This document shows, in pieces, positions 1 to 64,000 of a stretch of 64,000 nt of DNA. This stretch comes from a virus: positions 1 through 64,000 of IMG/VR virus record IMGVR_UViG_3300037258_000150. One strand, 5' to 3'. Under the pieces are notes generated by a model. That model searched no databases and was not told where the DNA came from. It saw only the letters and a list, made by a program, of their open reading frames with translations. Position 1 is the stretch's first letter. Every line of letters starts with the position of its first letter. The translations under genes and the position numbers were made by a program.

Positions 1-96
1 GATCTACGATGCCCGCAAGGCCGAGTTGGCCGCCGCCGCATCCGAAGAGGCCCCCACGTGAGCGGCTTGCCGAAGCTCTACGAAATCCTTGGCGAC
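1..96. repeat. Terminal direct repeat, left copy
   Basis: These 96 bases recur at 63905-64000 with a single difference: base 4 is C here and G in the right copy. They cover the end of recT and the start of the Gp157-like gene, so the two ends of the window join into one continuous coding region. This is what a circular or circularly permuted phage genome looks like when an assembly runs past its own start. The unit length is then about 63,904 bp. A true short terminal repeat is possible but unlikely, because the repeat cuts through genes. Confidence 0.9.
2..61 (+). CDS. recT: RecT-family protein, C-terminal fragment cut by window edge
   Basis: The reading frame from base 2 to the TGA at 59-61 encodes the last 19 residues of the RecT-like protein whose full gene is at 63162-63965. 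Base 4 turns the Met codon of the right copy into Ile. It is only the tail of that gene after circle closure, not an independent gene. Confidence 0.85.
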   Translation: MYDARKAELAAAASEEAPT

Positions 97-567
97 TTTC
101 GCTCGCTCGAGCTTCTGGCCGAGGAGGACGACCTGCCGCCCGAGGTGATCCGCGATACGCTGGAGAGTCTGGAGGGAGACCTGGAAGCCAAGGCTACCAA
201 CATCGCGAAGCTCGTCCTGGGGCTCGAAGCCGAAGCCGACATGATCGATGTCGCGGCGCTCGCCATGCAGCGGCGCGCCGAGCGGCGGCGCAAGCGGGCC
301 GAGGGCATCAGGTCCTATGTGCTGTTTCAGCTCCAGAATGCGCAGCGCCCCAAGGTCGAGTGCCCCGAGTTCACCCTATACGTGCGCAAGAATCCCGACG
401 CCGTGGAGATCACCGACCCGCTGCGCGTACCGGCGGAATTCATGGTGCAACCGGAGCCGCCGCCGCCGCATCCCGACAAAGGCCTCATCAAGGTAGCGCT
501 GAAGGCCGGCCGCGCGGTAGCGGGCTGCTGGCTGCGTCAGGGGGAGCGGCTGGAGATACGCCAGTGA
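58..567 (+). CDS. Siphovirus Gp157-family protein
   Basis: A 169-residue protein resembling the Gp157 family (PF05565), small acidic phage proteins usually next to recombination genes and in one streptococcal phage linked to phage resistance. The GTG start at 58 overlaps the recT stop (GTGA), which indicates translational coupling. The N-terminal half is acidic and helical with an LYEILGDF opening. A basic helix rich in Arg follows near residues 75-87, then the typical C-terminal beta-rich part with YVRKNPDAVEI around 116-126. The position directly after recT supports a role in the recombination module. The biochemical function is unknown. Confidence 0.85.
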   Translation: MSGLPKLYEILGDFRSLELLAEEDDLPPEVIRDTLESLEGDLEAKATNIAKLVLGLEAEADMIDVAALAMQRRAERRRKRAEGIRSYVLFQLQNAQRPKVECPEFTLYVRKNPDAVEITDPLRVPAEFMVQPEPPPPHPDKGLIKVALKAGRAVAGCWLRQGERLEIRQ

Positions 568-776
568 AAATCCCCCTTACCCCCCACCAGATCGAGCAGC
601 TCGCCCCCTACATCGACCGCGTGCGGGCGGCCGCGAGCAAGGGCACGCCCGGCATGCTCCTCGCGCAGTTGAAATACAACTCCCACCGCCGCCAGTGGAT
701 CATGGAGCCGGGGTTTCTCGACCACGACAAAGCCAAACCGCTCGTTAAGGCCGGGCGGCGCGAGGTGCCGGCATGA
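564..776 (+). CDS. Small hypothetical protein
   Basis: A 70-residue protein. The GTG start at 564 overlaps the previous stop by four bases (GTGA), and the end overlaps the next ATG (ATGA), so it belongs to the coupled early operon. It is basic with an N-terminal LTPHQIEQLAPYIDRV helix. I do not recognise a family. Confidence 0.75.
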   Translation: MKIPLTPHQIEQLAPYIDRVRAAASKGTPGMLLAQLKYNSHRRQWIMEPGFLDHDKAKPLVKAGRREVPA

Positions 777-1189
777 TCGCCTGGTGGGTATCGCTACCCT
801 GGAGCCCCGTGCGCGCCGCCGTGCGCTCGCTGCGCCGCCGGCACCAGCGGCTCGCAAAGCCGACTCCGGGCCCATGGGTTGTAGACGACTTCTGCATGCA
901 GGACGATAACATGCTTAGAGTGGGAACAACGGATGGCTCGCCTACCTACTACCACCGCACCAAGACCATCTGCGAATGCTGGACTCGCGATCCCGAGGAC
1001 GAAGGGGACGACGATCCACATATCCTCCAGGCAGAAGCGAACGCGCGCCTGATAGCCGCCGCGCCCGACATGTTGTCCGCTCTCAAGCGCGCGCTGAACT
1101 GGCTGGCGTCCTACCCAGGCGGAAATGCCCAGGGCGCCTACATGGACGCCGTAAACGCCCTGAAGAAGGCCGGCCGCTATGACGACTAA
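773..1189 (+). CDS. Hypothetical early protein with ARLIAAAPDML motif
   Basis: 138 residues, starting in an ATGA overlap. The N-terminus is Trp/Arg-rich, the middle is beta-rich with an acidic patch near residues 82-90, and the C-terminal helix carries the NARLIAAAPDMLSALKRAL signature. That signature recurs in small early proteins of many Gram-negative phages and in their prophages; its function is not known. The family resemblance is from motif recognition only. Confidence 0.8.
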   Translation: MIAWWVSLPWSPVRAAVRSLRRRHQRLAKPTPGPWVVDDFCMQDDNMLRVGTTDGSPTYYHRTKTICECWTRDPEDEGDDDPHILQAEANARLIAAAPDMLSALKRALNWLASYPGGNAQGAYMDAVNALKKAGRYDD

Positions 1190-1502
1190 AGAGAAGCGGC
1201 TCGATCCGAAGCTGCTCTCCATGCGTCTGGAGTGCATCGCTGAGACGATACAGACACGCCCCGTCCTTGGCCACTGGCCGGCGATGCAGGCTCACATTGA
1301 CGCCCACGCCGTCCTCCAGGCCCGTGATGAGATCGACCTCCTGCGCGCCGCGCTCCTGGGAGCCGTCCAGGCGATCCAGACGTGGCACAACATGGGCATG
1401 AGCGGAAATCAGGCCAGTAGCATGTGGGATATTTATTGGCGCAACGCGCCCGAGATGCAGCCGATTCGCGAGGCTCTGAGCGGAGATGCCCATGGCACCT
1501 GA
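1179..1502 (+). CDS. Hypothetical early protein
   Basis: 107 residues, mostly helical, with repeated Leu/Ile heptad-like spacing around residues 45-65 (LQARDEIDLLRAALLGAVQ). It overlaps the previous gene by 11 bases, in line with the tightly packed operon. No family recognised; the architecture resembles small coiled-coil early phage proteins. Confidence 0.75.
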   Translation: MTTKEKRLDPKLLSMRLECIAETIQTRPVLGHWPAMQAHIDAHAVLQARDEIDLLRAALLGAVQAIQTWHNMGMSGNQASSMWDIYWRNAPEMQPIREALSGDAHGT

Positions 1503-1773
1503 CTCCCGGACATCGAAACCGCGCGTCGTATGCGCGGCCGTGCGCCTCAAGCTGGGCGTGGTGGTATGCGGTCCACGCCACTTCGATGCCACCATGCGAA
1601 AGCTCATCGAGCAGTTGCGCCTGACTGTGAGCGGTGCCGAGCAAGGTTTCGTGGACCAGTTCGGGAACTTCCTGACGCGAGAGCGGGCTTGGGACATCGC
1701 CAAGGCACAAGGCCAGATTAGGACAGAAAACAGCATTTGCACTGGCACTCTATACAGCGAGGACTTGTACTGA
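1486..1773 (+). CDS. Conserved phage early protein (LYSEDLY ending)
   Basis: 95 residues. After a disordered N-terminus there is a beta-strand pair (RVVCAAVRLKLGVVVCGPRH), then a helix and the stretch GFVDQFGNFLTRERAWDIA, ending in GTLYSEDLY. This pattern is widespread in phage and prophage early regions, without a known function. Starts at 1486 or 1492 are both possible. The stop TGA overlaps the next ATG by one base. Confidence 0.8.
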   Translation: MPMAPDSRTSKPRVVCAAVRLKLGVVVCGPRHFDATMRKLIEQLRLTVSGAEQGFVDQFGNFLTRERAWDIAKAQGQIRTENSICTGTLYSEDLY

Positions 1774-2054
1774 TGAACGCTCATCGGACCGAGAAACCGT
1801 CTGGCGCTGCCCATTGGTTGCGGCGAGCCGCTGAACTTCTGAAAGAAGAAGCCGAGACGCTGAGGCAGTCCTACATGATTGACGGCGCATGGGACACGGA
1901 GGAACCCGAGATCCTCGAACGCTATCGCGAGATGACAGAGGCGAGCCGCGCGGCCTGCGAGGCTGCCTCCAGGTGCGCGCCATGGAACGGCATGACACCT
2001 GAAAAGCAGGACGCATTCATCCGCGAGGCGAGCGGGGGCATTTATGAAGAATGA
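1773..2054 (+). CDS. Hypothetical early protein, helical
   Basis: 93 residues in a TGATG overlap with the upstream gene. It is charged and helical (HWLRRAAELLKEEAETLRQ at 14-32), possibly a small DNA- or protein-binding factor. No family recognised. Confidence 0.7.
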   Translation: MNAHRTEKPSGAAHWLRRAAELLKEEAETLRQSYMIDGAWDTEEPEILERYREMTEASRAACEAASRCAPWNGMTPEKQDAFIREASGGIYEE

Positions 2055-2196
2055 GCAGCTCACCAAGGACGAGAGAGCCGAATTGCCGGAGACGGTGTGG
2101 GTTTGGATCGTCCCACCTGGATATTGGCAGGCATCACCCAAGCGGCCCGAGAACGTGCCCGAAGCCATCGAATACCGGCGAGTGAGAATCGTATGA
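2044..2196 (+). CDS. Very small hypothetical protein (50 aa)
   Basis: A short gene of 50 codons plus stop, between two larger genes and overlapping both (11 bases upstream, four downstream, ATGA). The protein is Trp/Pro-rich in the middle (TVWVWIVPPGYW) and ends RRVRIV. The chain of overlaps and the lack of another frame in this stretch support it. Function unknown. Confidence 0.6.
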   Translation: MKNEQLTKDERAELPETVWVWIVPPGYWQASPKRPENVPEAIEYRRVRIV

Positions 2197-2624
2197 CCGA
2201 CTCCGTGACCTCAAATCCGTTGGATCTTCTCGTCAAACGCATGCGGTCCTTGTCCGACCTGGCGAGCCACAAAGAGCCAGCGATATCAGAAGCACTGGTC
2301 GACGGGGTGATTCAGATCGAGCGCCTCCGCCAATACGAAGACCTGAACACCCGGCTCCTCGGGGAGATTGACTGGTCGCGCGGGGAGATCGAGAAGCTAC
2401 AGCACGATATCGGGCGCCACGTGGCGATCTGCGCAGAGCAGGCCATGGAGATTGAGCGGCTGCGCGCGGCGTTGATGGGCATTAAGACGATGAGGCTGGA
2501 TACCCAATGGGGCATCGATCCGATGCGAGCCGCGGGGATTCGTCACGGGCTTGATATCACTCGCGAGATCGCCGAGGCAGCGCTCGCGGGAACCGCTGAC
2601 GAGGCGGAGAAAGAGCATGGCTGA
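2193..2624 (+). CDS. Hypothetical coiled-coil early protein
   Basis: 143 residues from the ATG in the ATGA overlap. The central part (roughly residues 40-95) is a long coiled coil with IERLRQ, EIEKLQ and EIERLRAAL heptads. The C-terminus is a helix ending KEHG. Proteins of this shape are common small early phage products; no specific role can be assigned. Confidence 0.7.
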   Translation: MTDSVTSNPLDLLVKRMRSLSDLASHKEPAISEALVDGVIQIERLRQYEDLNTRLLGEIDWSRGEIEKLQHDIGRHVAICAEQAMEIERLRAALMGIKTMRLDTQWGIDPMRAAGIRHGLDITREIAEAALAGTADEAEKEHG

Positions 2625-3345
2625 CGCCTCAAATCCGGTTACCCGATGTGCCCATGTGGATAGAACCTGCGAAGGCGCGCGCCGATGTGTACTGCCGGCA
2701 ACGCCAGAGCGGCACTTGCACGTATGGGGCTCTGTTCCAGAGGCAGAAGAAACAACCCCATGGCGGGCGCCAGCACCTCGAGACGAGGTATCCGCCAAGC
2801 CATCATATGGCGCCGAGAGATGTCTCCGCGAGATTCTTGAAGAGCTGCAATTGGATGACTCTCGCCATGACCTTCAGGCAAAAATCATATCGACGCTGGG
2901 CTCACCGGACGAGACGCCAGCGCGCCGTTGCGCACTGCCCGTCATCACGTTCCAGATGGTCGCGGACTTCGGCCAGGAGGGATTCTTCGAGCCATGCGAG
3001 GAGTCGCGCGGGGTCAAAGGCATTGGCTGGTCCCAGGCTGCCGTGGACTTTGCCTGCCTCATTCAAGGGATGCCAGCGGAGGAAACGAACTCGCCTCTAT
3101 CGCGCGACGAGATTATCGAGCGCATGAGGGGGGAACTCTTCTCGGTTCGTCAGCAGTTTTACTCGCTCCTAGATGAGCGAGCCTCCCGTCGCATGGACGG
3201 AAGCGACGAGAAGGTGCGCCTCAAGTGGCCCTACGTGCTCAGCGTCATCCCGCTAGATGAGTGGAATCTTGCCTACGAGCAGACGATGAACGCCAAGGCG
3301 GCAAGAGCCGCTGTGAACGGGTCCGCTGTTACATCTGGAGACTGA
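2617..3345 (+). CDS. Hypothetical early protein, 242 aa
   Basis: Starts at ATG 2617 behind GGAGAAAGAGC and overlaps the upstream gene by eight bases. The first 65 residues are Cys/Arg/Pro-rich and poorly structured. From about residue 70 the protein is helical and acidic, with an LREILEELQLDD segment and a Trp-containing C-terminal helix. I do not recognise a domain. The change in character near residue 65 leaves open a fusion or an alternative start. Confidence 0.6.
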   Translation: MADASNPVTRCAHVDRTCEGARRCVLPATPERHLHVWGSVPEAEETTPWRAPAPRDEVSAKPSYGAERCLREILEELQLDDSRHDLQAKIISTLGSPDETPARRCALPVITFQMVADFGQEGFFEPCEESRGVKGIGWSQAAVDFACLIQGMPAEETNSPLSRDEIIERMRGELFSVRQQFYSLLDERASRRMDGSDEKVRLKWPYVLSVIPLDEWNLAYEQTMNAKAARAAVNGSAVTSGD

Positions 3346-3346
3346 C

Positions 3347-3589
3347 ATGCACTTTATCTGGGTACTCGCCCTAATGTGTCGTACCACCCCATGTGGGCCT
3401 CTCTTGAACATTGAAGGCCGGAATTGGACCTATTACTACACATCGCGAAAAGCCTGTCAGAAGGATGCAGACGATGAGAATTGGGATGGAGACCACAAAG
3501 TGCGGGAGAACAAGTTGGCCTGTGTAAAGGCGCGCTTAGGTCCTCGCCCTCCTGCGGATATGAGCATGTTCGGTTGGAGCAGTGGCTGA
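3347..3589 (+). CDS. Small Cys-containing hypothetical protein
   Basis: 80 residues with a good ribosome site (GGAG six bases before ATG 3347). A short hydrophobic N-terminus (FIWVLALMC) might be a weak export signal. Four Cys and a cluster of aromatic residues (NWTYYYTS) follow. No family recognised. Confidence 0.6.
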   Translation: MHFIWVLALMCRTTPCGPLLNIEGRNWTYYYTSRKACQKDADDENWDGDHKVRENKLACVKARLGPRPPADMSMFGWSSG

Positions 3590-3612
3590 GCAACTGTGAG
3601 CGAGCCAGCGCT

Positions 3613-3924
3613 ATGACCACACTTCCCGATACCCCGTGGACCCAGCTCGATAAGCTCATTGAGGAGTACGTCGATGGCTACGAAGTGGCCGATTGCGAGG
3701 ATGCGAACGGCAATACCGGCGATTACGTGCCGAGTGAATTCGAGCGCGGCATGATCCTGGATGCCATCCAGGGCCTCATCAGCGACAAGGAGATCGTCGA
3801 CAAGCTGCTCGAGGCGCATGAGTTCACGCGGGCCTACCGGCGCGCCAACGGCGAATGCGTGGACTGCGGACGAGTGCTGCCGGAGCATTGGGGCGCGTGT
3901 TCCGGGGAGGGCAAGACAGCATGA
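3613..3924 (+). CDS. Hypothetical protein with C-terminal Cys motif
   Basis: 103 residues, acidic and helical, ending in a half zinc-ribbon-like CVDCGRVLPEHWGAC. It has no strong ribosome site at ATG 3613, and the 23-base gap before it is unusual for this operon, so the true start may differ. Its end overlaps the next ATG (ATGA). Confidence 0.65.
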   Translation: MTTLPDTPWTQLDKLIEEYVDGYEVADCEDANGNTGDYVPSEFERGMILDAIQGLISDKEIVDKLLEAHEFTRAYRRANGECVDCGRVLPEHWGACSGEGKTA

Positions 3925-4253
3925 CGCCTCAACGCATACAACTGAGCCGGAAGAAGGACTGGCGCATCCCCCTGGATACGGTCGTCGTGAGCCGTCCGAG
4001 CCGATGGGGGAATCCATTCAGGGTCGGCGAGGAAGGCGTGCCCAATGCTGAGACGGCCGTGCGCCTCTTTCGCGCGCTACTGCGACGGGAGAGCAACGGC
4101 TCGAGCCATCGGGACTTCGTGTTCACCGACGCGCGATTGCGGGCCGATCTCGCCGGCAAAAATCTCGCGTGCTGGTGTCGGCTGGATCAGCCATGCCATG
4201 CGGACGTACTGCTTGAGATCGCGAACGCTTCCGAGGGCAAGACCAATGGCTGA
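3921..4253 (+). CDS. DUF4326 domain protein
   Basis: 110 residues matching the DUF4326 pattern (PF14216): TPQRIQLSRKKDW at the N-terminus, VVVSRPSRWGNPFRVG in the middle and NLACWCRLDQPCHADVLLE at the C-terminus with conserved Cys and His. The family is common in phages and has no established function; the CWC..CHAD part could bind a metal. It is coupled by ATGA to the upstream gene and overlaps the next by eight bases. Confidence 0.85.
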   Translation: MTPQRIQLSRKKDWRIPLDTVVVSRPSRWGNPFRVGEEGVPNAETAVRLFRALLRRESNGSSHRDFVFTDARLRADLAGKNLACWCRLDQPCHADVLLEIANASEGKTNG

Positions 4254-4449
4254 TTGTGGCTACCCAGGTAGTTGGGTGCGGGAGCTTGAACTGGCAGGCT
4301 GGCGTCAGGAGCATTCAACGCTGTGGCAAGCTCCTTGTGGCTGTTATTTTCGCGGCCCGTATCGCGCGTGGCTAGAAATGAATGGCACACACTTGGCCGA
4401 TCACATTGCAGCCCGAGCATCTGTACAGCACTCCGAGGTTACAAAGTGA
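4246..4449 (+). CDS. Small hypothetical protein
   Basis: 67 residues from ATG 4246. It has a Trp/Cys-rich core (WRQEHSTLWQAPCGCYFRG) and a C-terminal helix. It overlaps both neighbours (eight bases before, four after) in the early operon. No family recognised. Confidence 0.65.
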   Translation: MADCGYPGSWVRELELAGWRQEHSTLWQAPCGCYFRGPYRAWLEMNGTHLADHIAARASVQHSEVTK

Positions 4450-4985
4450 ACAAGATTCCAACCATCTTCGTCCGCGACATGAGCCGCCAGCCGGCCCTGG
4501 TGATTGACCAATGGGTGCTGGGCACCGAGTGGGTGCGCAATGGCGAGGGGATCGCCACGCGCAAGTACGACGGCACGAGCTGCCTGGTACGCGCGGGGAA
4601 GATTTACAAGCGGCGCGAGCTGCGCCAGGGTGATATGGCGCCCCCTGATTTCGAGAGCTTGGGGAGCGACGAGAACACGGGCAAGACGGTCGGCTGGATG
4701 CCTGTCGGGGATGGGCCTGAGGACCGCTGGCACCGAGAAGCCTTCCATGGCGAGTCTGACGGTACCTACGAGCTGCTCGGCCCCAAGATCCAGGGCAACA
4801 AAGATCAGCGCACTGAGCATGTGCTGCAGGCTCACAGGATGGCCCGCACCTATCCCATGGCGCCTCGAGACTTCGGGGGACTCAAGGCATTCCTCACCGA
4901 GAACGTAGTAGAGGGCCTCGTGTGGCACCACGACGACGGCCGCATGGCAAAGATCAAACGCCGCGACTTCGGGCTGAAGTGGTAG
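4446..4985 (+). CDS. RNA-ligase-like nucleotidyltransferase (RNA ligase 1 / DUF5565 type)
   Basis: 179 residues from the GTG at 4446 (GTGA overlap). It carries the marks of the covalent nucleotidyltransferase superfamily, whose members adenylate or guanylate a lysine and seal or cap nucleic acid: motif I KYDGT at residues 40-44, YELLGPKIQGN near 108-118, motif IV EGLVW at 156-160 and motif V KIKRRD at 169-174. It is short, lacking the extra domains of DNA ligases, which fits small phage RNA-repair ligases. The likely role is RNA repair, for instance of tRNA nicked by host defence; the actual substrate cannot be read from the sequence. Confidence 0.8.
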   Translation: MNKIPTIFVRDMSRQPALVIDQWVLGTEWVRNGEGIATRKYDGTSCLVRAGKIYKRRELRQGDMAPPDFESLGSDENTGKTVGWMPVGDGPEDRWHREAFHGESDGTYELLGPKIQGNKDQRTEHVLQAHRMARTYPMAPRDFGGLKAFLTENVVEGLVWHHDDGRMAKIKRRDFGLKW

Positions 4986-5078
4986 CAGCAGTGATCGGAG
5001 ACGGTGAGCGTTTAAAATAGGACTTGACGACCTATAGGACGCTACTGCACACTCAGCCCGTCGTCATAGGAGATCACC

Positions 5079-5327
5079 ATGCAGATCCAAGAAACCGAGT
5101 CCCGCTATCCCGTCAAGAGTTCGATGCTCCGTCTCACCCGAGAGCAGCGCGACGCGGCCACTACGCTGCTGGAGCGACGCCCCACCGTTCTGCCTGGCAC
5201 CAGGGTCATCCTGGACCGTGCAGAGGCCGTATCGTGGTTCCGTGAGGTGACGGCCACGATGGGCAAACTGGAACTGCCTGGTAACCTCGTAGACGCCTTC
5301 TGCGACGTGGCCGGAGTCCCGGACTGA
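5079..5327 (+). CDS. Small hypothetical protein
   Basis: 82 residues with a good ribosome site (AGGAG seven bases before ATG). A 93-base untranslated stretch precedes it, the first real break in this operon, holding a lone TTGACG at 5024-5029 without a convincing -10. The protein is helical with an N-terminal Glu/Arg-rich part. No family recognised. Confidence 0.75.
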   Translation: MQIQETESRYPVKSSMLRLTREQRDAATTLLERRPTVLPGTRVILDRAEAVSWFREVTATMGKLELPGNLVDAFCDVAGVPD

Positions 5328-5328
5328 G

Positions 5329-5538
5329 ATGACCGCCAGACAGCTCCAGCGGCTCCTCGATGGGATGAAGATCTCCCAACGCGGAGCCGCAAAGGCCATC
5401 GGGATCAGTGAGCGCCAGATGCGCCGTTATTACGCAGGCGATGCCAAGATTCCAGTGACTGTTGAATGCGCGTTGATGTGGATTAGAGCAGGTAGTCGTG
5501 AAGGATACGACAGGCTTGTCGAGGAGACATCGAATTGA
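5329..5538 (+). CDS. Small helix-turn-helix DNA-binding protein
   Basis: 69 residues. MKISQRGAAKAIGISERQMRRYYAG is a clear helix-turn-helix (about residues 13-37), with the turn at IGIS and recognition helix ERQMRRYY, of the sigma-factor/Cro-like type. It lies directly upstream of the integrase, whose TTG start overlaps its stop (TTGA). It may regulate integration or act as a Cro-like or excision factor; that role is inferred from position. Confidence 0.8.
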   Translation: MTARQLQRLLDGMKISQRGAAKAIGISERQMRRYYAGDAKIPVTVECALMWIRAGSREGYDRLVEETSN

Positions 5539-6341
5539 TCCTCTCAGACATCTTCGACCGCTATCTGCGCGACGTCCTCCCGACGCTCGCGCCCCGCACG
5601 CAGAAGGACTACGCGCGCCATATCGTGATTCTGCGCCAGCGCTTCGGACATCTCGAGGCCAACGCATTGAAGCCCCGGGACATCGGGGCATTCCTCGACG
5701 TGGCGAAGGGCAAGATCCAGCGCAACCGACAGGTAGCAGTCCTATCGGCCGTCTACGCCAAGGCCGTGGGGCGCTGGTACGTTGCCGAAAAGAACCCCTG
5801 CCGGGATGTCGAGCGCAATCCGAGTTCCAGGCGTACGCGCTACGTGACCGATGAGGAGTACATCGCCTTCTACACCATCGCCTCGCAGCGCATCCGGATC
5901 GCGATGGACTTGGCCTTCGTCATGGGGCAGCGTCAGGGCGACGTTCTGGACTTGAAGTGGGATCAGGTAACGCCCGAGGGCATCAAGATCCAGCAGGGCA
6001 AAACGGGCAAAAAGCTGATGATTGGCTTGTCCGAAGTGCTGAACGCCATTCTCGCGCGGGCCAAACTGCTCAGTCCTACCGGCTCTCCATATGTGCTCTG
6101 TGCCCGCACAGGGACGCGCTACACGGCCGAAGGATTCCGGGCCTGCTGGCAGCGCGCCATGCGCAAAGCGCGGCGCCTCGGGGCTGTGGGTGAGCGCTGG
6201 ACGTTCCATGATCTACGCGCCAAGTGCGTGAGTGATTCCGAGACGTTGGAGTCTGCCTTCGAGCGCGCCGGCCATACGACCATGGCCATGACTCGGGGCG
6301 TTTACGACCGGAACTTCCGCAAAGTGAGCCCGCTGAAATGA
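5535..6341 (+). CDS. int: Tyrosine-type integrase
   Basis: 268 residues, TTG start behind GAGGAG at 5521-5526. It is a phage integrase-family tyrosine recombinase: an N-terminal SAM-like core-binding region (about 1-95, with TLAPRTQKDYARHI), then the catalytic domain. Visible catalytic residues are Arg133 in GQRQGDVL, Lys156 or Lys159 in the beta-hairpin QQGKTGKK, the HDLR box (His225, Arg228), His247 in GHTTM and the nucleophile Tyr257 in GVYDR. It lacks an arm-binding N-terminal domain, so it is short for a lambda-type integrase. It makes the phage likely temperate. No attP core could be identified next to it by eye. Confidence 0.92.
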   Translation: MILSDIFDRYLRDVLPTLAPRTQKDYARHIVILRQRFGHLEANALKPRDIGAFLDVAKGKIQRNRQVAVLSAVYAKAVGRWYVAEKNPCRDVERNPSSRRTRYVTDEEYIAFYTIASQRIRIAMDLAFVMGQRQGDVLDLKWDQVTPEGIKIQQGKTGKKLMIGLSEVLNAILARAKLLSPTGSPYVLCARTGTRYTAEGFRACWQRAMRKARRLGAVGERWTFHDLRAKCVSDSETLESAFERAGHTTMAMTRGVYDRNFRKVSPLK

Positions 6342-6375
6342 GACTTCCTCATTCCACATCCGCTGGGTGCTCCTG

Positions 6376-6495
6376 ATGTACGTGCGCTGCATCTGCGACC
6401 TCGACGGCAAGCTCCATGGCGAGCGCTGCCCGCACTGCGCCGGCTGGGGCGTGCTGCTGCGGGAGCTGCCGCCGAAGCCGGAGGCTATTCCGTGA
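6376..6495 (+). CDS. Mini zinc-binding protein (39 aa)
   Basis: ATG at 6376, ending in a GTGA overlap with the methylase gene. The peptide starts YVRCICDLDG and contains CPHCAGWG, giving two Cys pairs in 39 residues, typical of a tiny zinc ribbon. Such mini-genes just ahead of Dam-type methylases are common in phages. Its function is unknown. Confidence 0.6.
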   Translation: MYVRCICDLDGKLHGERCPHCAGWGVLLRELPPKPEAIP

Positions 6496-7019
6496 AGTCG
6501 GCCGCGCTCTTCGACATCGCGGGCATCAGCCAGGAGAACGACGAGTGGTATACACCGTCCTGGGTCTTCCGAGCGCTGGCGATAGAATTCGACCTGGACC
6601 CGTGCAGCCCAGGCCGTCCGCCCTCCTCCGTACCGGCCCGCAGGCACCTCACGAAGGCCGAGAACGGCCTCACGGCCGACTGGGAAGGTTCGGTATGGCT
6701 CAACCCGCCCTTCTCCGGGAAGCGCCCCTGGTACGAGCGCATGGTGCTCCACGGCGATGGCATTGCCCTGATGCCCGCCAGAACCGAGACGCATGACCTG
6801 CAGGCATACATGCAAGCCGCGCAGGCGCTCCTATTCCTGCGAGGCCGGATTTACTTCGAGCGCGGCCAGCGGCCCGGTGGCAATGGCGTGGGCGGTGTAA
6901 CGACAACCCCTCCGTTCGGCGTCGTCCTTTGTGCCTACGGTGAGCGCATGGCGATCGCGCTTCTCGAAAGCAAACTGATGGGAGTGCGCGCTAGCGTGCA
7001 TCCGAGAACAACCGACTAA
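6492..7019 (+). CDS. Phage DNA N-6-adenine methyltransferase (Dam type)
   Basis: 175 residues, GTG start at 6492 overlapping the previous stop. It matches the phage Dam family (PF05869): DEWYTPSWVFRAL near residues 17-29, FDLDPCSPG, then the catalytic VWLNPPFSG at about 68-76 with the NPPF motif of N6-adenine methylases, and a C-terminal strand region with FGVVLCAYG. It likely methylates adenine in phage DNA using S-adenosylmethionine, protecting it from host restriction or affecting regulation. The recognition sequence cannot be told from the protein. Confidence 0.88.
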   Translation: MKSAALFDIAGISQENDEWYTPSWVFRALAIEFDLDPCSPGRPPSSVPARRHLTKAENGLTADWEGSVWLNPPFSGKRPWYERMVLHGDGIALMPARTETHDLQAYMQAAQALLFLRGRIYFERGQRPGGNGVGGVTTTPPFGVVLCAYGERMAIALLESKLMGVRASVHPRTTD

Positions 7020-7134
7020 ATGTCCGATGTTCACGAATTCCACCCACGGAACCACGCCATGCGTGGAATGGTGCGTCAGCAGCGTGTCCGTAGCTGATCT
7101 GGCCCTCGAGCGCAAGAGAGTAATCGCGGTATGA
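7020..7134 (+). other. Two overlapping micro-frames, doubtful genes
   Basis: Two short frames follow the methylase: ATG 7020-7097 (25 aa, begins MSDVHEFHPRNHA) and ATG 7027-7134 (35 aa). The second ends in an ATGA overlap with the next gene, and the first begins one base after the methylase stop. Neither has a clear ribosome site, and at most one is likely translated. Confidence 0.3.
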
Positions 7135-7322
7135 GAAAGCCTGGAACCAGAAGTGAGCCTGACGCCGATATGCCAAGCCGCTCTACACGGCCTACGCCAC
7201 GCGTATGGTACGGGACGGCCTCTGACATCCGGCTAAGTTTGGCTCGTGCGCAGAACGGCTTGACAGCTCGGAGAGACGGCAATGATCCATCGGTCTCGAT
7301 AAAGGATGAGCATGGCAACTAA
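7131..7322 (+). CDS. Small hypothetical protein
   Basis: 63 residues from ATG 7131. It is basic and probably disordered in the first third, then has RVWYGTASDIRLSLARAQNGL. It overlaps the start of the next gene. There is no strong ribosome site, and the family is not recognised. Confidence 0.45.
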   Translation: MRKPGTRSEPDADMPSRSTRPTPRVWYGTASDIRLSLARAQNGLTARRDGNDPSVSIKDEHGN

Positions 7323-7548
7323 ACTCAGGCTGGCCGTTTCAGCGCTCGCGAGGCGCGTATACGTCGGCCGTGTGAACAAATCCGGAGATGCTTTCCTGGA
7401 CGGCAAGCAAGATGTCACGAGCGATTTTTTCAAAGCGGTCATCGACTACTTTGAAGAAGGAAAAGAGATCGTGGCTAGCGATGGCGCCAAATGGAAAGTC
7501 AGTTGCGTCCCGATACCATCGTCTACATCCTCGGAGAGTCAACCATGA
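7312..7548 (+). CDS. Small hypothetical protein
   Basis: 78 residues. ATG 7312 is preferred over the in-frame ATG 7306 because AAAGGATGAGC lies at the right distance before it. The protein has VYVGRVNKSGDAFLDGKQDV followed by a helix and then a C-terminal strand. The pattern looks like a conserved small phage protein of unknown role. It overlaps the next gene by four bases (ATGA). Confidence 0.7.
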   Translation: MATKLRLAVSALARRVYVGRVNKSGDAFLDGKQDVTSDFFKAVIDYFEEGKEIVASDGAKWKVSCVPIPSSTSSESQP

Positions 7549-7727
7549 GCGAAAAACTGCTCCAAGAGCGACAGCGCGAACTGCTTGCGGCGCTGGATAC
7601 CTCCGCGGCCTTCCATGGGCTATTAGCCGACACGATGCGAATACAGATGGCTATCGATGGCCTTATCGAGGCGCATTTGCTGGCCTTTAGGGAAAACTCA
7701 CCGTCTAGTGCGTCGGGGAGTCCATGA
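7545..7727 (+). CDS. Small helical hypothetical protein
   Basis: 60 residues from ATG 7545 (GGAGAG seven bases upstream, ATGA overlap). It is almost fully helical (LLQERQRELLAALDTSAAFH) with a Ser/Pro-rich tail. Function unknown. Confidence 0.7.
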   Translation: MSEKLLQERQRELLAALDTSAAFHGLLADTMRIQMAIDGLIEAHLLAFRENSPSSASGSP

Positions 7728-7996
7728 GCGAAGATAATTACACGGTCGAGCGCATGCCGCTTCCGATCGAAGAATTGAAGGTGATCGCCAATCTGACCGT
7801 CGAGTTGGTGAAGCTGCGTCAGAACGAGTGCAAGCACTTGGCTATCGAGAACATCGGCCCCGAGATATGGCGTAACTTGCTGATGGTCACGTACCCGCCC
7901 CCGCGCGTGATCGTGCAAGGCACACCTCCGGAGTGCGGCTCGGACTTATGGCCGTCACCGGACAGCGCAGGAGATGAGCATGGGCGCGATGGGTGA
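7724..7996 (+). CDS. Small hypothetical protein
   Basis: 90 residues in an ATGA overlap. It is helical in the first half (ELKVIANLTVELVKLRQNEC), with strand YPPPRVIVQGTPP and a disordered tail that overlaps the next gene by 17 bases. No family recognised. Confidence 0.7.
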   Translation: MSEDNYTVERMPLPIEELKVIANLTVELVKLRQNECKHLAIENIGPEIWRNLLMVTYPPPRVIVQGTPPECGSDLWPSPDSAGDEHGRDG

Positions 7997-8225
7997 ATTT
8001 GGCGATGAGTGGCCTTTTCTGCGGCCGGTACCACTGCTATGTCGGCTATTTGGCCATCGCTGGAAGCCGTCATATATCGGCGAGGTAATCCGGCGTCAGC
8101 CCAGGTGGGTCTACATTAACCACTATTGCACGCGCTGCTACGTCACTTCCGTCATTTTGCCGCCGCCTTCGATAGAAGTAGCGGATGACAGACCGCCAAC
8201 CGTGTCAGATGCTCCGGCAGATTGA
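7980..8225 (+). CDS. Small protein with CxxC zinc-binding-like core
   Basis: 81 residues. ATG 7980 is preferred over ATG 7974 because GGAG at 7970-7973 is then six bases upstream. It contains LLCRLFGHRWKP and then YCTRCYVTS, the spaced Cys/His layout of a small zinc ribbon seen in many phage proteins of unknown function. Confidence 0.7.
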   Translation: MGAMGEFGDEWPFLRPVPLLCRLFGHRWKPSYIGEVIRRQPRWVYINHYCTRCYVTSVILPPPSIEVADDRPPTVSDAPAD

Positions 8226-8412
8226 AATAACGCGCCGATGCGAGATGTGCGTCTCGCACGCAAAGCAGCGCATGACGTGCGTCGGTTGCAACCACGTCTG
8301 GATCGACTGCCCTGGAGCATGGGGACTTCACTTCAAGGACGGCTGCCCGCAGTGCGGGAGCCTATATTGGCGCGCGGTACCACAGTCCGAGGGGCATTCC
8401 GATAAGGCTTGA
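8185..8412 (+). CDS. Small zinc-ribbon protein
   Basis: 75 residues with three Cys pairs: CEMC, CVGCNHVW and CPQCGSLYW, a rubredoxin-like double zinc ribbon. The start is uncertain; it overlaps the previous gene by 41 bases, and an in-frame ATG inside the first pair (near 8242) would break the ribbon. Possibly a DNA- or RNA-polymerase-interacting small protein, but that is a guess. Confidence 0.65.
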   Translation: MTDRQPCQMLRQIEITRRCEMCVSHAKQRMTCVGCNHVWIDCPGAWGLHFKDGCPQCGSLYWRAVPQSEGHSDKA

Positions 8413-8437
8413 CTTGGACCGGTCCAAGTGCTAGCCT
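8409..8437 (+). promoter_or_regulatory. Promoter with embedded 18-bp palindromic operator
   Basis: TTGACT at 8409-8414 and an extended -10 (TG at 8429-8430, TAGCCT at 8432-8437) are 17 bases apart. The perfect palindrome ACTTGGACCGGTCCAAGT at 8412-8429 overlaps the -35 and fills the spacer. This is the layout of a repressed or MerR-like controlled promoter. It drives the gene group from 8463 onward. The regulator is not identified; candidates are the basic RHH-like product of 8606-8755 or a host protein. Confidence 0.65.
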
Positions 8438-8462
8438 CTCTCCCATGAAGCGGGAGAACGCC

Positions 8463-8609
8463 ATGGCAGTGCAGCATATCATCGACTGGCGGTCGGGCGA
8501 GGCGTACTTCGCCATCGTGTGCGGCTCTGAGATCGTCAAGCGTCTGCGGGACTGCCGCAACTGGACGGAAGCGGCGGCAGCCTACCGGGCGTTCAGGAAG
8601 GCCCAGTGA
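8463..8609 (+). CDS. Small hypothetical protein behind a regulated promoter
   Basis: 48 residues. ATG 8463 has GGGAGAA six to nine bases upstream and is preferred over the in-frame ATG 8445. Strand-helix content (VQHIIDWRSGEAYFAIVCG, then a helix with Arg/Lys). It is the first gene after the palindromic promoter and overlaps the next GTG. Function unknown. Confidence 0.65.
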   Translation: MAVQHIIDWRSGEAYFAIVCGSEIVKRLRDCRNWTEAAAAYRAFRKAQ

Positions 8610-8755
8610 AGAAGTGGGGCGAGTACAAGGCGGCGGAGCGTGCCAAACGCACGGAGGTGGGTTTGAAGCGGCTTGAGCTTTGGGCTCACCCCTTGGACTG
8701 GCCGGCAATCAAGCGGTACGTGGGGCGGCTGATGAAGCGGAGGGTGGCGAAATGA
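8606..8755 (+). CDS. Small basic protein, possible ribbon-helix-helix factor
   Basis: 49 residues from GTG 8606 (GTGA overlap). A basic N-terminal helix, a short strand VGLKRLELWAHP and a second basic helix IKRYVGRLMKRR resemble the strand-helix-helix of Arc/MetJ-type repressors. A dimer of such a protein would bind a palindrome like the one at 8412-8429, so autoregulation is plausible but not shown. Confidence 0.55.
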   Translation: MKKWGEYKAAERAKRTEVGLKRLELWAHPLDWPAIKRYVGRLMKRRVAK

Positions 8756-8961
8756 ACGGTCCTTTCTACGTGTTCGAGGCATGCAAGAGCGCGGCGCTGG
8801 GTGATCTGTACCGCGGCGATCGGCCCACACTCGATGAGGCGACGGCACTCGCCATATCAATCCATAACGAGGCCGGGAAGCGTACCTACGTTCTCGATAG
8901 CCTCGCCGAGCGAGTAGCGGTCTATCCTCGTAGCGCTGACAACCAAGCGGGTGGTAAATGA
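8752..8961 (+). CDS. Small hypothetical protein
   Basis: 69 residues, ATG 8752 in an ATGA overlap with GGAGGG upstream. It has FYVFEACKSAALGDLYRG and a central helix, then strand KRTYVLDSLAER. Looks globular; no family recognised. Confidence 0.7.
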   Translation: MNGPFYVFEACKSAALGDLYRGDRPTLDEATALAISIHNEAGKRTYVLDSLAERVAVYPRSADNQAGGK

Positions 8962-9161
8962 TCGTCACCGAAAAAGCGCACGGCCGTACCCGGTTCTTCC
9001 GAGGCGCGAGCCGTCAGTTTGAGCAGGAGTGGGACGCCTTCACCGCCGATCGGGCGCGGGCGAAGTCCATGACAGCAGCCGAAGCGAAGACCAAATCTGC
9101 CGAGCTGAATGCTCGCCATGCCGAGCATTCGACGTGGTGCGTATACGGGGTGACGCCATGA
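8958..9161 (+). CDS. Small hypothetical protein
   Basis: 67 residues in an ATGA overlap. Basic N-terminal half with aromatic FFRGASRQFEQEWDAF, then a Lys/Ala-rich helix and a C-terminal Trp-Cys strand. Overlaps the next gene by four bases. Function unknown. Confidence 0.65.
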   Translation: MIVTEKAHGRTRFFRGASRQFEQEWDAFTADRARAKSMTAAEAKTKSAELNARHAEHSTWCVYGVTP

Positions 9162-9352
9162 CGCGCCGCCGACTACTGACGGACGACCGCATGGACGATC
9201 TGCGGCGCACACCGAGACAGGCCGACGTGTCAGACGTCGAGGATCTGGTCGGCGAAGTGGATCGTCTGCGGGCGGAGATTCTGGCCGCTCGGCATAACGG
9301 CTCGGCTCCGGAAGCGTTCTGGCTGCCGGACGCAGACGGGAATACAGGGTAA
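9158..9352 (+). CDS. Small helical hypothetical protein
   Basis: 64 residues from ATG 9158 (ATGA). Charged, with a coiled-coil-like stretch DVEDLVGEVDRLRAEILAAR at 26-45. No family recognised. Confidence 0.65.
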   Translation: MTRRRLLTDDRMDDLRRTPRQADVSDVEDLVGEVDRLRAEILAARHNGSAPEAFWLPDADGNTG

Positions 9353-9426
9353 TCGGATCAACCAGGAGATGAGCATGCGTGACGAAAAAGGCGGCTGGTA
9401 ACAGCTCATAACTCAGACGAGCATCC
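9353..9426 (+). other. Short gap with micro-frame
   Basis: Between two genes lies a strong ribosome site and start (AGGAGATGAGCATG) opening a frame of only eight codons (9375-9401, MRDEKGGW). It repeats the ribosome-site/start arrangement at 7303 and 7970, and may be the residue of a deleted gene or a leader for the next gene. Confidence 0.35.
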
Positions 9427-9609
9427 ATGAAACTCCCCCTCCTCCTCTCCTGTCTGCTGTTACAATCGTGCGCCCTCTGCCAGCGCCATGAGCGCACCTG
9501 CGATGCGGTGGCTGTAGGCGCGGCAGCGCTCGTGATCGGGAGTTTGAGCGCGAGTGACTGGCACGGCGGAGGCTGTACGTGCGGGTGTCCGGGGATGCCG
9601 CGCTGCTAG
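9427..9609 (+). CDS. Small Cys-rich lipoprotein
   Basis: 60 residues with a lipoprotein signal: MKLP then hydrophobic LLLSCLLL and lipobox LQSC (Cys15). The mature part has seven more Cys, clustered at the end (HGGGCTCGCPGMPRC). It would be anchored to a membrane in the periplasm. It is the last rightward gene; its TAG stop overlaps the stop of the opposing lipase gene in the shared bases CTAG. Possible roles are superinfection exclusion or an Rz1-like lysis part; neither can be decided. Confidence 0.65.
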   Translation: MKLPLLLSCLLLQSCALCQRHERTCDAVAVGAAALVIGSLSASDWHGGGCTCGCPGMPRC

Positions 9610-10430
9610 GTCGGGAAGATGCGTTCCGCCTCGGGCAGGAGCGCGATCGACGACGGGTCGAGCTCGAACGCGTAGTTCCCCGCATGGTGCGCCGCCACCG
9701 GATTGTCTGACACGCGCGCATTCGCCGGCAGCATCGTGAGATTGTGCAGTGGCGAGTAGCCCATCCCGCCAGGGACCCGAGGCACGAGGTCGCGCTCGTA
9801 CGCATAGCACACATAGTCCGTCACCCGGCTCGCGAAGTAGTCGGCGAACGCGCCATCTCCAGGGTGCGGGCTTGCGAAGAACCGTCCACGCACTGCGGCG
9901 CTACCGAAAGCCTCGGCCGCAGCGAGCGCCAGGTACTCGGCGAGCGGTGCGCCTAAGCTGTGCCCCGTGAACGCGATCGGCCGCTTGTCGCTGAACGCCT
10001 CGAGCGGCGGCCCATCGGTACCCTTGAGGTCGCGAAACTGAAGCGACTTGAACAGGTCCCAGAAGCCGGTCTCGACGCAGCCGTCGCCCGGATGGGCCAC
10101 TTTCGGCAGGAACGTCCCGTCAATAGCCCACTCGGCCATCGACTCGGTGCCCCGGATAATCACGTGCTGGCCGGCCTCGCTCTCGGTCACGAAACCGTAA
10201 AACACACGCTTGGCCCCGAGGTTGAGCCAGTCCTCAAAGAACGCGTCCTGGCCGCTCAGCCAGCCGACGAGGGAGTGCGTGGCGGCAATCCAGGGTGGTA
10301 GTGGCGGCCCGCCTGAGATGATGGCGCCTTGGGCTTCCTGCGTCGCCGGGGGCATCTCAACCGGGCCGATGTGCTCGGCCGAGTAACAGTACAAGGCCAG
10401 CCGGGCGGCTTCGGCGGGGTCGGGCGTCAC
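9606..10430 (-). CDS. Class 3 lipase-like alpha/beta hydrolase
   Basis: 274 residues from the GTG at 10430, which overlaps the upstream stop (GTGA). It carries the lipase class 3 pattern (PF01764): strand HVIIRGTES near 89-97, nucleophile elbow FTGHSLGAPLAEYLA with Ser158, the RDLVPRVP motif with Asp214, and a downstream His. Such enzymes hydrolyse lipid or other carboxyl esters. No signal peptide is seen. It is the last leftward gene, next to a papain-like peptidase. Lipases are uncommon in phage genomes; it could act in lysis, on membrane lipids, or as a virion enzyme. The catalytic motif is clear, the role inferred. Confidence 0.82.
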   Translation of the reverse strand: MTPDPAEAARLALYCYSAEHIGPVEMPPATQEAQGAIISGGPPLPPWIAATHSLVGWLSGQDAFFEDWLNLGAKRVFYGFVTESEAGQHVIIRGTESMAEWAIDGTFLPKVAHPGDGCVETGFWDLFKSLQFRDLKGTDGPPLEAFSDKRPIAFTGHSLGAPLAEYLALAAAEAFGSAAVRGRFFASPHPGDGAFADYFASRVTDYVCYAYERDLVPRVPGGMGYSPLHNLTMLPANARVSDNPVAAHHAGNYAFELDPSSIALLPEAERIFPT

Positions 10431-11191
10431 GCGGCTTCCCTGATGGCCGACATCTGCGTCTCCAGGTCCGTGAGCGACAAGCCGGCCGGGCTCTTGCCAG
10501 TCGCCAGGATCCAATCCGCATCGGCGAGCAGATACGCCTCATCGACGTAGGCCGACCAGAACGCCCAGGTCATCCGGTAGGCTTTGCTGCCCCAGGAGAT
10601 GATGTTGAGGCCGTCCGCGTCGTAGCCGGCCGCAATCACCGCATGACCGCCGATGATATTCGCCGTGCCCGGCCGCACATCCCAGACCTGCTCGGACATG
10701 ATCCAGTCCGGTACGTTAAAGCCGAGGTAGCAAAGACCGCCATCGTAGATTGCGAGCTTCACGTCCGCGAAGTTCGACGGGTCCACTTCGACGAAGGCGC
10801 TGATGCGGTGCCGGCCGCTCGTGACCGGAATCCCTGAGAGCATGGCGAAGGTGAGCACCGACTGCTCATCCCCACCCCTGTCGGTCGAGGCATCCCCCGC
10901 TTTGTACCCGCACGCCTCAGAATAGAGCTCGATGATATTCGAGTCCGGCTCCGTGTCGATTGGCGGGTTGGCGTTCGCCGTCCAGACCTGAAGCGCATGC
11001 CCGAGGGCGGCGCAGGTACAGTCGCCGAGCGAATTGTTCCCCATCATGCCGAGGTCTGCCGGCAATGCGACCGTGTAGTCGCAGGAGACCGGAGGCGGCG
11101 CGAGAGCGCGGCGCCGCCCGGCCAGCAGGGCTGAGAGATGCGGCACCCGAGGATTGAATTTCCGCGGGAGCCGCCCGAGCATGCCGCCCAT
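10427..11191 (-). CDS. Papain-like (C1-type) cysteine peptidase
   Basis: 254 residues. GNNSLGDCTCAALGHA puts a candidate catalytic Cys at 58 (second Cys at 60), IIGGHAVIAAGYD gives His183, and NIISWGSKAYRMTWAFW supplies the Asn/Trp part of the papain fold. Similar stand-alone proteins occur in phages and bacteria with unknown substrates. No export signal. It starts 3 bases after the small gene 11195-11566 and is coupled to the lipase. It could be a virion or lysis-associated protease. Confidence 0.78.
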   Translation of the reverse strand: MGGMLGRLPRKFNPRVPHLSALLAGRRRALAPPPVSCDYTVALPADLGMMGNNSLGDCTCAALGHALQVWTANANPPIDTEPDSNIIELYSEACGYKAGDASTDRGGDEQSVLTFAMLSGIPVTSGRHRISAFVEVDPSNFADVKLAIYDGGLCYLGFNVPDWIMSEQVWDVRPGTANIIGGHAVIAAGYDADGLNIISWGSKAYRMTWAFWSAYVDEAYLLADADWILATGKSPAGLSLTDLETQMSAIREAA

Positions 11192-11194
11192 GCC

Positions 11195-11566
11195 TTACGC
11201 CTTCTTCTGCTGCGCGAGCTCCGCGCCAGCCGCCGCTGCAATGCCGGCTCCCGTATCGGCGAACCAGCCCTTGAGCGACTCCCCGAGGAAGGGCGAGTTC
11301 TGCACGACCTGCCAGTCGATCTGCGCGGCCGGGGTCACAAACGCCAGCGCGTTGGCGGCGAACTGCGCCATGGCCGGATCCTTGATGCCGGCGACGAGAG
11401 TCTGTAGCTGCGCGGCCATGGCCGTGAAGTCCCCCGTCCCGCCGGCATTGAAGTACGCGGCGATCGTGGAGGCGGTATTGGCGGCCGCCACCTTGTCAGC
11501 GGCCATGCTGATGGCGAGCGCGGTGGCGCCGTTGGCGGCGAGGTAGGGGATGGAAGTGTTGCTCAT
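11195..11566 (-). CDS. Ala-rich hypothetical protein
   Basis: 123 residues from ATG 11566 (ATGA overlap). Almost entirely Ala-rich helix with a central DWQVVQNSPFLGESLKGWF. Possibly a structural or virion-associated protein. No family recognised. Confidence 0.7.
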   Translation of the reverse strand: MSNTSIPYLAANGATALAISMAADKVAAANTASTIAAYFNAGGTGDFTAMAAQLQTLVAGIKDPAMAQFAANALAFVTPAAQIDWQVVQNSPFLGESLKGWFADTGAGIAAAAGAELAQQKKA

Positions 11567-11832
11567 TTGGGCTCTCGTGGAGGCGCCGGCACCGCCGGCA
11601 GAATAGGGTTCGAGGCCAAGACCGCCTTGGCTTGGACGTAAGTCTGCGCTGTCACGTGACCCCTCCAATAGGTGAGTACCGCGATGGCTCCGAGACAGCC
11701 TTTCATGTACTTGTCGGGAATGAAGCCGCCCTCGGCGAGCACGGCGAGAGTGCCACCGGAGACGGCAAGGATGCGTGTCCAGCTGTTATTGAGCGCTTCC
11801 CAGACGTTGGTTGCGAAAATCCAGAAGTTCAT
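11563..11832 (-). CDS. Small membrane protein, holin candidate
   Basis: 89 residues from ATG 11832. Two short hydrophobic segments (about residues 20-36 and 47-58) flank GGFIPDKYMKGC; the tail is Pro-rich (ILPAVPAPPREPK). Its place two genes from the M15 endolysin suits a holin or a pinholin-like protein, but the segments are weak and the charged C-terminus short. The class is inferred from context. Confidence 0.6.
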   Translation of the reverse strand: MNFWIFATNVWEALNNSWTRILAVSGGTLAVLAEGGFIPDKYMKGCLGAIAVLTYWRGHVTAQTYVQAKAVLASNPILPAVPAPPREPK

Positions 11833-12224
11833 GGTGTCACCACTACAGTTAAGCCGCTCGGGGCGCCGGGCGTCTTCGTTGTCGGTACCGGCGCGCCCTG
11901 GCATGCCTCGCTTGAATGGGCCGACTCTATTCCGGCTACTACCGCCGTCACAAAGCCGCAAACCTGCTGGGTAGAGGTATAGCCAGAGGTCACCGCGCTC
12001 GTAAATCTGATGCCGGTCTGCACTGGCGTTGGGGCTTCACTACCGGTACCCGCTACACCAACGTAGAGGTTGTACGTGATGGTTGCCGTGCTCGGGATTG
12101 CCGTGCCATCAGTGTACTGAGTGGGGGCGACGTAAGACCAAGTCGCGGTGCCCGTCGTCTGGGCAGTGGCAACGGACGCCACCATCAGCGCGAGCAATGC
12201 GGCATGTCGCTTTCGAATCGCCAT
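11829..12224 (-). CDS. Secreted small beta-sandwich protein
   Basis: 131 residues from ATG 12224. A Sec signal peptide is clear: MAIRKRH, hydrophobic AALLALMVASV, cleavage after ATA before QTTG. The mature part is about 110 residues of Thr/Val/Ser-rich strands (ATWSYVAPTQYTDG, TITYNLYVGVAG) resembling a fibronectin type III-like domain. A GTG at 12266, overlapping the endolysin stop as GTGA, gives an alternative start with 14 more residues ahead of the signal. It is one of eight signal-bearing proteins in this phage. Confidence 0.72.
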   Translation of the reverse strand: MAIRKRHAALLALMVASVATAQTTGTATWSYVAPTQYTDGTAIPSTATITYNLYVGVAGTGSEAPTPVQTGIRFTSAVTSGYTSTQQVCGFVTAVVAGIESAHSSEACQGAPVPTTKTPGAPSGLTVVVTP

Positions 12225-12262
12225 GCTCCCGCGAAGGAGGAGCCAGAGGAATTTGAGGTATT

Positions 12263-12613
12263 TCACTTGTGCACCCCGTCGGGCGATATCGAGAAGTGAT
12301 CCAAGTCCTTGAGTTGGCCGAAATCGCCTCCCCAATAATGATCAGGCCCGAGCGTCTTCCACCACGTCCCGAGCTGCCCGTACGCGTCCCCTGTCGTCAG
12401 ATACTCCCCGTCTTTGAATAGATTCAGGTCGATGGCGAGGCGTTCGCAGTGCACGGAGTCTTTGATGCCCGAGCCGTGCTCGGCATCCCATTCGGCTTGC
12501 TGAGGAGTTCGCCACGCCTCCCCGAGCGTCACGCCGTAGCCCAATTCCTGAGCCTTCTGGATGAGCTTCGCGGCGTCCTGGGAGAAGGTCTGTTGTAGAT
12601 CGAGAATGCTCAC
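12263..12613 (-). CDS. M15-type peptidase endolysin
   Basis: 116 residues of the VanY/M15_4 family, which cut peptide crosslinks in peptidoglycan. SVHCERLAIDLNL gives the zinc ligands His55 and Asp62 plus the Arg58 typical of the family; HYWGGDF and LDHFSI (His106) supply the rest. There is no signal peptide, so it depends on a holin. Neighbours 12610-12924 and 11563-11832 are small membrane proteins, giving a compact lysis cassette. The length is normal for single-domain phage M15 enzymes. Confidence 0.9.
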   Translation of the reverse strand: MSILDLQQTFSQDAAKLIQKAQELGYGVTLGEAWRTPQQAEWDAEHGSGIKDSVHCERLAIDLNLFKDGEYLTTGDAYGQLGTWWKTLGPDHYWGGDFGQLKDLDHFSISPDGVHK

Positions 12614-12924
12614 TTTTCCTCCAGCTTATCCACTCGCTCTTTCAACACCTCGACCGCGCGGACATAGGGCTCAACCTGCACATGCTTCCATTCGCGAAGG
12701 TCAAGGATATCCCGTTCGTTGCGCTCGATGCGAATGGAGAGACCGGCCTTTGTCACCGCAGCCTCCATCTCATCGAGCCGTCTGCCCAATCCCTTGCGCC
12801 AATCCTCGCTCGCCTGCTTCCACTCGCCGAAGGCGCCGAGGAAAAACTTGGACGATCCCCACCAGGCAAGGATCGGGCTCGCGATGGCAACGGCGAGAGC
12901 GATGGCTGTGACCCATAATTCCAT
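12610..12924 (-). CDS. Membrane-anchored coiled-coil protein (holin or spanin candidate)
   Basis: 104 residues. An N-terminal transmembrane helix (residues 3-23, WVTAIALAVAIASPILAWW) is followed by a charged coiled coil with LDEMEAAVTK and VEVLKERVDKLEEK. This is the shape of an Rz-like i-spanin or of the DUF2730-type proteins near endolysins. It overlaps the endolysin by four bases. Spanin versus holin cannot be decided. Confidence 0.65.
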   Translation of the reverse strand: MELWVTAIALAVAIASPILAWWGSSKFFLGAFGEWKQASEDWRKGLGRRLDEMEAAVTKAGLSIRIERNERDILDLREWKHVQVEPYVRAVEVLKERVDKLEEK

Positions 12925-12930
12925 GTCGTC

Positions 12931-13134
12931 TCAACATTTGATGGCGCAGTACGCCGATACCCGGCAGATGTCGAGGAAGAGAAACTCCGCGACTGTCCAG
13001 GTCGACGCGTCGCGCGCGAGAATCTCATGCATCTTCGGCGCCATGTGCGTCGGTACTTTGCCCGACACCAGGGGATTACCGAGGTCGGCCTTGATACTGT
13101 CTTGAACGATGATCGAACCGTCGCCGCCTCCCAT
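12931..13134 (-). CDS. Small hypothetical protein
   Basis: 67 residues with GAGGTGAG ahead of ATG 13134. DGSIIVQDSIKADLGNPLV and a Cys-containing end (CRVSAYCAIKC). No membrane segment. Unknown. Confidence 0.55.
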   Translation of the reverse strand: MGGGDGSIIVQDSIKADLGNPLVSGKVPTHMAPKMHEILARDASTWTVAEFLFLDICRVSAYCAIKC

Positions 13135-13137
13135 AAC

Positions 13138-13602
13138 TCACCTCGTAGGTTTCATGCGTTGAATATTTCCGGTAGGCCCGTGCGTGTCATCGCCCGGGAT
13201 CTTCCAGCCGTTCAAAATGGCGTAGGCTTCCATGTCCATATAGCGCCGCTCCAGCAGCTTACCCTGTATGTGATCGTCATTGAAAGAGCGTTCGAGGGCC
13301 CGTTGCTCGGCGATGTTCGCCCCCATCACCACCCCGCACGCCCCGATGACCGCCGTCAGCATGAGCACCGTCGGCAGAAACCACGACGTGAGGCGCTCGA
13401 GCCCCGGCGGCAGCTCGATGCGGGTGATATTGACGTGCGCTCCGGCGTGCGCCGTAACGGCCTCATTGGGCGAGTTGTCGGGATTGGTCTGCATCGGGGC
13501 GCCAGACTCTGGCATCGGTGCTGGCGCAGCGGCTGGCGGCTTCTCAGGTGTCGCCATGTGTAGCGCCCTCTTCGGCCACTCGACGGGCTGTATATCGCTC
13601 AC
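13138..13602 (-). CDS. Single-pass membrane protein
   Basis: 154 residues: a Pro-rich N-terminal half, a transmembrane helix near residues 75-95 (LPTVLMLTAVIGACGVVMGA) and a soluble C-terminal helix. It starts in an ATGA overlap with its upstream neighbour, itself a single-pass protein, suggesting the two work together at the inner membrane, perhaps in lysis. Role unknown. An internal ATG at 13557 is possible. Confidence 0.6.
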   Translation of the reverse strand: MSDIQPVEWPKRALHMATPEKPPAAAPAPMPESGAPMQTNPDNSPNEAVTAHAGAHVNITRIELPPGLERLTSWFLPTVLMLTAVIGACGVVMGANIAEQRALERSFNDDHIQGKLLERRYMDMEAYAILNGWKIPGDDTHGPTGNIQRMKPTR

Positions 13603-13976
13603 TGTCCGCCATTCTGCCGCCTCTGCGCGAGCGCCATGATTTCAGACTGGAAGGCCGACATCTCCTGCTGCATCTGCCCTATCTGAGATTGCGAGGCGTC
13701 CTGACGGCCAGAGAGTTGGTTGACGGCGCCGTTGGTCGTGTAGACCGCCTGCAGGACGAGCGCAAACAATGTCGACATCACGATTCCAAACACCCCGAGC
13801 ATCCAGAACACAACCTTCGTCGCGCCATTGAAGTGATTGACGCGTCCGTGATTGGGCGGTGAAGGCATGCGGTTGATGGCATCCTCGGCGGCTTTGCGCG
13901 CGACTTCCACCATGAAGCGCTGCATCTCACCGGACCACTCCACGTCGATCAGACGCTCGCGCGGTACTTCGCTCAT
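13599..13976 (-). CDS. Single-pass membrane protein with coiled-coil tail
   Basis: 125 residues from ATG 13976 (GTG 14003 is an alternative start). Soluble N-terminal helix, transmembrane helix near 54-76 (VFWMLGVFGIVMSTLFALVLQ), then a Gln-rich coiled coil (SQSQIGQMQQEMSAFQSEI). Paired with the next gene by ATGA overlap. Upstream lies a 175-base gap with an imperfect hairpin (CTATGC 14056-14061, GCATAG 14073-14078), no T-run. Role unknown. Confidence 0.6.
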   Translation of the reverse strand: MSEVPRERLIDVEWSGEMQRFMVEVARKAAEDAINRMPSPPNHGRVNHFNGATKVVFWMLGVFGIVMSTLFALVLQAVYTTNGAVNQLSGRQDASQSQIGQMQQEMSAFQSEIMALAQRRQNGGQ

Positions 13977-14151
13977 TCCAGCGATTTCCTCTTCTGCTCT
14001 CACGACAAACGCTCGTTAAATTGACCCCGGCGACCTTGTCGAGCCCGATCTTAGCCTATGCGCTTGAGAAAAGCATAGCGGGCGCTTGGCATCTGTGCTA
14101 GCTATCACCGCTGCCCTGAGATTTGCGGGCGCAGTACCCATATTTCTCCCC

Positions 14152-16233
14152 TCAATTGAACGTCAAGGTATTGATGGCCACGGTGGACTGGTTCGCGCCG
14201 TTTCCGGTGAGGCACACATAATTGGCGCCGAGGACGAGCGCCACGGTCCCGAGCGTCACGTTGCCCGTGCCGGTGGGGATGCTCACGGAGCCAGAAGTCG
14301 AAAAGGGAGTTTTCTCCCCCGCCCATTCGAGCCCCGTAGAGCCAGCCGAGCCGCCGCTATTGGTGAGATTCGCGACGAGGGAGTAGGTGCCGGCCTTCGA
14401 GCAGTTGATAAGGAACGTCGCCTGATAGCTCGTGCTGTAGTTCGGCGCCCAGGACGGGGTGGCGAAGCCGCTACCACCGAGCGTCGCGACAGCGCCAGTG
14501 GCGTTGTCGATGTAGCAATTGCCCTGGATGATCGACCCGGTACCGCTGACGACATTGCGGGTCAGGACGTAGGAGCCGGCATTCGCGGCGATTATCGCCG
14601 CTTGACGAGGTGATCCGCTCGTAACGAAAGTTGTCCAATCCTCCGCCGACTCATTGACTGGAGTGAGGCTCGTATTGGTGTTGACGTCAACCCCCGTCCA
14701 CTGCGGAACTCCACGGGAGCCGCTATTGAGCACCCCTTGGTAGTAAGCCTCCATGACGGCGGTCATTCCAGGGTCTAGAATCGCGGCGCCAGCATTGACA
14801 AGTCCAGCATTCTCATTGTTAGTCTGCCAGCCGCCCTCGTAGCAGAGCATCGAGAGGCCATCCTTTAGCCCCACGCATAGGACAGCCTCGATGTCATAGA
14901 CCGAGGTCGAGGGCGTATTGGCGAGTGGGACAGCCTGTGCCACGCTAAGCAACGTCGCCTGAATTTGCGCAATGGTGTTGCTGTACTGCCCGGAGGTGTA
15001 TCCAGTGTTGAGATACGGCGCTAGAGCCGTCGAGTAGAAGTCATTCGCCACATTCCAGCCGTTCGTCGCATATTCCGAGCGCACGTGAGATCTGAAGGCT
15101 ACTCCATTGCCTCCCGACTGCCATGCCGACACTAGCCGGACATCAGTTCCGTACCTCGCGCCAAAGACGCCCTGGAAGATGCTCGCAAAGTTGTGATTCT
15201 GATAGCAGTAGAAGGGAACTGGAGCATTGGTACCTCCATACGTGGTGGCTGCCGAAGCCCACGCAGCGATCCCGGCGCCCTCATTGTTCCACAGCTCATC
15301 TGACTGCTCGATGTAGATCGGCAGCCCCGGCGGCACCAGCGCAAAGAGCGCGTTCGCAAGGTCCGTAATGTAGGTGAAACTGGCGTCGAATAAATTCGGC
15401 AGGTTGAGCCACATGGGGCGCCCGACCGCCATACAAAAGGCCGCGAGGCACTCGAGCGGAATGCCTTCCAGTCCGTTGCCTTTGTTGTAGTAAAAGCACT
15501 GCGTATTGGCGGGCGTTGCGCGATTCGCCGATGTCATTACCGTCGAGATGAAGACGCATCCCGTCCAGTCCATGCCACGGATATAGCCGGCGTTGCGATA
15601 GGTTGCCAGAGCCTCGGGCGTGAAGGCCGAGGGTGAGAGCTTGTCGTCGATGACTGGGCTCGCGTAATAACTCGGTGGGTACGCCCAGACATTGGTAGCG
15701 CCGCCAGTGGTGCCGGTGACCTTGAAACCGGCGTTGGTGCCGACACTGTTCATGTCGAAAGTGGTGTAGGCGCCCCCAGTTCCGGGTACTACATTCGATA
15801 CCGAGGCCCCGTTGACACCGGTGACTGTCTCCGCTCCCGTACCAATAAATCCGCACTTCCAGGTGCCTTGCATCCACTGCGCGCGAGTACTGACGAAGTT
15901 GCCCGCGTTCATGAAGATTGAGAAATCGGTGGTTGGCCAACCGGCGGAATCCACGGTGGTCAGCGCCGAGCCGGCGGAGTTGAACCACCCCTTGGCCTCT
16001 CGAATCCTGTTCCGGTAGATCGCGAGGCCCTCGTAGTAGGTCGAGCCAGACCCGCCGGCTGAGATGTTCATGCCGGCTGGCAATTGCAAAATACCGGCCT
16101 TGAGCACGGCGCCAGCAGCTTCTACAACAGAGCCCCCGGCGGTCACCACCTGCGCGCGCGCCTCCCGCAGCGCACCGCCAGCCGCCACAAGTGCCGCTCC
16201 GGTGCGCGCGAGCATTTGGCGGCGCGTGACCAT
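14152..16233 (-). CDS. Tat-signal spike protein with glycosidase-like domain
   Basis: 693 residues. The N-terminus has a twin-arginine export signal: TRRQML, hydrophobic ARTGAALVAAGGAL and a site after ARA, before QVVT. The next 25 residues are a short Gly/Ala beta repeat. The core (about 60-540) looks like a TIM-barrel glycosidase-like region, with GLPIYIEQSDELWNN near 303-317 placing an acidic residue as in clan A enzymes, and many aromatic residues. A C-terminal beta-sandwich (about 550-693) resembles a carbohydrate-binding module. It likely binds or cuts surface polysaccharide. A Tat signal on a phage fibre-region protein is very unusual. Enzyme class is not certain. Confidence 0.6.
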   Translation of the reverse strand: MVTRRQMLARTGAALVAAGGALREARAQVVTAGGSVVEAAGAVLKAGILQLPAGMNISAGGSGSTYYEGLAIYRNRIREAKGWFNSAGSALTTVDSAGWPTTDFSIFMNAGNFVSTRAQWMQGTWKCGFIGTGAETVTGVNGASVSNVVPGTGGAYTTFDMNSVGTNAGFKVTGTTGGATNVWAYPPSYYASPVIDDKLSPSAFTPEALATYRNAGYIRGMDWTGCVFISTVMTSANRATPANTQCFYYNKGNGLEGIPLECLAAFCMAVGRPMWLNLPNLFDASFTYITDLANALFALVPPGLPIYIEQSDELWNNEGAGIAAWASAATTYGGTNAPVPFYCYQNHNFASIFQGVFGARYGTDVRLVSAWQSGGNGVAFRSHVRSEYATNGWNVANDFYSTALAPYLNTGYTSGQYSNTIAQIQATLLSVAQAVPLANTPSTSVYDIEAVLCVGLKDGLSMLCYEGGWQTNNENAGLVNAGAAILDPGMTAVMEAYYQGVLNSGSRGVPQWTGVDVNTNTSLTPVNESAEDWTTFVTSGSPRQAAIIAANAGSYVLTRNVVSGTGSIIQGNCYIDNATGAVATLGGSGFATPSWAPNYSTSYQATFLINCSKAGTYSLVANLTNSGGSAGSTGLEWAGEKTPFSTSGSVSIPTGTGNVTLGTVALVLGANYVCLTGNGANQSTVAINTLTFN

Positions 16234-17312
16234 CAGCCGCAGGAATTCAACGCCGCGCCATTACTGACCATCGCGTGGTCGTTGGAGAGCATCGGCTTTG
16301 ACACGCAGGTAGAGACCGGCGTATAGGTGATGACGATGATGCCTTGAGCGCCGTGGCCGAAGCCGGTGTAGGAGGCATTACCACCCCCGCCGCCACCGCC
16401 GCCGTAGAGACCGCCATTACCGGGCGGATCCGCCGAGCCGGAAGCGATGGAACCGTTGCCGCCGCCGCCACCGCCCGACCCGTGCGTAGCGTCCCATTCA
16501 GTGCCCGCGCCTCCCACTCCGCCCGCGACGCCAGCCGCCGCAGTGCCGTTGCCAAACCCGCCGCCGCCGCCGCCTCCCGATGAACTCGATGCCGCCGAGC
16601 CAGCCCCTCCCGGCACCGTGCTCGATGTACCGCCTGCGCCGCCGGTGCCGCCCACTGTGCCGCCGCCGTTGGCCCCGAGCCCTCCGGCAGTGCCCGCAGT
16701 CGTCGTGCCGCCTGCGGTGCCGGCAGAGCCCCCGCCGGCCCCTCCGCCGCCTGAGCCGCCGGTGACGTTCGCCGTGCTCGCGGCCGCACCACCCGCAGCG
16801 CCATTGCCGTTCGGGCCACCGGCGGCACCTCCGCCCGTGCCCCCGCCGTTGGTCTCGGTTGTGTAGGCGCCACCGTTGCCGCCATTAAAAAGCGTGCCGC
16901 CAATACCGCCGGTGTTGCCGGTTTGACCCCCTCCGATCCCGGCCGCGCCACTAGTTAAGGCGCCGGTCCCATGACGAGCCAGAGCGGCGGCGGTAGAGAC
17001 AATCCAAGTATCCGTCCCGCTCGCGCCTACTGTCGAACCCCCTGTACCGACCTGTAACGAAGCCCCGTTTGATATAGCAAGCGATAGGGTGACGGAATAT
17101 TGACCGCCACCTCCGCCCGTACCGATGGAAGGAGTGTTGTTGCCCGCCTGCCCCGCGCCGCCTCCGGCAATGAGTTCTACTTTATCCGCCGTACCGGGCC
17201 AGTCGCCTGGAGCCGTGAAGGTGCCCGCGCCCGTCGTCGTGATGTAGATGACATTGGCGCGCGCCAGTGTCCAAAAGGCGGCGAGAGCAATTGCGGATAG
17301 AGTCGTTTTCAT
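16233..17312 (-). CDS. Secreted glycine-rich fibre or adhesin protein
   Basis: 359 residues from ATG 17312, with a Sec signal (MKTTLSAIALAAFWTLARA, cut before NVIY). A strand-rich head of about 100 residues (TFTAPGDWPGTADKVELIAGGGAG) leads into a Gly-rich region to about residue 320, with many GGG and GGXGG runs, comparable to the polyglycine helix bundles of the S16 gp38 adhesin. The last 27 residues (VSTCVSKPMLSNDHAMVSN... ending ALNSCG) are shared with the upstream gene 17336-18211. It likely forms a sugar- or surface-binding tip. Its stop overlaps the next start by one base. Confidence 0.65.
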   Translation of the reverse strand: MKTTLSAIALAAFWTLARANVIYITTTGAGTFTAPGDWPGTADKVELIAGGGAGQAGNNTPSIGTGGGGGQYSVTLSLAISNGASLQVGTGGSTVGASGTDTWIVSTAAALARHGTGALTSGAAGIGGGQTGNTGGIGGTLFNGGNGGAYTTETNGGGTGGGAAGGPNGNGAAGGAAASTANVTGGSGGGGAGGGSAGTAGGTTTAGTAGGLGANGGGTVGGTGGAGGTSSTVPGGAGSAASSSSGGGGGGGFGNGTAAAGVAGGVGGAGTEWDATHGSGGGGGGNGSIASGSADPPGNGGLYGGGGGGGGNASYTGFGHGAQGIIVITYTPVSTCVSKPMLSNDHAMVSNGAALNSCG

Positions 17313-17335
17313 GTGGACACTTTTTCCCGGCGCCC

Positions 17336-18211
17336 TCACCCGCACGAATTCAGCGCACCGCCGTGACTCACGACCGGGTGGCCATTCGACAGCGCGGGTT
17401 TGTGCGTACAAGGGGCTGCGGGCTCGTGAAATACCACGACGTACGTATCGAAGTTGTCAGTGCTCGCCGTCGGCGCCGTGAAGGTTGCGGTGCTCGCCGT
17501 CGTCGCCGTGACGCGCTGGTCCTCGATGAGCGCGAAGTTCGTGCCCGTGGCAAACTGCCAGAAGGCACCCCCGCGTGCGGTATAGCCGGTACCGACGACT
17601 GGCGGCCCATCGGTAGAGTGCAGGATCGTCGAGAATCCAATGATGATCGCAGGCTGGCTCGACAGCGTCGGCGTGGCGCCACTCGTCACGCCATTTGGGG
17701 TGCCGGAACCAGGAGCAGGCCGCTGCGAGTTCCCGTTGTCTTCCCCCGTCACGAATGGCGCCGATGTGGAAAGGCCCGAGTACTCCACGCATGCGACGCC
17801 CTTGTAGAAACTGTTCAAGCTGCTGCCATTGAATGTCGCTGTCACGGAGTCGGCAGAGCCCCCGGTGACATTGCTCGCGTAGTAGGTCTGCGTCTCGAAA
17901 AAGTTCGTCGCGTCCTGAAGCGTCTTCACCGCCGTGAACGTATTGCCCAGGGTATCCGTCAGCGGTATCGACGTCGGGAGCGCCGTGCTCGATCCCTCTC
18001 CATCAAAGTCAGCGACGCAGAAGAGCAGGTTTCCGGTCGTCAGTGTAGTCGCAAAATTTCCGCTGGCAACGGTAGTCGTGGTGTTCGTCGTGGTGCTGTT
18101 TTGCACCAACTGGATGAACGTGCCATTCGCGTGCGCGAGAGTGCAGAGCATCGAGAGGGCGAGTGTGGAGAGAAGTGTTTTCAAGATGACGTTCCTAGTT
18201 TGTGTTCCCAT
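17336..18211 (-). CDS. Secreted beta-rich protein with ALNSCG tail
   Basis: 291 residues with a Sec signal: basic MGTQTRNVILK, hydrophobic LLSTLALSMLCTL, site AHA before NGTF. The mature protein is Thr/Ser/Gly-rich beta structure. It ends CTHKPALSNGHPVVSHGG then ALNSCG, almost the same tail as in 16233-17312. The common tail may be an attachment, cleavage or assembly tag. Lies between two other signal-bearing proteins. No enzymatic motif recognised. Confidence 0.62.
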   Translation of the reverse strand: MGTQTRNVILKTLLSTLALSMLCTLAHANGTFIQLVQNSTTTNTTTTVASGNFATTLTTGNLLFCVADFDGEGSSTALPTSIPLTDTLGNTFTAVKTLQDATNFFETQTYYASNVTGGSADSVTATFNGSSLNSFYKGVACVEYSGLSTSAPFVTGEDNGNSQRPAPGSGTPNGVTSGATPTLSSQPAIIIGFSTILHSTDGPPVVGTGYTARGGAFWQFATGTNFALIEDQRVTATTASTATFTAPTASTDNFDTYVVVFHEPAAPCTHKPALSNGHPVVSHGGALNSCG

Positions 18212-18217
18212 ACTGAC

Positions 18218-20131
18218 TCACTGTGCCGCTCCAACACTGTTGACGGTCTGACCCGCGCGCGGCTGCGCGTTCAGCCCAAAGTCGTTCACCGGGTTGATGC
18301 TTGCCGCGATTGCTGCCGCGATGGCAGCGCTGCTCGTGCCGAGCCGGATATCGCTATTCGGGAAGGTCGCGTTGTTCAAGAACTTCGGGTCAGCATAGAT
18401 CTTGCTCGTACCGCAGCTCGCCGTGCCGGACGTCCAGCGTCCCTGGTAGTCGAAGCATAGGTTATTGGTCGCCGTCATGCCGCCGATCGAGCCGATGAAG
18501 TTCGAGACGAAGCCGCTTGTACCGGGGCTGAAGACGAATATGTTGTTCGTTATCGTGAACGTGCCAACAGAGTTCGCGCCCTCATTGGCAATCTGAGCGA
18601 TATAAGGGCCGCTGGTGTCAGAGTAGCCGTTCATGAAGGTGTTGTTCTCGACGCGCACGGTTCCAGTATTGTCGCTGCTGCCGTCAAGCTCAAACGCCTC
18701 TCTAACGCTGCCGATCGCCACGTTATCCCACCACAGGCTAGGTCCACCGGCGTTGCTCCACCCGTCCATCTTCATTACGTATTTAGCGGAGTGTTCAGAC
18801 CAGTTGTGGTGCACCTCGACGTCATGGAAGCCGGTGGAACCCTCCTGGTGAAATTGGATGCACTGTCCGGTCTCGCAATTGATGATGACGTTGAAGCCGA
18901 TCTCTACCCAGGCGGCATCGGTAACGCTCGTCGTGCCGTCCATGTAGATGCCGTGATTCTCCAGCGATGACGGATCGCCCCCGGAGATGTTATGCACATA
19001 GTTGCCCATAATCGCGACGTGATACCCATTGCCGACGATACCACCAGCCTTCTGATGCGCCGCCCCGGTGCTGGTCGAATTCCACTGTACGTTCAAATTG
19101 ACGAAGCGCGTGAAATCGGCGGCGTTTTGGAGATTGAAGTTAGACGCGTCGGTCGAGCCGGGGCTGCCAGTGCAGTCCGAGCGCATATTGGAGACGGTCC
19201 AGTACTGGCCGTCAGTCGTCCCACCCGACCCGCCACGGGCATGCTGGCTGTCCGTCCCCATGAAGCCACCCTCGCCGCCGGCCGGCGTCAGGATATAAAC
19301 ATCCTCTGGAGTATTCCCATTGATCGGTCCGGGGTAGCTCGTGAAGGCGAAGTAGCCGGTACCGATCGTGCCGGTCGGCGCGGTTCCCCCTTGAGTGTGA
19401 AACCGCAGCAGACGATTGTCGTATCCGACTTCATCAGAGATCGGCGTACCGCTATTGCCCCGAATGATCTCCGAATCCCCAGGCCCGATGGTCGCCCAGA
19501 CTCCGGTGAACGTGCTGCCGCCATTGGCGTTTTGAAGGTAGCGATACGGGTGGGTGATATCGTCCACCACACCGGTCGAGTCATTCCCATTGACCGTATC
19601 GACGAAGTAGAAATGCCCAGGCTGGATGACGAAGTTGAACGGATTCCCGAGCACATCCGTGGTGTTCGCCGCGACACCGTTGACGGTGAGGCCGATGGTG
19701 TACGTCGTGCCGGGAGTGAGCGCCTTGACCGCCGCCGAGCCGATCTGCACATTCAACGCGTCAATGGCAGCGAAGCCAGGTCGAATCCCGTTCGTCACCG
19801 CCGGCACGAGATAGCGGCAGTTCGCTATAGGAGCGCCGCCGATGGTCACCTGCGCGCCGGCTGAGGTGCACATATCGGCAGCCGAGCCGAGATTCTCCCC
19901 GTAGAGGGTGAGGTATGACCCGTCGCCGAATTCCCCGTTTGTCGCACTGCCTGAGACGATGTCGGTGTAAAGCAGTACGGGTGCCGAGCCGCCCCCACCA
20001 CCAGAGAGCGCGATAATGCTGCCGCCGGCTGCGACAACACTCGAACCGGACAGCAGGACCTGCGCGCCAGCGAGCGTCGTTAAGAGGAAAGTTGCCGCGC
20101 CCAGCAGCAGTTGTTTAAGCGTCACTTTCAC
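18218..20131 (-). CDS. Secreted parallel beta-helix tailspike-like protein
   Basis: 637 residues. A Sec signal (KQLLLGAATFLLTTLAGA, cut before QVLL) leads to a short Ser/Val/Gly repeat (GSSVVAAGGSIIAL). Residues about 45-165 look like an IPT/TIG-like immunoglobulin domain (SYLTLYGENLG). From about 180 to 610 the repeating short strands and Asn/His/Gly turns (GYHVAIMGNYVHNISGGD, HHNWSEHSAKYVMKMDG) are typical of right-handed beta-helix polysaccharide lyases and tailspikes. Likely binds or cleaves host polysaccharide. The export signal conflicts with assembly into virions in the cytoplasm. Confidence 0.68.
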   Translation of the reverse strand: MKVTLKQLLLGAATFLLTTLAGAQVLLSGSSVVAAGGSIIALSGGGGGSAPVLLYTDIVSGSATNGEFGDGSYLTLYGENLGSAADMCTSAGAQVTIGGAPIANCRYLVPAVTNGIRPGFAAIDALNVQIGSAAVKALTPGTTYTIGLTVNGVAANTTDVLGNPFNFVIQPGHFYFVDTVNGNDSTGVVDDITHPYRYLQNANGGSTFTGVWATIGPGDSEIIRGNSGTPISDEVGYDNRLLRFHTQGGTAPTGTIGTGYFAFTSYPGPINGNTPEDVYILTPAGGEGGFMGTDSQHARGGSGGTTDGQYWTVSNMRSDCTGSPGSTDASNFNLQNAADFTRFVNLNVQWNSTSTGAAHQKAGGIVGNGYHVAIMGNYVHNISGGDPSSLENHGIYMDGTTSVTDAAWVEIGFNVIINCETGQCIQFHQEGSTGFHDVEVHHNWSEHSAKYVMKMDGWSNAGGPSLWWDNVAIGSVREAFELDGSSDNTGTVRVENNTFMNGYSDTSGPYIAQIANEGANSVGTFTITNNIFVFSPGTSGFVSNFIGSIGGMTATNNLCFDYQGRWTSGTASCGTSKIYADPKFLNNATFPNSDIRLGTSSAAIAAAIAASINPVNDFGLNAQPRAGQTVNSVGAAQ

Positions 20132-20143
20132 GCGGCTCCCCTA

Positions 20144-23100
20144 TCAGGAGGCGCCGCACATGAACCCGATGACATCCCCGGACACAATCGTGCCGCCGAG
20201 TGTCGCGCTGGTCGAGGTCCAGGTCGTCTGCTGGAACGTGTCGGCGGAGGTCGTCTTATCGAGCGACTTGCAGATCCATATCCCATTGTTGGCCGTGGGT
20301 AGCGTGATGACGGCTGTGGATACGCCACTCGTGCCCGAGCAGACGAAGCTGCCGATGGCCGTGCCACCAGTGAGCGTCGTCGTCGTCGCGCAGGCGCCAG
20401 TCCCTGAAGCGATGGTGAACGTAGTCCCGGTGTCATCGAGATAGGTGACGGTAGACGCAGCCACCAGTTGATTGGAACTGTTGGACCCCAGAATCAACGC
20501 ACTCGTCGGTACTGCCGCGCCGTTGACCTTGACGACACTCGTCGCCACTGTACCCACGGTCGAGATGACATCGCCAGTGAGCGCTGGCATCTGCGCGGCT
20601 GCGAGCGTCCCGGAATTCACCTCACTGGCCGCGATGGACTTGTTGGTGAGTGTCTGCGTCGCGGCTAGCCCTGTAGCAGTATCAGTGGCGGCAGGGAGCG
20701 TCCAGGTGTAATTGGTCGCGCTCGCATTGGCACTTGCCAACGCCGTCGTGCCCGTGCTCGATCCTTTGATGAGGATATCGCTGCCGGGGAACGTGTTTGC
20801 CGCGCCCCACGTCTGCGCGGTGGTGAGGCCCGCGATGGTCTGCGAGGTCGCGGGGAACGTCATCGTCGTCGCGTCGGTGCCGGCAAGAGTGAGGGAGTTC
20901 GACACGGTCAATGTCTTGCCGCTCGTCACCGAAAGGCCGGTGACGCTGGTGGCAGCGATGGTGCCCGTGCTCACCGTAGCGAGACTCGCGCCCGCCCCGA
21001 CCACCATGGCGGCCGTCGTGTTCGTGCTGCTGGTCAACGCGCTGAACGCCGTGCTGCCACCGCTGCCGCAATCGGAGCCGGTGCCGGAGACGACGCCCGA
21101 AGTGTTGACATGAAGGCACTGCGTGGAGCCCGTGATACCCGCAATCGTGAGTGCGTTCTCTACTGCATTGCCCTGATAATTCACACTGAAAACAGAGGTG
21201 CCGCCATTGACGTAGAAATCGAAAATGTTTCCCACATACGCGCTGGGGAAATTAGCAGCCCACAGCGTACCCCCGGTGCTGAACGTGGTAGGGGCAGTCG
21301 GGCCAGTTGGGTTGTAGTAGTTGTACGGCCAAGTGGTTGTGCCGGTACCCCCGGTAAAGATGGTCCCCTGCTCATATAGCGCAGAAGTGCTTGCCACTGG
21401 GTTGTACAAAAGAACCGCGCGGGCGCCAAAACTCTGAGAGAGCGACCAACTATTGGCCAGGTTGGTTTCAGCGACCTGTCCTGTGTTAGCCGGAAAGCTC
21501 GCCGTCGCAGAGCCCAACGCTCCCGTCACAGACACCAGCGTCACCGTGCCGCTCGTCGCATTGCCCATTTGTATACTGCCGGCCGTACCCGAGGCCCCGA
21601 GCGTCAACGCGCCCGCCGTGATGGACGCGTTTGTCGTGCCCGACACCGCAGTACCCGTCGAGGCATAGTAGGCGAGCTGCGCTGCCGTGCCGCTATTGAC
21701 GGTGCCGGAGCCGCCGCCGCCGCCACAGGTCGCTCCAGAACCGGCGACCACGCCCGAGGTATTCACCTGCAAGCACTGCGTAGAACCGGTGATTGCGGAA
21801 AGCGTCAACCCGGAAGCCGTCGCAGCCCCCAGCGTCGGGGTGGTGAAGGTCGGTGAGGTCGCGAATACGATGTTGCCGGTACCGGTCGCCCCCGCCGCCG
21901 TGACGCCGCCAATTGAGATATCGGTGCCGAAGGTCTGCAACGCGCTGAAGGTCTGCGCGAGGTTCAGCTCCGGGACGGTGCCGGTGTTCGCCGGAAAGGT
22001 CGCGGTGTAGTTCGTCGCGCCAGCATCGGAGGTCGTCAGCGTCACAGCGCCCGTGGATGAGCCCAGGAGGTCGAGGTTGTCGGTCGTCGTGAAGCTCGCG
22101 CCGCTCCCCACCACCATGGCGGCGGTGGTATTGGTCGCGCTGGAGAGAGACGAGAAGGGCAGCGTCGCGGTGGTCGTGCAGCCGATTAGCTGCCCAGAGC
22201 TATTGCTCGCGATGCAAGTCTGACTCGCCGGTACCGTGGCGCCGTTCACCTGGTCAGCGTTCAGGACCCCGGTGCCGGAGAAGGTGAGCGTGCCGCCGGT
22301 GCCCACCGTCATGGTGGCAGTCGTATTGGTCGCGGTCGTGATGGCGGAGAAGGCCGGCGCGCCCCCGCAGCCGGCGCCTGAACCCGCCACGACGCCGGAG
22401 GTGTTCACCTGAAGGCACTGAGTGGAGCCTGTGATCGAGGAGAGGGTGAGCCCCGAGGCCGTGGCAGCGCCGAGGGTCGGGGTGACGAGCGAGGGCGACG
22501 TGGCGAAGACGACGGCGCCCGCGCCCGTTTCACCCGTCACGGCGGCAGCGAAGTTCGCACTTGACGGGGTGGCCAAGAAGGTGGCGACGCCCGTGCCGAG
22601 GCCTGAGACGCCAGTCGCGATGGGCAAACCGACCAGGTTCGTCGCGGTGCCGCCGGAGGGAGTGCCGAGTGCACCCCCATTGACGACGGGCGCGCCGGCC
22701 GTGCCGACGTTGATGGCGAGCGCGGTAGCGACCCCAGTGCCAAGGCCGGTGAGGCCTGAGAGCGGAGAACTGGTGGCGGTGATCGTGCCGGAGCCGGTCG
22801 CGGCGAGACTCGCGCCGGTGCCGACTAGCATGGCGGCGGTGGTGTTGGTGCTGCCGGTAAGGGCGCTGAATGCGGTCGCGCCGGTCGCGCTCGCAGTGAT
22901 GGTCTGATTGGGCCAGGAGCCGGTGATCGTGACGTTGGTGCCGGCGACGAGACTTGGAGTGGTAGTACCGGAGCCGCCACTGGTCACTGCCAAGGGCGTC
23001 GCTAGCACGAGAGTCGGCATCGAAATGGCAGATACCCCGCTGGAACCAGTGTGGTTAAACAGCAGGCTGCTAGTTGGATTGGTACCAGTTCCTATTTGAT

Positions 23101-23968
23101 CTTGTATAGACCAATTATCAACAGCTGAAGCCGACCCAGTCCAATACGTGCCGGCTATATTCACAAGAGGCGAAGAAAAATTGCTCCCCGAGGTTGCCGC
23201 GATGAATGTAGCAAAGTGCTGTGAGAGAGGCCAATTGGGGCTAATAACACTCGTCGGTATGAGATTGGTTGCGCTATAGCTAACATCCCAAGCTGAACCA
23301 GTGGAATTGGCTATGCCGACGCCGGGATATACCATGCCCCCACCGCCAGTCGCATTCACCGTCTGATTGGGCCAGGCCCCAGTAATCGTGACGTTCGTCC
23401 CCGCAACCAAACTCGGCGATGCCGTCCCAGTGCCGCCGTGCGCGACCGGCAGCAATCCAGTCACCCCAAGCGTAAGGTCCAACTGCCCGAAGACCGCCGT
23501 CCCCGAGGAGCCATCCGACAGCAGCGGATACCCCAGAGTCCCCAGCGCGATGCCGCCGAACGTACCGGAATTGTTGTACTGGAGCTCGAAATTGGAACCA
23601 CCGGGAGAGCCGCCGCCGGGGCAGCTTCCCCATGAGCCAAGGCCTGCGGTCGTGGTAGAGAGGAAGCACTGCGAAGGTGTTGTGGTTGTCGGCCCCGTCA
23701 CAAATTCCGATGCCGTCGCCGGAATGGTGACGCCGCCGATGCTCGTCACCCCGGAAATCATCGAACTGAAAGCCGGGTAGCCCGTCGAACCGTTCGAGAC
23801 GTAGGCCTGACCCGCACTCCCGGGCCCGATCCCGTAGCAATGGGTCGGGTCACTGAAGCTACAGGTCTGGTACTTCGTCTGCGCGAGCGCCTGGTGCGGG
23901 TGCGCGAAACTGCCCACGATGGCGAGAGCCAGGAGAAGGAGGGGGCGCCTCCAGAGATCAATGTTCAA
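20144..23968 (-). CDS. Giant secreted modular fibre protein
   Basis: 1,274 residues. The TTG start at 23968 overlaps the upstream stop and has AGGAG seven bases before it. A Sec signal follows (basic LWRRP, hydrophobic LLLLALAIVGSFA, site ALA before QTKY). The rest is modular beta structure: repeats of NVTITGSWPNQT, of SALTSSTNTTAAMVVGAGAS, and of STQCLQVNTSG ending GSGAGC. The cysteines fall into about eight local pairs, as if forming disulfide loops. Such repeat sequences are typical of long phage fibres and adhesins. No enzymatic domain is seen. Confidence 0.68.
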   Translation of the reverse strand: MNIDLWRRPLLLLALAIVGSFAHPHQALAQTKYQTCSFSDPTHCYGIGPGSAGQAYVSNGSTGYPAFSSMISGVTSIGGVTIPATASEFVTGPTTTTPSQCFLSTTTAGLGSWGSCPGGGSPGGSNFELQYNNSGTFGGIALGTLGYPLLSDGSSGTAVFGQLDLTLGVTGLLPVAHGGTGTASPSLVAGTNVTITGAWPNQTVNATGGGGMVYPGVGIANSTGSAWDVSYSATNLIPTSVISPNWPLSQHFATFIAATSGSNFSSPLVNIAGTYWTGSASAVDNWSIQDQIGTGTNPTSSLLFNHTGSSGVSAISMPTLVLATPLAVTSGGSGTTTPSLVAGTNVTITGSWPNQTITASATGATAFSALTGSTNTTAAMLVGTGASLAATGSGTITATSSPLSGLTGLGTGVATALAINVGTAGAPVVNGGALGTPSGGTATNLVGLPIATGVSGLGTGVATFLATPSSANFAAAVTGETGAGAVVFATSPSLVTPTLGAATASGLTLSSITGSTQCLQVNTSGVVAGSGAGCGGAPAFSAITTATNTTATMTVGTGGTLTFSGTGVLNADQVNGATVPASQTCIASNSSGQLIGCTTTATLPFSSLSSATNTTAAMVVGSGASFTTTDNLDLLGSSTGAVTLTTSDAGATNYTATFPANTGTVPELNLAQTFSALQTFGTDISIGGVTAAGATGTGNIVFATSPTFTTPTLGAATASGLTLSAITGSTQCLQVNTSGVVAGSGATCGGGGGSGTVNSGTAAQLAYYASTGTAVSGTTNASITAGALTLGASGTAGSIQMGNATSGTVTLVSVTGALGSATASFPANTGQVAETNLANSWSLSQSFGARAVLLYNPVASTSALYEQGTIFTGGTGTTTWPYNYYNPTGPTAPTTFSTGGTLWAANFPSAYVGNIFDFYVNGGTSVFSVNYQGNAVENALTIAGITGSTQCLHVNTSGVVSGTGSDCGSGGSTAFSALTSSTNTTAAMVVGAGASLATVSTGTIAATSVTGLSVTSGKTLTVSNSLTLAGTDATTMTFPATSQTIAGLTTAQTWGAANTFPGSDILIKGSSTGTTALASANASATNYTWTLPAATDTATGLAATQTLTNKSIAASEVNSGTLAAAQMPALTGDVISTVGTVATSVVKVNGAAVPTSALILGSNSSNQLVAASTVTYLDDTGTTFTIASGTGACATTTTLTGGTAIGSFVCSGTSGVSTAVITLPTANNGIWICKSLDKTTSADTFQQTTWTSTSATLGGTIVSGDVIGFMCGAS

Positions 23969-24342
23969 GAGGTGACTCCTGGGGATACCGTCACGGCGCC
24001 ACTTAGGAACCGCGTGACACCCCCTGACGGATCGGTGAGCAATAGGTCGTAAACGCCAGACCACCAGGTGAACCCTTCGGTCGTCGCGGCGGGAATCGCG
24101 AGCGTGATCGTCCCGGCAGCGCCGCCCAAGGTGATATCAGGGCTCGCGTCATAGAGCACGGTCGGCGACAGCGCGAAGGCTCGAATTTGCATGGTCGCCG
24201 TCCAGCCGGTGAGGTCCACCGGGGTCGGCGCGGCGCCCGCTGGTCCGCCGGGAACGGGCAGTGTGGTCCAGGTGAGGACTTTGGTCAGGGTCGCGCCCTG
24301 GGCTACACAAAGGTCATAGGTCGGGGTGCAGCAGCCACTCAC
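23965..24342 (-). CDS. Small beta-sandwich structural protein
   Basis: 125 residues, ending in the TTGA overlap with the giant fibre gene. Strands LTKVLTWTTLPV, ATMQIRAFALSP and TITLAIPAATTEG plus VYDLLLTDPSGGVTRFLSGAVTV resemble the small BppU/baseplate-like beta domain proteins found just upstream of fibres. No signal peptide. Possibly the adaptor that attaches a fibre to the tail; inference from shape and position. Confidence 0.6.
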   Translation of the reverse strand: MSGCCTPTYDLCVAQGATLTKVLTWTTLPVPGGPAGAAPTPVDLTGWTATMQIRAFALSPTVLYDASPDITLGGAAGTITLAIPAATTEGFTWWSGVYDLLLTDPSGGVTRFLSGAVTVSPGVTS

Positions 24343-26648
24343 GTGGACGGTCTCCCTGAAATCTCGAGCGCGCGGCGAATGGTCTCATCGGGGAAGTGAA
24401 GGAGTGGCTCGGTCGTTTTGTTGGATGCTTTTCGAGCGCTGTGCCAGCGGTCGAGGAGGCGGCTGACTAGGACCTCGTGGTCGACTTTGCCACCGGAGGT
24501 GCGCCCGCCAGCGGGCGGCGTTGCTCCCATGTCTATACCAGCTCCTGGCGCAACCGCCTCTTGCGCGAATTTAAGTTTCGCTGCCTTCAACGCTGCCGCC
24601 GCCTTTGCTTCTCTTGCGTTCTTCAGGAGTCCGGAGCCTATTTTCTTAACGGCATAACCAACCGGTCCGGTGTGCGCAGCCCCGACATCGGCCGCATAAT
24701 CTGCCAGTGTACCGGCGACTCCAGGGCTAGACGGAGCCGGCGGCGCCCCGAATCTTTGCAGCGTCAACGCGGTGTTTGATCGATTGACGGTTGCGGCCTT
24801 ACCTTCGTCGTTCACATATCCGGATACTCGCTTTAACTGATCGGTCGATTCTGCGCTCTGAGGACTCATCAGAACGTCCGCCTTATTAACCATGGCATTA
24901 CGTGCGTTGCGATAGGAGTCATTACGGAATGATCCACTGTCGAACTCATCTAGACCAGCGGAGTTACGAAGTTTGTTGAGCGCGGACGCTTCCACAGCTT
25001 GAGAGAAATCCGGATTCGACCCCAACAGCGTTTGCATACGAGCCACATAGGCTCTTGACGCGGTTTGGCCATTCCCGAGGAAATAGCGATCCATGAATGT
25101 GTCCGCCAGTGGCGACGGAACGCCGATCACATGCAGCCCGTTTGGACCCTTCGGCACGTTGTCATTTATCGCAGCCTCATAGGCCGGATTTTGCTCGATA
25201 GTGGAGAAGCGCGCTTTAGCAGCCTTGCGCGCTGTGTCAGCCAGACCCTTGAGATTCGACGCCTCATCTGACAGCGGCATATTCTCAAGTTCATTGCGCA
25301 CGATCTCAGCCGCCTTGGCATCCGCTGGCGCCGCTCCGCGTTGAACGCCAGCGAGGTTGGTGCGCGCGTTCTCGAATGACTCAAACGACATCGGTTGGCC
25401 AGATGTGATGCCATCCATGATCTCGGAAATAACTGGATTTTGAGCGGCCGTCTTCGTCAGAAACCCTTTCGAGAGCGCCGCCGTTATAGAGTCGGCAGCT
25501 GTGCCGGTGTCAATCGGCATCGCTCCTGCGTTCTGATCCGCTAGGGCCTTATACTTGGTCCTGATGTCCTTGACGGCTTCATTGTCCTGACTCTTGATCG
25601 CGTCAACAGCCGTCTGGCCATGCTCGGGTGTGGATCGCTGTACGATAGCTGGCGTAGCGCGCGTACGAATCTCGCCCATCGCCGCGCCAAGTTTCGCATT
25701 CTGGTCCGTGATAGATTTAGATAAGAGGCCCTGTGTGTCAGGATCTGCTCGCAGGTTCTTCTCGTCAGATATTTGTTGGGCATCGCCAATGGCCTGCCCT
25801 TTGCGCAACTGTAGCGGCTGCATACCATCCGGCAACGGTAGAGTTTCAGCATCTATTTGCCGGAGAAGCGCATCGTGATTGATGTTCTTTGCATTCGCTA
25901 CGACGTCCTTTAGTTCGGGTGACGTTCCGACAAGAGATGGCGCTGTAACAGCGGCCCCTACGTTCCCTTTCGAGGCGGCAACCTGAGCCGCGAGATTCTC
26001 CTCAGCTGTGGGAGTCGCAGACTTCAGCACCTCTTCGGGCGCTGAGGCGAACGCGCGCTCCACCAAGCCGGTAGCGCCGGCCGCTAGCGGGGCCGCCACT
26101 GGGGCGAGTTGCGCGAGATCGCCGCCTATACGCGTCGCGCCGTGAACGACACTGGCAAGTCCCGGCCTATTCTGCTTGAGGATTTCATCCTGCTCGACAA
26201 TTCCCTGTCGCACTCGGTCGATATCGCCGGCCACAGTAGTGCCACCGAGACCAGGAGCGCTCCCTATTTTCTGAATGAACGACTTGCCTGACTCATTCAA
26301 TCCCGGGCTGATCGCCGGAGTTTCTGACGGTTCCCCACGCATGAACCGATACGCGTCCACGGCGGCATTCTCCGCAGAAGCCGGAACGTTTCCTATGGCC
26401 GTTCCGAGTACATCACCAACTCCTGCTCCGGTAGGTCCGGCGAGGTCGCCGCCTACTGCGGACAGGGCATTACCGAATCGCGATGTCGGCGCCGAAGGAG
26501 GATGCGGACTCGCTCCTGGTAATGCACCAGGATCGGCCTGCAACTCAAACCCTGAGGGTAGTCCAGATGATCCAGTTGGTGGTGTGCCTGGATCGTCCTC
26601 AAGCTGAAAACCAGCAGGAAGTCCGGAAGTGTCGCTCACGGCACCCAC
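24339..26648 (-). CDS. Internal virion / DNA ejection protein candidate
   Basis: 769 residues, helical and Ala/Lys/Asn-rich with long coiled-coil stretches. Two N-terminal copies of LPxGFxLxxDPG (SGLPAGFQLEDDPG and SGLPSGFELQADPG), a short linear motif repeated at the start of ejection-type proteins in podophages. A hydrophobic stretch near 195-205 (LAPVAAPLAAG) may insert into membrane. Its start overlaps the 1,327-residue neighbour by 13 bases. Together they likely form the internal core that is ejected with the DNA. No enzyme motif seen. Confidence 0.62.
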   Translation of the reverse strand: MGAVSDTSGLPAGFQLEDDPGTPPTGSSGLPSGFELQADPGALPGASPHPPSAPTSRFGNALSAVGGDLAGPTGAGVGDVLGTAIGNVPASAENAAVDAYRFMRGEPSETPAISPGLNESGKSFIQKIGSAPGLGGTTVAGDIDRVRQGIVEQDEILKQNRPGLASVVHGATRIGGDLAQLAPVAAPLAAGATGLVERAFASAPEEVLKSATPTAEENLAAQVAASKGNVGAAVTAPSLVGTSPELKDVVANAKNINHDALLRQIDAETLPLPDGMQPLQLRKGQAIGDAQQISDEKNLRADPDTQGLLSKSITDQNAKLGAAMGEIRTRATPAIVQRSTPEHGQTAVDAIKSQDNEAVKDIRTKYKALADQNAGAMPIDTGTAADSITAALSKGFLTKTAAQNPVISEIMDGITSGQPMSFESFENARTNLAGVQRGAAPADAKAAEIVRNELENMPLSDEASNLKGLADTARKAAKARFSTIEQNPAYEAAINDNVPKGPNGLHVIGVPSPLADTFMDRYFLGNGQTASRAYVARMQTLLGSNPDFSQAVEASALNKLRNSAGLDEFDSGSFRNDSYRNARNAMVNKADVLMSPQSAESTDQLKRVSGYVNDEGKAATVNRSNTALTLQRFGAPPAPSSPGVAGTLADYAADVGAAHTGPVGYAVKKIGSGLLKNAREAKAAAALKAAKLKFAQEAVAPGAGIDMGATPPAGGRTSGGKVDHEVLVSRLLDRWHSARKASNKTTEPLLHFPDETIRRALEISGRPST

Positions 26649-29600
26649 TGCCCGTTTATGTGGTAGAGCTTCTCTCCGGTCTTCGGATTGACCGCTATTT
26701 TGTCAGCGTTGGCGATCTTCTCGACCGGATAATATAACTGTGACCACTTACCGAAATTCAGCGGCTGGTTAGTCGGGCTTTGGGGGTTTCCGATGTATGC
26801 CTTGGCACGTTTGCCGTTTGCGATCACGTTGGCCGCCACGCGCGCATTGACTGCGAGCAGGTCGTTGATGGTGTCGTCATTCATCTTGACGTTCGGGCTC
26901 ATCTCCTCGAATTGCATACCGACTTCCTGCTGTGTGGCTGACGGGAAATTGGCTTTCGCGGATTGTGCTGCAGCGTTCCCCAAATATTTGGCCAACTCCT
27001 GAAAATTGGTCGAGTCAACTTTTCCGGTGAAGGGGCCGCTATACCTTGATGCGTCAGATAGAACGCCGCCATACGCGCCAACCGTCGCTCCCTGAGACTG
27101 CATGATCGATTGTGCGGCCCTTATGTATTGCAATGTCGATGCCGCCACGGCAGTCGTGGCATCGGTGTCCGCAAGAAGTTTGGCGGCGTTGGCAAGATTA
27201 GTCTTCTGAGTATCCAGAGCCATTGGAGCTTGCGTAGTACCCTGTCTAACTGGTGCCGGAGGCACTCTGAATGACGTATCTGACAAGGCTTTAGCAAGGT
27301 ATGGACTGACCGGTGATGTCTGTGAGTGGGCGACCGGAATGACGCCTGCCGGGGACATCGCTAGCGCCCGCGCAGGCGTTTTGCCTGTGACTGCGGTTGA
27401 CGGGGATGGCTGGTTACTAGTCGTTGGTGCGGCACCAGGCCAATTCGGCAGCAGAGTCTGTGCGTAAGACTCTATGCTCGGCGCGTGATGTGCCTGCCAT
27501 GCTGGCATCTGGGTAGACGTGCCGTCTGTGTTCGGTACGTTCACCAACTCCTGCGCCTTTGCCATCGCCGCTGACCGGTCAGACGGGGTAAATCCCTGCT
27601 GAGCGATCGGCCCAATCTCCGGCTGGTTCGTGCGTGTGTTCCTGACGATGCCGCCCTCGAGCGCTGTCCCGTCACCGGTCCATTGGCGTAGCGCATTGTA
27701 GCGGGCAAGCGCCGCCTGTCGCGCCGCCGGAGGGCTAGCCTGATCGGTGGCCGTGGCATATTGGGCATCGGCCGCCTGCTGGGCGGCGTTACGATTATTC
27801 TGCTGGTCGCGCTGGACTCTGGCCTGAAAGTCGGTATCCGCCTGCTGCGAAAACATCGTGCCGCCGACGGCCCAGTCATTTTTTATCGCAGCATCCTTGG
27901 CCGCTTGCTCCTCCGGGGTGCGGGCCTGATTGACGAAGAACCGCGACCGATACTGCGCAGCGAGCCCTGCGGCCGTCTGCGCCGCGCTCGGTGAGGGCTG
28001 CTGCCCCGGGGATGCTGGCGGCGCCGGAGCCTGCGCTGAGGCGCTGGGGGTCGACGCAATGGTCGCTGGCGCAGGATTTATGGTCTGAGGCGGCGGCGTC
28101 GACTGCGGAGCGGCCGGCTGGGGCGCGAGTCCACCAGGGGTGGGTGCAAACGCGTGCTGCGCGACACCGAGCTTGATGGCCGCCAAGCGGTTTGCGATCT
28201 GCGTGCTCTGCGCTGTCGCCTCCCGCTCCTGCGCTCGAGCGAGGCCTTCCTGCGTCGGCACGTAGGCATTCGCGGCCGCCTCGAGCCCTGCGGCAAGCGC
28301 GACACCAGGGTGGACGCTGCGCTCGGTGCCGGCCGCGCCGATGCCGGCCAGGATCGGCACGACGAGGCCCTTGTTGCGCCCCCACCAGCCGGCGAGGCCA
28401 GTTGCGGGCGCGGCCGCGGGTGCCGTGTCGGCCGCGGGCGGCGTGTCGGAGTCGGCATCCGTCGCATCCCCGCCGTCGTCAAACCCGCGCCGCCCGGCGA
28501 CGCCGCCAGTGGCGAGCGCCTGGTTGCTGAACATCGAGCCCATGAGGGAGCTCGTGTCATTGGGGTTGCTCATGTAGAGGATGCTCTGAAGACCCGTCGG
28601 CTGCTTGCCGGCGGCGGGGGCGGCTTTGAGCGTGTTCGTGTTCGGCTGATTGGGGATATTGATGTCCCCCTGCGGCTCGGCATAGGGGCCAGCGAGCCCG
28701 GCGCCCCCCGAGTACGGCATGCCGCCAGAGTCATAGCCGCGGCGCACGGCACCACCGCGGTTCGCCATCATCACGGCGGCGGCTCCTACGTCTGCCGCGG
28801 CGTATTCGGCTGCAATGGCGGCGGCGGCTTCGGCAGCGGCGGTCGTCCCGGCTCCCACGGCAGCCGTCCCGGCGGCTCCTGCGGCGGCCGTCCCGGCGGC
28901 TTCGGCAGCGGCAGGAGCGGCGGCGCTTGCGGCGCTAGCAGCGGCAGGAGCTGCAGCGGCGGCCGCGTCACCGGCACCCGCGGCAGCTCCTGGGGCTGCA
29001 GCCACTCCGCTCGCCGCCGGAGCTGCCGTCGCGGTGGCTTCAGGAGCGCCGGCCGTGATGACGCCACTTGGCTGAAGGCCCGCAGCCGATAACGAAGACG
29101 AGGGAGCGACGCCAGTGGCGGCAGCGGGCTCTGAGACGACGCTGGTGGCGCCGGTGTCGTACCCCAAGCCGGCGTTGTACGAGTTCCAGGCGCTCTGAAC
29201 AGCCGGATCCGTCGATCCGACGCCACTCGGTGCGGCTGAGGGAGCGCTCATGCTCTTGTAGAGCTTGTCGGCTTTCTCCGCCAGGCTAATCGACTGGCCT
29301 AGCTCACTCGACCCAGATGGAGGGGGTGAGGCGGGCGCATTCGTGACGGCAAGCGAATGTCCGCCGCCGCCGGTCGTCGAGTTGATCTGCCGGCGCTGCT
29401 GGCCGGATCCCGGCATGCTCGCGTACATCTGCTGCTGCGCCTGAAGCACTCCCGCAAGGCCCCCTCCAGTATCACGGTGCACGCGGCGCATCGGCACGAC
29501 GCCCCCAGCATAGAAGTGCCCCTTGTTCGCCGCTTCCTGAGTCGCCTTCCCGTAGTCGACCACCTTGAAGCCGCCGGCGAGCCCGACGGCATGAGGATGC

Positions 29601-30619
29601 TTTTTCTCCACATCCTGAGCGATGAGTCCGATTCTCGTGCGCTCATCCTCGCCCATCTTGTAGGTGACGACATCCTGGCCGTCGAAGGTCTCGCCGATCT
29701 TCTTGATGTCGCGCTTGAGGCGTTTATCGCTGAAGAAGCCGCCTGGTTGAGTCGTGGTGGTCGTCGAGCCGGAGAGACTACCCGTCCCCTCGGAAATATC
29801 GGCTAACCACTGTCCTACCTGAAATGGATAGGACTGTTGCTGCAAGAATTGGTTGTACGCGGCAGTATCTTGCGCCTGTTGAGTCTGCTGTTGTACGGTA
29901 CCGGCGGAGATCTGCGCCTGCGCTCCGGCAAGACCCGCTGACTGCGCGCCAGTCCCAAGCGCTCCAAGCTCGGATGCCGTGTTGGCTCCCTCTCCGTAGG
30001 CCGTCTGTCCTATATTTGCGAGTTGCTGCGCGCCGGCTAGTCCGATCTGCTGCTGCCCCTGCGCGGTGCTCAATGCGGACTGATATCCGGTATTTGCTAT
30101 TCCGGAGATTATGTTGGCATTTGCTAGAGATTGCTGTTGCCCGAGATTCGCCGCGGCAATTCCCGTGCGATCGGACCCGAAGGCCCCAGACGTGATCGCA
30201 TTGCCAAGCTGTCCTGCCTGCTGCTGCTGATTTTCCTGATTCTGGATCGCCTCCGTGCTACCGAGTACTGTTCCCAAATACGGCGACAGATATTGATCTA
30301 TTTGGGAGCCAGTCAATGGGGCCGCGCTTTCTGCGGTTCCAATCTCAGCAGCGGTGTTTACTGGCGCTGTCGCCGCCTGGGTCGCTCCTAGCGTTCCGGT
30401 GGCTGCTCCGTAGTACGGCTGCGCTTCGTTGGCGGCTGCATTGGTCGCGGAGATTCCTTGTGACTGTTCGCTGTTGACTGGCGCCACAAATTCGCCACCG
30501 TATTTTTCAAACGGTGTCTGCGCTGTTTGATTTGCGGAGTTGACAACGCTCTGATATTGCGCGAGCACGGCGGGTGGCACGGCGACATTGGAGCTGGTGG
30601 TACTGGTCTTCCCGCCCAC
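26636..30619 (-). CDS. Giant ejection-type protein with embedded S74-like peptidase domain
   Basis: 1,327 residues. Residues 1-290 are Gln/Ala-rich helix (QENQQQQAGQLG). At about 296-356, FFSDKRLKRDIKKIGETF through RTRIGLIAQDVEKKHPHAV matches the intramolecular chaperone/peptidase S74 domain, with candidate Ser297 and Lys302 as the cleaving pair. After that come long Ala/Pro/Ser-rich low-complexity stretches (residues about 480-620 and 830-900) and helical regions to the end. S74 domains are usually C-terminal on spikes; here it sits one quarter in. It may cut this protein during particle assembly. Likely a DNA transfer protein. Confidence 0.65.
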   Translation of the reverse strand: MGGKTSTTSSNVAVPPAVLAQYQSVVNSANQTAQTPFEKYGGEFVAPVNSEQSQGISATNAAANEAQPYYGAATGTLGATQAATAPVNTAAEIGTAESAAPLTGSQIDQYLSPYLGTVLGSTEAIQNQENQQQQAGQLGNAITSGAFGSDRTGIAAANLGQQQSLANANIISGIANTGYQSALSTAQGQQQIGLAGAQQLANIGQTAYGEGANTASELGALGTGAQSAGLAGAQAQISAGTVQQQTQQAQDTAAYNQFLQQQSYPFQVGQWLADISEGTGSLSGSTTTTTQPGGFFSDKRLKRDIKKIGETFDGQDVVTYKMGEDERTRIGLIAQDVEKKHPHAVGLAGGFKVVDYGKATQEAANKGHFYAGGVVPMRRVHRDTGGGLAGVLQAQQQMYASMPGSGQQRRQINSTTGGGGHSLAVTNAPASPPPSGSSELGQSISLAEKADKLYKSMSAPSAAPSGVGSTDPAVQSAWNSYNAGLGYDTGATSVVSEPAAATGVAPSSSLSAAGLQPSGVITAGAPEATATAAPAASGVAAAPGAAAGAGDAAAAAAPAAASAASAAAPAAAEAAGTAAAGAAGTAAVGAGTTAAAEAAAAIAAEYAAADVGAAAVMMANRGGAVRRGYDSGGMPYSGGAGLAGPYAEPQGDINIPNQPNTNTLKAAPAAGKQPTGLQSILYMSNPNDTSSLMGSMFSNQALATGGVAGRRGFDDGGDATDADSDTPPAADTAPAAAPATGLAGWWGRNKGLVVPILAGIGAAGTERSVHPGVALAAGLEAAANAYVPTQEGLARAQEREATAQSTQIANRLAAIKLGVAQHAFAPTPGGLAPQPAAPQSTPPPQTINPAPATIASTPSASAQAPAPPASPGQQPSPSAAQTAAGLAAQYRSRFFVNQARTPEEQAAKDAAIKNDWAVGGTMFSQQADTDFQARVQRDQQNNRNAAQQAADAQYATATDQASPPAARQAALARYNALRQWTGDGTALEGGIVRNTRTNQPEIGPIAQQGFTPSDRSAAMAKAQELVNVPNTDGTSTQMPAWQAHHAPSIESYAQTLLPNWPGAAPTTSNQPSPSTAVTGKTPARALAMSPAGVIPVAHSQTSPVSPYLAKALSDTSFRVPPAPVRQGTTQAPMALDTQKTNLANAAKLLADTDATTAVAASTLQYIRAAQSIMQSQGATVGAYGGVLSDASRYSGPFTGKVDSTNFQELAKYLGNAAAQSAKANFPSATQQEVGMQFEEMSPNVKMNDDTINDLLAVNARVAANVIANGKRAKAYIGNPQSPTNQPLNFGKWSQLYYPVEKIANADKIAVNPKTGEKLYHINGQWVP

Positions 30620-30621
30620 GA

Positions 30622-31338
30622 TTACACTCTCCGCTCCACTATCTTGTTGTGCTTACTGCAATTCTCAAACTCAGTGAGAATCTGCAGATTCCACGGTACA
30701 TGCAGACCGTGCACGCCAACGCCGCGCAACGGCACCTCGTGGTCGACGTGATGTTTGATTCCGGTCTGCGTCGTCCGCGCGGCGGCAATCTCGTAGAATT
30801 CCTGAATCTGCGCCTTCTGGATTGCGTTTAGCCACGGAGGCACGGCGCGTGTCTCAGCTGCGCGGCGCCGTCCATTCTTGGCGCGTACAATGGATCGGTT
30901 GTTCTGCAGGTATCGGCGCTCGCGCGCCTTCTCCCTTTCGATATTGGCCAGACGAAATGCTTTGCGTGCAGCAAGTCGTTTGGCTTTATGTTTCTGGTAA
31001 GAACGACGCCTGATCTCTGCGGCACTCATCCTTGGTGTAGTACGTGGTGGCTTCGGCGCGCATGGGTGTGCATCCTTCCATTCCGCCGTACGAGCATATG
31101 CGCATTCCTTGCAAGAGTTGAGATAGCCATCGGCCATTCCTCTGTTCTTCGGAAACAGCTCGATTGACTTCTCGTTGCCACACTTGTTGCACGTCTTGAC
31201 CTTCGGAGCGATGAAATTCTGCTCTTTCAGCGCGCGACGCTTGCTTGCGTTGCGTTTACGCGCCTCTACGGCTAGCTTTTGAAGAGCTGGCGTCATAGTC
31301 CATCCGCGCGGCGGCGCTCCTAGTCTGCGCTTCGTCAT
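30622..31338 (-). CDS. HNH endonuclease with Cys4 zinc finger
   Basis: 238 residues. CNKCGNEKSIELFPKNR and CKECAYARTAEW give a Cys4 zinc finger (about 49-84), then an Arg/Lys-rich helix and the C-terminal nuclease motif KHHVDHEVPLRG, GLHVPWNLQILTEFEN and KHNK. This is the free-standing phage HNH homing endonuclease type, mobile and with no structural role. It lies between the ejection and GNAT genes, overlapping the GNAT gene stop by four bases. Confidence 0.85.
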   Translation of the reverse strand: MTKRRLGAPPRGWTMTPALQKLAVEARKRNASKRRALKEQNFIAPKVKTCNKCGNEKSIELFPKNRGMADGYLNSCKECAYARTAEWKDAHPCAPKPPRTTPRMSAAEIRRRSYQKHKAKRLAARKAFRLANIEREKARERRYLQNNRSIVRAKNGRRRAAETRAVPPWLNAIQKAQIQEFYEIAAARTTQTGIKHHVDHEVPLRGVGVHGLHVPWNLQILTEFENCSKHNKIVERRV

Positions 31339-31838
31339 GATACAACCTTATGGTCGCCCGTTTTGGCGCCCAACACCCAGAAACACCCCGCCGGCTCCCC
31401 GAGCAGCCTGCGGTAAAGCTCCACTTTCTGTTTGGTATTGCTATGACTCAACACACCGATGAGTAGCGGCAGCCCCATGCGCTCGGCAGTTGACTTACTG
31501 AACTGCACCAACTTGTTGGCGCGCCCTCCTTTCGCACTGCGAAATTCAGGCTTCACGAATAGCGTGCGCTCCTCCATGCAGATCTCATCGCTATAGGTCA
31601 GTGTGCCAATGACGAGCACGACTATGCCCTCGATCTCCCCTCCTTCTTTCCCGATGCATCCCACCATTCCCTTGTCCAAGTTCAAGCACGGATAGATAGT
31701 CTTGACGAGATGCGATGCGGAGCAGTCGAAAAGGCTGTTCTCCTTCGCGGCCGCTATCGCCAGTTCCATGACTTCAGGGAGGTCGGCGAGCGTGCCGAGG
31801 CGCATGCGTAAGCCGTCGTAGATGGGCAGTTGCAGCAT
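31335..31838 (-). CDS. GNAT-type N-acetyltransferase
   Basis: 167 residues with the GNAT fold: N-terminal LPEVMELAIAAAKENSLF, central strands IEGIVVLVIGTL, ERTLFVKPEFRSAKGGRANKLVQFSKSTAERMG (acetyl-CoA binding region), and C-terminal YRRLLGEPAGCFWVLG. GNAT enzymes transfer acetyl from acetyl-CoA to amines; several phages carry such a gene among their structural genes. The substrate is unknown. Confidence 0.75.
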   Translation of the reverse strand: MLQLPIYDGLRMRLGTLADLPEVMELAIAAAKENSLFDCSASHLVKTIYPCLNLDKGMVGCIGKEGGEIEGIVVLVIGTLTYSDEICMEERTLFVKPEFRSAKGGRANKLVQFSKSTAERMGLPLLIGVLSHSNTKQKVELYRRLLGEPAGCFWVLGAKTGDHKVVS

Positions 31839-31840
31839 AG

Positions 31841-32056
31841 CTAATCCAGCTTTGCACCTTTTGCGCGCGATCTCTCGACGACATCCTTGAAATGCTCTAG
31901 CGTCTCACCTTTGGTATGCGGTGGCGCTCCTGTTATATCGACGCCGTGAAGATATCCGCGAATGCCAGGCGTCAATAAATCCCTAGATCCAGGCGTCTTG
32001 ATGCCAAGACCGTCTAAAATACAGTCGAGAGCGACTCTGTCGTCTTTCATGGTCAA
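31841..32056 (-). CDS. Small hypothetical structural-region protein
   Basis: 71 residues from ATG 32056, overlapping the Nudix-gene stop by four bases. GIRGYLHGVDITGAPPHTKGETLEHFKDVVERSR suggests a conserved small helix protein near neck genes. No function known. Confidence 0.6.
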   Translation of the reverse strand: MTMKDDRVALDCILDGLGIKTPGSRDLLTPGIRGYLHGVDITGAPPHTKGETLEHFKDVVERSRAKGAKLD

Positions 32057-33021
32057 TCCCGCCTCGGCCCTGGAAGTTTCTGTAGCGTGCCAATGAGTTC
32101 TTGACGCACGCGCTTGACGAACGAGTCGAGCACGCGATGGCCGGTGTCAATATCGCCGTGGCCCACCCGCTTGACCTGAGACGGGGAGATCACCCATTCC
32201 CCCCCGGCCGCGACAATCGGCACGCCTGATACTTCTCCGCCAGCGGCCTTGCGCGCGCGGGCCTTGAGTTTCTTGAGCGCCGCGCGCACGCCGGGATGCA
32301 GCGGTAGTTTTTCGGCTTCATCAAGACCCACCCATTCAGCCCTGTCGTGCTCGTCGTTGAGTTCAGGCTTGAACTCATCCGGAGCATGGGCCAAGTAGGT
32401 GGTGAACGCAACGTTCTCCCGGTCGCTGTGCATGAAGGGCGAGAGGCCACCATCGTGCTCGTAGCCGGTCTCTTCGCGCACTTCGCGGCGAGCGGCATCT
32501 TCGGGACGCTCGCCCTTCTCGATGTGGCCCGCCGGCAATGCCCACTCTCCTGCGTGCTCTTGCCCCTTGCGGCGCATCAGCAGTACCTCACGTTTAGGCG
32601 AGAGAAAGAGCACGCCAGCGGCCTTGATGCGGCCGCCCCTGGCGTAGGTGACGGGTAGGCCGTAGACACCACCCGTTTGGCCATAGGGCGAAGTGCCCGC
32701 GTAGGGCTCACCGCCAAAGGTGCGGCGCAGGACCTTGAAGCCGGCGAGCGTGTTACCTTCGCCCCCGGCGCTAACGATATCAGCTGGTAAAACGTAACTG
32801 CCTGACTCCACCGTCATCGGCAGGTGATCCGTGCGGCCGGACACGGCGGCATGGATGGGGCCTACGTGAAAGCGGCGCGTGATGTCCGTGCCGCCGCCGT
32901 CTTGCCGGTGCTTACGGGCGACATTGAGAGCCGCCGCGATTGACTGATCGCGCGGATGGCCGGCGTCCTCCATTTCCTCGATGTTGTGACCGATGTTTGT
33001 TTTACCTGGAAGTAACGGCAT
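32053..33021 (-). CDS. Structural-region protein with inserted Nudix hydrolase domain
   Basis: 322 residues. The N-terminal third (HNIEEMEDAGHPRDQSIAAALNVARK, FHVGPIHAAVSGRTDHLP) and the C-terminal 60 residues (VPIVAAGGEWVISP, DIDTGHRVLDSFVKRVR) look like the two halves of one phage protein found near portal and neck genes. Between them, about residues 133-255, lies a Nudix domain with an intact box: Gly165, Glu171, Arg179-Glu180, Glu183-Glu184 and Gly186. Nudix enzymes hydrolyse nucleoside diphosphates linked to another group. The combination in one chain is unusual. Confidence 0.75.
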   Translation of the reverse strand: MPLLPGKTNIGHNIEEMEDAGHPRDQSIAAALNVARKHRQDGGGTDITRRFHVGPIHAAVSGRTDHLPMTVESGSYVLPADIVSAGGEGNTLAGFKVLRRTFGGEPYAGTSPYGQTGGVYGLPVTYARGGRIKAAGVLFLSPKREVLLMRRKGQEHAGEWALPAGHIEKGERPEDAARREVREETGYEHDGGLSPFMHSDRENVAFTTYLAHAPDEFKPELNDEHDRAEWVGLDEAEKLPLHPGVRAALKKLKARARKAAGGEVSGVPIVAAGGEWVISPSQVKRVGHGDIDTGHRVLDSFVKRVRQELIGTLQKLPGPRRD

Positions 33022-33023
33022 AG

Positions 33024-33689
33024 TTATATCGCTCCCGCCAACAATCCAGCGTCGTTGGTTTTCGGATTACGTTTGTGCTTCCATCCGCTTTTTTGCTCTG
33101 GCAGGTGCTCAATCGTGTGACAGTTTGGGCACAGAATTTCTATATTATGCTTCGTGTTGTTAGTTCTATCTCGATTCTTGTGATGGAGCGCCAGTATTTC
33201 AGGAACTTCTTTATAGCCACATCGCTCGCAATTGATCATGAGGCCGCGCTTCCTGAGCCACGCAGCAATAGCTTGTGTTCTCTGTGATTTTGGCCATTCA
33301 ACCAATTTTCCTACGCCCATGCATTTGTAACTGCAATATGTTGGAGCGTAGACGCCGTGATGGCGTCTCTCAAACTCCACGCCGCATGTTTTGCACTTCG
33401 TTTTGATCTTTGGATACGTTGGTTTTTTGCCGCCTCCTCGATTAGCAGGTTGTATACCCTTGCGTATGGCATTTCCTAAGCATTTTTTATTACAGAATCT
33501 AGCCGTTTTAGCGCGTGGCGCCGTAGTGAAGAATGTTGCGCCGCAATTCAGGCAGATCCTGGGATAGTTCTTGCATTTATTCCGCTCTTTGGCGCACGCG
33601 GCGCACCTAAATGGCTTCTTGCCGTGGCGGTCGCGTTTCCGCGACGTTATTACACCGCAGTCATCACAGGGCATCTCCATTGTGTTCAT
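33024..33689 (-). CDS. HNH endonuclease with several zinc fingers
   Basis: 221 residues. Three or four Cys pairs (CDDCG, CAAC, CLNCG, CKTCG) precede the HNH part ILALHHKNRDRTNNTKHNIEILCPNCHTIEH near 166-196. This is the second HNH homing-type endonuclease in this region. It has its own gap from the neighbours and an AT-richer sequence than they have, as expected for a mobile insert. Confidence 0.85.
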   Translation of the reverse strand: MNTMEMPCDDCGVITSRKRDRHGKKPFRCAACAKERNKCKNYPRICLNCGATFFTTAPRAKTARFCNKKCLGNAIRKGIQPANRGGGKKPTYPKIKTKCKTCGVEFERRHHGVYAPTYCSYKCMGVGKLVEWPKSQRTQAIAAWLRKRGLMINCERCGYKEVPEILALHHKNRDRTNNTKHNIEILCPNCHTIEHLPEQKSGWKHKRNPKTNDAGLLAGAI

Positions 33690-33692
33690 ATA

Positions 33693-34076
33693 CTATGACC
33701 AACTTATGCTGACTGACATTCCACTTCCGGGCACCACGAGTATCCCAGAGTCGCAGGCCATATTCACCACATACGGCTCACCGTTACTCGCCGCAGTCTC
33801 CGGAATTATCCACAGCGGCATTACCTGCGCGATACTGGCCGAGTCGTAGATCATCCCCGTGGTCGAGCCGGCGGTGATGATGCTGACGGAGGCGACTCTT
33901 CCGGGGGATGTCTTGACTACCTTGGGGGCCGTGATCGCCTCGGTGGTGGAGGCGCCGTTGACGTCCTTAAATGCCTGCGTCGCGCCGTTTAACGCAATGA
34001 CGAGATTCTTGATGCTCGTCAGAATGTCAGAGAGAGAGGCTCCAGGCTGCGGTGTTTGTGTCGTCGGGTTGGGCAT
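33693..34076 (-). CDS. Small structural protein
   Basis: 127 residues: a helical half followed by beta strands (VVKTSPGRVASVSIITAG, GEPYVVNMACDSGILVVPG) as seen in phage head or neck decoration proteins of about this size. Its end and that of its neighbour are adjacent to tail genes. No family name assigned. Confidence 0.6.
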   Translation of the reverse strand: MPNPTTQTPQPGASLSDILTSIKNLVIALNGATQAFKDVNGASTTEAITAPKVVKTSPGRVASVSIITAGSTTGMIYDSASIAQVMPLWIIPETAASNGEPYVVNMACDSGILVVPGSGMSVSISWS

Positions 34077-36136
34077 CAGAATTTTCCGTCAGGCGCATAG
34101 CGGTACCGCAGCGCCCCGATGCGCCACCAGGTGCCGAGATCGCTGCTTGAGACCCTGATCGCCACGAGCCGACCCCGCAGCCTAGTGTTGAAATACTGTG
34201 TCGCCTGAGTCACGGTGTAGGGTCCAAATTGCTGCGGCGTGTCGCCTGGGTAATCCACCACAAGGAACGTGATCTGAACGGTAGCGTTCTGCGCCTCGCT
34301 CCACTGTCCCCAGCGCATGTCGGGCCACACAAGGTCGACGAACGTCTTGAAGTCACCCTCTGCTATCGTGAAGTACCCCGTCTGGAAGTACGGCAGCATC
34401 GCCACTCCGTCGGCATCGTTCGAGGTCTCGTGCTGATAGAGGTAGAGTGAAGTCGGATCGGAGCCGATTGGCGGCCCGAGCACCGACTGATCAACCCAGG
34501 CGCTGCGACCCAAGGTGCCGTAGTCCCAGAGCCCCAAGTTGACGTTGTACTTGACGTACGAGTCGACTTCTCCGGAGCCGCCGGCCGATGGGTAGAACCA
34601 CTGAATCTCACCGAAGAGCGAGTTGACCGCGATGCGGATTTTGGACGCCGCCGCAGCACCGGGATAAAGATTCTGATACACCACGTCCCACACGGTACAG
34701 GGGAGCACTTCCACACCCGAGCCGCCGTAGACGTAGAATTGCTTGAATCCCATCCAGTACGCGATGCCGTTGTAGAAGGCTGCGGCCTTACGGCCTATGA
34801 GTCCGCAGCCGGTACCGATCTGGTTGAATGAGTAGACATACGGCGGACCGACGTACTGCATCGAATACACGTCGATGTCAGTCCAGATGAGGGCCTGCTG
34901 CGGCCCCTGCATGCCGCACACGATCCTGGATCCAGTCGGGATGCGATCTGACCCGGCCTGATTCGTGACGAGGGCTATCCATTGGTTCGGGTTATTGACA
35001 TCGCACCAGTTGATGAGGAGCGGGTCCTGGATGCCGGTCTCGGTCGAGCCCCACGCGACGATTTGCCGCTGCGGCATCGCGACGAACACCCCATCGTTGA
35101 CGGGTGGCGCTTGGGGTATGACGGCGGCGGTCGGTTGCTGGCCCGGCGTCCAGAGGTAAATCGGCTGATACGGTATCGCTTGCGCGAGGTCCGTGGAGGT
35201 CGTCGGGCAGGCGATGAGGTCCTCGCCAAAATTCGACATGGTCCAGTCGTCCGTCTCTATCGGCAGCGCCCCCGGCGGGGTCGTCGGGACACCCAGTCCG
35301 TTGTAGACGTAGATCACGGTGCCGCCGTTGATCGGCGCGGCGCCGGTTGAAGTCGCGGGAGCGCTCGCGGCGATCTCGAACGTATTCACGTCGATGACGT
35401 CCTCGACGATGTAGTTACCGTAGATGGTGAGCCCACCGACGGTCGTCGATACCAACACCGGGAACGTCGCACCGACCGAAAACCCGTGATCGGGGAGCGC
35501 GACGGTGACGATGTTCGAGGACACCACGGTCGAGAGCTGCGGAAGGACGGCGGTATTCGTATTGGTGGCCGGATTTAGCGCCCCCAGTAGCGTCGTGGCG
35601 TAGACCGTGTACGTGTTGGAGCCGGTGTATCCATTGGGGTCACACGGATAGAGTCCGAAGAGAACGACTCCGCCTATGGCTATGTGGATCGGGATGTAGA
35701 CGCTGCAGCTGTTGTTCACGCCGGTGACGATGTTGTCGGTGATCGTGATGACGGGACTTCCGACAGTCGATGCCGCAGCAACAGGGGTGAAGGCGCTGTG
35801 CGTCTGTAGCGGCGTGATGTCGGTGAGCGTGCCACCGGTGATCACGGCGAGTTGCGAGCGCGTGGTCGTCGGGACGACCTGAGTGCCGACCGCAAGCCAT
35901 GCGTTTAGGTTCAAGTCCTCCCACGCCCAGAGCGCTCGTACCACAGCCACCATGGCGCTAGAGAGAAACTTCGACCATCCGCCGAGCTTCTGGATCAGCG
36001 CTGAGAATGCCGGCGGGTCGGGCTGAAACCTGATGAGGTTGGTTTGCGAGATTCCAGCGTTCTCATTGAGCGCTGGCGTCTCCGTCGTATTGACGGCCCC
36101 GGTGTAAGGCGCGAGCTTGAATACGGCGTGCGGCAT
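34076..36136 (-). CDS. Tail stabilisation protein, P22 gp10-like
   Basis: 686 residues, the size of the packaged-DNA stabilisation or tail hub protein of podophages. N-terminal FKLAPYTGAVNTTETPALNENAG, then beta-rich repeats, DRIPTGSRIVCGMQGPQQALIWTD and GCGLIGRKAAAFYNGIAYWMG near 400-490, typical of beta-propeller-like gp10 proteins. It closes the portal channel and holds DNA. It overlaps the 33693-34076 start by one base. Confidence 0.72.
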   Translation of the reverse strand: MPHAVFKLAPYTGAVNTTETPALNENAGISQTNLIRFQPDPPAFSALIQKLGGWSKFLSSAMVAVVRALWAWEDLNLNAWLAVGTQVVPTTTRSQLAVITGGTLTDITPLQTHSAFTPVAAASTVGSPVITITDNIVTGVNNSCSVYIPIHIAIGGVVLFGLYPCDPNGYTGSNTYTVYATTLLGALNPATNTNTAVLPQLSTVVSSNIVTVALPDHGFSVGATFPVLVSTTVGGLTIYGNYIVEDVIDVNTFEIAASAPATSTGAAPINGGTVIYVYNGLGVPTTPPGALPIETDDWTMSNFGEDLIACPTTSTDLAQAIPYQPIYLWTPGQQPTAAVIPQAPPVNDGVFVAMPQRQIVAWGSTETGIQDPLLINWCDVNNPNQWIALVTNQAGSDRIPTGSRIVCGMQGPQQALIWTDIDVYSMQYVGPPYVYSFNQIGTGCGLIGRKAAAFYNGIAYWMGFKQFYVYGGSGVEVLPCTVWDVVYQNLYPGAAAASKIRIAVNSLFGEIQWFYPSAGGSGEVDSYVKYNVNLGLWDYGTLGRSAWVDQSVLGPPIGSDPTSLYLYQHETSNDADGVAMLPYFQTGYFTIAEGDFKTFVDLVWPDMRWGQWSEAQNATVQITFLVVDYPGDTPQQFGPYTVTQATQYFNTRLRGRLVAIRVSSSDLGTWWRIGALRYRYAPDGKF

Positions 36137-36139
36137 GGC

Positions 36140-36922
36140 TCACCGCGTTGGAGTCGCGGCGGTTGGAGTGGAGTAGGAGGACCAGCCTGAGCCCTCGGCC
36201 TTACGGCGATCCTCGACTGCTATTGCACCCAAGCGCAACGCTTGGTACTGCTTTTCGTATGACATTCCCATATCTGGCTGATCGCTTTGCGCACTAAAAT
36301 TGCGCTGATATGCTGATATGAAGATCATGCTGCTCATAACCAACATGTCCGGATAGTACTGCGAGATATACGTATACGCGGTATCCGCAAGTCCGCTGGA
36401 AGCGTTGATATAGAGACTCGGCGGAAATGCGGTCCCTGTCACGCGTAGAGAATACGTATAGTTCGGCGGAGGGCCCAATAAGATGTTTGTATTCGTGTTC
36501 TGTTCACTCCCGAACTGATCTCCATAGAGTGCCGCGAATCTAGGCATTCCGGATTGTGCTATGCCGCTATAGCAATTCTGAATGAACTCCTTTGAGACGA
36601 ACGTCAGTGGCGAGGAAGTGACCACTATCCCGCTGGAGATTTGCACGATTTCAGCGGTCTGTATGGTCCAGAAATCTCCAGCGGGTATCGCGAAGACGGA
36701 TTGTCCCATCGTCAAAGAATATGTATTTGATGTCTGTGAGGACAGCAGATCCAGATCGCGCGCAATCCGGCTTTCCGCATAGGCGAGGATCTGCGGCAAT
36801 ATCTGCTGCAATGGCGCATCAACGAAAGCGTAAACGCCGCCCGACTCCTGCGTAAGCTCAACGGCCAACGAACCGATCGTTTGCACCCATGCGTTAAATG
36901 AAAGCGGATTCGGGCTGCTCAT
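36140..36922 (-). CDS. Neck / head-tail adaptor protein
   Basis: 260 residues. Helical N-terminus (PLSFNAWVQTIGSLAVELTQ), then PLQQILPQILAYAESRIARDL, a beta middle, and PDMLVMSSMIFISAYQRNFSAQS. This matches the adaptor-type proteins of podophages that sit between portal and tail hub. Its first 20 residues closely parallel the start of the upstream GIY-YIG gene. Confidence 0.65.
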   Translation of the reverse strand: MSSPNPLSFNAWVQTIGSLAVELTQESGGVYAFVDAPLQQILPQILAYAESRIARDLDLLSSQTSNTYSLTMGQSVFAIPAGDFWTIQTAEIVQISSGIVVTSSPLTFVSKEFIQNCYSGIAQSGMPRFAALYGDQFGSEQNTNTNILLGPPPNYTYSLRVTGTAFPPSLYINASSGLADTAYTYISQYYPDMLVMSSMIFISAYQRNFSAQSDQPDMGMSYEKQYQALRLGAIAVEDRRKAEGSGWSSYSTPTAATPTR

Positions 36923-37830
36923 TCGGCCTTCTTGGCATGACGCCGTCTGGCTGCCATTGCTATATTCGCGCGCCCCTCCGGTGACTTGCGTTTTCCTTTG
37001 TTGCCAGCAGAAATAGCGGCACGATGAGCCGCTGACATGGGGCCAAGTTTTTTTCCTTTCTTGGCAGCCGATAACTTAGCGCGTGTCTCTGCCGTTTGAA
37101 TTCTAGGCTTACCAACATGCGACAAACGCAGCGCTTCTTTGACATGCGGAGGCATTGGACGCCCCTTGGATGCGGCACCGATGTTTGCTTTGTGCTCCTC
37201 GGTAAAATAGCGCTTTTTCCCGCGATTTATAGAAGCGAGCATCTCTATCACTGCGGTATTGACTTTCCTGCCAGCAGCTCTAGCGGCTATTCTTGCGCGC
37301 GTCTCTGCCGAGCGCTTACGGCCAGTGTGAAACGCCACAGTCTTGGCGATAGCCTCTGGAGTATGCTTATAGCCAGAACAGCCTTCACCGCCGCAACTCA
37401 AGTTCACCAGGCCGAACCCGGCATCGCGCCAATAAGCTATTCTTTCTCGCTCCATGGCGAAAGCGGCTTCTTCCGATAGTCGGTTGGCGACGATCCTGAT
37501 TTGGATGGAGACCCCCAAGGCCGCTAACTGAGACCGCATGGCGACATGAGTGCTATTGCGGCCGTTAAGCATATCGGATGACCGGGAGCCATGACCTTTC
37601 CCGACGTAGAAGGGGACATTGATATCGCTGCGCCAGTGTTCATAAACGTAAAATTTGGTATCGTCTGTGTCAGCCATGATCGCATCCTCATCATGCATCG
37701 TGGTTAGGGGGCGCGTGACGTTCGTAGCGTCTCGCGTCCTCCGAATTATAGCTGCAGCACGATCCGCCAGCACCCCCAGCTGCTGAACGTAGGCGTTGTA
37801 TGAGAGAGGAGTGGTGGCTGAGGCTGTCAT
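36919..37830 (-). CDS. GIY-YIG homing endonuclease with NUMOD3 repeats and a neck-like N-terminus
   Basis: 303 residues, ATGA overlap at its end with the neck gene. The catalytic part starts near residue 59: KFYVYEHWRSD and PFYVGKGHGSRS (GIY-YIG motifs), Glu127 in AMERERIAYW and Asn143 in GLVNLS. From 157 onward there are four or five NUMOD3-like DNA-binding repeats (EAIAKTVAFHTGRKRS, EEHKANIGAASKGRP, ETRAKLSAAKKGKKLG and others). Residues 1-22 (MTASATTPLSYNAYVQQLGV...) imitate the first residues of the following neck protein, as if the enzyme took over another allele of that gene. An internal ATG at 37678 could make the enzyme alone. Confidence 0.85.
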   Translation of the reverse strand: MTASATTPLSYNAYVQQLGVLADRAAAIIRRTRDATNVTRPLTTMHDEDAIMADTDDTKFYVYEHWRSDINVPFYVGKGHGSRSSDMLNGRNSTHVAMRSQLAALGVSIQIRIVANRLSEEAAFAMERERIAYWRDAGFGLVNLSCGGEGCSGYKHTPEAIAKTVAFHTGRKRSAETRARIAARAAGRKVNTAVIEMLASINRGKKRYFTEEHKANIGAASKGRPMPPHVKEALRLSHVGKPRIQTAETRAKLSAAKKGKKLGPMSAAHRAAISAGNKGKRKSPEGRANIAMAARRRHAKKAE

Positions 37831-37833
37831 GTT

Positions 37834-38577
37834 TTAGTAGTAGAAGACCGGATAGCTGCCGCCCGAGGAAAGAGGACACGAGGTAGTCCATGTCCAAATA
37901 CCAGCCGCACCCGTATAAGAGTAAGTCGCACTGGAGGTTAAATAGAGAGTGCCGTTTATCGACAAACCGGTGACATAACCAGAGTTAGAAGACGGCAGGA
38001 ATACATCTAAAGATAGAGTGCCACTACTTGAATCGCAAAGAAGTGAGGGCACTCCATGTCCGTTGTAATCGGTACTCGGAGACAGAGAGCCGATACCGAT
38101 TGAGGTCGAATAGCCCGTGAGATTGGGAGAACTGAAGCCAGCCACCAGAGTTGCAGTGCCAGCCGATGGAGGTAACAGCGGGATGCGCGTAAGAGAGACC
38201 GAGACATCGGCGTATGGGGCTGATATCGGTCTCGCATCACTCACAAGACATTGGGCTACTCCGCTGTAGGTGGTATTGGCAACTGCGCCGCTTACAGTGA
38301 AGTTGGTAGTCGCACTCGCAGAGGATCCGATCGAAATGCCTGCGCCACCGCTCGCCCATGACCAACCGTACACATATGGAGGAATTCCACCTTTCCCGGT
38401 GCACGTCGTGGACGCGGATGTCAGCGTCGCACTGGGATTGCTGTAGGTGATAGCCGTAGGGGATGCCGAGGAACTCAGAACAGCGATGGCGCCAGCGAGT
38501 AGGATATTCAGAACCCCGCCAGCGCGGGCGACGCGCGGCAGCAACGCGAGCAGGATATACGGGACGAAGCGCTTCAT
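37834..38577 (-). CDS. Secreted beta-rich fibre-region protein
   Basis: 247 residues with a Sec signal (MKRFVPYILLALLPRVARA, cut before GGVL). The mature part is Ser/Thr/Gly-rich beta, with Cys near TTCTGKGG, AQCLVSD, LLCDSSS and TSCPLSSG. No enzymatic motif. Its start overlaps the upstream fibre gene by one base. Two signal-bearing proteins thus also lie inside the tail/neck region. Confidence 0.62.
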   Translation of the reverse strand: MKRFVPYILLALLPRVARAGGVLNILLAGAIAVLSSSASPTAITYSNPSATLTSASTTCTGKGGIPPYVYGWSWASGGAGISIGSSASATTNFTVSGAVANTTYSGVAQCLVSDARPISAPYADVSVSLTRIPLLPPSAGTATLVAGFSSPNLTGYSTSIGIGSLSPSTDYNGHGVPSLLCDSSSGTLSLDVFLPSSNSGYVTGLSINGTLYLTSSATYSYTGAAGIWTWTTSCPLSSGGSYPVFYY

Positions 38578-39827
38578 CAGGTAATCCCTGAACCGCTGAT
38601 GACGAAGGTCGTGCTATTCACGCACAATATTGTGGCAAGCCCTACTGAGGTGAGGGTCCTGGAACCGCTTGTGACGTTTCCAATTGCCCAGTAAAGAGTC
38701 ACACCGCCAGCGGGCGCGATGGTAAAGGACGTTGTGCCATTGAGCGCCAGAATCGTGATGACATCACCGCCTGAGAATACTCCGGAGGGTATCGTCACGG
38801 TCCCCGAGCTACCATCAAGCTCTACGGTCTTACCACGGTCCGCGAGTGTTAGGGGGTAACTGCCGCCCTGCACATTGAGCGGCGTACCCAAGTATCCGAC
38901 TTGAAATAGACCGTTTCCCGCACTGTCTGAAATTCCGACCGTGCCATCGCCCAGGACTCGGAAGAAGCTAGTCGTCCCTGCGCGATTTTTCACCTCTAAT
39001 GCGACATCGCTGGAATTCGTTCCGGCGGTGACAAGTAATCCATTCGATGATCCAGTCGTGGAACTGCCGATGACCTTGGTGTACTGAGCCAGTCCATTCG
39101 TGACATCAAGCGCATCATTGCTCGCGTTTCCATTGATCGCGAGCCCGACGCCGCTCGCGGGCGCCATCGTGGTCGAGCCCGTCCACGTCGGCGAGGAGGA
39201 GAGCGGCAGGTCAGCGTCCACCATGCCGCGGAAACTCGGCAGCGCCGGGGTCCCTGAGGCGGGACCGGCAAAAAGCGTGTTCGCCGATTCGTTCACGACC
39301 GAGAATGGCGTGATGCACCCGGTGGCGTTGCCATTTGCGAGGATGCCCTGTGCGGCCTGCCCGCTCGAGCACAGCGCTGGCGTGGAGGCCAGTGCCGTGG
39401 CCGCTGCGGCCAGCGTGGCGGTGGCGGCGTTACCGGTCGTGCTTTGGTTCAGCGTCGGGAAATTACCGGCTACGGCCGCCTGCAATCCGCTGCCGGTGGA
39501 ATACCCAATACCGGTAAATGTCGGCGCCAGAGTGATCGCTGCGGCCGTGGTCGGGTTTGCGACAGACCCCGACAAGCCATTTGCGGACACGACGGACACC
39601 GAGGTAACGGTCCCGGTTGAACTTCCCACCGGGACCCCGTTGACGTATAGGCCCTGGACATTGAGCGTTCCGGGGCCGAACCCGGCGCCGGCGGCGGATC
39701 CTAAGACCATGCCGGTGGTGGTCGAGTATGCGATCCCGGGCGGCGGGAAGTAGTTGTAGACCGGGGATGACTGCGCGAGCGCCGTAGCGGCAAAGAGCGC
39801 CAGGATGGTCCATCGCAAATACTTCAT
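38577..39827 (-). CDS. Secreted modular fibre protein
   Basis: 416 residues from ATG 39827 (ATGA overlap). A Sec signal (MKYLRWTILALFAATALA, cut before QSSP), then fibre-like beta modules: FPPPGIAYSTTTGMVLGSA, VTSVSVVSANGLSGSV and a Cys pair in ALCSSGQAAQGILANGNATGC, matching the paired-Cys modules of the giant fibre at 20144-23968. The C-terminal 120 residues (PLTLADRGKTVELDG onward) resemble a fibre head. Likely relative of the giant fibre. Confidence 0.65.
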   Translation of the reverse strand: MKYLRWTILALFAATALAQSSPVYNYFPPPGIAYSTTTGMVLGSAAGAGFGPGTLNVQGLYVNGVPVGSSTGTVTSVSVVSANGLSGSVANPTTAAAITLAPTFTGIGYSTGSGLQAAVAGNFPTLNQSTTGNAATATLAAAATALASTPALCSSGQAAQGILANGNATGCITPFSVVNESANTLFAGPASGTPALPSFRGMVDADLPLSSSPTWTGSTTMAPASGVGLAINGNASNDALDVTNGLAQYTKVIGSSTTGSSNGLLVTAGTNSSDVALEVKNRAGTTSFFRVLGDGTVGISDSAGNGLFQVGYLGTPLNVQGGSYPLTLADRGKTVELDGSSGTVTIPSGVFSGGDVITILALNGTTSFTIAPAGGVTLYWAIGNVTSGSRTLTSVGLATILCVNSTTFVISGSGIT

Positions 39828-40282
39828 AGCGCCACCCACTTGCCGATCGTCGCGGAGTACTTGAACGACTGCGCGTTGTTCTCCCCGAGGGCGATATCGG
39901 CGACCATGCGAAATTGGTTAGCGGGCTGCGAGCCGCCGTTCAACGCGTTCAGGGTCAGTGCGTAGGTGCTCAGGTTCGTGACGACGGCGATCTGCCCATC
40001 GTAGCCGGCCGAGAGTCCCGTGATGTTTGCGATGCCGGTCGGGGTAAGCTCGAGGAACCCCGTCGTCGCCCCGAATCCCGTCGGCGCGTAGTCATTGTTC
40101 GCCCCGGTCGCGGGCACCGCATTGACAACGCCAGTGGGGCCGGTGGGGGAGATGACCGAGCCTAAGGACGCCACTTGGGCGGACGTGCCGCGAACGGAGG
40201 TACCGTTCTGCACCATCTCGACCGACTCGGCGCCAGTCAGGGAGTTCGCTTGGGGAAGCTGCAGGATAGTTGCGGTGGCCAT
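39824..40282 (-). CDS. Beta-rich structural protein
   Basis: 152 residues, no signal. The N-terminus (ATILQLPQANSLTGAESVEMVQNGTSVR) is typical of small phage collar or fibre-base proteins; the rest has alternating strands and Gly/Asn turns. Overlaps the fibre gene by four bases, so perhaps the part that anchors it. Confidence 0.62.
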   Translation of the reverse strand: MATATILQLPQANSLTGAESVEMVQNGTSVRGTSAQVASLGSVISPTGPTGVVNAVPATGANNDYAPTGFGATTGFLELTPTGIANITGLSAGYDGQIAVVTNLSTYALTLNALNGGSQPANQFRMVADIALGENNAQSFKYSATIGKWVAL

Positions 40283-40285
40283 AAC

Positions 40286-41209
40286 TTAACCGGTCGATAT
40301 CGGCTGTCCGCTTTGATTGTAGATCTGATCACCGGATTGATTCAGCAGATTGCCGCCGACGCCGGCGCTGCCGACCGGCGCGCACCCGAGTGGCGGAATG
40401 GTCCGCGAGGCGTAAGGTAGCCCCGCGCGCGCCGTGATGATGCGCGGGGAGCCTGGTACGGGGCCCGACTCGAGCCCCATCTGCTCGCCGTCCTGGTTGT
40501 AGATCGGATCGCCCGCCTCGTTGAAGAGCCCACCGACACGCGTCGCGGGCGTCAAGAGCGAGCCGGCGGCCACGTTGTGGGCCACCAGATACGTGAAGGC
40601 GGTCGCCGTGAGGACTGCGACGCTGTGAAAGCCGTTGGTCGCCGTGAGCCCCTCGGCGGATATCTGGCAATCGGTCTGAAGCCCGTGAACTCTTGAGCAC
40701 GTCACGCTCACCGTGGCCGTCCCGTTGGCGGTCACTGAGAGAATCGCGAGCGGCACGGCGAAAGGCTTCTGCAGGCCGCCGTTGTAGGGCATCACGGCGT
40801 TTTGAATCAGCCCCTCGGGGCAGCCGATGGGCTGCGTGATGCGGTTCTCGGCGTCCTGCGTGACGCGTAGTGCCGCCCTTGCCGGGACGGGGATGCCGAC
40901 TATTGGGTCGATGGGAATGGGGAGTGTCGTGCGGTAGTTTGTTTCGTCGGACTCGAATTGCTCGACACTGGGGAAGTAGACCGGAGTTGGGTCGGCTGGG
41001 AGAACAATCGCTCTATTTTGGTCAGTAGGTATATCAAGGCACTTCTGACACACCAGTATGTAGATATTGGTCAGTTGCGTTCCGCGCCACTGGTACTGAA
41101 AAGACAGATTCACGCGATTGAACCACAGGCCGCAGCGCATGCAAACTGCGAACGCCTGCGGTCGCTTCAGCGATGTGCGCGCATGACCGGACCGGGAGGC
41201 ATATGCCAT
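40286..41209 (-). CDS. Conserved phage structural-region protein with zinc-finger N-terminus
   Basis: 307 residues. RTSLKRPQAFAVCMRCGLWFNR and ILVCQKCLDIP give two CxxC pairs (residues about 23-57), then RAIVLPADPTPVYFPSVEQF. The remaining two thirds are beta-rich with NEAGDPIYNQDGEQMGLE and NQSGDQIYNQSGQP repeats at the end, like a fibre or capsid accessory. Homologous proteins are common in podophages near the neck genes; function unknown. Confidence 0.7.
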   Translation of the reverse strand: MAYASRSGHARTSLKRPQAFAVCMRCGLWFNRVNLSFQYQWRGTQLTNIYILVCQKCLDIPTDQNRAIVLPADPTPVYFPSVEQFESDETNYRTTLPIPIDPIVGIPVPARAALRVTQDAENRITQPIGCPEGLIQNAVMPYNGGLQKPFAVPLAILSVTANGTATVSVTCSRVHGLQTDCQISAEGLTATNGFHSVAVLTATAFTYLVAHNVAAGSLLTPATRVGGLFNEAGDPIYNQDGEQMGLESGPVPGSPRIITARAGLPYASRTIPPLGCAPVGSAGVGGNLLNQSGDQIYNQSGQPISTG

Positions 41210-41341
41210 TCATGCCACCCTTGGGAGATATCGAAAGGTACGCCCTGCAGCGCTCTTTCGCACTCCACGGCAGACTTCAGCATCCGGGCGCCAGTGCTCG
41301 TATACGTAGTAATCAACACGGATTAGATCAGGCTTGCTCAT
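41210..41341 (-). pseudogene. Truncated GIY-YIG endonuclease remnant
   Basis: A 43-codon frame (ATG 41341 overlapping the previous stop) starts MSKPDLIRVDYYVYEHWRPD, matching YVYEHWRSD of the intact GIY-YIG enzyme at 36919-37830. After that the frame loses all similarity: the expected FYVGKG motif is missing. It ends one base before the next gene starts. It is best read as the stub left after most of a homing endonuclease was deleted. Confidence 0.6.
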
Positions 41342-42048
41342 CTGAAGTACGACGAAACCTGAGGGCTGATGTAAATTTGAGACGTTTCCGTGTTCTGCCG
41401 CGTCGCCACCCCCCACGCTTCGTCAGCCATCACCTTAAGTCCCGGCGCACGATCTGGAGCCCAGATTGCGGCGAGTCGGGTCGCGAGTGCGAAGGCAAAC
41501 CACTCCAGAAAATAGACAGGAATTTCAGCGCTCTGGCCGCCCTGCAAATTTGAATCTTGAATCTGGCGCAACCGGTAATACTTGAATGCTGCCTGTTGGC
41601 CATTAGGCGTTGTCCAAAGGGTTACGGTAGGTGATAACAAACGATCCATCCAATACACAGTCGGTGCTCCTTCCTGCTGTTTGTTTGGATAGTTTGCATA
41701 CTCCGTCCTTGAAATAGGAGTCATGATCCTGTCTATCTCTTGCTGACCATTGTTGATGGTGTAATATGCATCCAGAATGACTATGGTGTTGTTTGGTACC
41801 TGATAAGTGGCTTGACCTTGAACCAGAGTCACTTGCTGAAGGTCTACACCCCACAGATTCACGCCATCCGCGCTGGCGCGCATCATCAGCATGTTGGTCG
41901 CGATGCGCGCGTCCTCAAGATGAGATTGCGTCAGGGCGGTGCGCCGTATACCACACAGACCATAGCTGTATAGAATTACCCCTCCTACGCCCGGAGCGAA
42001 GTTATACGTCCCGGAGGTATTCGGCGGATTGGGCGCGAAGCTATTCAC
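41338..42048 (-). CDS. Neck / head completion protein (gp4-like)
   Basis: 236 residues from GTG 42048, one base overlap with the upstream stop (TAGTG). RRTALTQSHLEDARIATNMLMMRASADGVNLW and the middle QGQATYQVPNNTIVILDAYY, EIDRIMTPISRTEYANYPNK and EWFAFALATRLAAIW match podophage gp4-like proteins that join portal and tail. An in-frame start at 42084 exists but lacks overlap. Confidence 0.7.
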   Translation of the reverse strand: MNSFAPNPPNTSGTYNFAPGVGGVILYSYGLCGIRRTALTQSHLEDARIATNMLMMRASADGVNLWGVDLQQVTLVQGQATYQVPNNTIVILDAYYTINNGQQEIDRIMTPISRTEYANYPNKQQEGAPTVYWMDRLLSPTVTLWTTPNGQQAAFKYYRLRQIQDSNLQGGQSAEIPVYFLEWFAFALATRLAAIWAPDRAPGLKVMADEAWGVATRQNTETSQIYISPQVSSYFR

Positions 42049-42302
42049 TAGCCCACCCGCCAAAAGGTGCCGTCGAAGAAACATGGCACGACGAAGGTCC
42101 CCCCGCCGCTCAGGAGCGCATAGAAGTCGGTGCTCGTCGAGTCCGTCACCATCGCTCGAGTGCCCTGCGGGGATGAGGGGAGCTGCCCGACGGCGAGCGG
42201 GGTGGTGAAGGAGGCGGAGCCGGCGGGCCCCGGGATGCCCTGCGGGCCCGGGGTCGCGACCTCAATGAGGTCGGAGGTGATCTCGCTGACGGAGACGGCC
42301 AT
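42048..42302 (-). CDS. Small protein with collagen-like stretch
   Basis: 84 residues: helical start AVSVSEITSDLIEVAT, a short collagen-like PGPQGIPGPAG, then a beta C-terminus with GTRAMVTDS and ALLSGGGTFVVPCFFDGTFWRVG. Such C-terminal strands are common in small fibre proteins. No signal peptide. Confidence 0.62.
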   Translation of the reverse strand: MAVSVSEITSDLIEVATPGPQGIPGPAGSASFTTPLAVGQLPSSPQGTRAMVTDSTSTDFYALLSGGGTFVVPCFFDGTFWRVG

Positions 42303-42304
42303 GG

Positions 42305-42982
42305 CTAGTACGGCACGGCGCCGGCCTGCTGAACAGTCATCGCAACGCTGCCTGAGCCGCTATTGAGGGTCGCGCGCACAAAGAGCGGTACGAGAGCGGC
42401 ATAGGCGAGGAGCGCCCCGTAGCCGGTTTGGATCGAGGTGCTGGCGGCGACGGCATTGGTGTCGGGAGAGTTTAGCCACGTGACGTTCTGCGGCAGCACC
42501 GGATCGGTCGTGCTATTCGGATCGTCCTGCGTCGATTGCACGGTGTAATTCGCGGTACCGGTGACGACGCATTGGATGGCCACGTGCGGGAGAGCCCACT
42601 CATCGAGGCGCGCCCAGGGCGTGCTCGCAATACCGGCAGTGCCGACGGTCACCGCGGCCGTAGCGGCGCCGTTGATCGTCACCGAGGTCACGGTATAGAA
42701 GTCCTGCGCCGTATGCGCCGAGCTCGTAATGGGACCCACCGTCTCGGAGATCACCGCTCCGGTGGGCGTCGTGCCCGTCACCGTGAACACATGGGTCGTA
42801 TCGGCGGTCGTGATGAGAACGCGCTGGGCGGCGCCCGGAACGCTGCCTAAGCGCGCGGCTGCGGAACTGACGAGTGAGCCGTTCAGCGTCAGCGCGCCCG
42901 CGCCCGCTGGGGTCTGCGACAGCGCGATATTGTTCGCGACGCTCGCGAGGATGGGGCCTACTGTCGCAGTGACTGGTCGCAT
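42305..42982 (-). CDS. Capsid-region structural protein
   Basis: 225 residues of beta-rich Thr/Val/Ala sequence with no enzymatic motif. Located just after the terminator that follows the capsid cluster. By position and composition it may be a head decoration or fibre protein. Confidence 0.6.
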   Translation of the reverse strand: MRPVTATVGPILASVANNIALSQTPAGAGALTLNGSLVSSAAARLGSVPGAAQRVLITTADTTHVFTVTGTTPTGAVISETVGPITSSAHTAQDFYTVTSVTINGAATAAVTVGTAGIASTPWARLDEWALPHVAIQCVVTGTANYTVQSTQDDPNSTTDPVLPQNVTWLNSPDTNAVAASTSIQTGYGALLAYAALVPLFVRATLNSGSGSVAMTVQQAGAVPY

Positions 42983-42997
42983 TCACGTACTCCAAAT

Positions 42998-43025
42998 GAA
43001 AAACGGGGCCTACTTGAGGCCCCGT
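42998..43025 (-). terminator. Rho-independent terminator after the capsid cluster
   Basis: On the minus strand a perfect nine-base-pair stem (ACGGGGCCT at 43003-43011 pairing with AGGCCCCGT at 43017-43025) with a five-base loop is followed by a run of five T. It lies between 43067-43396 and 42305-42982 and would end the capsid transcript. There is no room for a promoter after it, so later genes depend on read-through or antitermination. Confidence 0.82.
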
Positions 43026-43066
43026 CTATCATACGCTGTGGGCCAGCAGCCCTTGACGCTTAGGGG

Positions 43067-43396
43067 TCAATCCTCGCCGAAACCGAGTTCGCCCTTCATC
43101 ACCTTGCGGCCCGGGGCATCCTCTCCCTTGCGCGCGCTCGTGAACGGGTTCGCATCCGAGGTCGAGCGGCCGCCTGACTTGCGCGGCTTGCGGCCGGCGT
43201 GGTGCATGGGCTCGTGGCCCTCGACCTTGCCAACCTCGGTCTTGCCGCCTCTCTTGCGCTTCGCCCGGCCGCCCTTCTTCAGCTCCTCGGCCTCGGCGTC
43301 GATCTTCTTGGCGTCGGTGCGCGCTTCCGGCTTGGTCTTCTCGTCCTCTTCGGCCTCGTTGGTGCCGCCGGTCTCACGGTGCTTGCGACCCTTCAT
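43067..43396 (-). CDS. Small very basic protein
   Basis: 109 residues from ATG 43396. Extremely charged: EEDEKTKPEARTDAKKID then RAKRKRGGKTEVGK and a Lys/Gly-rich end. Probably disordered, DNA- or assembly-associated. Last gene of the capsid unit before the terminator. Confidence 0.55.
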   Translation of the reverse strand: MKGRKHRETGGTNEAEEDEKTKPEARTDAKKIDAEAEELKKGGRAKRKRGGKTEVGKVEGHEPMHHAGRKPRKSGGRSTSDANPFTSARKGEDAPGRKVMKGELGFGED

Positions 43397-43412
43397 GATT
43401 CGTCTCTCCAGC

Positions 43413-44003
43413 TCAGGAAGCCAAGTTGATCTGCGGAATATACTCGACCGTGAGCGTGCCGACACCACTTCCGGTGCTCCCTGACAGCGCGACGATCTGG
43501 ATATCCTGCGTGCCGACGTTGTCCCAGTTGCCGATCTGCGTGGCGCCGGTGCCCGGCACGACGGAGACTTGCCCCAGGGTGGCGCCAGAGATCGCCGCCG
43601 CAGTCGTGAGCGCGGTGGCCGAGGCGCCGGTGCCGAGCCCCAGTGTCGTCGTGGTGGTCCAGGCGGTCGTCACCATGAGGGTGATGCGGATGATCTGCGA
43701 CTGCGCGGGGATGACGATCGGGCAGGCAAACTGACCCGTGGTGCCGTCGTTCGTGGCCTGGGTGATGACGCAGGACTGGGCCTGCACCCCGAAGCCGCGG
43801 TTTGCGGTTCCCGCGGTGCCCCCGACGCCCGCTAAGTTGTTCGAACCGTCGCTGTGTTGGACGGTGCCGGCGAGTAGAGGACCCGCGAAGGACGTGCCGG
43901 GAGTGGGCGGGCTGCCGTTCGGCTGTGCGCCCTGCGCGCCGGTCCAGTCTGTCTGGATGTCGGGGTAAGCCTGACCGCTGGTCGGGGGGATGTACTGGGT
44001 CAT
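43413..44003 (-). CDS. Capsid decoration-type protein
   Basis: 196 residues. N-terminal YIPPTSGQAYPDIQTDWTGA and beta-rich body (IIRITLMVTTAWTTTTTLGLG) ending EYIPQINLAS, as in small head accessory proteins next to the capsid gene. No enzyme motif. Confidence 0.65.
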   Translation of the reverse strand: MTQYIPPTSGQAYPDIQTDWTGAQGAQPNGSPPTPGTSFAGPLLAGTVQHSDGSNNLAGVGGTAGTANRGFGVQAQSCVITQATNDGTTGQFACPIVIPAQSQIIRITLMVTTAWTTTTTLGLGTGASATALTTAAAISGATLGQVSVVPGTGATQIGNWDNVGTQDIQIVALSGSTGSGVGTLTVEYIPQINLAS

Positions 44004-44015
44004 GACAGCCCCCGA

Positions 44016-44930
44016 TTAAGAGGTCGGCAGGTTCGCGTAGAGCGCGCGCCAATTGAAGTAGCTTAGCGAGTATCTCTCGTAGCCCTTCGTTAGCAAATTA
44101 TCGGTGACGAAGTCCACCTGCATGTCCGTCTCGAACGCGATGCGCTCCATGTAGGAGAGGCCCGCGACGTTGGTGAGCATGAACCACGCGTAGAACGAGG
44201 TGAGAAAGTCCATCACCATGTAGCCCTCGGGGACGCCACCGGCGGTCGAGAGGATCGCGTTCACGTCGTTGTCAGCGGTGCCCGGGCGCAGCTCCGTCTT
44301 CGTCAGGCGAATCGCCACCGGCTCCAACTGCGGCGGTACGATCAGTTTGCGTCCGCGCGCGAACATCTTCAGGTTCGCCTGGTCCCGGAAGTTGTAGCGG
44401 ATGTTGATCATCGCGGCGAGCAGGGTCGCCTCGTTCAGATCAACCTGCGTGGAGGGCGTATTGGCCACGACGCCGCCGTCGATCGGGTGCGAGGCCGAGG
44501 CGAGTGCGACGCCGTCGCCGCCCACGTTCGCGTTGTACGTGCTGCAGGTGTTGAGCACGTTCGCCGCGTAGATTTCCTTGGTCTGGTGGAAGGACTCCAT
44601 CAGTCCGAGGTTCGACGGGTGGAACTGCGTCTTGTAGAGGTTGTCGTCGATGGCCTTGCGGGTCATCGCATACCCGAGCGCGATCTCCACGTGCTCCTGG
44701 TTGTAGACGTAGCGCTCACCGGCGTTGTTGTCGAACTGGGTCTGACCGCCTTCGGTCTTCAGCTGCGCGAGCCCCAAGTATCGCATCTCGGCGGTGCGTT
44801 CGAGGGCGAGCTTGGAGTTGAACTTGGTGAAGACCTTGTCGTACTGGCTCGGGATCTGCTCGTACTTTCCCGTGATCCCGCGAAGGCCGGGGAGGAGCAG
44901 GTCTTTGATCGCACTTAAGTTGACGGCCAT
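44016..44930 (-). CDS. Major capsid protein
   Basis: 304 residues. It is in the capsid position of the gene order, with the expected size, a good GAGGAG ribosome site, ERTAEMRYLGLAQLKTEGGQTQFD and YVYNQEHVEIALGYAMTRKAI near 44-95, and the AMINIRYNFRDQANLKMFARGRKLIVPPQLEPVA stretch near 170-203. No cleavable N-terminal delta domain is obvious, so scaffold function probably lies in 46520-47518. HK97 fold assumed from family look, not proven. Confidence 0.8.
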   Translation of the reverse strand: MAVNLSAIKDLLLPGLRGITGKYEQIPSQYDKVFTKFNSKLALERTAEMRYLGLAQLKTEGGQTQFDNNAGERYVYNQEHVEIALGYAMTRKAIDDNLYKTQFHPSNLGLMESFHQTKEIYAANVLNTCSTYNANVGGDGVALASASHPIDGGVVANTPSTQVDLNEATLLAAMINIRYNFRDQANLKMFARGRKLIVPPQLEPVAIRLTKTELRPGTADNDVNAILSTAGGVPEGYMVMDFLTSFYAWFMLTNVAGLSYMERIAFETDMQVDFVTDNLLTKGYERYSLSYFNWRALYANLPTS

Positions 44931-44942
44931 TTACGTTGCTCC

Positions 44943-45569
44943 TCAGACCGCTGTCGCGTTCTTGGTTTCGACGTTGTTGAACGCGACGACCCCGTAGACA
45001 TACGGCGATGCCGTCGCCGCCGTCGCCCCCTGCGCTGTGCCTGGCGCGCCCGGCGGGTCAGTCACGAGGCCGATGAGCCTGAAAGGATAGGCTGCCGCGG
45101 TCTGGGCCGTGTGCAGCAGGAAGGCACCGGAGATGCCGTTGGCCGCCGTGCCGGTGCCGATGTTGAAGTCGAAGTTGCTGCCGACGCCAGTCTGCGCAAG
45201 GCCCGTCGCATCGCCCTGTACGAGGAACTGGGCGTTGGGGTCATTCACGACGTAGGCTTCGATCGTCGACTGGTTCGCGCTCGTGACATCCGAGGCGGGC
45301 CAGTAGTTTGACCAGACGGTGCGTTTCTGCGCGGTGGAGAGGTACTTGCAGCCGATGAAGATGCCGGCCATCGTGACGGTGCTGCCACCGGCTGCCCCCG
45401 GGGCCTGCGCGATGGTGCCGTCGGACTGGCGATTGACCGGATCCCCGAAGTAGATCGCGCCAGCGGTGTAGGCGATGCCGCCGTTGCGGAAGGTCGTCTG
45501 CTCGTAGGTCGGCGCGGAGCCGGTGCCCTGACGCTGCTGAAACCCGAAGGGTGCGGACACGTTCGCCAT
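44943..45569 (-). CDS. Head-associated structural protein
   Basis: 208 residues with GAAGGAG before ATG 45569. Beta-rich; GGIAYTAGAIYFGDPVNRQ, MAGIFIGCKYL and SNYWPASDVTS are reminiscent of phage head decoration proteins of this size. First gene after the promoter at 45667-45696, hence probably made in quantity along with the capsid. Confidence 0.68.
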   Translation of the reverse strand: MANVSAPFGFQQRQGTGSAPTYEQTTFRNGGIAYTAGAIYFGDPVNRQSDGTIAQAPGAAGGSTVTMAGIFIGCKYLSTAQKRTVWSNYWPASDVTSANQSTIEAYVVNDPNAQFLVQGDATGLAQTGVGSNFDFNIGTGTAANGISGAFLLHTAQTAAAYPFRLIGLVTDPPGAPGTAQGATAATASPYVYGVVAFNNVETKNATAV

Positions 45570-45666
45570 TGCGAGAACTCCTTCACGGAGGTCGCATGGC
45601 TGCCGGAGCGATGGAGGACCCGAAAAATTCTTAGAGCTAAAGGCTGCACCGGGCAGCCGTGCGGGG

Positions 45667-45696
45667 GTTATCGCATGATCACGCGCGCGTTGTCAA
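45667..45696 (-). promoter_or_regulatory. Sigma-70-type promoter for capsid genes
   Basis: On the minus strand a perfect TTGACA (45696-45691) is followed after 18 bases by GATAAC (45672-45667) with an extended-10 TG just upstream. It lies after the stop of 45700-45939 and about 100 bases upstream of the head protein gene. A GGCTGC/GCAGCC stem (45642-45658) sits in the leader. Confidence 0.68.
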
Positions 45697-45699
45697 CTG

Positions 45700-45939
45700 T
45701 CATCCCTTCAATGCGACGGAATTGCGCCAGTTGGCATAAGCGGCGAGCGCCCGACTTCCACCAGGGCTCACCGTGTCACCCAGGCTCGCCAGCGCCTGCT
45801 CGAGCGCGCTGACACGAGCCTCGAGCGACCGCGTTGCAGGCTCGGTCGCCGGGATCGTTTCGGACTCGCCGGTGACGGTAGCCGTCTCGGTGTCGCTCGC
45901 GGGGATATCGGTCGCGTCGTCGGTCATGTCGGTTCTCAC
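45700..45939 (-). CDS. Small coiled-coil protein
   Basis: 79 residues, GTG start at 45939 with GTGA overlap. Thr/Glu-rich disordered first half, then coiled coil RSLEARVSALEQALASLGD. Role unknown; gene order suggests head assembly. Confidence 0.6.
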   Translation of the reverse strand: MRTDMTDDATDIPASDTETATVTGESETIPATEPATRSLEARVSALEQALASLGDTVSPGGSRALAAYANWRNSVALKG

Positions 45940-46523
45940 TCCGGAATCGGGATGCTGCCGTAGGTCTTCTTGACGGTGGCCATGGGATTGCCCTTGTTGT
46001 CGCGCTCGAATTGCCCTGCGGGAGCGGCGCCCAACTGCTGCTCCTTCTGGCGCACCTGCTCACGCGCCCGGCGATTATCCTGCGCGCGCACCTCATCGGT
46101 GATCTCTTTCGGGCGCTCCATCAGCAGGCATCCCTTGCGCGGGATGTGCGCGCCGGTCCAACCGGGCGGCACGAGCTGCGGATGGCGGCTCGCGGGCACC
46201 GGGTCCCAGCCGCGTTGAGCCAAGGTGACCTGGTAGGAGTGATCGGGCTGGCCGAGCACCGTCTCGCGCTTCCACTCGTACGACCAGCCGTCGGGGATGA
46301 TGGCCGGGTCGATGTAGAACTCGTCCGTCCCCTCCCCGAGACCGTCGCCCAAATGCTCACGCAGCTGCGCGGCGCGGGCAGCAGCGCGGGTACGCGGGTC
46401 GCTCTCGGACTGGGTCGACTCGGCTTGCGACTCGGCATCGGCAGCTGCGGAAGTGGCCTCGCCAGGCAGTGGATGGATTCGCGGGCGGCCAGGGCCGCGC
46501 TTGATGGGCTCTTCGGTGCTCAC
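45936..46523 (-). CDS. Head-region protein with AT-hook-like N-terminus
   Basis: 195 residues. KRGPGRPRIHP near the start is an AT-hook-like DNA-contact motif; then a charged helix and a C-terminal part with RPKEITDEVRAQDNRRAREQ. Common in podophage structural clusters upstream of the capsid; no established role. Confidence 0.65.
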   Translation of the reverse strand: MSTEEPIKRGPGRPRIHPLPGEATSAAADAESQAESTQSESDPRTRAAARAAQLREHLGDGLGEGTDEFYIDPAIIPDGWSYEWKRETVLGQPDHSYQVTLAQRGWDPVPASRHPQLVPPGWTGAHIPRKGCLLMERPKEITDEVRAQDNRRAREQVRQKEQQLGAAPAGQFERDNKGNPMATVKKTYGSIPIPE

Positions 46524-47518
46524 GACAACTTTCCTTCCTTTTTGAGGGCCATTTTGTTGCGGGCATACTCCTCGACGGTCATGCCCATATTCTGCGCGAC
46601 CTCGACCTCATCGGCGCTCAAGCGCACGACGTTGGAACGGGAGCCGTTGCCTGCCGTGCCTGAACGACTGACGGGGGCGGCCGCGGGGGCGGTCTGGCGC
46701 CCTCCGGTAGCGGCCGCGGCACTGGGATCGGCGAGGGGATCCGTCTCTCCTGCGTGCGCGACTCCGTTGCCGGCGCCGTTGGTGGTGGCTGCGGCGGTGA
46801 GATCGAGTGTTTTCTCGACTGATCTGAAATAATCGTCGGTGTCTGCCTTATATCCCCGTGCCGTCGCCAACTGATGCGCGGCGATCATTTGCTGGTTTTT
46901 GTTCTCGTCGCGAATGAATTCCGGATGCGCGCGGAGCCATTCACGGCTGCGTGGATATTCAGGGCCTATGGTGGAAATGTATTGCTCGACAGCATCGACA
47001 GGGACCCGCGCCGTGGGCTTGGGCTGCCTTTCGAGGTGCGTCTTGCCGGCTTCGAGCTGGGCGAGCTTCGCGGAATTGTCGCCCATCTGCCGCTGTAGCT
47101 TCGCGGCACCGGCCCAGTCCTGAGCGGCCATCGACTCGGCGTATTTGGACTCGAGCGCATCGTTCGCCTGGGTGACGGTGGCGATCGCGTTCTTGACCAA
47201 GTCCAATTCTGTCGTCTGGACGCGCCCGCGGGCCTCCGCTTCCGCCTTTGAGGCCTCGCGGGCCCGGGTTTCGGCGGACGCGCGGGCGGAATCGGCCGCC
47301 TCGCGAGCGGCGCGCTCGTCTTTGAGCTGCTTCTGCAGCTTCTCGATGCCCTGTTCGGGGGTCAGAGCGTCTGCGGCGCCATTTTTGGCCGTCACTTCCG
47401 GGTCGACGATGACTTTGGGCTCTGCGGCTGCCTTCTCGGACTGCTTTTCGGCCTTTTTCGCCGCAGCAGCATCGAGTGCCTCGATGTCGACTGTCACTTC
47501 TTCGGTTGCGGTTGCCAT
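46520..47518 (-). CDS. Scaffold protein candidate
   Basis: 332 residues, almost completely helical and charged: long coiled coil (LKDERAAREAADSARASAETRAREASKAEAEARG) at about 65-105 and Ala/Gly-rich disordered C-terminal half with a final helix. The size, lack of folded domain and position upstream of the capsid fit a podophage scaffold protein. No catalytic motif. Confidence 0.65.
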   Translation of the reverse strand: MATATEEVTVDIEALDAAAAKKAEKQSEKAAAEPKVIVDPEVTAKNGAADALTPEQGIEKLQKQLKDERAAREAADSARASAETRAREASKAEAEARGRVQTTELDLVKNAIATVTQANDALESKYAESMAAQDWAGAAKLQRQMGDNSAKLAQLEAGKTHLERQPKPTARVPVDAVEQYISTIGPEYPRSREWLRAHPEFIRDENKNQQMIAAHQLATARGYKADTDDYFRSVEKTLDLTAAATTNGAGNGVAHAGETDPLADPSAAAATGGRQTAPAAAPVSRSGTAGNGSRSNVVRLSADEVEVAQNMGMTVEEYARNKMALKKEGKLS

Positions 47519-47521
47519 GGG

Positions 47522-47965
47522 TCACCAAATGACGCGCGGATCTGCCACACGCATGCGGATCTGGTCATCGTATACGAGGCGACACTGCACAAAGTCCTGA
47601 ATTTGCAGCCCTTCGACATCCGAGTTGATGTCGAGTGCCCAGGTATCAGACGGGCGCACGACAACCCAGTCGTGAAGTTTGATGTTGATGCCATATTCGA
47701 CGCCGGTGTCAGCGGTTTGGCGCACGAACCGGCACGCGGAGCCGATCTTGACGACGAGTCCGCACTTGCCCTGATAGCGATCCTCCTTCAAATTCTGCTG
47801 CGGCAGAACGATGCCGCCAGTGGTCTTCTCCGGTCTCATGTAGATGGCGAGCAGGACCTCGTTCTGCGCGATCTCGAGGTGCGAAAGGTCGCCTAACTTC
47901 TCGAGCAACTCGCGCCTGGGATCATATTGCGGCTCACTCACCTTGTGTAGCGTCGCTGACTTCAT
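47522..47965 (-). CDS. GroES-like co-chaperonin
   Basis: 147 residues from ATG 47965 (eight bases after the preceding stop). NEVLLAIYMRPEKTTGGIVLPQQNL and GKCGLVVKIGSACR with HDWVVVRPSDTWAL and CRLVYDDQIRMRVADP reproduce the beta-barrel and mobile-loop layout of Cpn10, compare T4 gp31. It may help host GroEL fold the capsid protein. It is long for GroES, with an N-terminal extension of about 30 residues. Confidence 0.72.
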   Translation of the reverse strand: MKSATLHKVSEPQYDPRRELLEKLGDLSHLEIAQNEVLLAIYMRPEKTTGGIVLPQQNLKEDRYQGKCGLVVKIGSACRFVRQTADTGVEYGINIKLHDWVVVRPSDTWALDINSDVEGLQIQDFVQCRLVYDDQIRMRVADPRVIW

Positions 47966-47972
47966 TGACTCG

Positions 47973-48176
47973 TTACCCCTGATCGATGATTGTTTGAATT
48001 TCCGGGCAAAACTCATTGGTGACGCGCTTCAGTGCTGCGATGCGCCCGACGTAATTCTGGTATTTGGCGTGATCGGTGACGGCGATCCCGACTTCAAGGT
48101 CATTGCGCAAGCGTTCGAGTTCTTGGGCAATGCGCTTCTTTAACTCACGCTCGAATCTAGCGTCATAAGAGCTCAC
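47973..48176 (-). CDS. Small head-assembly-region protein
   Basis: 67 residues, helical, charged (RELKKRIAQELERLRNDLEVGIAV) with a C-terminal helix. Overlaps the 48173 gene stop by four bases. Common gene between portal and capsid in podophages; role unknown. Confidence 0.65.
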   Translation of the reverse strand: MSSYDARFERELKKRIAQELERLRNDLEVGIAVTDHAKYQNYVGRIAALKRVTNEFCPEIQTIIDQG

Positions 48177-49252
48177 GACCGGGCGGCGGCTTTCGCCTTC
48201 TCGAGCCTCCCTAAGCCACTGCCGGCGCCAGCGTCGATCGGATAGGCGCGCCCGCCAGCGGCGCGCATCGGCATGGTAGCCCCGGGTGCCATGGCGGCAG
48301 GGGGCATCATTGGCGGCGGCGGTGCGCCCTGATGAAGTCCCACGGGGGCTTGACCCGGCGGTGGCATCATCGGGCGCGGCGGCATGGGAGCGCCCGCACC
48401 CGCACCCTGGGGAGCGATGATGATGTTGACGTTCGTGCCCTTCTTCGTGCGCCCGCCACCCTTGCGCGCAAGGCGGCCGCCAGTGGGGCGAGTCCCGTCG
48501 TTGATCGCGGCGCGGTCGACTGAGCCGCCAGACTTCTTGTGCAGCCCCTTCAGGGTCTCGGCGAGATGTGCTTTCTTGGCTTCCTTCGGATTCTTGCTGT
48601 GCTCGGCCTTTTCGAGCTTCTTCTCGGGGATGTCGTGACCCGCCTTGACGTGCAACTCCTTGCGCAAGGAACCGGGGTGTTTGATCGCGTCGGCGATCCA
48701 GTGATCCGTACTGCCACCAGCCTTGCGCTCAACGCGACCGCCGGAGCACTTGCCGCACTTGCAGCCCATCTCGTGGATGAGTGCCCGGTCCTGCGCCTCG
48801 TCTTTATGGACCTTGCCGCCCTCGGTCCGCATGGGGCGGTGCAGCATGCCGAGCTTTTGCTGCGGGGTGAGGGCGCCACCGATCAGCTTGTGGACGCGCT
48901 CGGCCATGGCTTCGGCGCGGCCGCCGCGTTTCATGCCGCCCACGTGTTTCGTGCCGGCGCGGTCCTCGTTCGCCGCCTTGACGTTGCGGTTGATGAGCGA
49001 GTCGGCGGTGAGCGCGCCTCCTGCGGCCCGACGCTTGCGGTCCGCACGCGGAGCCGTTGCCATGCCTTCGACGCTGCCGCCGCGGCGGTACTGGCGGCGC
49101 GAGATGGGGCGGGGTCCGGTTTGAACGTCACCGTTGAGTGCGCCTTCGGGACTGTAGCCGCTGGCGTCGACGCGCGCGTGAGGGTCGGAGCGGCTCAGGC
49201 GCTCGACCTTCTCTTTGGCGGCGGCGCGGGCCTTTTCTGACATTTCGCTCAT
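48173..49252 (-). CDS. Basic Gly/Lys-rich structural protein
   Basis: 359 residues, highly basic and disordered, with repeated GG-K/R motifs (RRGGSVEG, KRGGRAEA, GGRLARKGGGRTKKG), a CGCKCGKC-like centre (CKCGKCSGGRVERKAGG) and a Pro/Met-rich end. Its charge suggests a DNA-binding or internal head protein. No family recognised. Confidence 0.6.
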   Translation of the reverse strand: MSEMSEKARAAAKEKVERLSRSDPHARVDASGYSPEGALNGDVQTGPRPISRRQYRRGGSVEGMATAPRADRKRRAAGGALTADSLINRNVKAANEDRAGTKHVGGMKRGGRAEAMAERVHKLIGGALTPQQKLGMLHRPMRTEGGKVHKDEAQDRALIHEMGCKCGKCSGGRVERKAGGSTDHWIADAIKHPGSLRKELHVKAGHDIPEKKLEKAEHSKNPKEAKKAHLAETLKGLHKKSGGSVDRAAINDGTRPTGGRLARKGGGRTKKGTNVNIIIAPQGAGAGAPMPPRPMMPPPGQAPVGLHQGAPPPPMMPPAAMAPGATMPMRAAGGRAYPIDAGAGSGLGRLEKAKAAARS

Positions 49253-49262
49253 GACGGGCTCC

Positions 49263-49466
49263 TCACTGTGGCGCTGAATCTACGCTCGCGCCAGCGCTTG
49301 CGCAATCGGCGGTCACGATCACGCAGGGAATGCAGGTCGTCGCGGTGGTGGCGCAGAAGTGACACTTCCAGACCTGCGTCAGGTTGCCGGCGCCGTACTT
49401 CTCGCTTTCGAGCGCCATCACGATGACTTTCGGCTCACACGTCGGGCAGTGCAGGTTCGCTCTCAC
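49263..49466 (-). CDS. Small zinc-ribbon protein
   Basis: 67 residues from GTG 49466 with GGAG at the right spacing. NLHCPTCEPKVIV and CHFCATTATTCIPCVIV give Cys pairs of a zinc ribbon. Directly downstream of the portal gene. Confidence 0.6.
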   Translation of the reverse strand: MRANLHCPTCEPKVIVMALESEKYGAGNLTQVWKCHFCATTATTCIPCVIVTADCASAGASVDSAPQ

Positions 49467-49470
49467 GGGC

Positions 49471-51819
49471 CTACTCTCCAAGTCCCTTCTCGATCTGGTG
49501 AATGATGCCGGTCGCCTTTCTGCCGGCGCCCGGGGCATCGCTCGGGTCCGTGATGACGGCCTTGGCGAGGTCAATGGCATCGTCCTTCTGCCGCGCGTCA
49601 CGCTCGAGCGCCGCGTCGTGGCTCTGCGTGGCCTGGGCTACCGCCTTCAGCCCCACCTCGCGCTGACGGGTGTGGGCGTCCATCAGTTTCGCCTGCGCGC
49701 TCGCCAGATCAAGTTGCGACTCTGGCGGCTCAGCGGGGGCGGCCGCCGCCTCCTTGCCCTTGGGCGCGAACGCGCCCGCAGCGGTTTTCGCTTCGATCTC
49801 ATCGGCCTTCGCCTGCGCTTCGGTCGCGCGAGCGTTCGCCTCAGTGGTCTTGGCTTTGGCAGCGGCAGCCTCGTTCGCCATCTGGGACTGCGCCTGCTGG
49901 AGCTGCATCGGCGGGGCCGTGCGGGCCTGAGGGGGGATGAAGAAGAGTTCAGGATCCGGCCATCCCATGGCGCCCAAGGCTGCCGTGTGGGTCTTGATCG
50001 GGTCGTAGAGCTGCGGGGCCTGCGCCGAGAGCTGCATGAGGCCCATCACCTTCATCAGGCGCTGGCCGCTCGAGGCGGTATTGGGATCCGCCTGCGGCAC
50101 CATGTCGCAGTTGCCAAGCGCCGCCAAGAAGCTCTCCCGGTCCCACTTCGTCTTTGACTTGCAGCCGCGCTGAAAGAAACTCTCCGGGTTCTCCCGAAAG
50201 AGCTCCTTCAGGAGCTGAAACTCCTCGGCCTGCGCGGCGTGAATGCGCTTATGCACTGCATCGAGCACCTTCACCGCCTGCTCGATGAGGGCGAGCGTCG
50301 TGCCCACGGGCACATCGGCCCGGCCCTCCCCGACCTGCACCTCGGACGTACCGCCTAGGCGCCGGCCAGTGTCGACCATGTTCTCGACCAACTGCATGGT
50401 GGCGGGCATGCCCTGGGTCGAGTAGGGGAGCGGCATCACCGCATCGCGGATCGCAAGGCCATTGGTCTTGATGGGGGCGCCGCCGCCCGGCGGCACACGA
50501 AAGATGTTCGTATTCTGGCGGCCACCGCCGTCGGCCATCAGGAAGCCGGGAAAATTCGCGTACATGCCTGTATCGAGCATTTCCCGCCAGGCCGCAGTCA
50601 CCGCGTTCGTCGTGTTGCCCAAAATGTGCAGCAGGCCAATGGGGTAGAACCCGATTCCCGGGACGAAGGGGTAGAGGACGAAGCGCTTTCGCGCGATGGG
50701 AAGCGGCTCGTCCTTCTCGCCGTAGTTGCGCACCACGGCCAAGCACTCGCGCGAGGAACGGTCAATCGTCACCGCATAGGGCACCGCGAGGCCGCTTTCC
50801 TTGCCGTCTAACTTGTGCTCGAAGCCCTTGATGTCGAGTTCGCAGCAGATCTCGTAAATCTCCCGCTCACGATCCTCGGGGCGCCCGAGCGCGTTGACCG
50901 TGATGCCCTGCTGCGCGCGCTTCTCGTCATCGAGCGGGTTTGACTCCTGGGGCAGCGGGTCGGCGAGGGTCACGTCGCGGTACACGCCGAGCAACTGCAT
51001 GCGCCGTACGACCGAGGGCCTCATCATCACCCGATGCGTCACACGTTGCGCGTTTGCAAGGTCGGTGGCCGACTGGTTGACGATCAGGTCCTCGGCATCG
51101 ACGGATTCCGACACCGGGCGCATGCGAAGCGGGCATTTGTAGACTTTCTTGAACGCGCCGCCGCCAAAGCCCACCTGAAACAACATCCGGTCGGTGTCGG
51201 GGTAGTACTCCGTCGCGACCGCCGTCAGGTAGTGATTCAAGTCCATCTCGAGCGCATTTGCGACCGCATCGTCAATGGGGGTCGGGGAGGTCGAGTCGTT
51301 TCGCACCTTCACCGGGCCATCGGCGGGGAGCAGCTCGCCTCTGGCGTTCGCCTGGAACCTCAAGACCGCCTCGAGCAGGAGCGGATGGCGCACGCGGCTC
51401 ATGCCCTCGACCGGCGCCCCATCGGTCGCGCCCTGAACGTTCGGCAGCTCGATTTTAAGGCCCAAGAGCTTGATGCCCTGCGCGCGGTCCTCGATCCACT
51501 CGGCTCGGGAGGTGAGATCATCCGCGACGCCGCGCAGCAGATCCTCGGTGATCGAGCTGAGTTCGTCCTTGTCGATGCGCGCGGCCAAATTGTCGAACCA
51601 CTGCGTGGGCTCGCCGGGCTTGCCGGCATCGCCTAAGGGCTTGCCGTCGAGGGAGACGGTGATCGAGCCGTCGCCATGCTCGATACGCAGGATGTTGTTC
51701 TTGTCGTCGATGACGGGCGCATCGGCACCGGGCTCGATCTCGACGACGACATCGGCGGGAGCGGGCGCAGCGGGGGGCGCCGGCGGCACGAGGCGAAGGT
51801 TGCCGGCTAAGCCGCTCAT
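49471..51819 (-). CDS. Portal protein
   Basis: 782 residues, the size of the P22-type podophage portal. Acidic disordered start, then SRVRHPLLLEAVLRFQANARGELLP, a QVGFGGGAFKKVYKCPLRMRP strand region, an ENMVDTGRRLGGTSEVQVGEGRADVPVGTTLALIEQAV helix and long coiled coils with Ala/Glu at the C-terminus (about 650-760). It forms the ring through which DNA enters and leaves the head. Preceded by terminase genes, as usual. Confidence 0.85.
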   Translation of the reverse strand: MSGLAGNLRLVPPAPPAAPAPADVVVEIEPGADAPVIDDKNNILRIEHGDGSITVSLDGKPLGDAGKPGEPTQWFDNLAARIDKDELSSITEDLLRGVADDLTSRAEWIEDRAQGIKLLGLKIELPNVQGATDGAPVEGMSRVRHPLLLEAVLRFQANARGELLPADGPVKVRNDSTSPTPIDDAVANALEMDLNHYLTAVATEYYPDTDRMLFQVGFGGGAFKKVYKCPLRMRPVSESVDAEDLIVNQSATDLANAQRVTHRVMMRPSVVRRMQLLGVYRDVTLADPLPQESNPLDDEKRAQQGITVNALGRPEDREREIYEICCELDIKGFEHKLDGKESGLAVPYAVTIDRSSRECLAVVRNYGEKDEPLPIARKRFVLYPFVPGIGFYPIGLLHILGNTTNAVTAAWREMLDTGMYANFPGFLMADGGGRQNTNIFRVPPGGGAPIKTNGLAIRDAVMPLPYSTQGMPATMQLVENMVDTGRRLGGTSEVQVGEGRADVPVGTTLALIEQAVKVLDAVHKRIHAAQAEEFQLLKELFRENPESFFQRGCKSKTKWDRESFLAALGNCDMVPQADPNTASSGQRLMKVMGLMQLSAQAPQLYDPIKTHTAALGAMGWPDPELFFIPPQARTAPPMQLQQAQSQMANEAAAAKAKTTEANARATEAQAKADEIEAKTAAGAFAPKGKEAAAAPAEPPESQLDLASAQAKLMDAHTRQREVGLKAVAQATQSHDAALERDARQKDDAIDLAKAVITDPSDAPGAGRKATGIIHQIEKGLGE

Positions 51820-51829
51820 GCCAGCGCCG

Positions 51830-52051
51830 TCATTTCTTGGCTCCGGGCGAGAAGTCCTTCGGTGCGCAGCCCTCGCGGTACATCCACTCGATGCGCTCGT
51901 TGATGCGCTTGCAGCTGCGGCACTCTACGGTCCCATCGCAGTGCATGTAGAAATGCTGACTGCCACACTCGCACTCAAAGACGTACTCGGGCTTTTTCTC
52001 TCTGAAGTCGGCCAACTCCACGACCTTACCATCGGCGCCGGGAACGATCAC
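51830..52051 (-). CDS. Zinc-ribbon protein between terminase and portal
   Basis: 73 residues with FECECGSQHFYMHCDGTVECRSCKR (Cys pairs of a zinc ribbon). Small Zn proteins often accompany packaging genes; function unknown. It overlaps the next gene by four bases. Confidence 0.65.
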   Translation of the reverse strand: MIVPGADGKVVELADFREKKPEYVFECECGSQHFYMHCDGTVECRSCKRINERIEWMYREGCAPKDFSPGAKK

Positions 52052-52305
52052 TGCAGCCTCGCGCGTGGCGCCAGGTCGGCCAACTGCTGACGTACGAGGT
52101 AGGGGAGGAACTCCCGCACGAAGAGCTGCATACCTTTCATCGCGGCGGAATTCTCATCGGGCGCTGAGATCTTGTACTCGACCCGGTGCGCGTGAGGGGG
52201 CTCGCCGGTGACGATGACCTTGAAGAGGTAGGGGCGAAAGACGCGCGAAATGAGGTCGACCGTGCAGGTGCAGCGGGGAGGCGCCGTCTCGGGGGTGAGG
52301 ACCAT
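52048..52305 (-). CDS. Small hypothetical protein
   Basis: 85 residues: YLFKVIVTGEPPHAHRVEYKISAPDENSAAMKGMQLFVREF gives a strand-strand-helix fold. It sits right after the terminase large subunit. No family recognised. Confidence 0.65.
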   Translation of the reverse strand: MVLTPETAPPRCTCTVDLISRVFRPYLFKVIVTGEPPHAHRVEYKISAPDENSAAMKGMQLFVREFLPYLVRQQLADLAPRARLQ

Positions 52306-52316
52306 GGGCGGCTACT

Positions 52317-53948
52317 CTACACCGAATAAAGCGGCTCTTCGCGCCCGCGGTACTGGCGGTCGGCTTCGAGCTCCGCTTCCCGCTCGGGCTGGCGGACCAG
52401 GAGGCCCATGTCGCGCAGCTTTTTCAAGCCCCCCGAAGTGCAGTCCGCGTACTCATCGTGCTTACCTTTGGGGAACTGCCCCACCTGAGCGATCACCTTC
52501 TCCATCCAGGCCCGGTCAGGGCCATAGACCATTCCTTCGGCGAATATGTGCTGCACGCTGATCAGTCTCGCGACTTTGTCCTGGCGCCCGGGATCGGCCA
52601 ACTGAACCGAAAAGCGCTCGCGGCTGTAAAGGCGCCTCAGCTCCTGGGCGACGCTGATGCCGGAGGCCTTGTTCTCGATCACCAGCACATCGACCTTCAT
52701 CTTTGTGCAGACTTCGGCGCTTTTCTTCACCAACTCATGTAACTCGAGGCGCTCGGTCCACGCGTACATGCACATCACGCGCGGCGCAAATTCCGAATAC
52801 GTCGAGGCGTGCGGAAGGGGCTCGCCATTTGCGCCTACTATCCTTGTCGTCGCGGCGCTGACATCTCCGGAGTAAATCCCCCAGATGATCATCCCGCTCG
52901 GATCGTTGATCTCGTGCTCCGTGTAGGCTGTATCGAGCCACGCGAGCACAAAATCCATGGGGGGAAAACTTTGTGCATCCCAGAGCCGCCACCACTCCCG
53001 CCTGATGAGCCCTCCGCCCTTGGGCTCCGGCCTCTGTTGCAGCTGACCGGCCGCTCGAAAGGGTCCGAGCCTCTTCTCAAGGCGGGTGGTGGCCTGCTCG
53101 TTGAACCTTTCCGGCCACATCAACTCCCCAGGCTCCGTGCGCGGATCCTTCCAGCCGGTCACCGTCGGATACGAGCGCTCCGGCTCGTACTTCATCGGGA
53201 TCATCAGGTGAACCCAGTCCTCCATCTCGGTTTCCAGGATGTGTCCGGTCAGATCATTCTCGAACGTGCGCTGCTGGATGACGATACGAGCGCCGGTGTT
53301 CTGGTTGTTGAGCCGGGTGGGCATGACCCCATCCCACCAGTCAATCACGGTCTGAATGGAGGCCTCGGAGTCCACATCATCGACGGAGTTGTTATCATCG
53401 TTGATGATGCACATGGCGCCTTCCCCGGTGTTGGCGCCCACAACGGATGAAATGAGGCTCTCGCCGCCCTTGTCGTTCCTGAACCGCGCCTTGGTATTCT
53501 GGTCTTCCAGTAGCTGGAACCTGCCGCCCCACCGCGCCTGATACCACGGCGACTCGATGAGGCGACGGCGCTTGCCGGAGTCTCTCTCGACCAACTGCTT
53601 GGCGTAGGAGGTGTGGAGGAAGGAGACCTGAGGCCCGCTCACGGGACCGATTTTCGGCTGCACCCACACCCACGCGGGAAAGGTAACGGAGCACAAATTC
53701 GACTTCGAGCAGCGCGGGCTGATGTTGATCAGCAGATTACGTATCTGCCCGTCGACGACCGCCTGCAAGTGCTCGCAGATCGCATCGATGCACCAGCCAT
53801 CGACCCAGGGGGCGGGGTCGATGATGCTCCACGCGGCCTTGAAGAACTCATAGAGATTCTCCTCGCAGTCGGCCCGCTCCAGGTCAAGGAGCTGCGCCTC
53901 CCCATCGACCGAGCGCGGGTCGAATTTGTCCAAGTTGAGGGCGGGCAC
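52317..53948 (-). CDS. terL: Terminase large subunit
   Basis: 543 residues. ATPase half: P-loop variant NISPRCSKS near 75-83, Walker B-like CIINDDNN at 180-187, coupling region near 222-230 (IQQRTFEND). Nuclease half with RNase H-fold acids: Asp339 in LAWLDTAYTE, Glu425 in VLVIENKASG and Asp498 with Asp502 in HDEYADCT. It drives and cuts DNA during packaging. The P-loop has SK in place of GK, seen in other phage terminases. Order with portal and small subunit is the standard one. Confidence 0.92.
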   Translation of the reverse strand: MPALNLDKFDPRSVDGEAQLLDLERADCEENLYEFFKAAWSIIDPAPWVDGWCIDAICEHLQAVVDGQIRNLLINISPRCSKSNLCSVTFPAWVWVQPKIGPVSGPQVSFLHTSYAKQLVERDSGKRRRLIESPWYQARWGGRFQLLEDQNTKARFRNDKGGESLISSVVGANTGEGAMCIINDDNNSVDDVDSEASIQTVIDWWDGVMPTRLNNQNTGARIVIQQRTFENDLTGHILETEMEDWVHLMIPMKYEPERSYPTVTGWKDPRTEPGELMWPERFNEQATTRLEKRLGPFRAAGQLQQRPEPKGGGLIRREWWRLWDAQSFPPMDFVLAWLDTAYTEHEINDPSGMIIWGIYSGDVSAATTRIVGANGEPLPHASTYSEFAPRVMCMYAWTERLELHELVKKSAEVCTKMKVDVLVIENKASGISVAQELRRLYSRERFSVQLADPGRQDKVARLISVQHIFAEGMVYGPDRAWMEKVIAQVGQFPKGKHDEYADCTSGGLKKLRDMGLLVRQPEREAELEADRQYRGREEPLYSV

Positions 53949-54218
53949 TTATTTGCCGATCAGCTCCGTCAGCCGCTCGATCTCAACCATCGCCTCGTTG
54001 TAGAGGCGATGATCTACCGGGGCGCCTGCGGGTGGTAGGCCGGCGGCGAGGATGCGCACGCACCCATCATGCTCGCGGCAGAACGCCCGGACGCGCTCGA
54101 AGTTCTCCGCAGTGTCGGCGTCTTGGCCAAGCCGATAATCTTCGAGCAGCCTTAAAAATTGGCGGGATTCCCAGGCGTCGGCGGTATCGCTCGGAGTTCG
54201 CGGGGGCGCCTCACTCAT
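53949..54218 (-). CDS. Small hypothetical protein near terminase
   Basis: 89 residues from ATG 54218, overlapping the upstream gene by eight bases. Helical and acidic with SRQFLRLLEDYRLGQDADTAENFERVRAF and a C-terminal helix. Role unknown. Confidence 0.6.
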   Translation of the reverse strand: MSEAPPRTPSDTADAWESRQFLRLLEDYRLGQDADTAENFERVRAFCREHDGCVRILAAGLPPAGAPVDHRLYNEAMVEIERLTELIGK

Positions 54219-54393
54219 CGGCCCCCTCCAGCGCCCGATAAAATTCCTCCGGCAGCGGAAATAACTCCTCGCGCAAAATCGCACGCAATCCAGGCTCAAC
54301 GAGCGTGCGAAATGTCGGCGCCGACACTAGCATCTTCGTCGGTGTCGGTGTTCGGTGATGGGGCTGGGCGCCCTCATCGCTGGCCTCACTCAT
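54211..54393 (-). CDS. Small hypothetical protein
   Basis: 60 residues from ATG 54393 with an eight-base overlap. The C-terminal half (LVEPGLRAILREELFPLPEEFYRALEGADE) is a clear amphipathic helical hairpin. Starts with MSEA like its neighbour, perhaps a small duplication. Unknown. Confidence 0.55.
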   Translation of the reverse strand: MSEASDEGAQPHHRTPTPTKMLVSAPTFRTLVEPGLRAILREELFPLPEEFYRALEGADE

Positions 54394-55024
54394 CGCCCCC
54401 GCCCCCATGCTCCAACGCCGAGAGCTGCTCCCGAGCACTCGCCGCCATAATGATCGCCCGCAGCGCCGCCCTTTCCTCCACCGTCAGCTTGCTCGAATCG
54501 ATCACGTTCGCCTTCGGTGCGGGCCTTGAAATCTCGAGCTTCTGGGTGGGCGGCCGCCAGGGCTCGCCGCCCCGGCTTCGCATGATCTCCACCGCCGCCT
54601 TCACCGCCACCCGGTCGTTCGTGCTCGTCGCAATGCGCAGCAAATTCGCCGCCACCTGACCCACCATCGCCGCCGAGCCTACCGCATACTCACCCGCATA
54701 CTCGGCCTTGAACCGCACCTCACCGACGCCCATCAGCGCCGCCGCCACGTCCTCCGGCACCCCGAGTGCGCCAAATACCCGCGCCTGACTCTCAAGCACC
54801 GCATCGGCACCCTTCGCCACCGTCTCGCCCCGGCCCTTGGCGGCGCGCTTCAAGTCCGCCACCTGCTCGCGCCACCACACCGAGACCAGCTCCCGGTCGG
54901 TCGGGGGCGCCTTCGGCGGGTCCGTCAGGTTCGGCGGCGGGCGGATCATCCAGTCGCCCGTGTTCTCGTCCCGACGCGCCTGCTCGGCTAGGCGGCGCGC
55001 GCGATTTTGGGGGCTACCGGCCAT
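54386..55024 (-). CDS. Terminase small subunit candidate
   Basis: 212 residues, directly before the large subunit. Helical; a basic N-terminus (RRLAEQARRDENTGD), Trp-rich region SVWWREQVADLK, long helical middle with VRFKAEYAGEYAVGSAAMVGQVAANLLRIA and a C-terminal low-complexity tail. Size and position fit a DNA-recognising TerS; its helix-turn-helix is not obvious, so the call is mostly contextual. Confidence 0.65.
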   Translation of the reverse strand: MAGSPQNRARRLAEQARRDENTGDWMIRPPPNLTDPPKAPPTDRELVSVWWREQVADLKRAAKGRGETVAKGADAVLESQARVFGALGVPEDVAAALMGVGEVRFKAEYAGEYAVGSAAMVGQVAANLLRIATSTNDRVAVKAAVEIMRSRGGEPWRPPTQKLEISRPAPKANVIDSSKLTVEERAALRAIIMAASAREQLSALEHGGGGDE

Positions 55025-55152
55025 TACGCACCGTTACTCTGCACAACTAACATCCCGAAGGTGACGAGCATCATCAATGCGCCCCAGCCCCAACGGCGCG
55101 CCATGCAACAGCCGACGGCGGATAGAAATATCACAAGAGTGGCGAAAATCAT
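55024..55152 (-). CDS. Two-helix mini membrane protein
   Basis: 42 residues (ATG at 55152, GAGGG eight bases upstream; its TAA overlaps the next ATG by one base). MIFATLVIFLSAVGCCMA and ALMMLVTFGMLVVQSN form two transmembrane helices around a short RRWGWG loop. Size and shape fit a pinholin or small host-membrane modulator. A 13-G tract lies 15 bases upstream. Confidence 0.6.
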   Translation of the reverse strand: MIFATLVIFLSAVGCCMARRWGWGALMMLVTFGMLVVQSNGA

Positions 55153-55342
55153 ACGGGGACCCTCGCGGGGGGGGGGGGGTGAATGACTGATGGCGTTGGG
55201 TGCGCGCCGGACACAAAGTGGAATTGAGATTTGGGGTGGGTAGCGAGGAGGGGCGCGAGCACCGGTACTAGGGACTCCGATCCTGCCAAAAGGGGGGTCG
55301 GGAGGGGGTCAAAAACCTGGCTGAGAGCGCTGGGTGAATTCG
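55153..55342. other. Gap with homopolymer G tract
   Basis: A 190-base stretch between the mini membrane gene and the serine recombinase. It holds the 13-G run (55167-55179) and another G-rich piece (55290-55315), but no gene I can support and no clear promoter. Confidence 0.6.
55167..55179. repeat. Poly-G tract of 13 bases
   Basis: Thirteen consecutive G on the plus strand (C on the coding strand) sit about 15 bases ahead of the ATG of the mini membrane gene. Runs of this length are prone to slippage. It lies in the leader, so changes would alter spacing or expression rather than a reading frame. Assembly error in the length is also possible. Confidence 0.75.
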
Positions 55343-56029
55343 TCACGGGGCGCGCTCCAATAGCCTGAGCAGCCGGCGCACCGAGGCTGGGAACCAGCGA
55401 CCGCCGCGCGGGGTAGTGATGCCGAGCGCGTTGAGGTGATCGGCAAGCGCCTTGAGCGACGTACGCCCGAGCGTGCGGGCATCGGCCACGATGTCACGCA
55501 GGTCATTCGCCCTGACGCCAGCCACCTGCGCGTTGGCGCGTGAGGCGGCGATCGCGCTCGACTTGTCCCCGGCTTTGAGGCGCGGGTTGCCGAGCACGAC
55601 GCCTTGGGCCTTCGCCGCAGCGAGGCCGGCACGCGTGCGCTCGCTGATCAACTGGCGCTCCTTCTCGGCGAGGGCGGCAAAGAGGTGCAACACGAACGGG
55701 TCAGCCTGGCGCCCGAGCTCGGTCACGACGAACTCCACGCGCTCGGCCATGAGCCCACTCACGAAGTGGACATCGCGCGAGAGGCGGTCGAGCTTGCTCA
55801 CGAGGATCGGCCCGCGCAGGGCCCGCCCAGTGCGCAGCGCCGCGGCAAGCTGGGGTCGGCGCTCGAGCGCGTCCGAGCCTTTACCGGTCTCGACCTCGGT
55901 GAACCACTGCGCGATCTCAATCCCCTCGCGCCCGGCGAAGGCCTCGATGGCGGCGCGCTGAGCCGCCAGCCCCAGGCCCGACTTCTCCTGGTCGGTCGTC
56001 GACACGCGCGTATAGGCTACAGCCTGCAT
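55343..56029 (-). CDS. Serine recombinase (resolvase/invertase family)
   Basis: 228 residues. N-terminal catalytic domain with YTRVSTTDQ (Ser10 nucleophile, Arg8), [10 protein letters not shown] (Arg82, Arg85) and [19 protein letters not shown]-terminal small DNA-binding part ([33 protein letters not shown]). It cuts and rejoins DNA by a serine intermediate. It has its own promoter and operator-like repeats upstream. With the tyrosine integrase at 5535-6341 the phage has two site-specific recombinases; this one may invert, resolve or be a cargo enzyme. Confidence 0.9.
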
Positions 56030-56058
56030 TTACTCTCTCCTAACGGTCGTATGATGGA

Positions 56059-56086
56059 AGAGTACACCGGCGAGCGGCAATGTCAA
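56059..56086 (-). promoter_or_regulatory. Promoter of the serine recombinase
   Basis: TTGACA at 56086-56081 and TACTCT at 56064-56059 (16-base spacer) precede the gene, with AGGAGAG before its ATG at 56029. It gives the recombinase its own control, unlike the coupled late genes around it. Confidence 0.6.
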
Positions 56087-56099
56087 GCCTGAGTGAAAT

Positions 56100-56153
56100 T
56101 GATCAAAACGCCAATTCTTTGATCAAACTGTCAGTTTTTTGACGTTTTGATCA
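56100..56153. promoter_or_regulatory. Cluster of TGATCA palindromes, operator-like
   Basis: Three TGATCA sites at 56100-56105, 56120-56125 and 56148-56153. The outer two lie in an 11-base inverted repeat (TGATCAAAACG 56100-56110 and CGTTTTGATCA 56143-56153); the middle one is within TTTGATCAAA (56118-56127). A further AAACTG-T-CAGTTT sits between. This is upstream of the recombinase promoter, likely a binding region for a repressor or for the recombinase itself. Confidence 0.55.
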
Positions 56154-56621
56154 GTATCGTTGGAGCAAATCGCCAGCTCGTGATACTCGCGCGCGGATCA
56201 CCCGCTCGACCTGCGCGGCTGCCTCCCCACTTCTGACCATCTGCGCATCGAACTCGAGCACCGCGATGCCCATCTCGATCGCCGCGTTCATCTTCTGCCG
56301 GTCATCGTGAAAGCCACGTCCTCGTACGTGTCGTCCGCCGTCGTAAGTCCCCCCGTGTATTTCGACGCCTAAGCGCCCCTCGGCGGCGTAGAGGTCGAGG
56401 CGCCACTTGCGGGTGTGGTGAAAGCGTGCCTCGCGCTCAAAGGCTCCTGCGAGGCCAAGGAGGGTGAGGTGATGCAGGAGCAGAGCCTCGAGCTTCCCGC
56501 GCTCGGCGGCGGCGATGAGCTTGGCGCCAGCGGAGGGCGTAAGAGGCGCGCTCGGCAGGCGCTTCAGCCCGCGCCCGATTTCGGCGAGGTCGGCTTCGGT
56601 CCAGCGACGTGTACTACGCAT
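56151..56621 (-). CDS. Endonuclease-like protein (DUF559/VSR fold)
   Basis: 156 residues. KWRLDLYAAEGRLGVEIHGGTYDG gives the PD-(D/E)XK-like core with Asp near 75 and Glu87, and HDDRQKMNAAIEMGIAVLEF matches the VSR/DUF559 C-terminal part. It may be a nuclease acting on nicked, branched or modified DNA. It sits in the gap between the replication block and the serine recombinase. The last base pairs overlap the TGATCA repeats. Confidence 0.78.
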   Translation of the reverse strand: MRSTRRWTEADLAEIGRGLKRLPSAPLTPSAGAKLIAAAERGKLEALLLHHLTLLGLAGAFEREARFHHTRKWRLDLYAAEGRLGVEIHGGTYDGGRHVRGRGFHDDRQKMNAAIEMGIAVLEFDAQMVRSGEAAAQVERVIRARVSRAGDLLQRY

Positions 56622-56634
56622 AATTGGACTTAGC

Positions 56635-56759
56635 TTGCCGGGTTTGCCGGGTTTGCCGGGATAAGTACAGGCTAGCCGTTACGCGCGCGCGACCCTGTGT
56701 ATAACCTGTGTATAAGTAAGAGTGTAGGGACTTCAGGATAAAAGCCGGCAAACCCGGCA
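56635..56759. promoter_or_regulatory. Candidate replication origin with DnaA boxes and iterons
   Basis: Two perfect DnaA boxes (TTATACACA, minus strand) at 56696-56704 and 56707-56715, each within the tandem 11-base repeat CCTGTGTATAA. To their left three units of TTGCCGGG with period 9 (56635-56660). To the right GCCGGCAAACCCGGCA (56744-56759) is inverted relative to the left units. This resembles an iteron-type origin that recruits host DnaA. It is next to the primase/helicase gene (57100-59604), supporting that role. Confidence 0.68.
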
Positions 56760-56801
56760 TTGCGTAGAAATGGGGGTCTCGTGAAGAATTTTTGTTCTTT
56801 A

Positions 56802-56831
56802 TTGACATTGACAATCTGCAACTGTCAGAAT
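56802..56831 (+). promoter_or_regulatory. Promoter of the rightward HTH gene
   Basis: TTGACA at 56802-56807 (a second at 56808-56813) with CAGAAT at 56826-56831, 18 bases apart, upstream of GTG 56854. An inverted repeat ACTCT...AGAGT flanks 56836-56855. Control of the regulator is likely. Confidence 0.5.
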
Positions 56832-56853
56832 CAGTACTCTGTATTAACTGAGA

Positions 56854-57078
56854 GTGTCGAAAGTGAAACCACAAATCTTCCTTGGGCGCACCGGTCTCGC
56901 CTCCTTTCTCGGAGTTTCCGTCACACGATTGTCGCAAATCCAACCCCCTCCAGACGCCTTGATAGGAAGCCGTCCGGCGTGGCTACCCGAGACTGCTGCT
57001 GCACTTAAGGCGGACCGTGAACGACGTCGGGCGCAGCGTGAAGCTCGTCATGTTCGCTCAGAGTCCAATCGCGCGTAG
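56854..57078 (+). CDS. Rightward helix-turn-helix protein (excisionase or regulator candidate)
   Basis: 74 residues from GTG 56854, the only rightward gene inside the leftward block. GRTGLASFLGVSVTRLSQI (about 11-29) is a helix-turn-helix of the MerR/AlpA-excisionase type, followed by a WLPETA strand and a charged Arg-rich helix. Its own promoter and its convergence with the primase gene suggest a regulator or recombination directionality factor working with one of the two recombinases. Confidence 0.68.
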   Translation: MSKVKPQIFLGRTGLASFLGVSVTRLSQIQPPPDALIGSRPAWLPETAAALKADRERRRAQREARHVRSESNRA

Positions 57079-57099
57079 CGGGCGGCTCTTCCTTAGAGT

Positions 57100-59604
57100 T
57101 CATTGCAGGTCGCTCCAGTGCTTTTCACGCGCATACTTTGCGTCCTCATCCTCTTCCGCTCTGCGCATGTGATCTTTCGGCATCGGCAGCGAAATTCCAA
57201 TAAACACGACCGATTTTCCTCGATTGTCCATGCTTCTCTTAAACCCGTGCGCTTCCAGTTGGTCAGTGAACGCATTACGCCCTAGCGGCGGGGCTGCATT
57301 CTTCTCGCACCACTCGCGGTAGGAGCGATGGCCGGCAGAGAGCTTCAATTGCCCCGCCTTCTCGCACGCCTCATTCACCCACTGCGCGATCGAGTCCTCG
57401 GCATCTAAATAATCAGCCGTGGAGGCAAGCACGCTTGCCGGGGGTTTCAATCCCTCGCGCCGCCAGGTGATGCAGCCTTTCAGCGCCCACGCGAGCACCC
57501 CGCCATATTCCGCGGCAAGCTTGTCCGGTAATTCCGTATCACGCTTCAACGCATCGATCGTCACGCCGAATTCCACGAGCTGCATGCGGGCCCGCATGGC
57601 CTCATCGACCGAGCGCAGGCCCGGCTTTGTGTTTCCGATGATGAGCAGCGTATGCGTCGGCTCGAATTCAAATAGATCCTTGCCAATATAGCGCGCGCTG
57701 ATCGGATCTCCGCCCGTCAAGCGCTTGAGCCGCGCCTCATTCCATCGCCGGCCCGTGTCGATTTCCGAGGCTACGACGAACCTCGCGCCGCGCAGCACCG
57801 CAATTTCAGTCGGGTGACGCTCGTGGTGGCTCTCCATGAATAATTCCGCGCCCACCTCGAGCCCATAATCCCCGAGCGCGCGCCGAAATGCGTGTGCGAT
57901 CGTTCCCTTGCCGTTTCTACCAGAGCCCCACCAGAACGAGAGGGCGTGATCGCGCGAGGAGCCGGTGAGCCCGTACCCGAAAAGGCGCTGTACGTACTCC
58001 TTCACCTCATCGGCTGGCAGCGCCTCGGTGAGTGTCTTGATGAATATCGGGCATTCCCCGCCTGGCGCGGCGGCGGTCATTTTCGTGTGAAGCGCACAAG
58101 GGTCGTGAGGTCGCATCAGTCCGGTGCGCAGGTCCAGTATTCCAGCGGGCGTATTGAGCGCCCAGGGATCCGCGTCGAGCTCCCGCACTGACACCGCGTG
58201 CACGGGGTCCGAGCCTGCGAGCTTCGTGATGTTGTAGACGGTCTTCGCGTCCCCTAAGCGCTTACGAAGCCCTTTGCGCTGCGTGTCGGTGAGGGGCTGC
58301 GCCAGGTGCTCGGCGAGCACTTCGCGGCAGATAGCCCGCGAGAGATCGAATACGGAGCGCTTCTCATCGTGTGCCCAGCGCTTGCCATCCCACAGCAGCC
58401 ACCGGTCCCAGGCCGCGACGTAGCGCAGGCTTTTGCCGTAGCGAGCCGTGAAGCGTAGCGCGAGCTCATCATCGGAGAGGCCGAGCTCGCCGTCGTCTTT
58501 CTCCTGGCCGTCTGCGGCGGGATTCTCCCTTCCCTGCGAAGGGATTTTCTGGGAGGTTCCACGTGAAACGTTCGCTTGATCAGCGCGTGCGTCGGCGAAG
58601 CGCTTAGCCTCCTCTTCATAAGTGGATAGCGGCGGAATATCTGCCTGCGGCGCCGGAATATTCTCCGGAATATTCATCCCCGTCTTCAGCGCCAAAGCAG
58701 CGGCGCGGGCCCGATGCACCAGCGTGCCTACGGTGACGGTGGCCCCGCGAGCCTTGTCGTGCCGAAAGCTAGCCCAGCGGTAGCGGCAGTCGTGGATCCC
58801 GGCGTAATTAACCGGGCACTCACCGGTTAATTCCCCGGCGCTCCACGCGTGCCAGAGCGCAAAGCCATCGTCCACCCCCCCGCAGGCGAGGCTAATGGCC
58901 ATCCCTGCGTCTATCCATGCCCCGTAGCTCACTGGGTCAATCCATGGAAGCGTCTGCAGCAGCGTCTGCCGATCGCAGCCCCAGGAGGCTGGCGTTGCGG
59001 CGGGGAGCGGCTCGAGCGCGCGCGGCTCGACTTTGCGCTCATCGATGAGACCCGCCGGTAGCAGGATGGTCTCCCCCGAGGCGGATCCGCCGTGAAGCGG
59101 CCACCAGATGACGTAGCCGCCGGAAGCGCGCAGGTCGAGGCCGACGCGCACCTTGCCATTGAGCGCAAGCGACACGCCCCCGCGATATTCCACCGTCGGG
59201 GTGACACGGAAGAGGTAATGCCTCCCGCCCGAGAGCGTCGCGTGACTGCGGGTCTCGCAAAGCGCCACGGAGTTCTCGGCGATCCAATCCTTTGCCGCCG
59301 CATCCGCCTTGTATTCGTCGTAGTCGACGACGAGAAAGCCGGTTGCGGGCCCCGTGGGCACCCCCACCAGCGCATCGGGGTGCTCGCGCCACCAGGCGCG
59401 GATCTGGTCCGGGTCCTGGCTCGCGTCCTGAAATCCGTGCGGGGTGAGTGGGGATTTCGCCTTGACCACTTTGCGCTCGCCGCGCCAAAGGATCTGCGTC
59501 GGATGGAGCCGGCACGGGAAAACCGGATATTCGCGTGCGAGCCTCAGCACCGCCTCCACGGGCGCGATGCTGCAGACGAGCTGTTCGTTCCCCGCCACTC
59601 TCAC
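57100..59604 (-). CDS. Primase-polymerase / SF3 helicase fusion
   Basis: 834 residues from GTG 59604, which overlaps the previous stop (GTGA). N-terminal bifunctional primase-polymerase region (VFPCRLHP near 28-35, LTPHGFQDASQDPDQIRAWW, acidic VDYD at 93-96), a middle PriCT-like part, D5-type N-terminal region, then the helicase: Walker A GSGRNGKGT at 560-568, ASEID near 612-616 and motif C IIGNTKP near 655-661. It makes primers and unwinds DNA, as in P4 alpha-type replication. The neighbouring DnaA boxes suggest host help for loading. Confidence 0.9.
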   Translation of the reverse strand: MRVAGNEQLVCSIAPVEAVLRLAREYPVFPCRLHPTQILWRGERKVVKAKSPLTPHGFQDASQDPDQIRAWWREHPDALVGVPTGPATGFLVVDYDEYKADAAAKDWIAENSVALCETRSHATLSGGRHYLFRVTPTVEYRGGVSLALNGKVRVGLDLRASGGYVIWWPLHGGSASGETILLPAGLIDERKVEPRALEPLPAATPASWGCDRQTLLQTLPWIDPVSYGAWIDAGMAISLACGGVDDGFALWHAWSAGELTGECPVNYAGIHDCRYRWASFRHDKARGATVTVGTLVHRARAAALALKTGMNIPENIPAPQADIPPLSTYEEEAKRFADARADQANVSRGTSQKIPSQGRENPAADGQEKDDGELGLSDDELALRFTARYGKSLRYVAAWDRWLLWDGKRWAHDEKRSVFDLSRAICREVLAEHLAQPLTDTQRKGLRKRLGDAKTVYNITKLAGSDPVHAVSVRELDADPWALNTPAGILDLRTGLMRPHDPCALHTKMTAAAPGGECPIFIKTLTEALPADEVKEYVQRLFGYGLTGSSRDHALSFWWGSGRNGKGTIAHAFRRALGDYGLEVGAELFMESHHERHPTEIAVLRGARFVVASEIDTGRRWNEARLKRLTGGDPISARYIGKDLFEFEPTHTLLIIGNTKPGLRSVDEAMRARMQLVEFGVTIDALKRDTELPDKLAAEYGGVLAWALKGCITWRREGLKPPASVLASTADYLDAEDSIAQWVNEACEKAGQLKLSAGHRSYREWCEKNAAPPLGRNAFTDQLEAHGFKRSMDNRGKSVVFIGISLPMPKDHMRRAEEDEDAKYAREKHWSDLQ

Positions 59605-59729
59605 AATCCCCATCGCAGCAGTAAATTGCGCAGCCACCACGGGCAAAATCGCAGGTCAAGCGCCCGGCGTGCCCGCTTCCCGATGCGCGAGTCGGCCTCA
59701 GCCGAGCCGTCGGTCGTGAAGTCCCTCAT
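59601..59729 (-). CDS. Mini basic protein (42 aa)
   Basis: ATG 59729 overlaps the previous stop (ATGA) and its TGA overlaps the primase GTG (GTGA). The peptide is basic with RRALDLRFCPWWLRNLLLRWGL at its end, in two overlapping pieces: a Trp-rich hydrophobic helix. The overlaps on both ends support translation. Function unknown. Confidence 0.6.
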   Translation of the reverse strand: MRDFTTDGSAEADSRIGKRARRALDLRFCPWWLRNLLLRWGL

Positions 59730-59992
59730 ACCGCCGCCGACTTTGGGGCGCGCCCTTTCTTCGGCACCAGCGCCTCCCCAAACACATCCTCGAACGCCCG
59801 CTCGTATGTGCGCACCTTCCCATCCTGCCCCCGCCACACGATCACCTCGGCGAGTCCGCCCTCGATGATGCGCTCCCTCACCTTCTCCTTGCCGATCTCC
59901 ATCCACGACAGCTCCACCCCGTGCTCGCGCAGCCGGTGGGCGAGATGCGCCGCATCGTGATGGAGCGTAAACATGTCTTTCGTCTCAGCCAT
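59726..59992 (-). CDS. Small hypothetical protein
   Basis: 88 residues. AHLAHRLREHGVELSWMEIGKEKVRERIIEGGLAEVIVWRG and TYERAFEDVFGEALV give mixed helix and strand. It sits just before the primase in the operon. No family recognised. Confidence 0.65.
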   Translation of the reverse strand: MAETKDMFTLHHDAAHLAHRLREHGVELSWMEIGKEKVRERIIEGGLAEVIVWRGQDGKVRTYERAFEDVFGEALVPKKGRAPKSAAV

Positions 59993-60099
59993 TTTTCATC
60001 TCCAGCCACACCGACGCCCATACCGCCCCGATGACGATAATCACGAGGCACGATGGCGCACATCAGGCGCTCGGTGAGCGGCAGGTCGGGCTCCCTCAT
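59985..60099 (-). other. Possible frameshifted mini membrane gene
   Basis: ATG 60099 overlaps the previous stop (ATGA), as real genes here do. Its frame opens MREPDLPLTERLMCAIV but then becomes charged and runs deep into the next gene. In the +1 frame, LVIIVIGAVWASVWLEMKNG is a good transmembrane helix ending at 59985, close to the next ATG. Either a one-base error or a programmed shift would give a 37-residue membrane protein. Confidence 0.35.
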
Positions 60100-60278
60100 G
60101 CCGCCCGCCTCACCCGCACCGCTGCCCCGTCCCAGCGCGTGCGAAACACCCAGTGCTTGCGATACGCAAACTTCGATGCCGCCGTCTGCACCGCGTTCGC
60201 CGCGCGCCGGTCGTGGGCCTCGATCGCCTCCACTGTGCCGATGGCTACGGGCCAGGGATAGCGCTGGCGGCGGCTCAT
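60096..60278 (-). CDS. Small basic protein
   Basis: 60 residues with SRRQRYPWPVAIGTVEAIEAHDRRAANAV and RKHWVFRTRWDGAAVRVRR, a basic helix-strand protein and first in the replication operon after the terminators. No family recognised. Confidence 0.6.
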   Translation of the reverse strand: MSRRQRYPWPVAIGTVEAIEAHDRRAANAVQTAASKFAYRKHWVFRTRWDGAAVRVRRAA

Positions 60279-60595
60279 TTCACCGGCGCCTCAGAGCGGG
60301 CCGCACATCGTCGAGGGTGAATAAAATCGGGGCCATGAGGGCCCCGACGCGCCAGTCATCGCGCAGCGGGGAGCGCGGCGCGAGGTGGGAAAAGTGGCGA
60401 GAAAAAGGTGAAGGCCGGGAAGTGGTGGCCTCCCGGCCCTCGGGTTGCGCAGACGCAGGACGGAATGACAGCGTGCGCGCAGACTGAGCAGCAGGATTCG
60501 CTCCTGACTGCGATACTCTCGACCCCATCGTTCCGTCCTTCCCGGCGCTAGCGGCCGGTTATGTCATCGTGCTTCCCCCACCAGGGGCGGCGCGA
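60279..60595. other. 317-base gap between repressor-like gene and replication operon
   Basis: No well-supported gene. A frame at 60280-60528 (minus) has composition unlike neighbours and is rejected; its last 18 codons before 60278 are a possible leader. Two hairpins (60321-60346 and 60412-60437) and an inverted repeat GGACGGAA/TTCCGTCC (60457-60464, 60531-60538) fill it. Promoter for the replication operon must be here or in the switch; I cannot place it. Confidence 0.6.
60321..60346 (-). terminator. Terminator-like hairpin after the HTH gene
   Basis: On the minus strand CGGGGCC (60328-60334 complement) pairs with its partner at 60340-60346 in a seven-pair stem with a five-base loop, followed by ATTTTAT. 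It would end or attenuate transcripts from the HTH gene. A second stem, GGCCGGG 60412-60418 with CCCGGCC 60431-60437, lies upstream. Confidence 0.65.
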
Positions 60596-60817
60596 TCAAA
60601 CGTTAGCGTTCTGCGTTCGCAGGCTCCGGTATGTGACGCGCTTCTCGACGCCGAGCCCTTCAAGGAGTCTATCCGTAATATCGCGGCGCCCTTTGAGCAC
60701 ATCGCATATGAACTGGCGCGATACCCCTAGGCGTTTGGCCACCTTACTTTGCGAGGACTTCTTGCACTCGGCCTTCAGCATCTGCAGCGGATCTATCGTT
60801 GCCATGGATTTCAGCAT
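60596..60817 (-). CDS. HTH repressor- or Cro-like regulator
   Basis: 73 residues. SSQSKVAKRLGVSRQFICDVLKGRRDI is a clear XRE-type helix-turn-helix (about 21-47). It faces leftward, back to back with the early promoter at 60856-60883, as cI or Cro do. It has no strong ribosome site; starts at 60817 and 60805 are both possible. It is short for a full cI repressor (no dimer or cleavage domain), so perhaps a Cro-like or minimal repressor. Confidence 0.75.
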   Translation of the reverse strand: MLKSMATIDPLQMLKAECKKSSQSKVAKRLGVSRQFICDVLKGRRDITDRLLEGLGVEKRVTYRSLRTQNANV

Positions 60818-60834
60818 ACGCTAGCCGCGAGTCA

Positions 60835-60883
60835 GTACGCAAGTTTGCAGAACGCTTGACACGTACCAAAAAGAGCGTACAGT
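60835..60883 (+). promoter_or_regulatory. Early rightward promoter and operator region
   Basis: TTGACA at 60856-60861 and TACAGT at 60878-60883, 16 bases apart. GTACGC (60835-60840) and GCGTAC (60875-60880) form an inverted repeat spanning the -35, likely an operator for the divergent HTH protein. The ATG at 60893 comes only about three bases after the expected start of the message. Confidence 0.68.
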
Positions 60884-60892
60884 CCCTTCCAC

Positions 60893-61225
60893 ATGAACAC
60901 CGCGCCCACCCTCTCCGCCAAAAACCGCGCGATCTGCGCCGATATCGCGAGCGAGCTCACCGCGCACCCGGAGCGCTGGACGCAGGTGGTAATGGCCCGT
61001 GATGACATGGGATGCTCCGTCGCCTCTTATGATCCACGGGCTACCCGCTGGTGCGCGCTCGGCCATGTGGCCCGCAGGGTGCCCTTTCGGCAGTGGGTGC
61101 GCCATCCGATCGTATTCGCTCTTGAGGCGGCAATGGACAGCGACATTTCCACCTTCAACGACGCCGCTGATACAACTGCCGCCGACGTCGCGCGAGTCTT
61201 CCACGCCCTGAGCGACCCCACATGA
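60893..61225 (+). CDS. First early gene, hypothetical, possibly leaderless
   Basis: 110 residues. NRAICADIASELTAHPERWTQ and SYDPRATRWCALGHVARRVPF; globular with no family recognised, although similar small proteins begin early operons of other phages. No ribosome site is visible ahead of ATG 60893 and the -10 is only nine bases away, so translation may be leaderless. Confidence 0.72.
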   Translation: MNTAPTLSAKNRAICADIASELTAHPERWTQVVMARDDMGCSVASYDPRATRWCALGHVARRVPFRQWVRHPIVFALEAAMDSDISTFNDAADTTAADVARVFHALSDPT

Positions 61226-61302
61226 CCGACACCGCCTACGCCGAGGCATTGAAGCTCTGGACGCTGACCCAAGCGTGCACGCGCCCCCTTCCCACACCTT
61301 GA
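61222..61302 (+). CDS. Mini-gene (26 aa)
   Basis: ATGA overlap with the first early gene; 26 codons (MTDTAYAEALKLWTLTQACT then RPLPTP). Helical. The overlap is the only support for translation. Confidence 0.4.
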   Translation: MTDTAYAEALKLWTLTQACTRPLPTP

Positions 61303-61309
61303 GATCATC

Positions 61310-61447
61310 ATGAACCTGATGAAACCCAACAGCTACGAACTCTCCATCGCAGGCGAGACGCTCGCCATCACCCTCGCCGTGCTCGTCGTCGGCGTCGTGT
61401 GGGGGCTCATTTACGTGGCAGTGCTCGCGATCCGGGCGGGGGTGTAA
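61310..61447 (+). CDS. Mini membrane protein (45 aa)
   Basis: 45 residues with a strong transmembrane helix (LAITLAVLVVGVVWGLIYVA) after a soluble start. Located in the early operon; could modify the host membrane or block superinfection. No family recognised. Confidence 0.6.
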   Translation: MNLMKPNSYELSIAGETLAITLAVLVVGVVWGLIYVAVLAIRAGV

Positions 61448-61452
61448 TCCGA

Positions 61453-61680
61453 ATGATCCACACCGAATCAGGCCCCGTCCTCACCCGCGACGCCTTCGTC
61501 ATCGAGTCCCGCGTTGATGGCTATACCCATGTGCGCCTTCACGGCACCTGTCCTGCCGGCACGACGAAGCAGCAGGTTGCGCAGTGCTGGTATCACCCCG
61601 TCTTCGGCGGCAGGGAAGCTGAAGTGTGGACGAGTGAGGACGGCATCACTCATTTCATCGTCGTGCGCCATACCGACTGA
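61453..61680 (+). CDS. Small hypothetical protein
   Basis: 75 residues, strand-rich: GPVLTRDAFVIESRVDGYTHVRLHG in two beta hairpins and QQVAQCWYHPVFGG. No family recognised. Follows the mini membrane gene closely. Confidence 0.6.
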   Translation: MIHTESGPVLTRDAFVIESRVDGYTHVRLHGTCPAGTTKQQVAQCWYHPVFGGREAEVWTSEDGITHFIVVRHTD

Positions 61681-61686
61681 GCCGCC

Positions 61687-61899
61687 ATGCTGACCGTCAT
61701 TTTCTGCCCGCTCTGCCACGATCTCGAGCCGGACCCCGGCGAGCGCATCTGCTGCGAGTGTCTGAGCAAAAGCGAGCCGGGACCGGTAGTCGCCGCCTTC
61801 AGCGATGTGGGCCTAGCGTATGCGTACTGCAAGTCCAAGGGCGCGGGGTACGTCATCACGGCAGGCGTTGATTTCCCGTTCTGCGTCCGGAGGGTGTGA
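61687..61899 (+). CDS. Small zinc-ribbon protein
   Basis: 70 residues. FCPLCHDLEPDPGERICCECLS gives two CxxC pairs of a zinc ribbon, followed by a strand-helix unit. Function unknown; overlaps the next start. Confidence 0.65.
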   Translation: MLTVIFCPLCHDLEPDPGERICCECLSKSEPGPVVAAFSDVGLAYAYCKSKGAGYVITAGVDFPFCVRRV

Positions 61900-62267
61900 T
61901 GGATGCCATGATCGAAGTCGGCGAGTGTACCATCGGTCTCTGGTCGGTCTCCTTACCCGCCGGCGACTGGCTGCAGCACTTGGGTGTCATGCCCGATGGC
62001 ACCTACGAAATCGTCTACCGCTTTCGCTGGTACCGCGATGACAAGACCTTCGACAGTGCCGATGAGAAACGTTGGTTTCGTATTCGCACAAAGACTGGCG
62101 AGTCTGAGGCTCACGCCCTTGAGGTCGCCCGCTATGCCTACGGCACGTTGAATAAGTTGGGCGCGCATTGGGAACTGATGCGCGGTGCTCGCTCGTCCCA
62201 AGAGTTTGCCGACGTGTTGCTCGCGATGCCTGGAATGACGGCGCGGCATGAAGTGGTGGCAGCATGA
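61899..62267 (+). CDS. Hypothetical early protein
   Basis: 122 residues from ATG 61899 (GTG 61896 possible). Strands GECTIGLWSVSLPAGDWL, YEIVYRFRWYRDDK and a C-terminal helix suggest a compact alpha/beta fold. ATGA overlap with the next gene. No family recognised. Confidence 0.7.
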   Translation: MDAMIEVGECTIGLWSVSLPAGDWLQHLGVMPDGTYEIVYRFRWYRDDKTFDSADEKRWFRIRTKTGESEAHALEVARYAYGTLNKLGAHWELMRGARSSQEFADVLLAMPGMTARHEVVAA

Positions 62268-62461
62268 ACCCCATAAAACTCCTCGCCGTGGCACTGTTGC
62301 TCGACCTCTCAGGCTGCGCTGTGGCGCCTCCACTGACCGCGATGGCCCCGAATTTCTCAGAGACGCTGGTCTGCCACTTGGACGCCGCCACGGTGCCCGC
62401 AGCGTGGGAGTGCTCGGCGCTGCCGGAACGTCTCCTCATGATCGAGGAGCGTACGCCGTGA
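62264..62461 (+). CDS. Small lipoprotein
   Basis: 65 residues with a lipoprotein signal: MNPIKLLAVALLLD then lipobox LSGC (Cys18). Mature part is short with two more Cys. In the early operon, so perhaps a superinfection-exclusion lipoprotein. Second lipoprotein of the phage. Confidence 0.65.
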   Translation: MNPIKLLAVALLLDLSGCAVAPPLTAMAPNFSETLVCHLDAATVPAAWECSALPERLLMIEERTP

Positions 62462-62661
62462 CCGCGACCCACCTCGCCGCCATCCGTGAGCGCGATGCCA
62501 GCGCCGCCGTCACCTGGTTCAAGGTGCCCGCACTCGGCGCCTGTGGCCGAGCCTTCATCGACCGGCGCTGGCTCCTGAGCGAAGTGGATCGCCTCACGGC
62601 CGAACTCACCGCCGCGCAGGTCGCCCCGCTGGCTGAGGGCTTCTTCGGAGAAGGCCCGTGA
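62458..62661 (+). CDS. Small helical protein
   Basis: 67 residues from GTG 62458 (GTGA). LAAIRERDASAAVTWFKVPAL then GRAFIDRRWLLSEVDRLTAELTAAQ, a coiled coil. A common early-operon arrangement; function unknown. Confidence 0.65.
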   Translation: MTATHLAAIRERDASAAVTWFKVPALGACGRAFIDRRWLLSEVDRLTAELTAAQVAPLAEGFFGEGP

Positions 62662-62888
62662 GCCGCACCTGCCAACATGCCGTCCTCTACGTCGTGAGCG
62701 GCAGTGCGCGCCACGAGTTCGTCCCGTGCCTTTTCTGCGAGCGCGATGCAGCGCTGTCGCTACTCACCAGCGCACTTGCCGAGTATCACGCCGAGTATGG
62801 CGAGCTGATCGGGGAAAGCGAGCACTGGTCGTTCGAGGCGCGGCGGCTGTTGGGAGAATTTCCGCCGCCTGCTGCTCCAATCCGTTGA
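62658..62888 (+). CDS. Small protein with CxxC
   Basis: 76 residues from GTG 62658 (GTGA). CQHAVLYVVSGSARHEFVPCLFCERD holds a Cys pair and the second half is helical. Function unknown. Confidence 0.65.
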   Translation: MSRTCQHAVLYVVSGSARHEFVPCLFCERDAALSLLTSALAEYHAEYGELIGESEHWSFEARRLLGEFPPPAAPIR

Positions 62889-62916
62889 TATTCCCCCACA
62901 ACACCTGAGAATAATC

Positions 62917-63132
62917 ATGCCCACTCCCCGCCCCGACACCCGCATCTACTTGGTCACCGACAAAAAGGCCGACGCCAAGCGCCTGGTGCGCGCCCCGAAC
63001 AACGCCCAGGCCATCCGCCACTGCGCCAAGGACTTCAGCGCCACAGTGGCGAGTCAGGACGAGCTGATCGCGGCGGTTGGCGCGGGGGTGAAGGTGGAGG
63101 AGGCGAAAGCCTCGACAGATTTCGAGTCCTGA
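62917..63132 (+). CDS. Small hypothetical protein before recT
   Basis: 71 residues, strand-helix: RIYLVTDKKADAKRLVRAPNNAQAIRHCAKDFSATVASQDELI. Resembles small proteins ahead of recombination genes in other phages. No family recognised. Confidence 0.65.
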   Translation: MPTPRPDTRIYLVTDKKADAKRLVRAPNNAQAIRHCAKDFSATVASQDELIAAVGAGVKVEEAKASTDFES

Positions 63133-63161
63133 TTCTCGCATCTACAACTGGAGATTCTTCT

Positions 63162-63965
63162 ATGTCAACTTCCACTCCGCGAACCGCAGTAAGCACGCAG
63201 GTTGCAGCGGACGGAAATCGGTCCCTGGCCGTTACGTTCGAGCAACTGGAGAGGATGGCGGCGACCGTCGCCAAGTCAGGCTTGTTCGCCGTCAAGACCC
63301 CCGAAGCCGCGCTTTCCCTCATGTTGATTGCGCAGGCCGAAGGCATCCACCCCGCGCAGGCCATGATGGATTACGATGTGATCGAGGGGAAACCCTCACT
63401 CAAGTCCTCCGCCATGCTGACCCGGTTCCTGCGCGCCGGCGGCCAAGTCGAATGGCTCGAATGCTCGGACGCCAAGGTCACGGGCCGTTTCACATCCCCC
63501 AAAGGCAAGCAACTCTCCGTGACCTGGGACGACGCGCGCGTGAAGACCGCGGGCCTCGCCTCGCGCCCGAATCATCAGAAATTTCCCATGCAGATGAAGC
63601 GTGCGCGCTGCATCTCAGAGGGCATCCGTGCGCTCTGGCCGGTGACGCAGCTCTATACGCCCGAGGAGTTTGCCGACACGCCCGACTCCATCGACGTGAC
63701 CCCGCAGCGCATGGCGGATGCCGTGAAAGCCGCCGTCGCCAGCGCGCAAGCCTCGGCAACCGCGCTCACGGCGGAGGAGGGTGAGGAGCACTTCAACGCC
63801 ATGAAGGGGGCGAAGAATCAGGCGGAGCTCGCCAGCACCTTCGCTGCCGCCTGGAAGCACGCCGGAGACGCCAAGGACGCAGCCGCACGCGAGGCATTCA
63901 AGGCGATGTACGATGCCCGCAAGGCCGAGTTGGCCGCCGCCGCATCCGAAGAGGCCCCCACGTGA
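63162..63965 (+). CDS. recT: RecT-like single-strand annealing protein
   Basis: 267 residues with GGAG at good spacing before ATG 63162. SGLFAVKTPEAALSLMLIAQAEGIHPAQAMMDYDVIEGKPSLKSSAMLTRFL, given here as a family signature in the region of residues 45-95, is typical of phage RecT recombinases, which anneal single strands in homologous recombination. The C-terminus is a helix with Ala/Glu. The gene runs through the right end of the unit and its last codons recur at the left end. It is coupled to the Gp157-like gene by GTGA. No exonuclease partner was seen. Confidence 0.9.
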   Translation: MSTSTPRTAVSTQVAADGNRSLAVTFEQLERMAATVAKSGLFAVKTPEAALSLMLIAQAEGIHPAQAMMDYDVIEGKPSLKSSAMLTRFLRAGGQVEWLECSDAKVTGRFTSPKGKQLSVTWDDARVKTAGLASRPNHQKFPMQMKRARCISEGIRALWPVTQLYTPEEFADTPDSIDVTPQRMADAVKAAVASAQASATALTAEEGEEHFNAMKGAKNQAELASTFAAAWKHAGDAKDAAAREAFKAMYDARKAELAAAASEEAPT

Positions 63966-64000
63966 GCGGCTTGCCGAAGCTCTACGAAATCCTTGGCGAC
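63905..64000. repeat. Terminal direct repeat, right copy
   Basis: Same 96 bases as 1-96 with G at 63908 in place of C at base 4. It contains the end of recT and the first codons of the Gp157-like gene, joining the two ends of the window. Confidence 0.9.

Follow-up and report, generated by a model that had tools for sequence, protein, structure and literature searches.

Intron-less homing endonucleases are usually thought to spare essential genes by inserting between genes. The locus described here raises the question of how such an endonuclease gene came to begin with a piece related to the start of the neck gene that follows it. The window, a stretch of 64,000 nucleotides, makes up almost all of a 64,034-bp contig from an uncultured virus. 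As originally predicted, it contains a GIY-YIG open reading frame (ORF) followed by an intact neck gene, and both ORFs were confirmed on the minus strand (Table 1).

Table 1. Positions of the neck gene, the GIY-YIG ORF with its parts, and the flanking genes in the window
Feature	Position	Strand	Remarks
Upstream gene, 247 aa	37834..38577	minus	Stop 3 nt before orphan start
GIY-YIG ORF, 303 aa	36919-37830	minus	N-terminus MTASATTPLSYNAYVQQLGVLA...
Orphan neck-gene start, 22 codons (MTASATTPLSYNAYVQQLGVLA)	37765..37830	minus	NAY allele type; in frame with endonuclease
Linker, 87 nt	37678..37764	minus	Contains GAGG at 37686-37689
Putative GIY-YIG homing endonuclease itself (MADTDDTKFYVYEHW...), carrying a NUMOD3 motif	36919..37677	minus	PHROG 314
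ATGA shared by the endonuclease stop and the neck start	36919..36922	minus	Read from sequence
Intact neck / SU10-adaptor gene, 260 aa	36140..36922	minus	NAW-type start; N-terminus MSSPNPLSFNAWVQTIGSLAVE...
Downstream gene, 686 aa	34076..36136	minus	PHROG 3287 virion structural protein

The neck-gene start and the endonuclease

The neck protein matched the Pfam family SU10_adaptor at 44.5 bits (cut-off 27). The 22 N-terminal residues of the GIY-YIG ORF are homologous to the neck N-terminus, and the homology ends sharply after codon 22; we refer to this piece as the orphan. The original prediction that the two N-termini are related yet diverged was borne out, with a local match score of 56 (BLOSUM62) against a best score of 45 among 100,000 shuffles (0/100,000 reached the match). 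At the DNA level, 29 of 48 bases were identical across 16 aligned codons, which argues that the orphan and the window neck are diverged alleles and not the products of a recent duplication. A profile of the neck N-terminus matched the window orphan at 35.9 bits (E about 9e-9), and the sole other orphan that it matched among 161 neck loci was that of the virus L009 (50.8 bits).

The endonuclease matched the homing endonucleases of PHROG 314 (E=3e-17) and contained a NUMOD3 motif (40.6 bits, cut-off 20.4), which was present in 24 of 30 aligned family members. The motif FYVYEHW...FYVGKG was recognised, and residues Y63, R67, Y75, G77, E127 and N143 were invariant or nearly so across 30 relatives. 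The Pfam GIY-YIG family was reached by four family members, not by the window protein itself, and fold and profile searches, including PDB, matched GIY-YIG proteins weakly. The gene is sporadically present, lies in no Rfam intron, and has an empty site in the relative L005, where the orthologue of the 247-aa gene directly abuts the neck. By its sequence, the window ORF would be a free-standing phage GIY-YIG homing endonuclease, presumably capable of cutting and homing. An intron-like structure between the two N-termini had been named in advance as evidence to the contrary, and a search of Rfam found no intron family at the locus even at E<=5. A group I intron carrying a GIY-YIG ORF was rejected, with no intron fold match and a downstream gene that is complete without splicing; a sub-threshold RF00043 match over 37670-37743 was taken as chance.

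Most relatives in a 30-member alignment started a few residues ahead of FYVYEHW. The window endonuclease has 51 extra N-terminal residues, made up of the 22-residue neck piece and the linker. The native endonuclease start is probably the ATG at 37677, which has a GAGG 8 nt upstream; the internal ATG proposed originally stands as a candidate start, at 37677 and not at 37678. An RNA hairpin at this internal start was no better than shuffles (z -1.3). In the predicted protein model, residues 11-36 formed a lone helix, the linker had low confidence in its middle (pLDDT < 50 for residues 37-39 and 41-47), and the nuclease domain was modelled with confidence from residue ~59 onward. The linker DNA gave no blastn match to the fetched loci, and its tblastn matches were weak and at chance level.

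Further nuclease genes were observed in the window and its relatives. A second GIY-YIG gene remnant (DYYVYEHWRPDAEVC...) lies at 41210-41338 (minus), between a 248-aa and a 307-aa gene. The same junction holds full endonucleases in L010 (293-1240), L024 (5262-5915) and L033, and a GIY-YIG remnant of roughly 45 codons in L047 (about 4053-4190). In L067, a 385-aa endonuclease ORF (11061-12218) apparently consists of C-terminal repeats of one GIY-YIG gene joined to a complete second one. A free-standing HNH endonuclease gene occupies window positions 33024-33689 (minus), flanked by the 127-aa gene and the structural gene that comes next; it had no match in the first 21 neck loci and distant relatives in L093-L095 and L097. 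An ORF at 32053-33021 (minus) shows by eye an apparent NUDIX-type box (GHIEKGERPEDAARREVREETGYE) within a longer predicted protein, and a similar ORF was present in L009 at 5473-6792.

Neck alleles in relatives and a second locus

Our survey covered 161 loci with a neck gene, comprising 76 distinct necks with a start region. The neck genes of relatives begin mostly with NPLSFNAWVQ (NAW) or NPLSYNAYVQ (NAY). The window combines the two, with an intact NAW neck and a NAY orphan that is nearest to the NAY-type starts of L063, L018, L015 and L020. Among the 76 distinct necks, orphan starts were found in two viruses only, the window and L009, each beside GIY-YIG sequence, and no orphan start was found without endonuclease sequence. 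Two normal tandem neck genes, the other arrangement held in advance to speak against the original prediction, did not occur in the 161 loci or 76 distinct necks, and an origin from tandem neck paralogues was rejected. Apparent double necks in L070, L184, L188 and L192 proved to be in-frame insertions within one ORF; those in L070 (1244-2131), L188 (2426-3421) and L192 (3988-4998) are low-complexity or tail-like insertions in mid-protein. Named phages gave no nucleotide match to the window, the window neck had one distant phage match (34.7%), and the necks found in contigs of metagenome-assembled genomes were distant only and gave no host assignment.

The flanking genes of the window are closest to L005, including the 686-aa downstream gene (g686), which served as a flank control and has about 82-83% amino acid identity to L005. 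However, the window neck is closest to that of L002 (79% amino acid identity versus 68% for L005). A mosaic breakpoint within the window neck was not significant (MaxChi, 338/2000 permutations), and the discordance between this neck and its neighbours is only suggestive, being statistically weaker than that of L009. Searches with g686 found no relative combining the window flanks with a NAY neck and no closer flank relative, and searches with the upstream 247-aa gene found no further relatives.

In L009, an orphan NAY start (1422-1493) precedes a stretch of about 65 nt with an inverted GIY-YIG scrap, after which comes an intact NAW neck at 1559. The scrap, only about 45 nt from a GIY-YIG start, reads YVYEHWRTDTNLPFY on the reverse strand and matches other endonuclease genes with up to 97% identity over 30 nt. 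The orphan leads a 46-codon ORF that ends in an ATGA overlap with the neck. It shows 88.6% identity over 70 nt to the neck start of L063/L086, which also share the L009 flanks (L086: g127 94%, g686 87%). In the empty-site relatives G002 and L209, a NAY start lies exactly at the position of the L009 orphan and leads into an uninterrupted NAY neck. As in these two relatives, the L009 orphan is preceded by the g152 stop and begins with GTG (61/72 nt identical to G002). A comparison with relatives lacking the endonuclease, proposed with the original prediction, thus yielded a NAY start at the orphan position for L009 and a NAW start in L005 for the window, whose orphan matches relatives by NAY type only.

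Furthermore, the L009 neck is a mosaic. Codons 1-50 are nearest to L002 (up to 82%; G002 60-71%), whereas codons 51-130 are nearest to G002 (80-89%; L002 54-70%), and past the first ~50 codons the gene is nearest to G002, followed by L086/L063 and others. MaxChi values of 35.5 and 50.4 were reached in 0/2000 permutations, a procedure that ignores correlation between neighbouring sites. Because the empty-site relatives hold a NAY start at this position and the neck is mosaic, we interpret the L009 orphan as the scar of the resident gene's own start. In L009, the native end is kept as an orphan that matches relatives without the element, and a foreign end is joined to the resident gene. As judged from these comparisons, the import in L009 is endonuclease sequence together with a putative substitute start (~50 codons) running into the resident neck. 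According to the original prediction, the endonuclease seemed to have inserted into one allele at its 5' end, while the full neck gene came from a different one. The arrangement fits the window and is seen more directly in L009; however, the foreign part in L009 is not a full gene but only the 5' ~50 codons and the endonuclease DNA.

Proposed mechanism and alternatives

In the mechanism that we favour, a free-standing GIY-YIG gene would enter the 5' end of the neck (head-tail adaptor) gene, with a break in the resident neck near codon 22-24 that the enzyme itself would probably have made. Donor-templated repair would copy the endonuclease DNA along with the first part of the donor neck, and the incoming neck start would join the downstream neck coding sequence by homologous recombination, restoring a full-length gene. 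The first 22-24 resident codons would stay upstream as an orphan, which in the window would become fused in frame to the endonuclease and in L009 would come to lead the 46-codon ORF. We extend this scar mechanism from L009 to the window by analogy, because the ends of the two orphans (66-68 and 71) lie no more than 5 nt apart and because the window neck is discordant with its flanks. We consider endonuclease entry with a donor neck start rather probable for the window, although we infer both the cleavage and the direction of transfer there. Against it count the inverted orientation of the L009 scrap, which simple homing does not explain, the NAW start of L005, the nearest flank relative of the window, the non-significant mosaic test of the window neck, and the search that found no close relative with the window flanks and a NAY neck. 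The two orphans also carry a T at a position that is N in most neck genes (L047 and L114 likewise have T), and they may therefore share one origin.

The inserted ORF at either locus ends in an ATGA overlap with the neck start and would probably hand ribosomes to the neck. Of 75 distinct necks, 48 have an upstream ORF whose stop codon falls at -8..+4 relative to the neck start, and a Shine-Dalgarno sequence of at least 5 nt was present in only seven of the 75. The overlap of endonuclease and neck is likely to reflect translational coupling, and since the ATGA is kept at both loci, the neck probably receives ribosomes from the inserted ORFs. More tentatively, the locus may represent a phage homing element that replaces 5' ends, in which one allele class in an essential virion gene would be cut, a cut-resistant substitute start imported, and the old start kept as a leader that feeds ribosomes to the endonuclease and, via ATGA, to the repaired gene; we regard this general form as possible but doubtful.

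The main rival of the scar mechanism, and the reading nearest to the original prediction, is that a NAY start was picked up once and has since travelled with the endonuclease, being placed before any recipient neck. The intact window neck is NAW, like that of the flank relative L005, and the NAY piece shares the reading frame of the endonuclease, as this reading would have it. Moreover, ATTPLSYNAYVQQLGV is common to both orphans. However, the L009 orphan is closer to the local resident start (44/48 nt, L063) than to the window orphan (38/48), and it occupies the place of the resident start. Such a piece is also missing from the rest of the endonuclease family: among 41 distinct endonuclease genes, a copy of the next gene's start was found only in that of the window, and no duplicated neighbour ends were found at the others, tandem endonucleases apart. 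We consider travel as a unit unlikely.

Less likely still is an illegitimate exchange of neck alleles that duplicated the start independently of the endonuclease, which would have invaded the spacer later. These phages are highly mosaic, the tail genes upstream of the neck differ between relatives, and the L009 scrap is inverted and short, all of which would suit such an exchange. However, GIY-YIG sequence lies at the same junction in both cases, and none of the 76 distinct necks has an orphan start lacking it. The agreement of the two breakpoints to within 5 nt would also have a chance of about 1.4% if they were independent and uniform over the 780-nt gene. A functional fusion, in which the N-terminal helix of the neck would serve the endonuclease, for instance by targeting it or controlling its expression, is very improbable. 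The reading frame is open through the fusion, a helix is predicted in this region, and codon changes between the window and L009 orphans are mostly synonymous (9 to 1). However, relatives do without the extension and start at FYVYEHW, the internal ATG with its GAGG makes it dispensable, the linker is of low confidence in the model, and the synonymous bias may predate the insertion. An assembly chimera of two strains, conceivable for a metagenomic contig, is scarcely credible given that L009, from an independent sample, shows a comparable arrangement and that the ATGA junction is exact.

Relation to known elements and implications

By analogy, the closest precedent for the scar mechanism is found in fungal mitochondria, where endonuclease ORFs accompanied by foreign gene 3' ends give rise to hybrid genes and leave the native end as an orphan, as in atp6 of Allomyces and atp6, atp9, cox2 and nad3 of Glomus (PMC3630166). 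The phage locus may be regarded as a 5'-end version of these elements. On our reading, both systems have the endonuclease ORF inside the gene boundaries, a foreign end that completes the gene, clear in L009, and an orphaned native end; the foreign end is diverged, whereas the native end matches close relatives (PMC3630166). However, the fungal hybrids are mitochondrial, concern the 3' end and are read through, whereas the phage locus lies in an operon, concerns the 5' end and uses a stop/start overlap (PMC3630166). Because it concerns the 5' end and not the C-terminus, we do not class it with the Allomyces atp6 type, although the two are alike in working.

The free-standing endonucleases of phage T4 (Seg/Mob) cause co-conversion of flanks and marker exclusion and convert neighbouring alleles (PMC2988022). 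Like them, the window gene is a free-standing GIY-YIG gene between genes that would use its neighbours' transcription and exchange adjacent alleles; however, neither a residual duplicated gene start nor an in-frame fusion is mentioned in that review (PMC2988022). Phage HEG-islands have nuclease genes at the boundaries of exchange (PMC10448857). As there, the nuclease sequences adjoin an essential virion gene at an allele-exchange boundary, but the islands move as whole endonuclease-bracketed modules, whereas in L009 the exchange stops within a single gene, where a scar remains (PMC10448857). Our literature search, which covered few subscription journals, found no report of endonuclease-linked duplication or replacement of 5' ends in phages.

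The scar, the two kinds of empty-site relative and the mosaic gene together give a stepwise picture of a break, the import of an endonuclease with a new start, and the preservation of coupling, and they link the phage case to the end-replacement elements of fungal mitochondria. The model predicts which neck alleles are cut, a prediction that is testable. It suggests that selfish genes may enter essential genes without killing them by bringing a replacement start.
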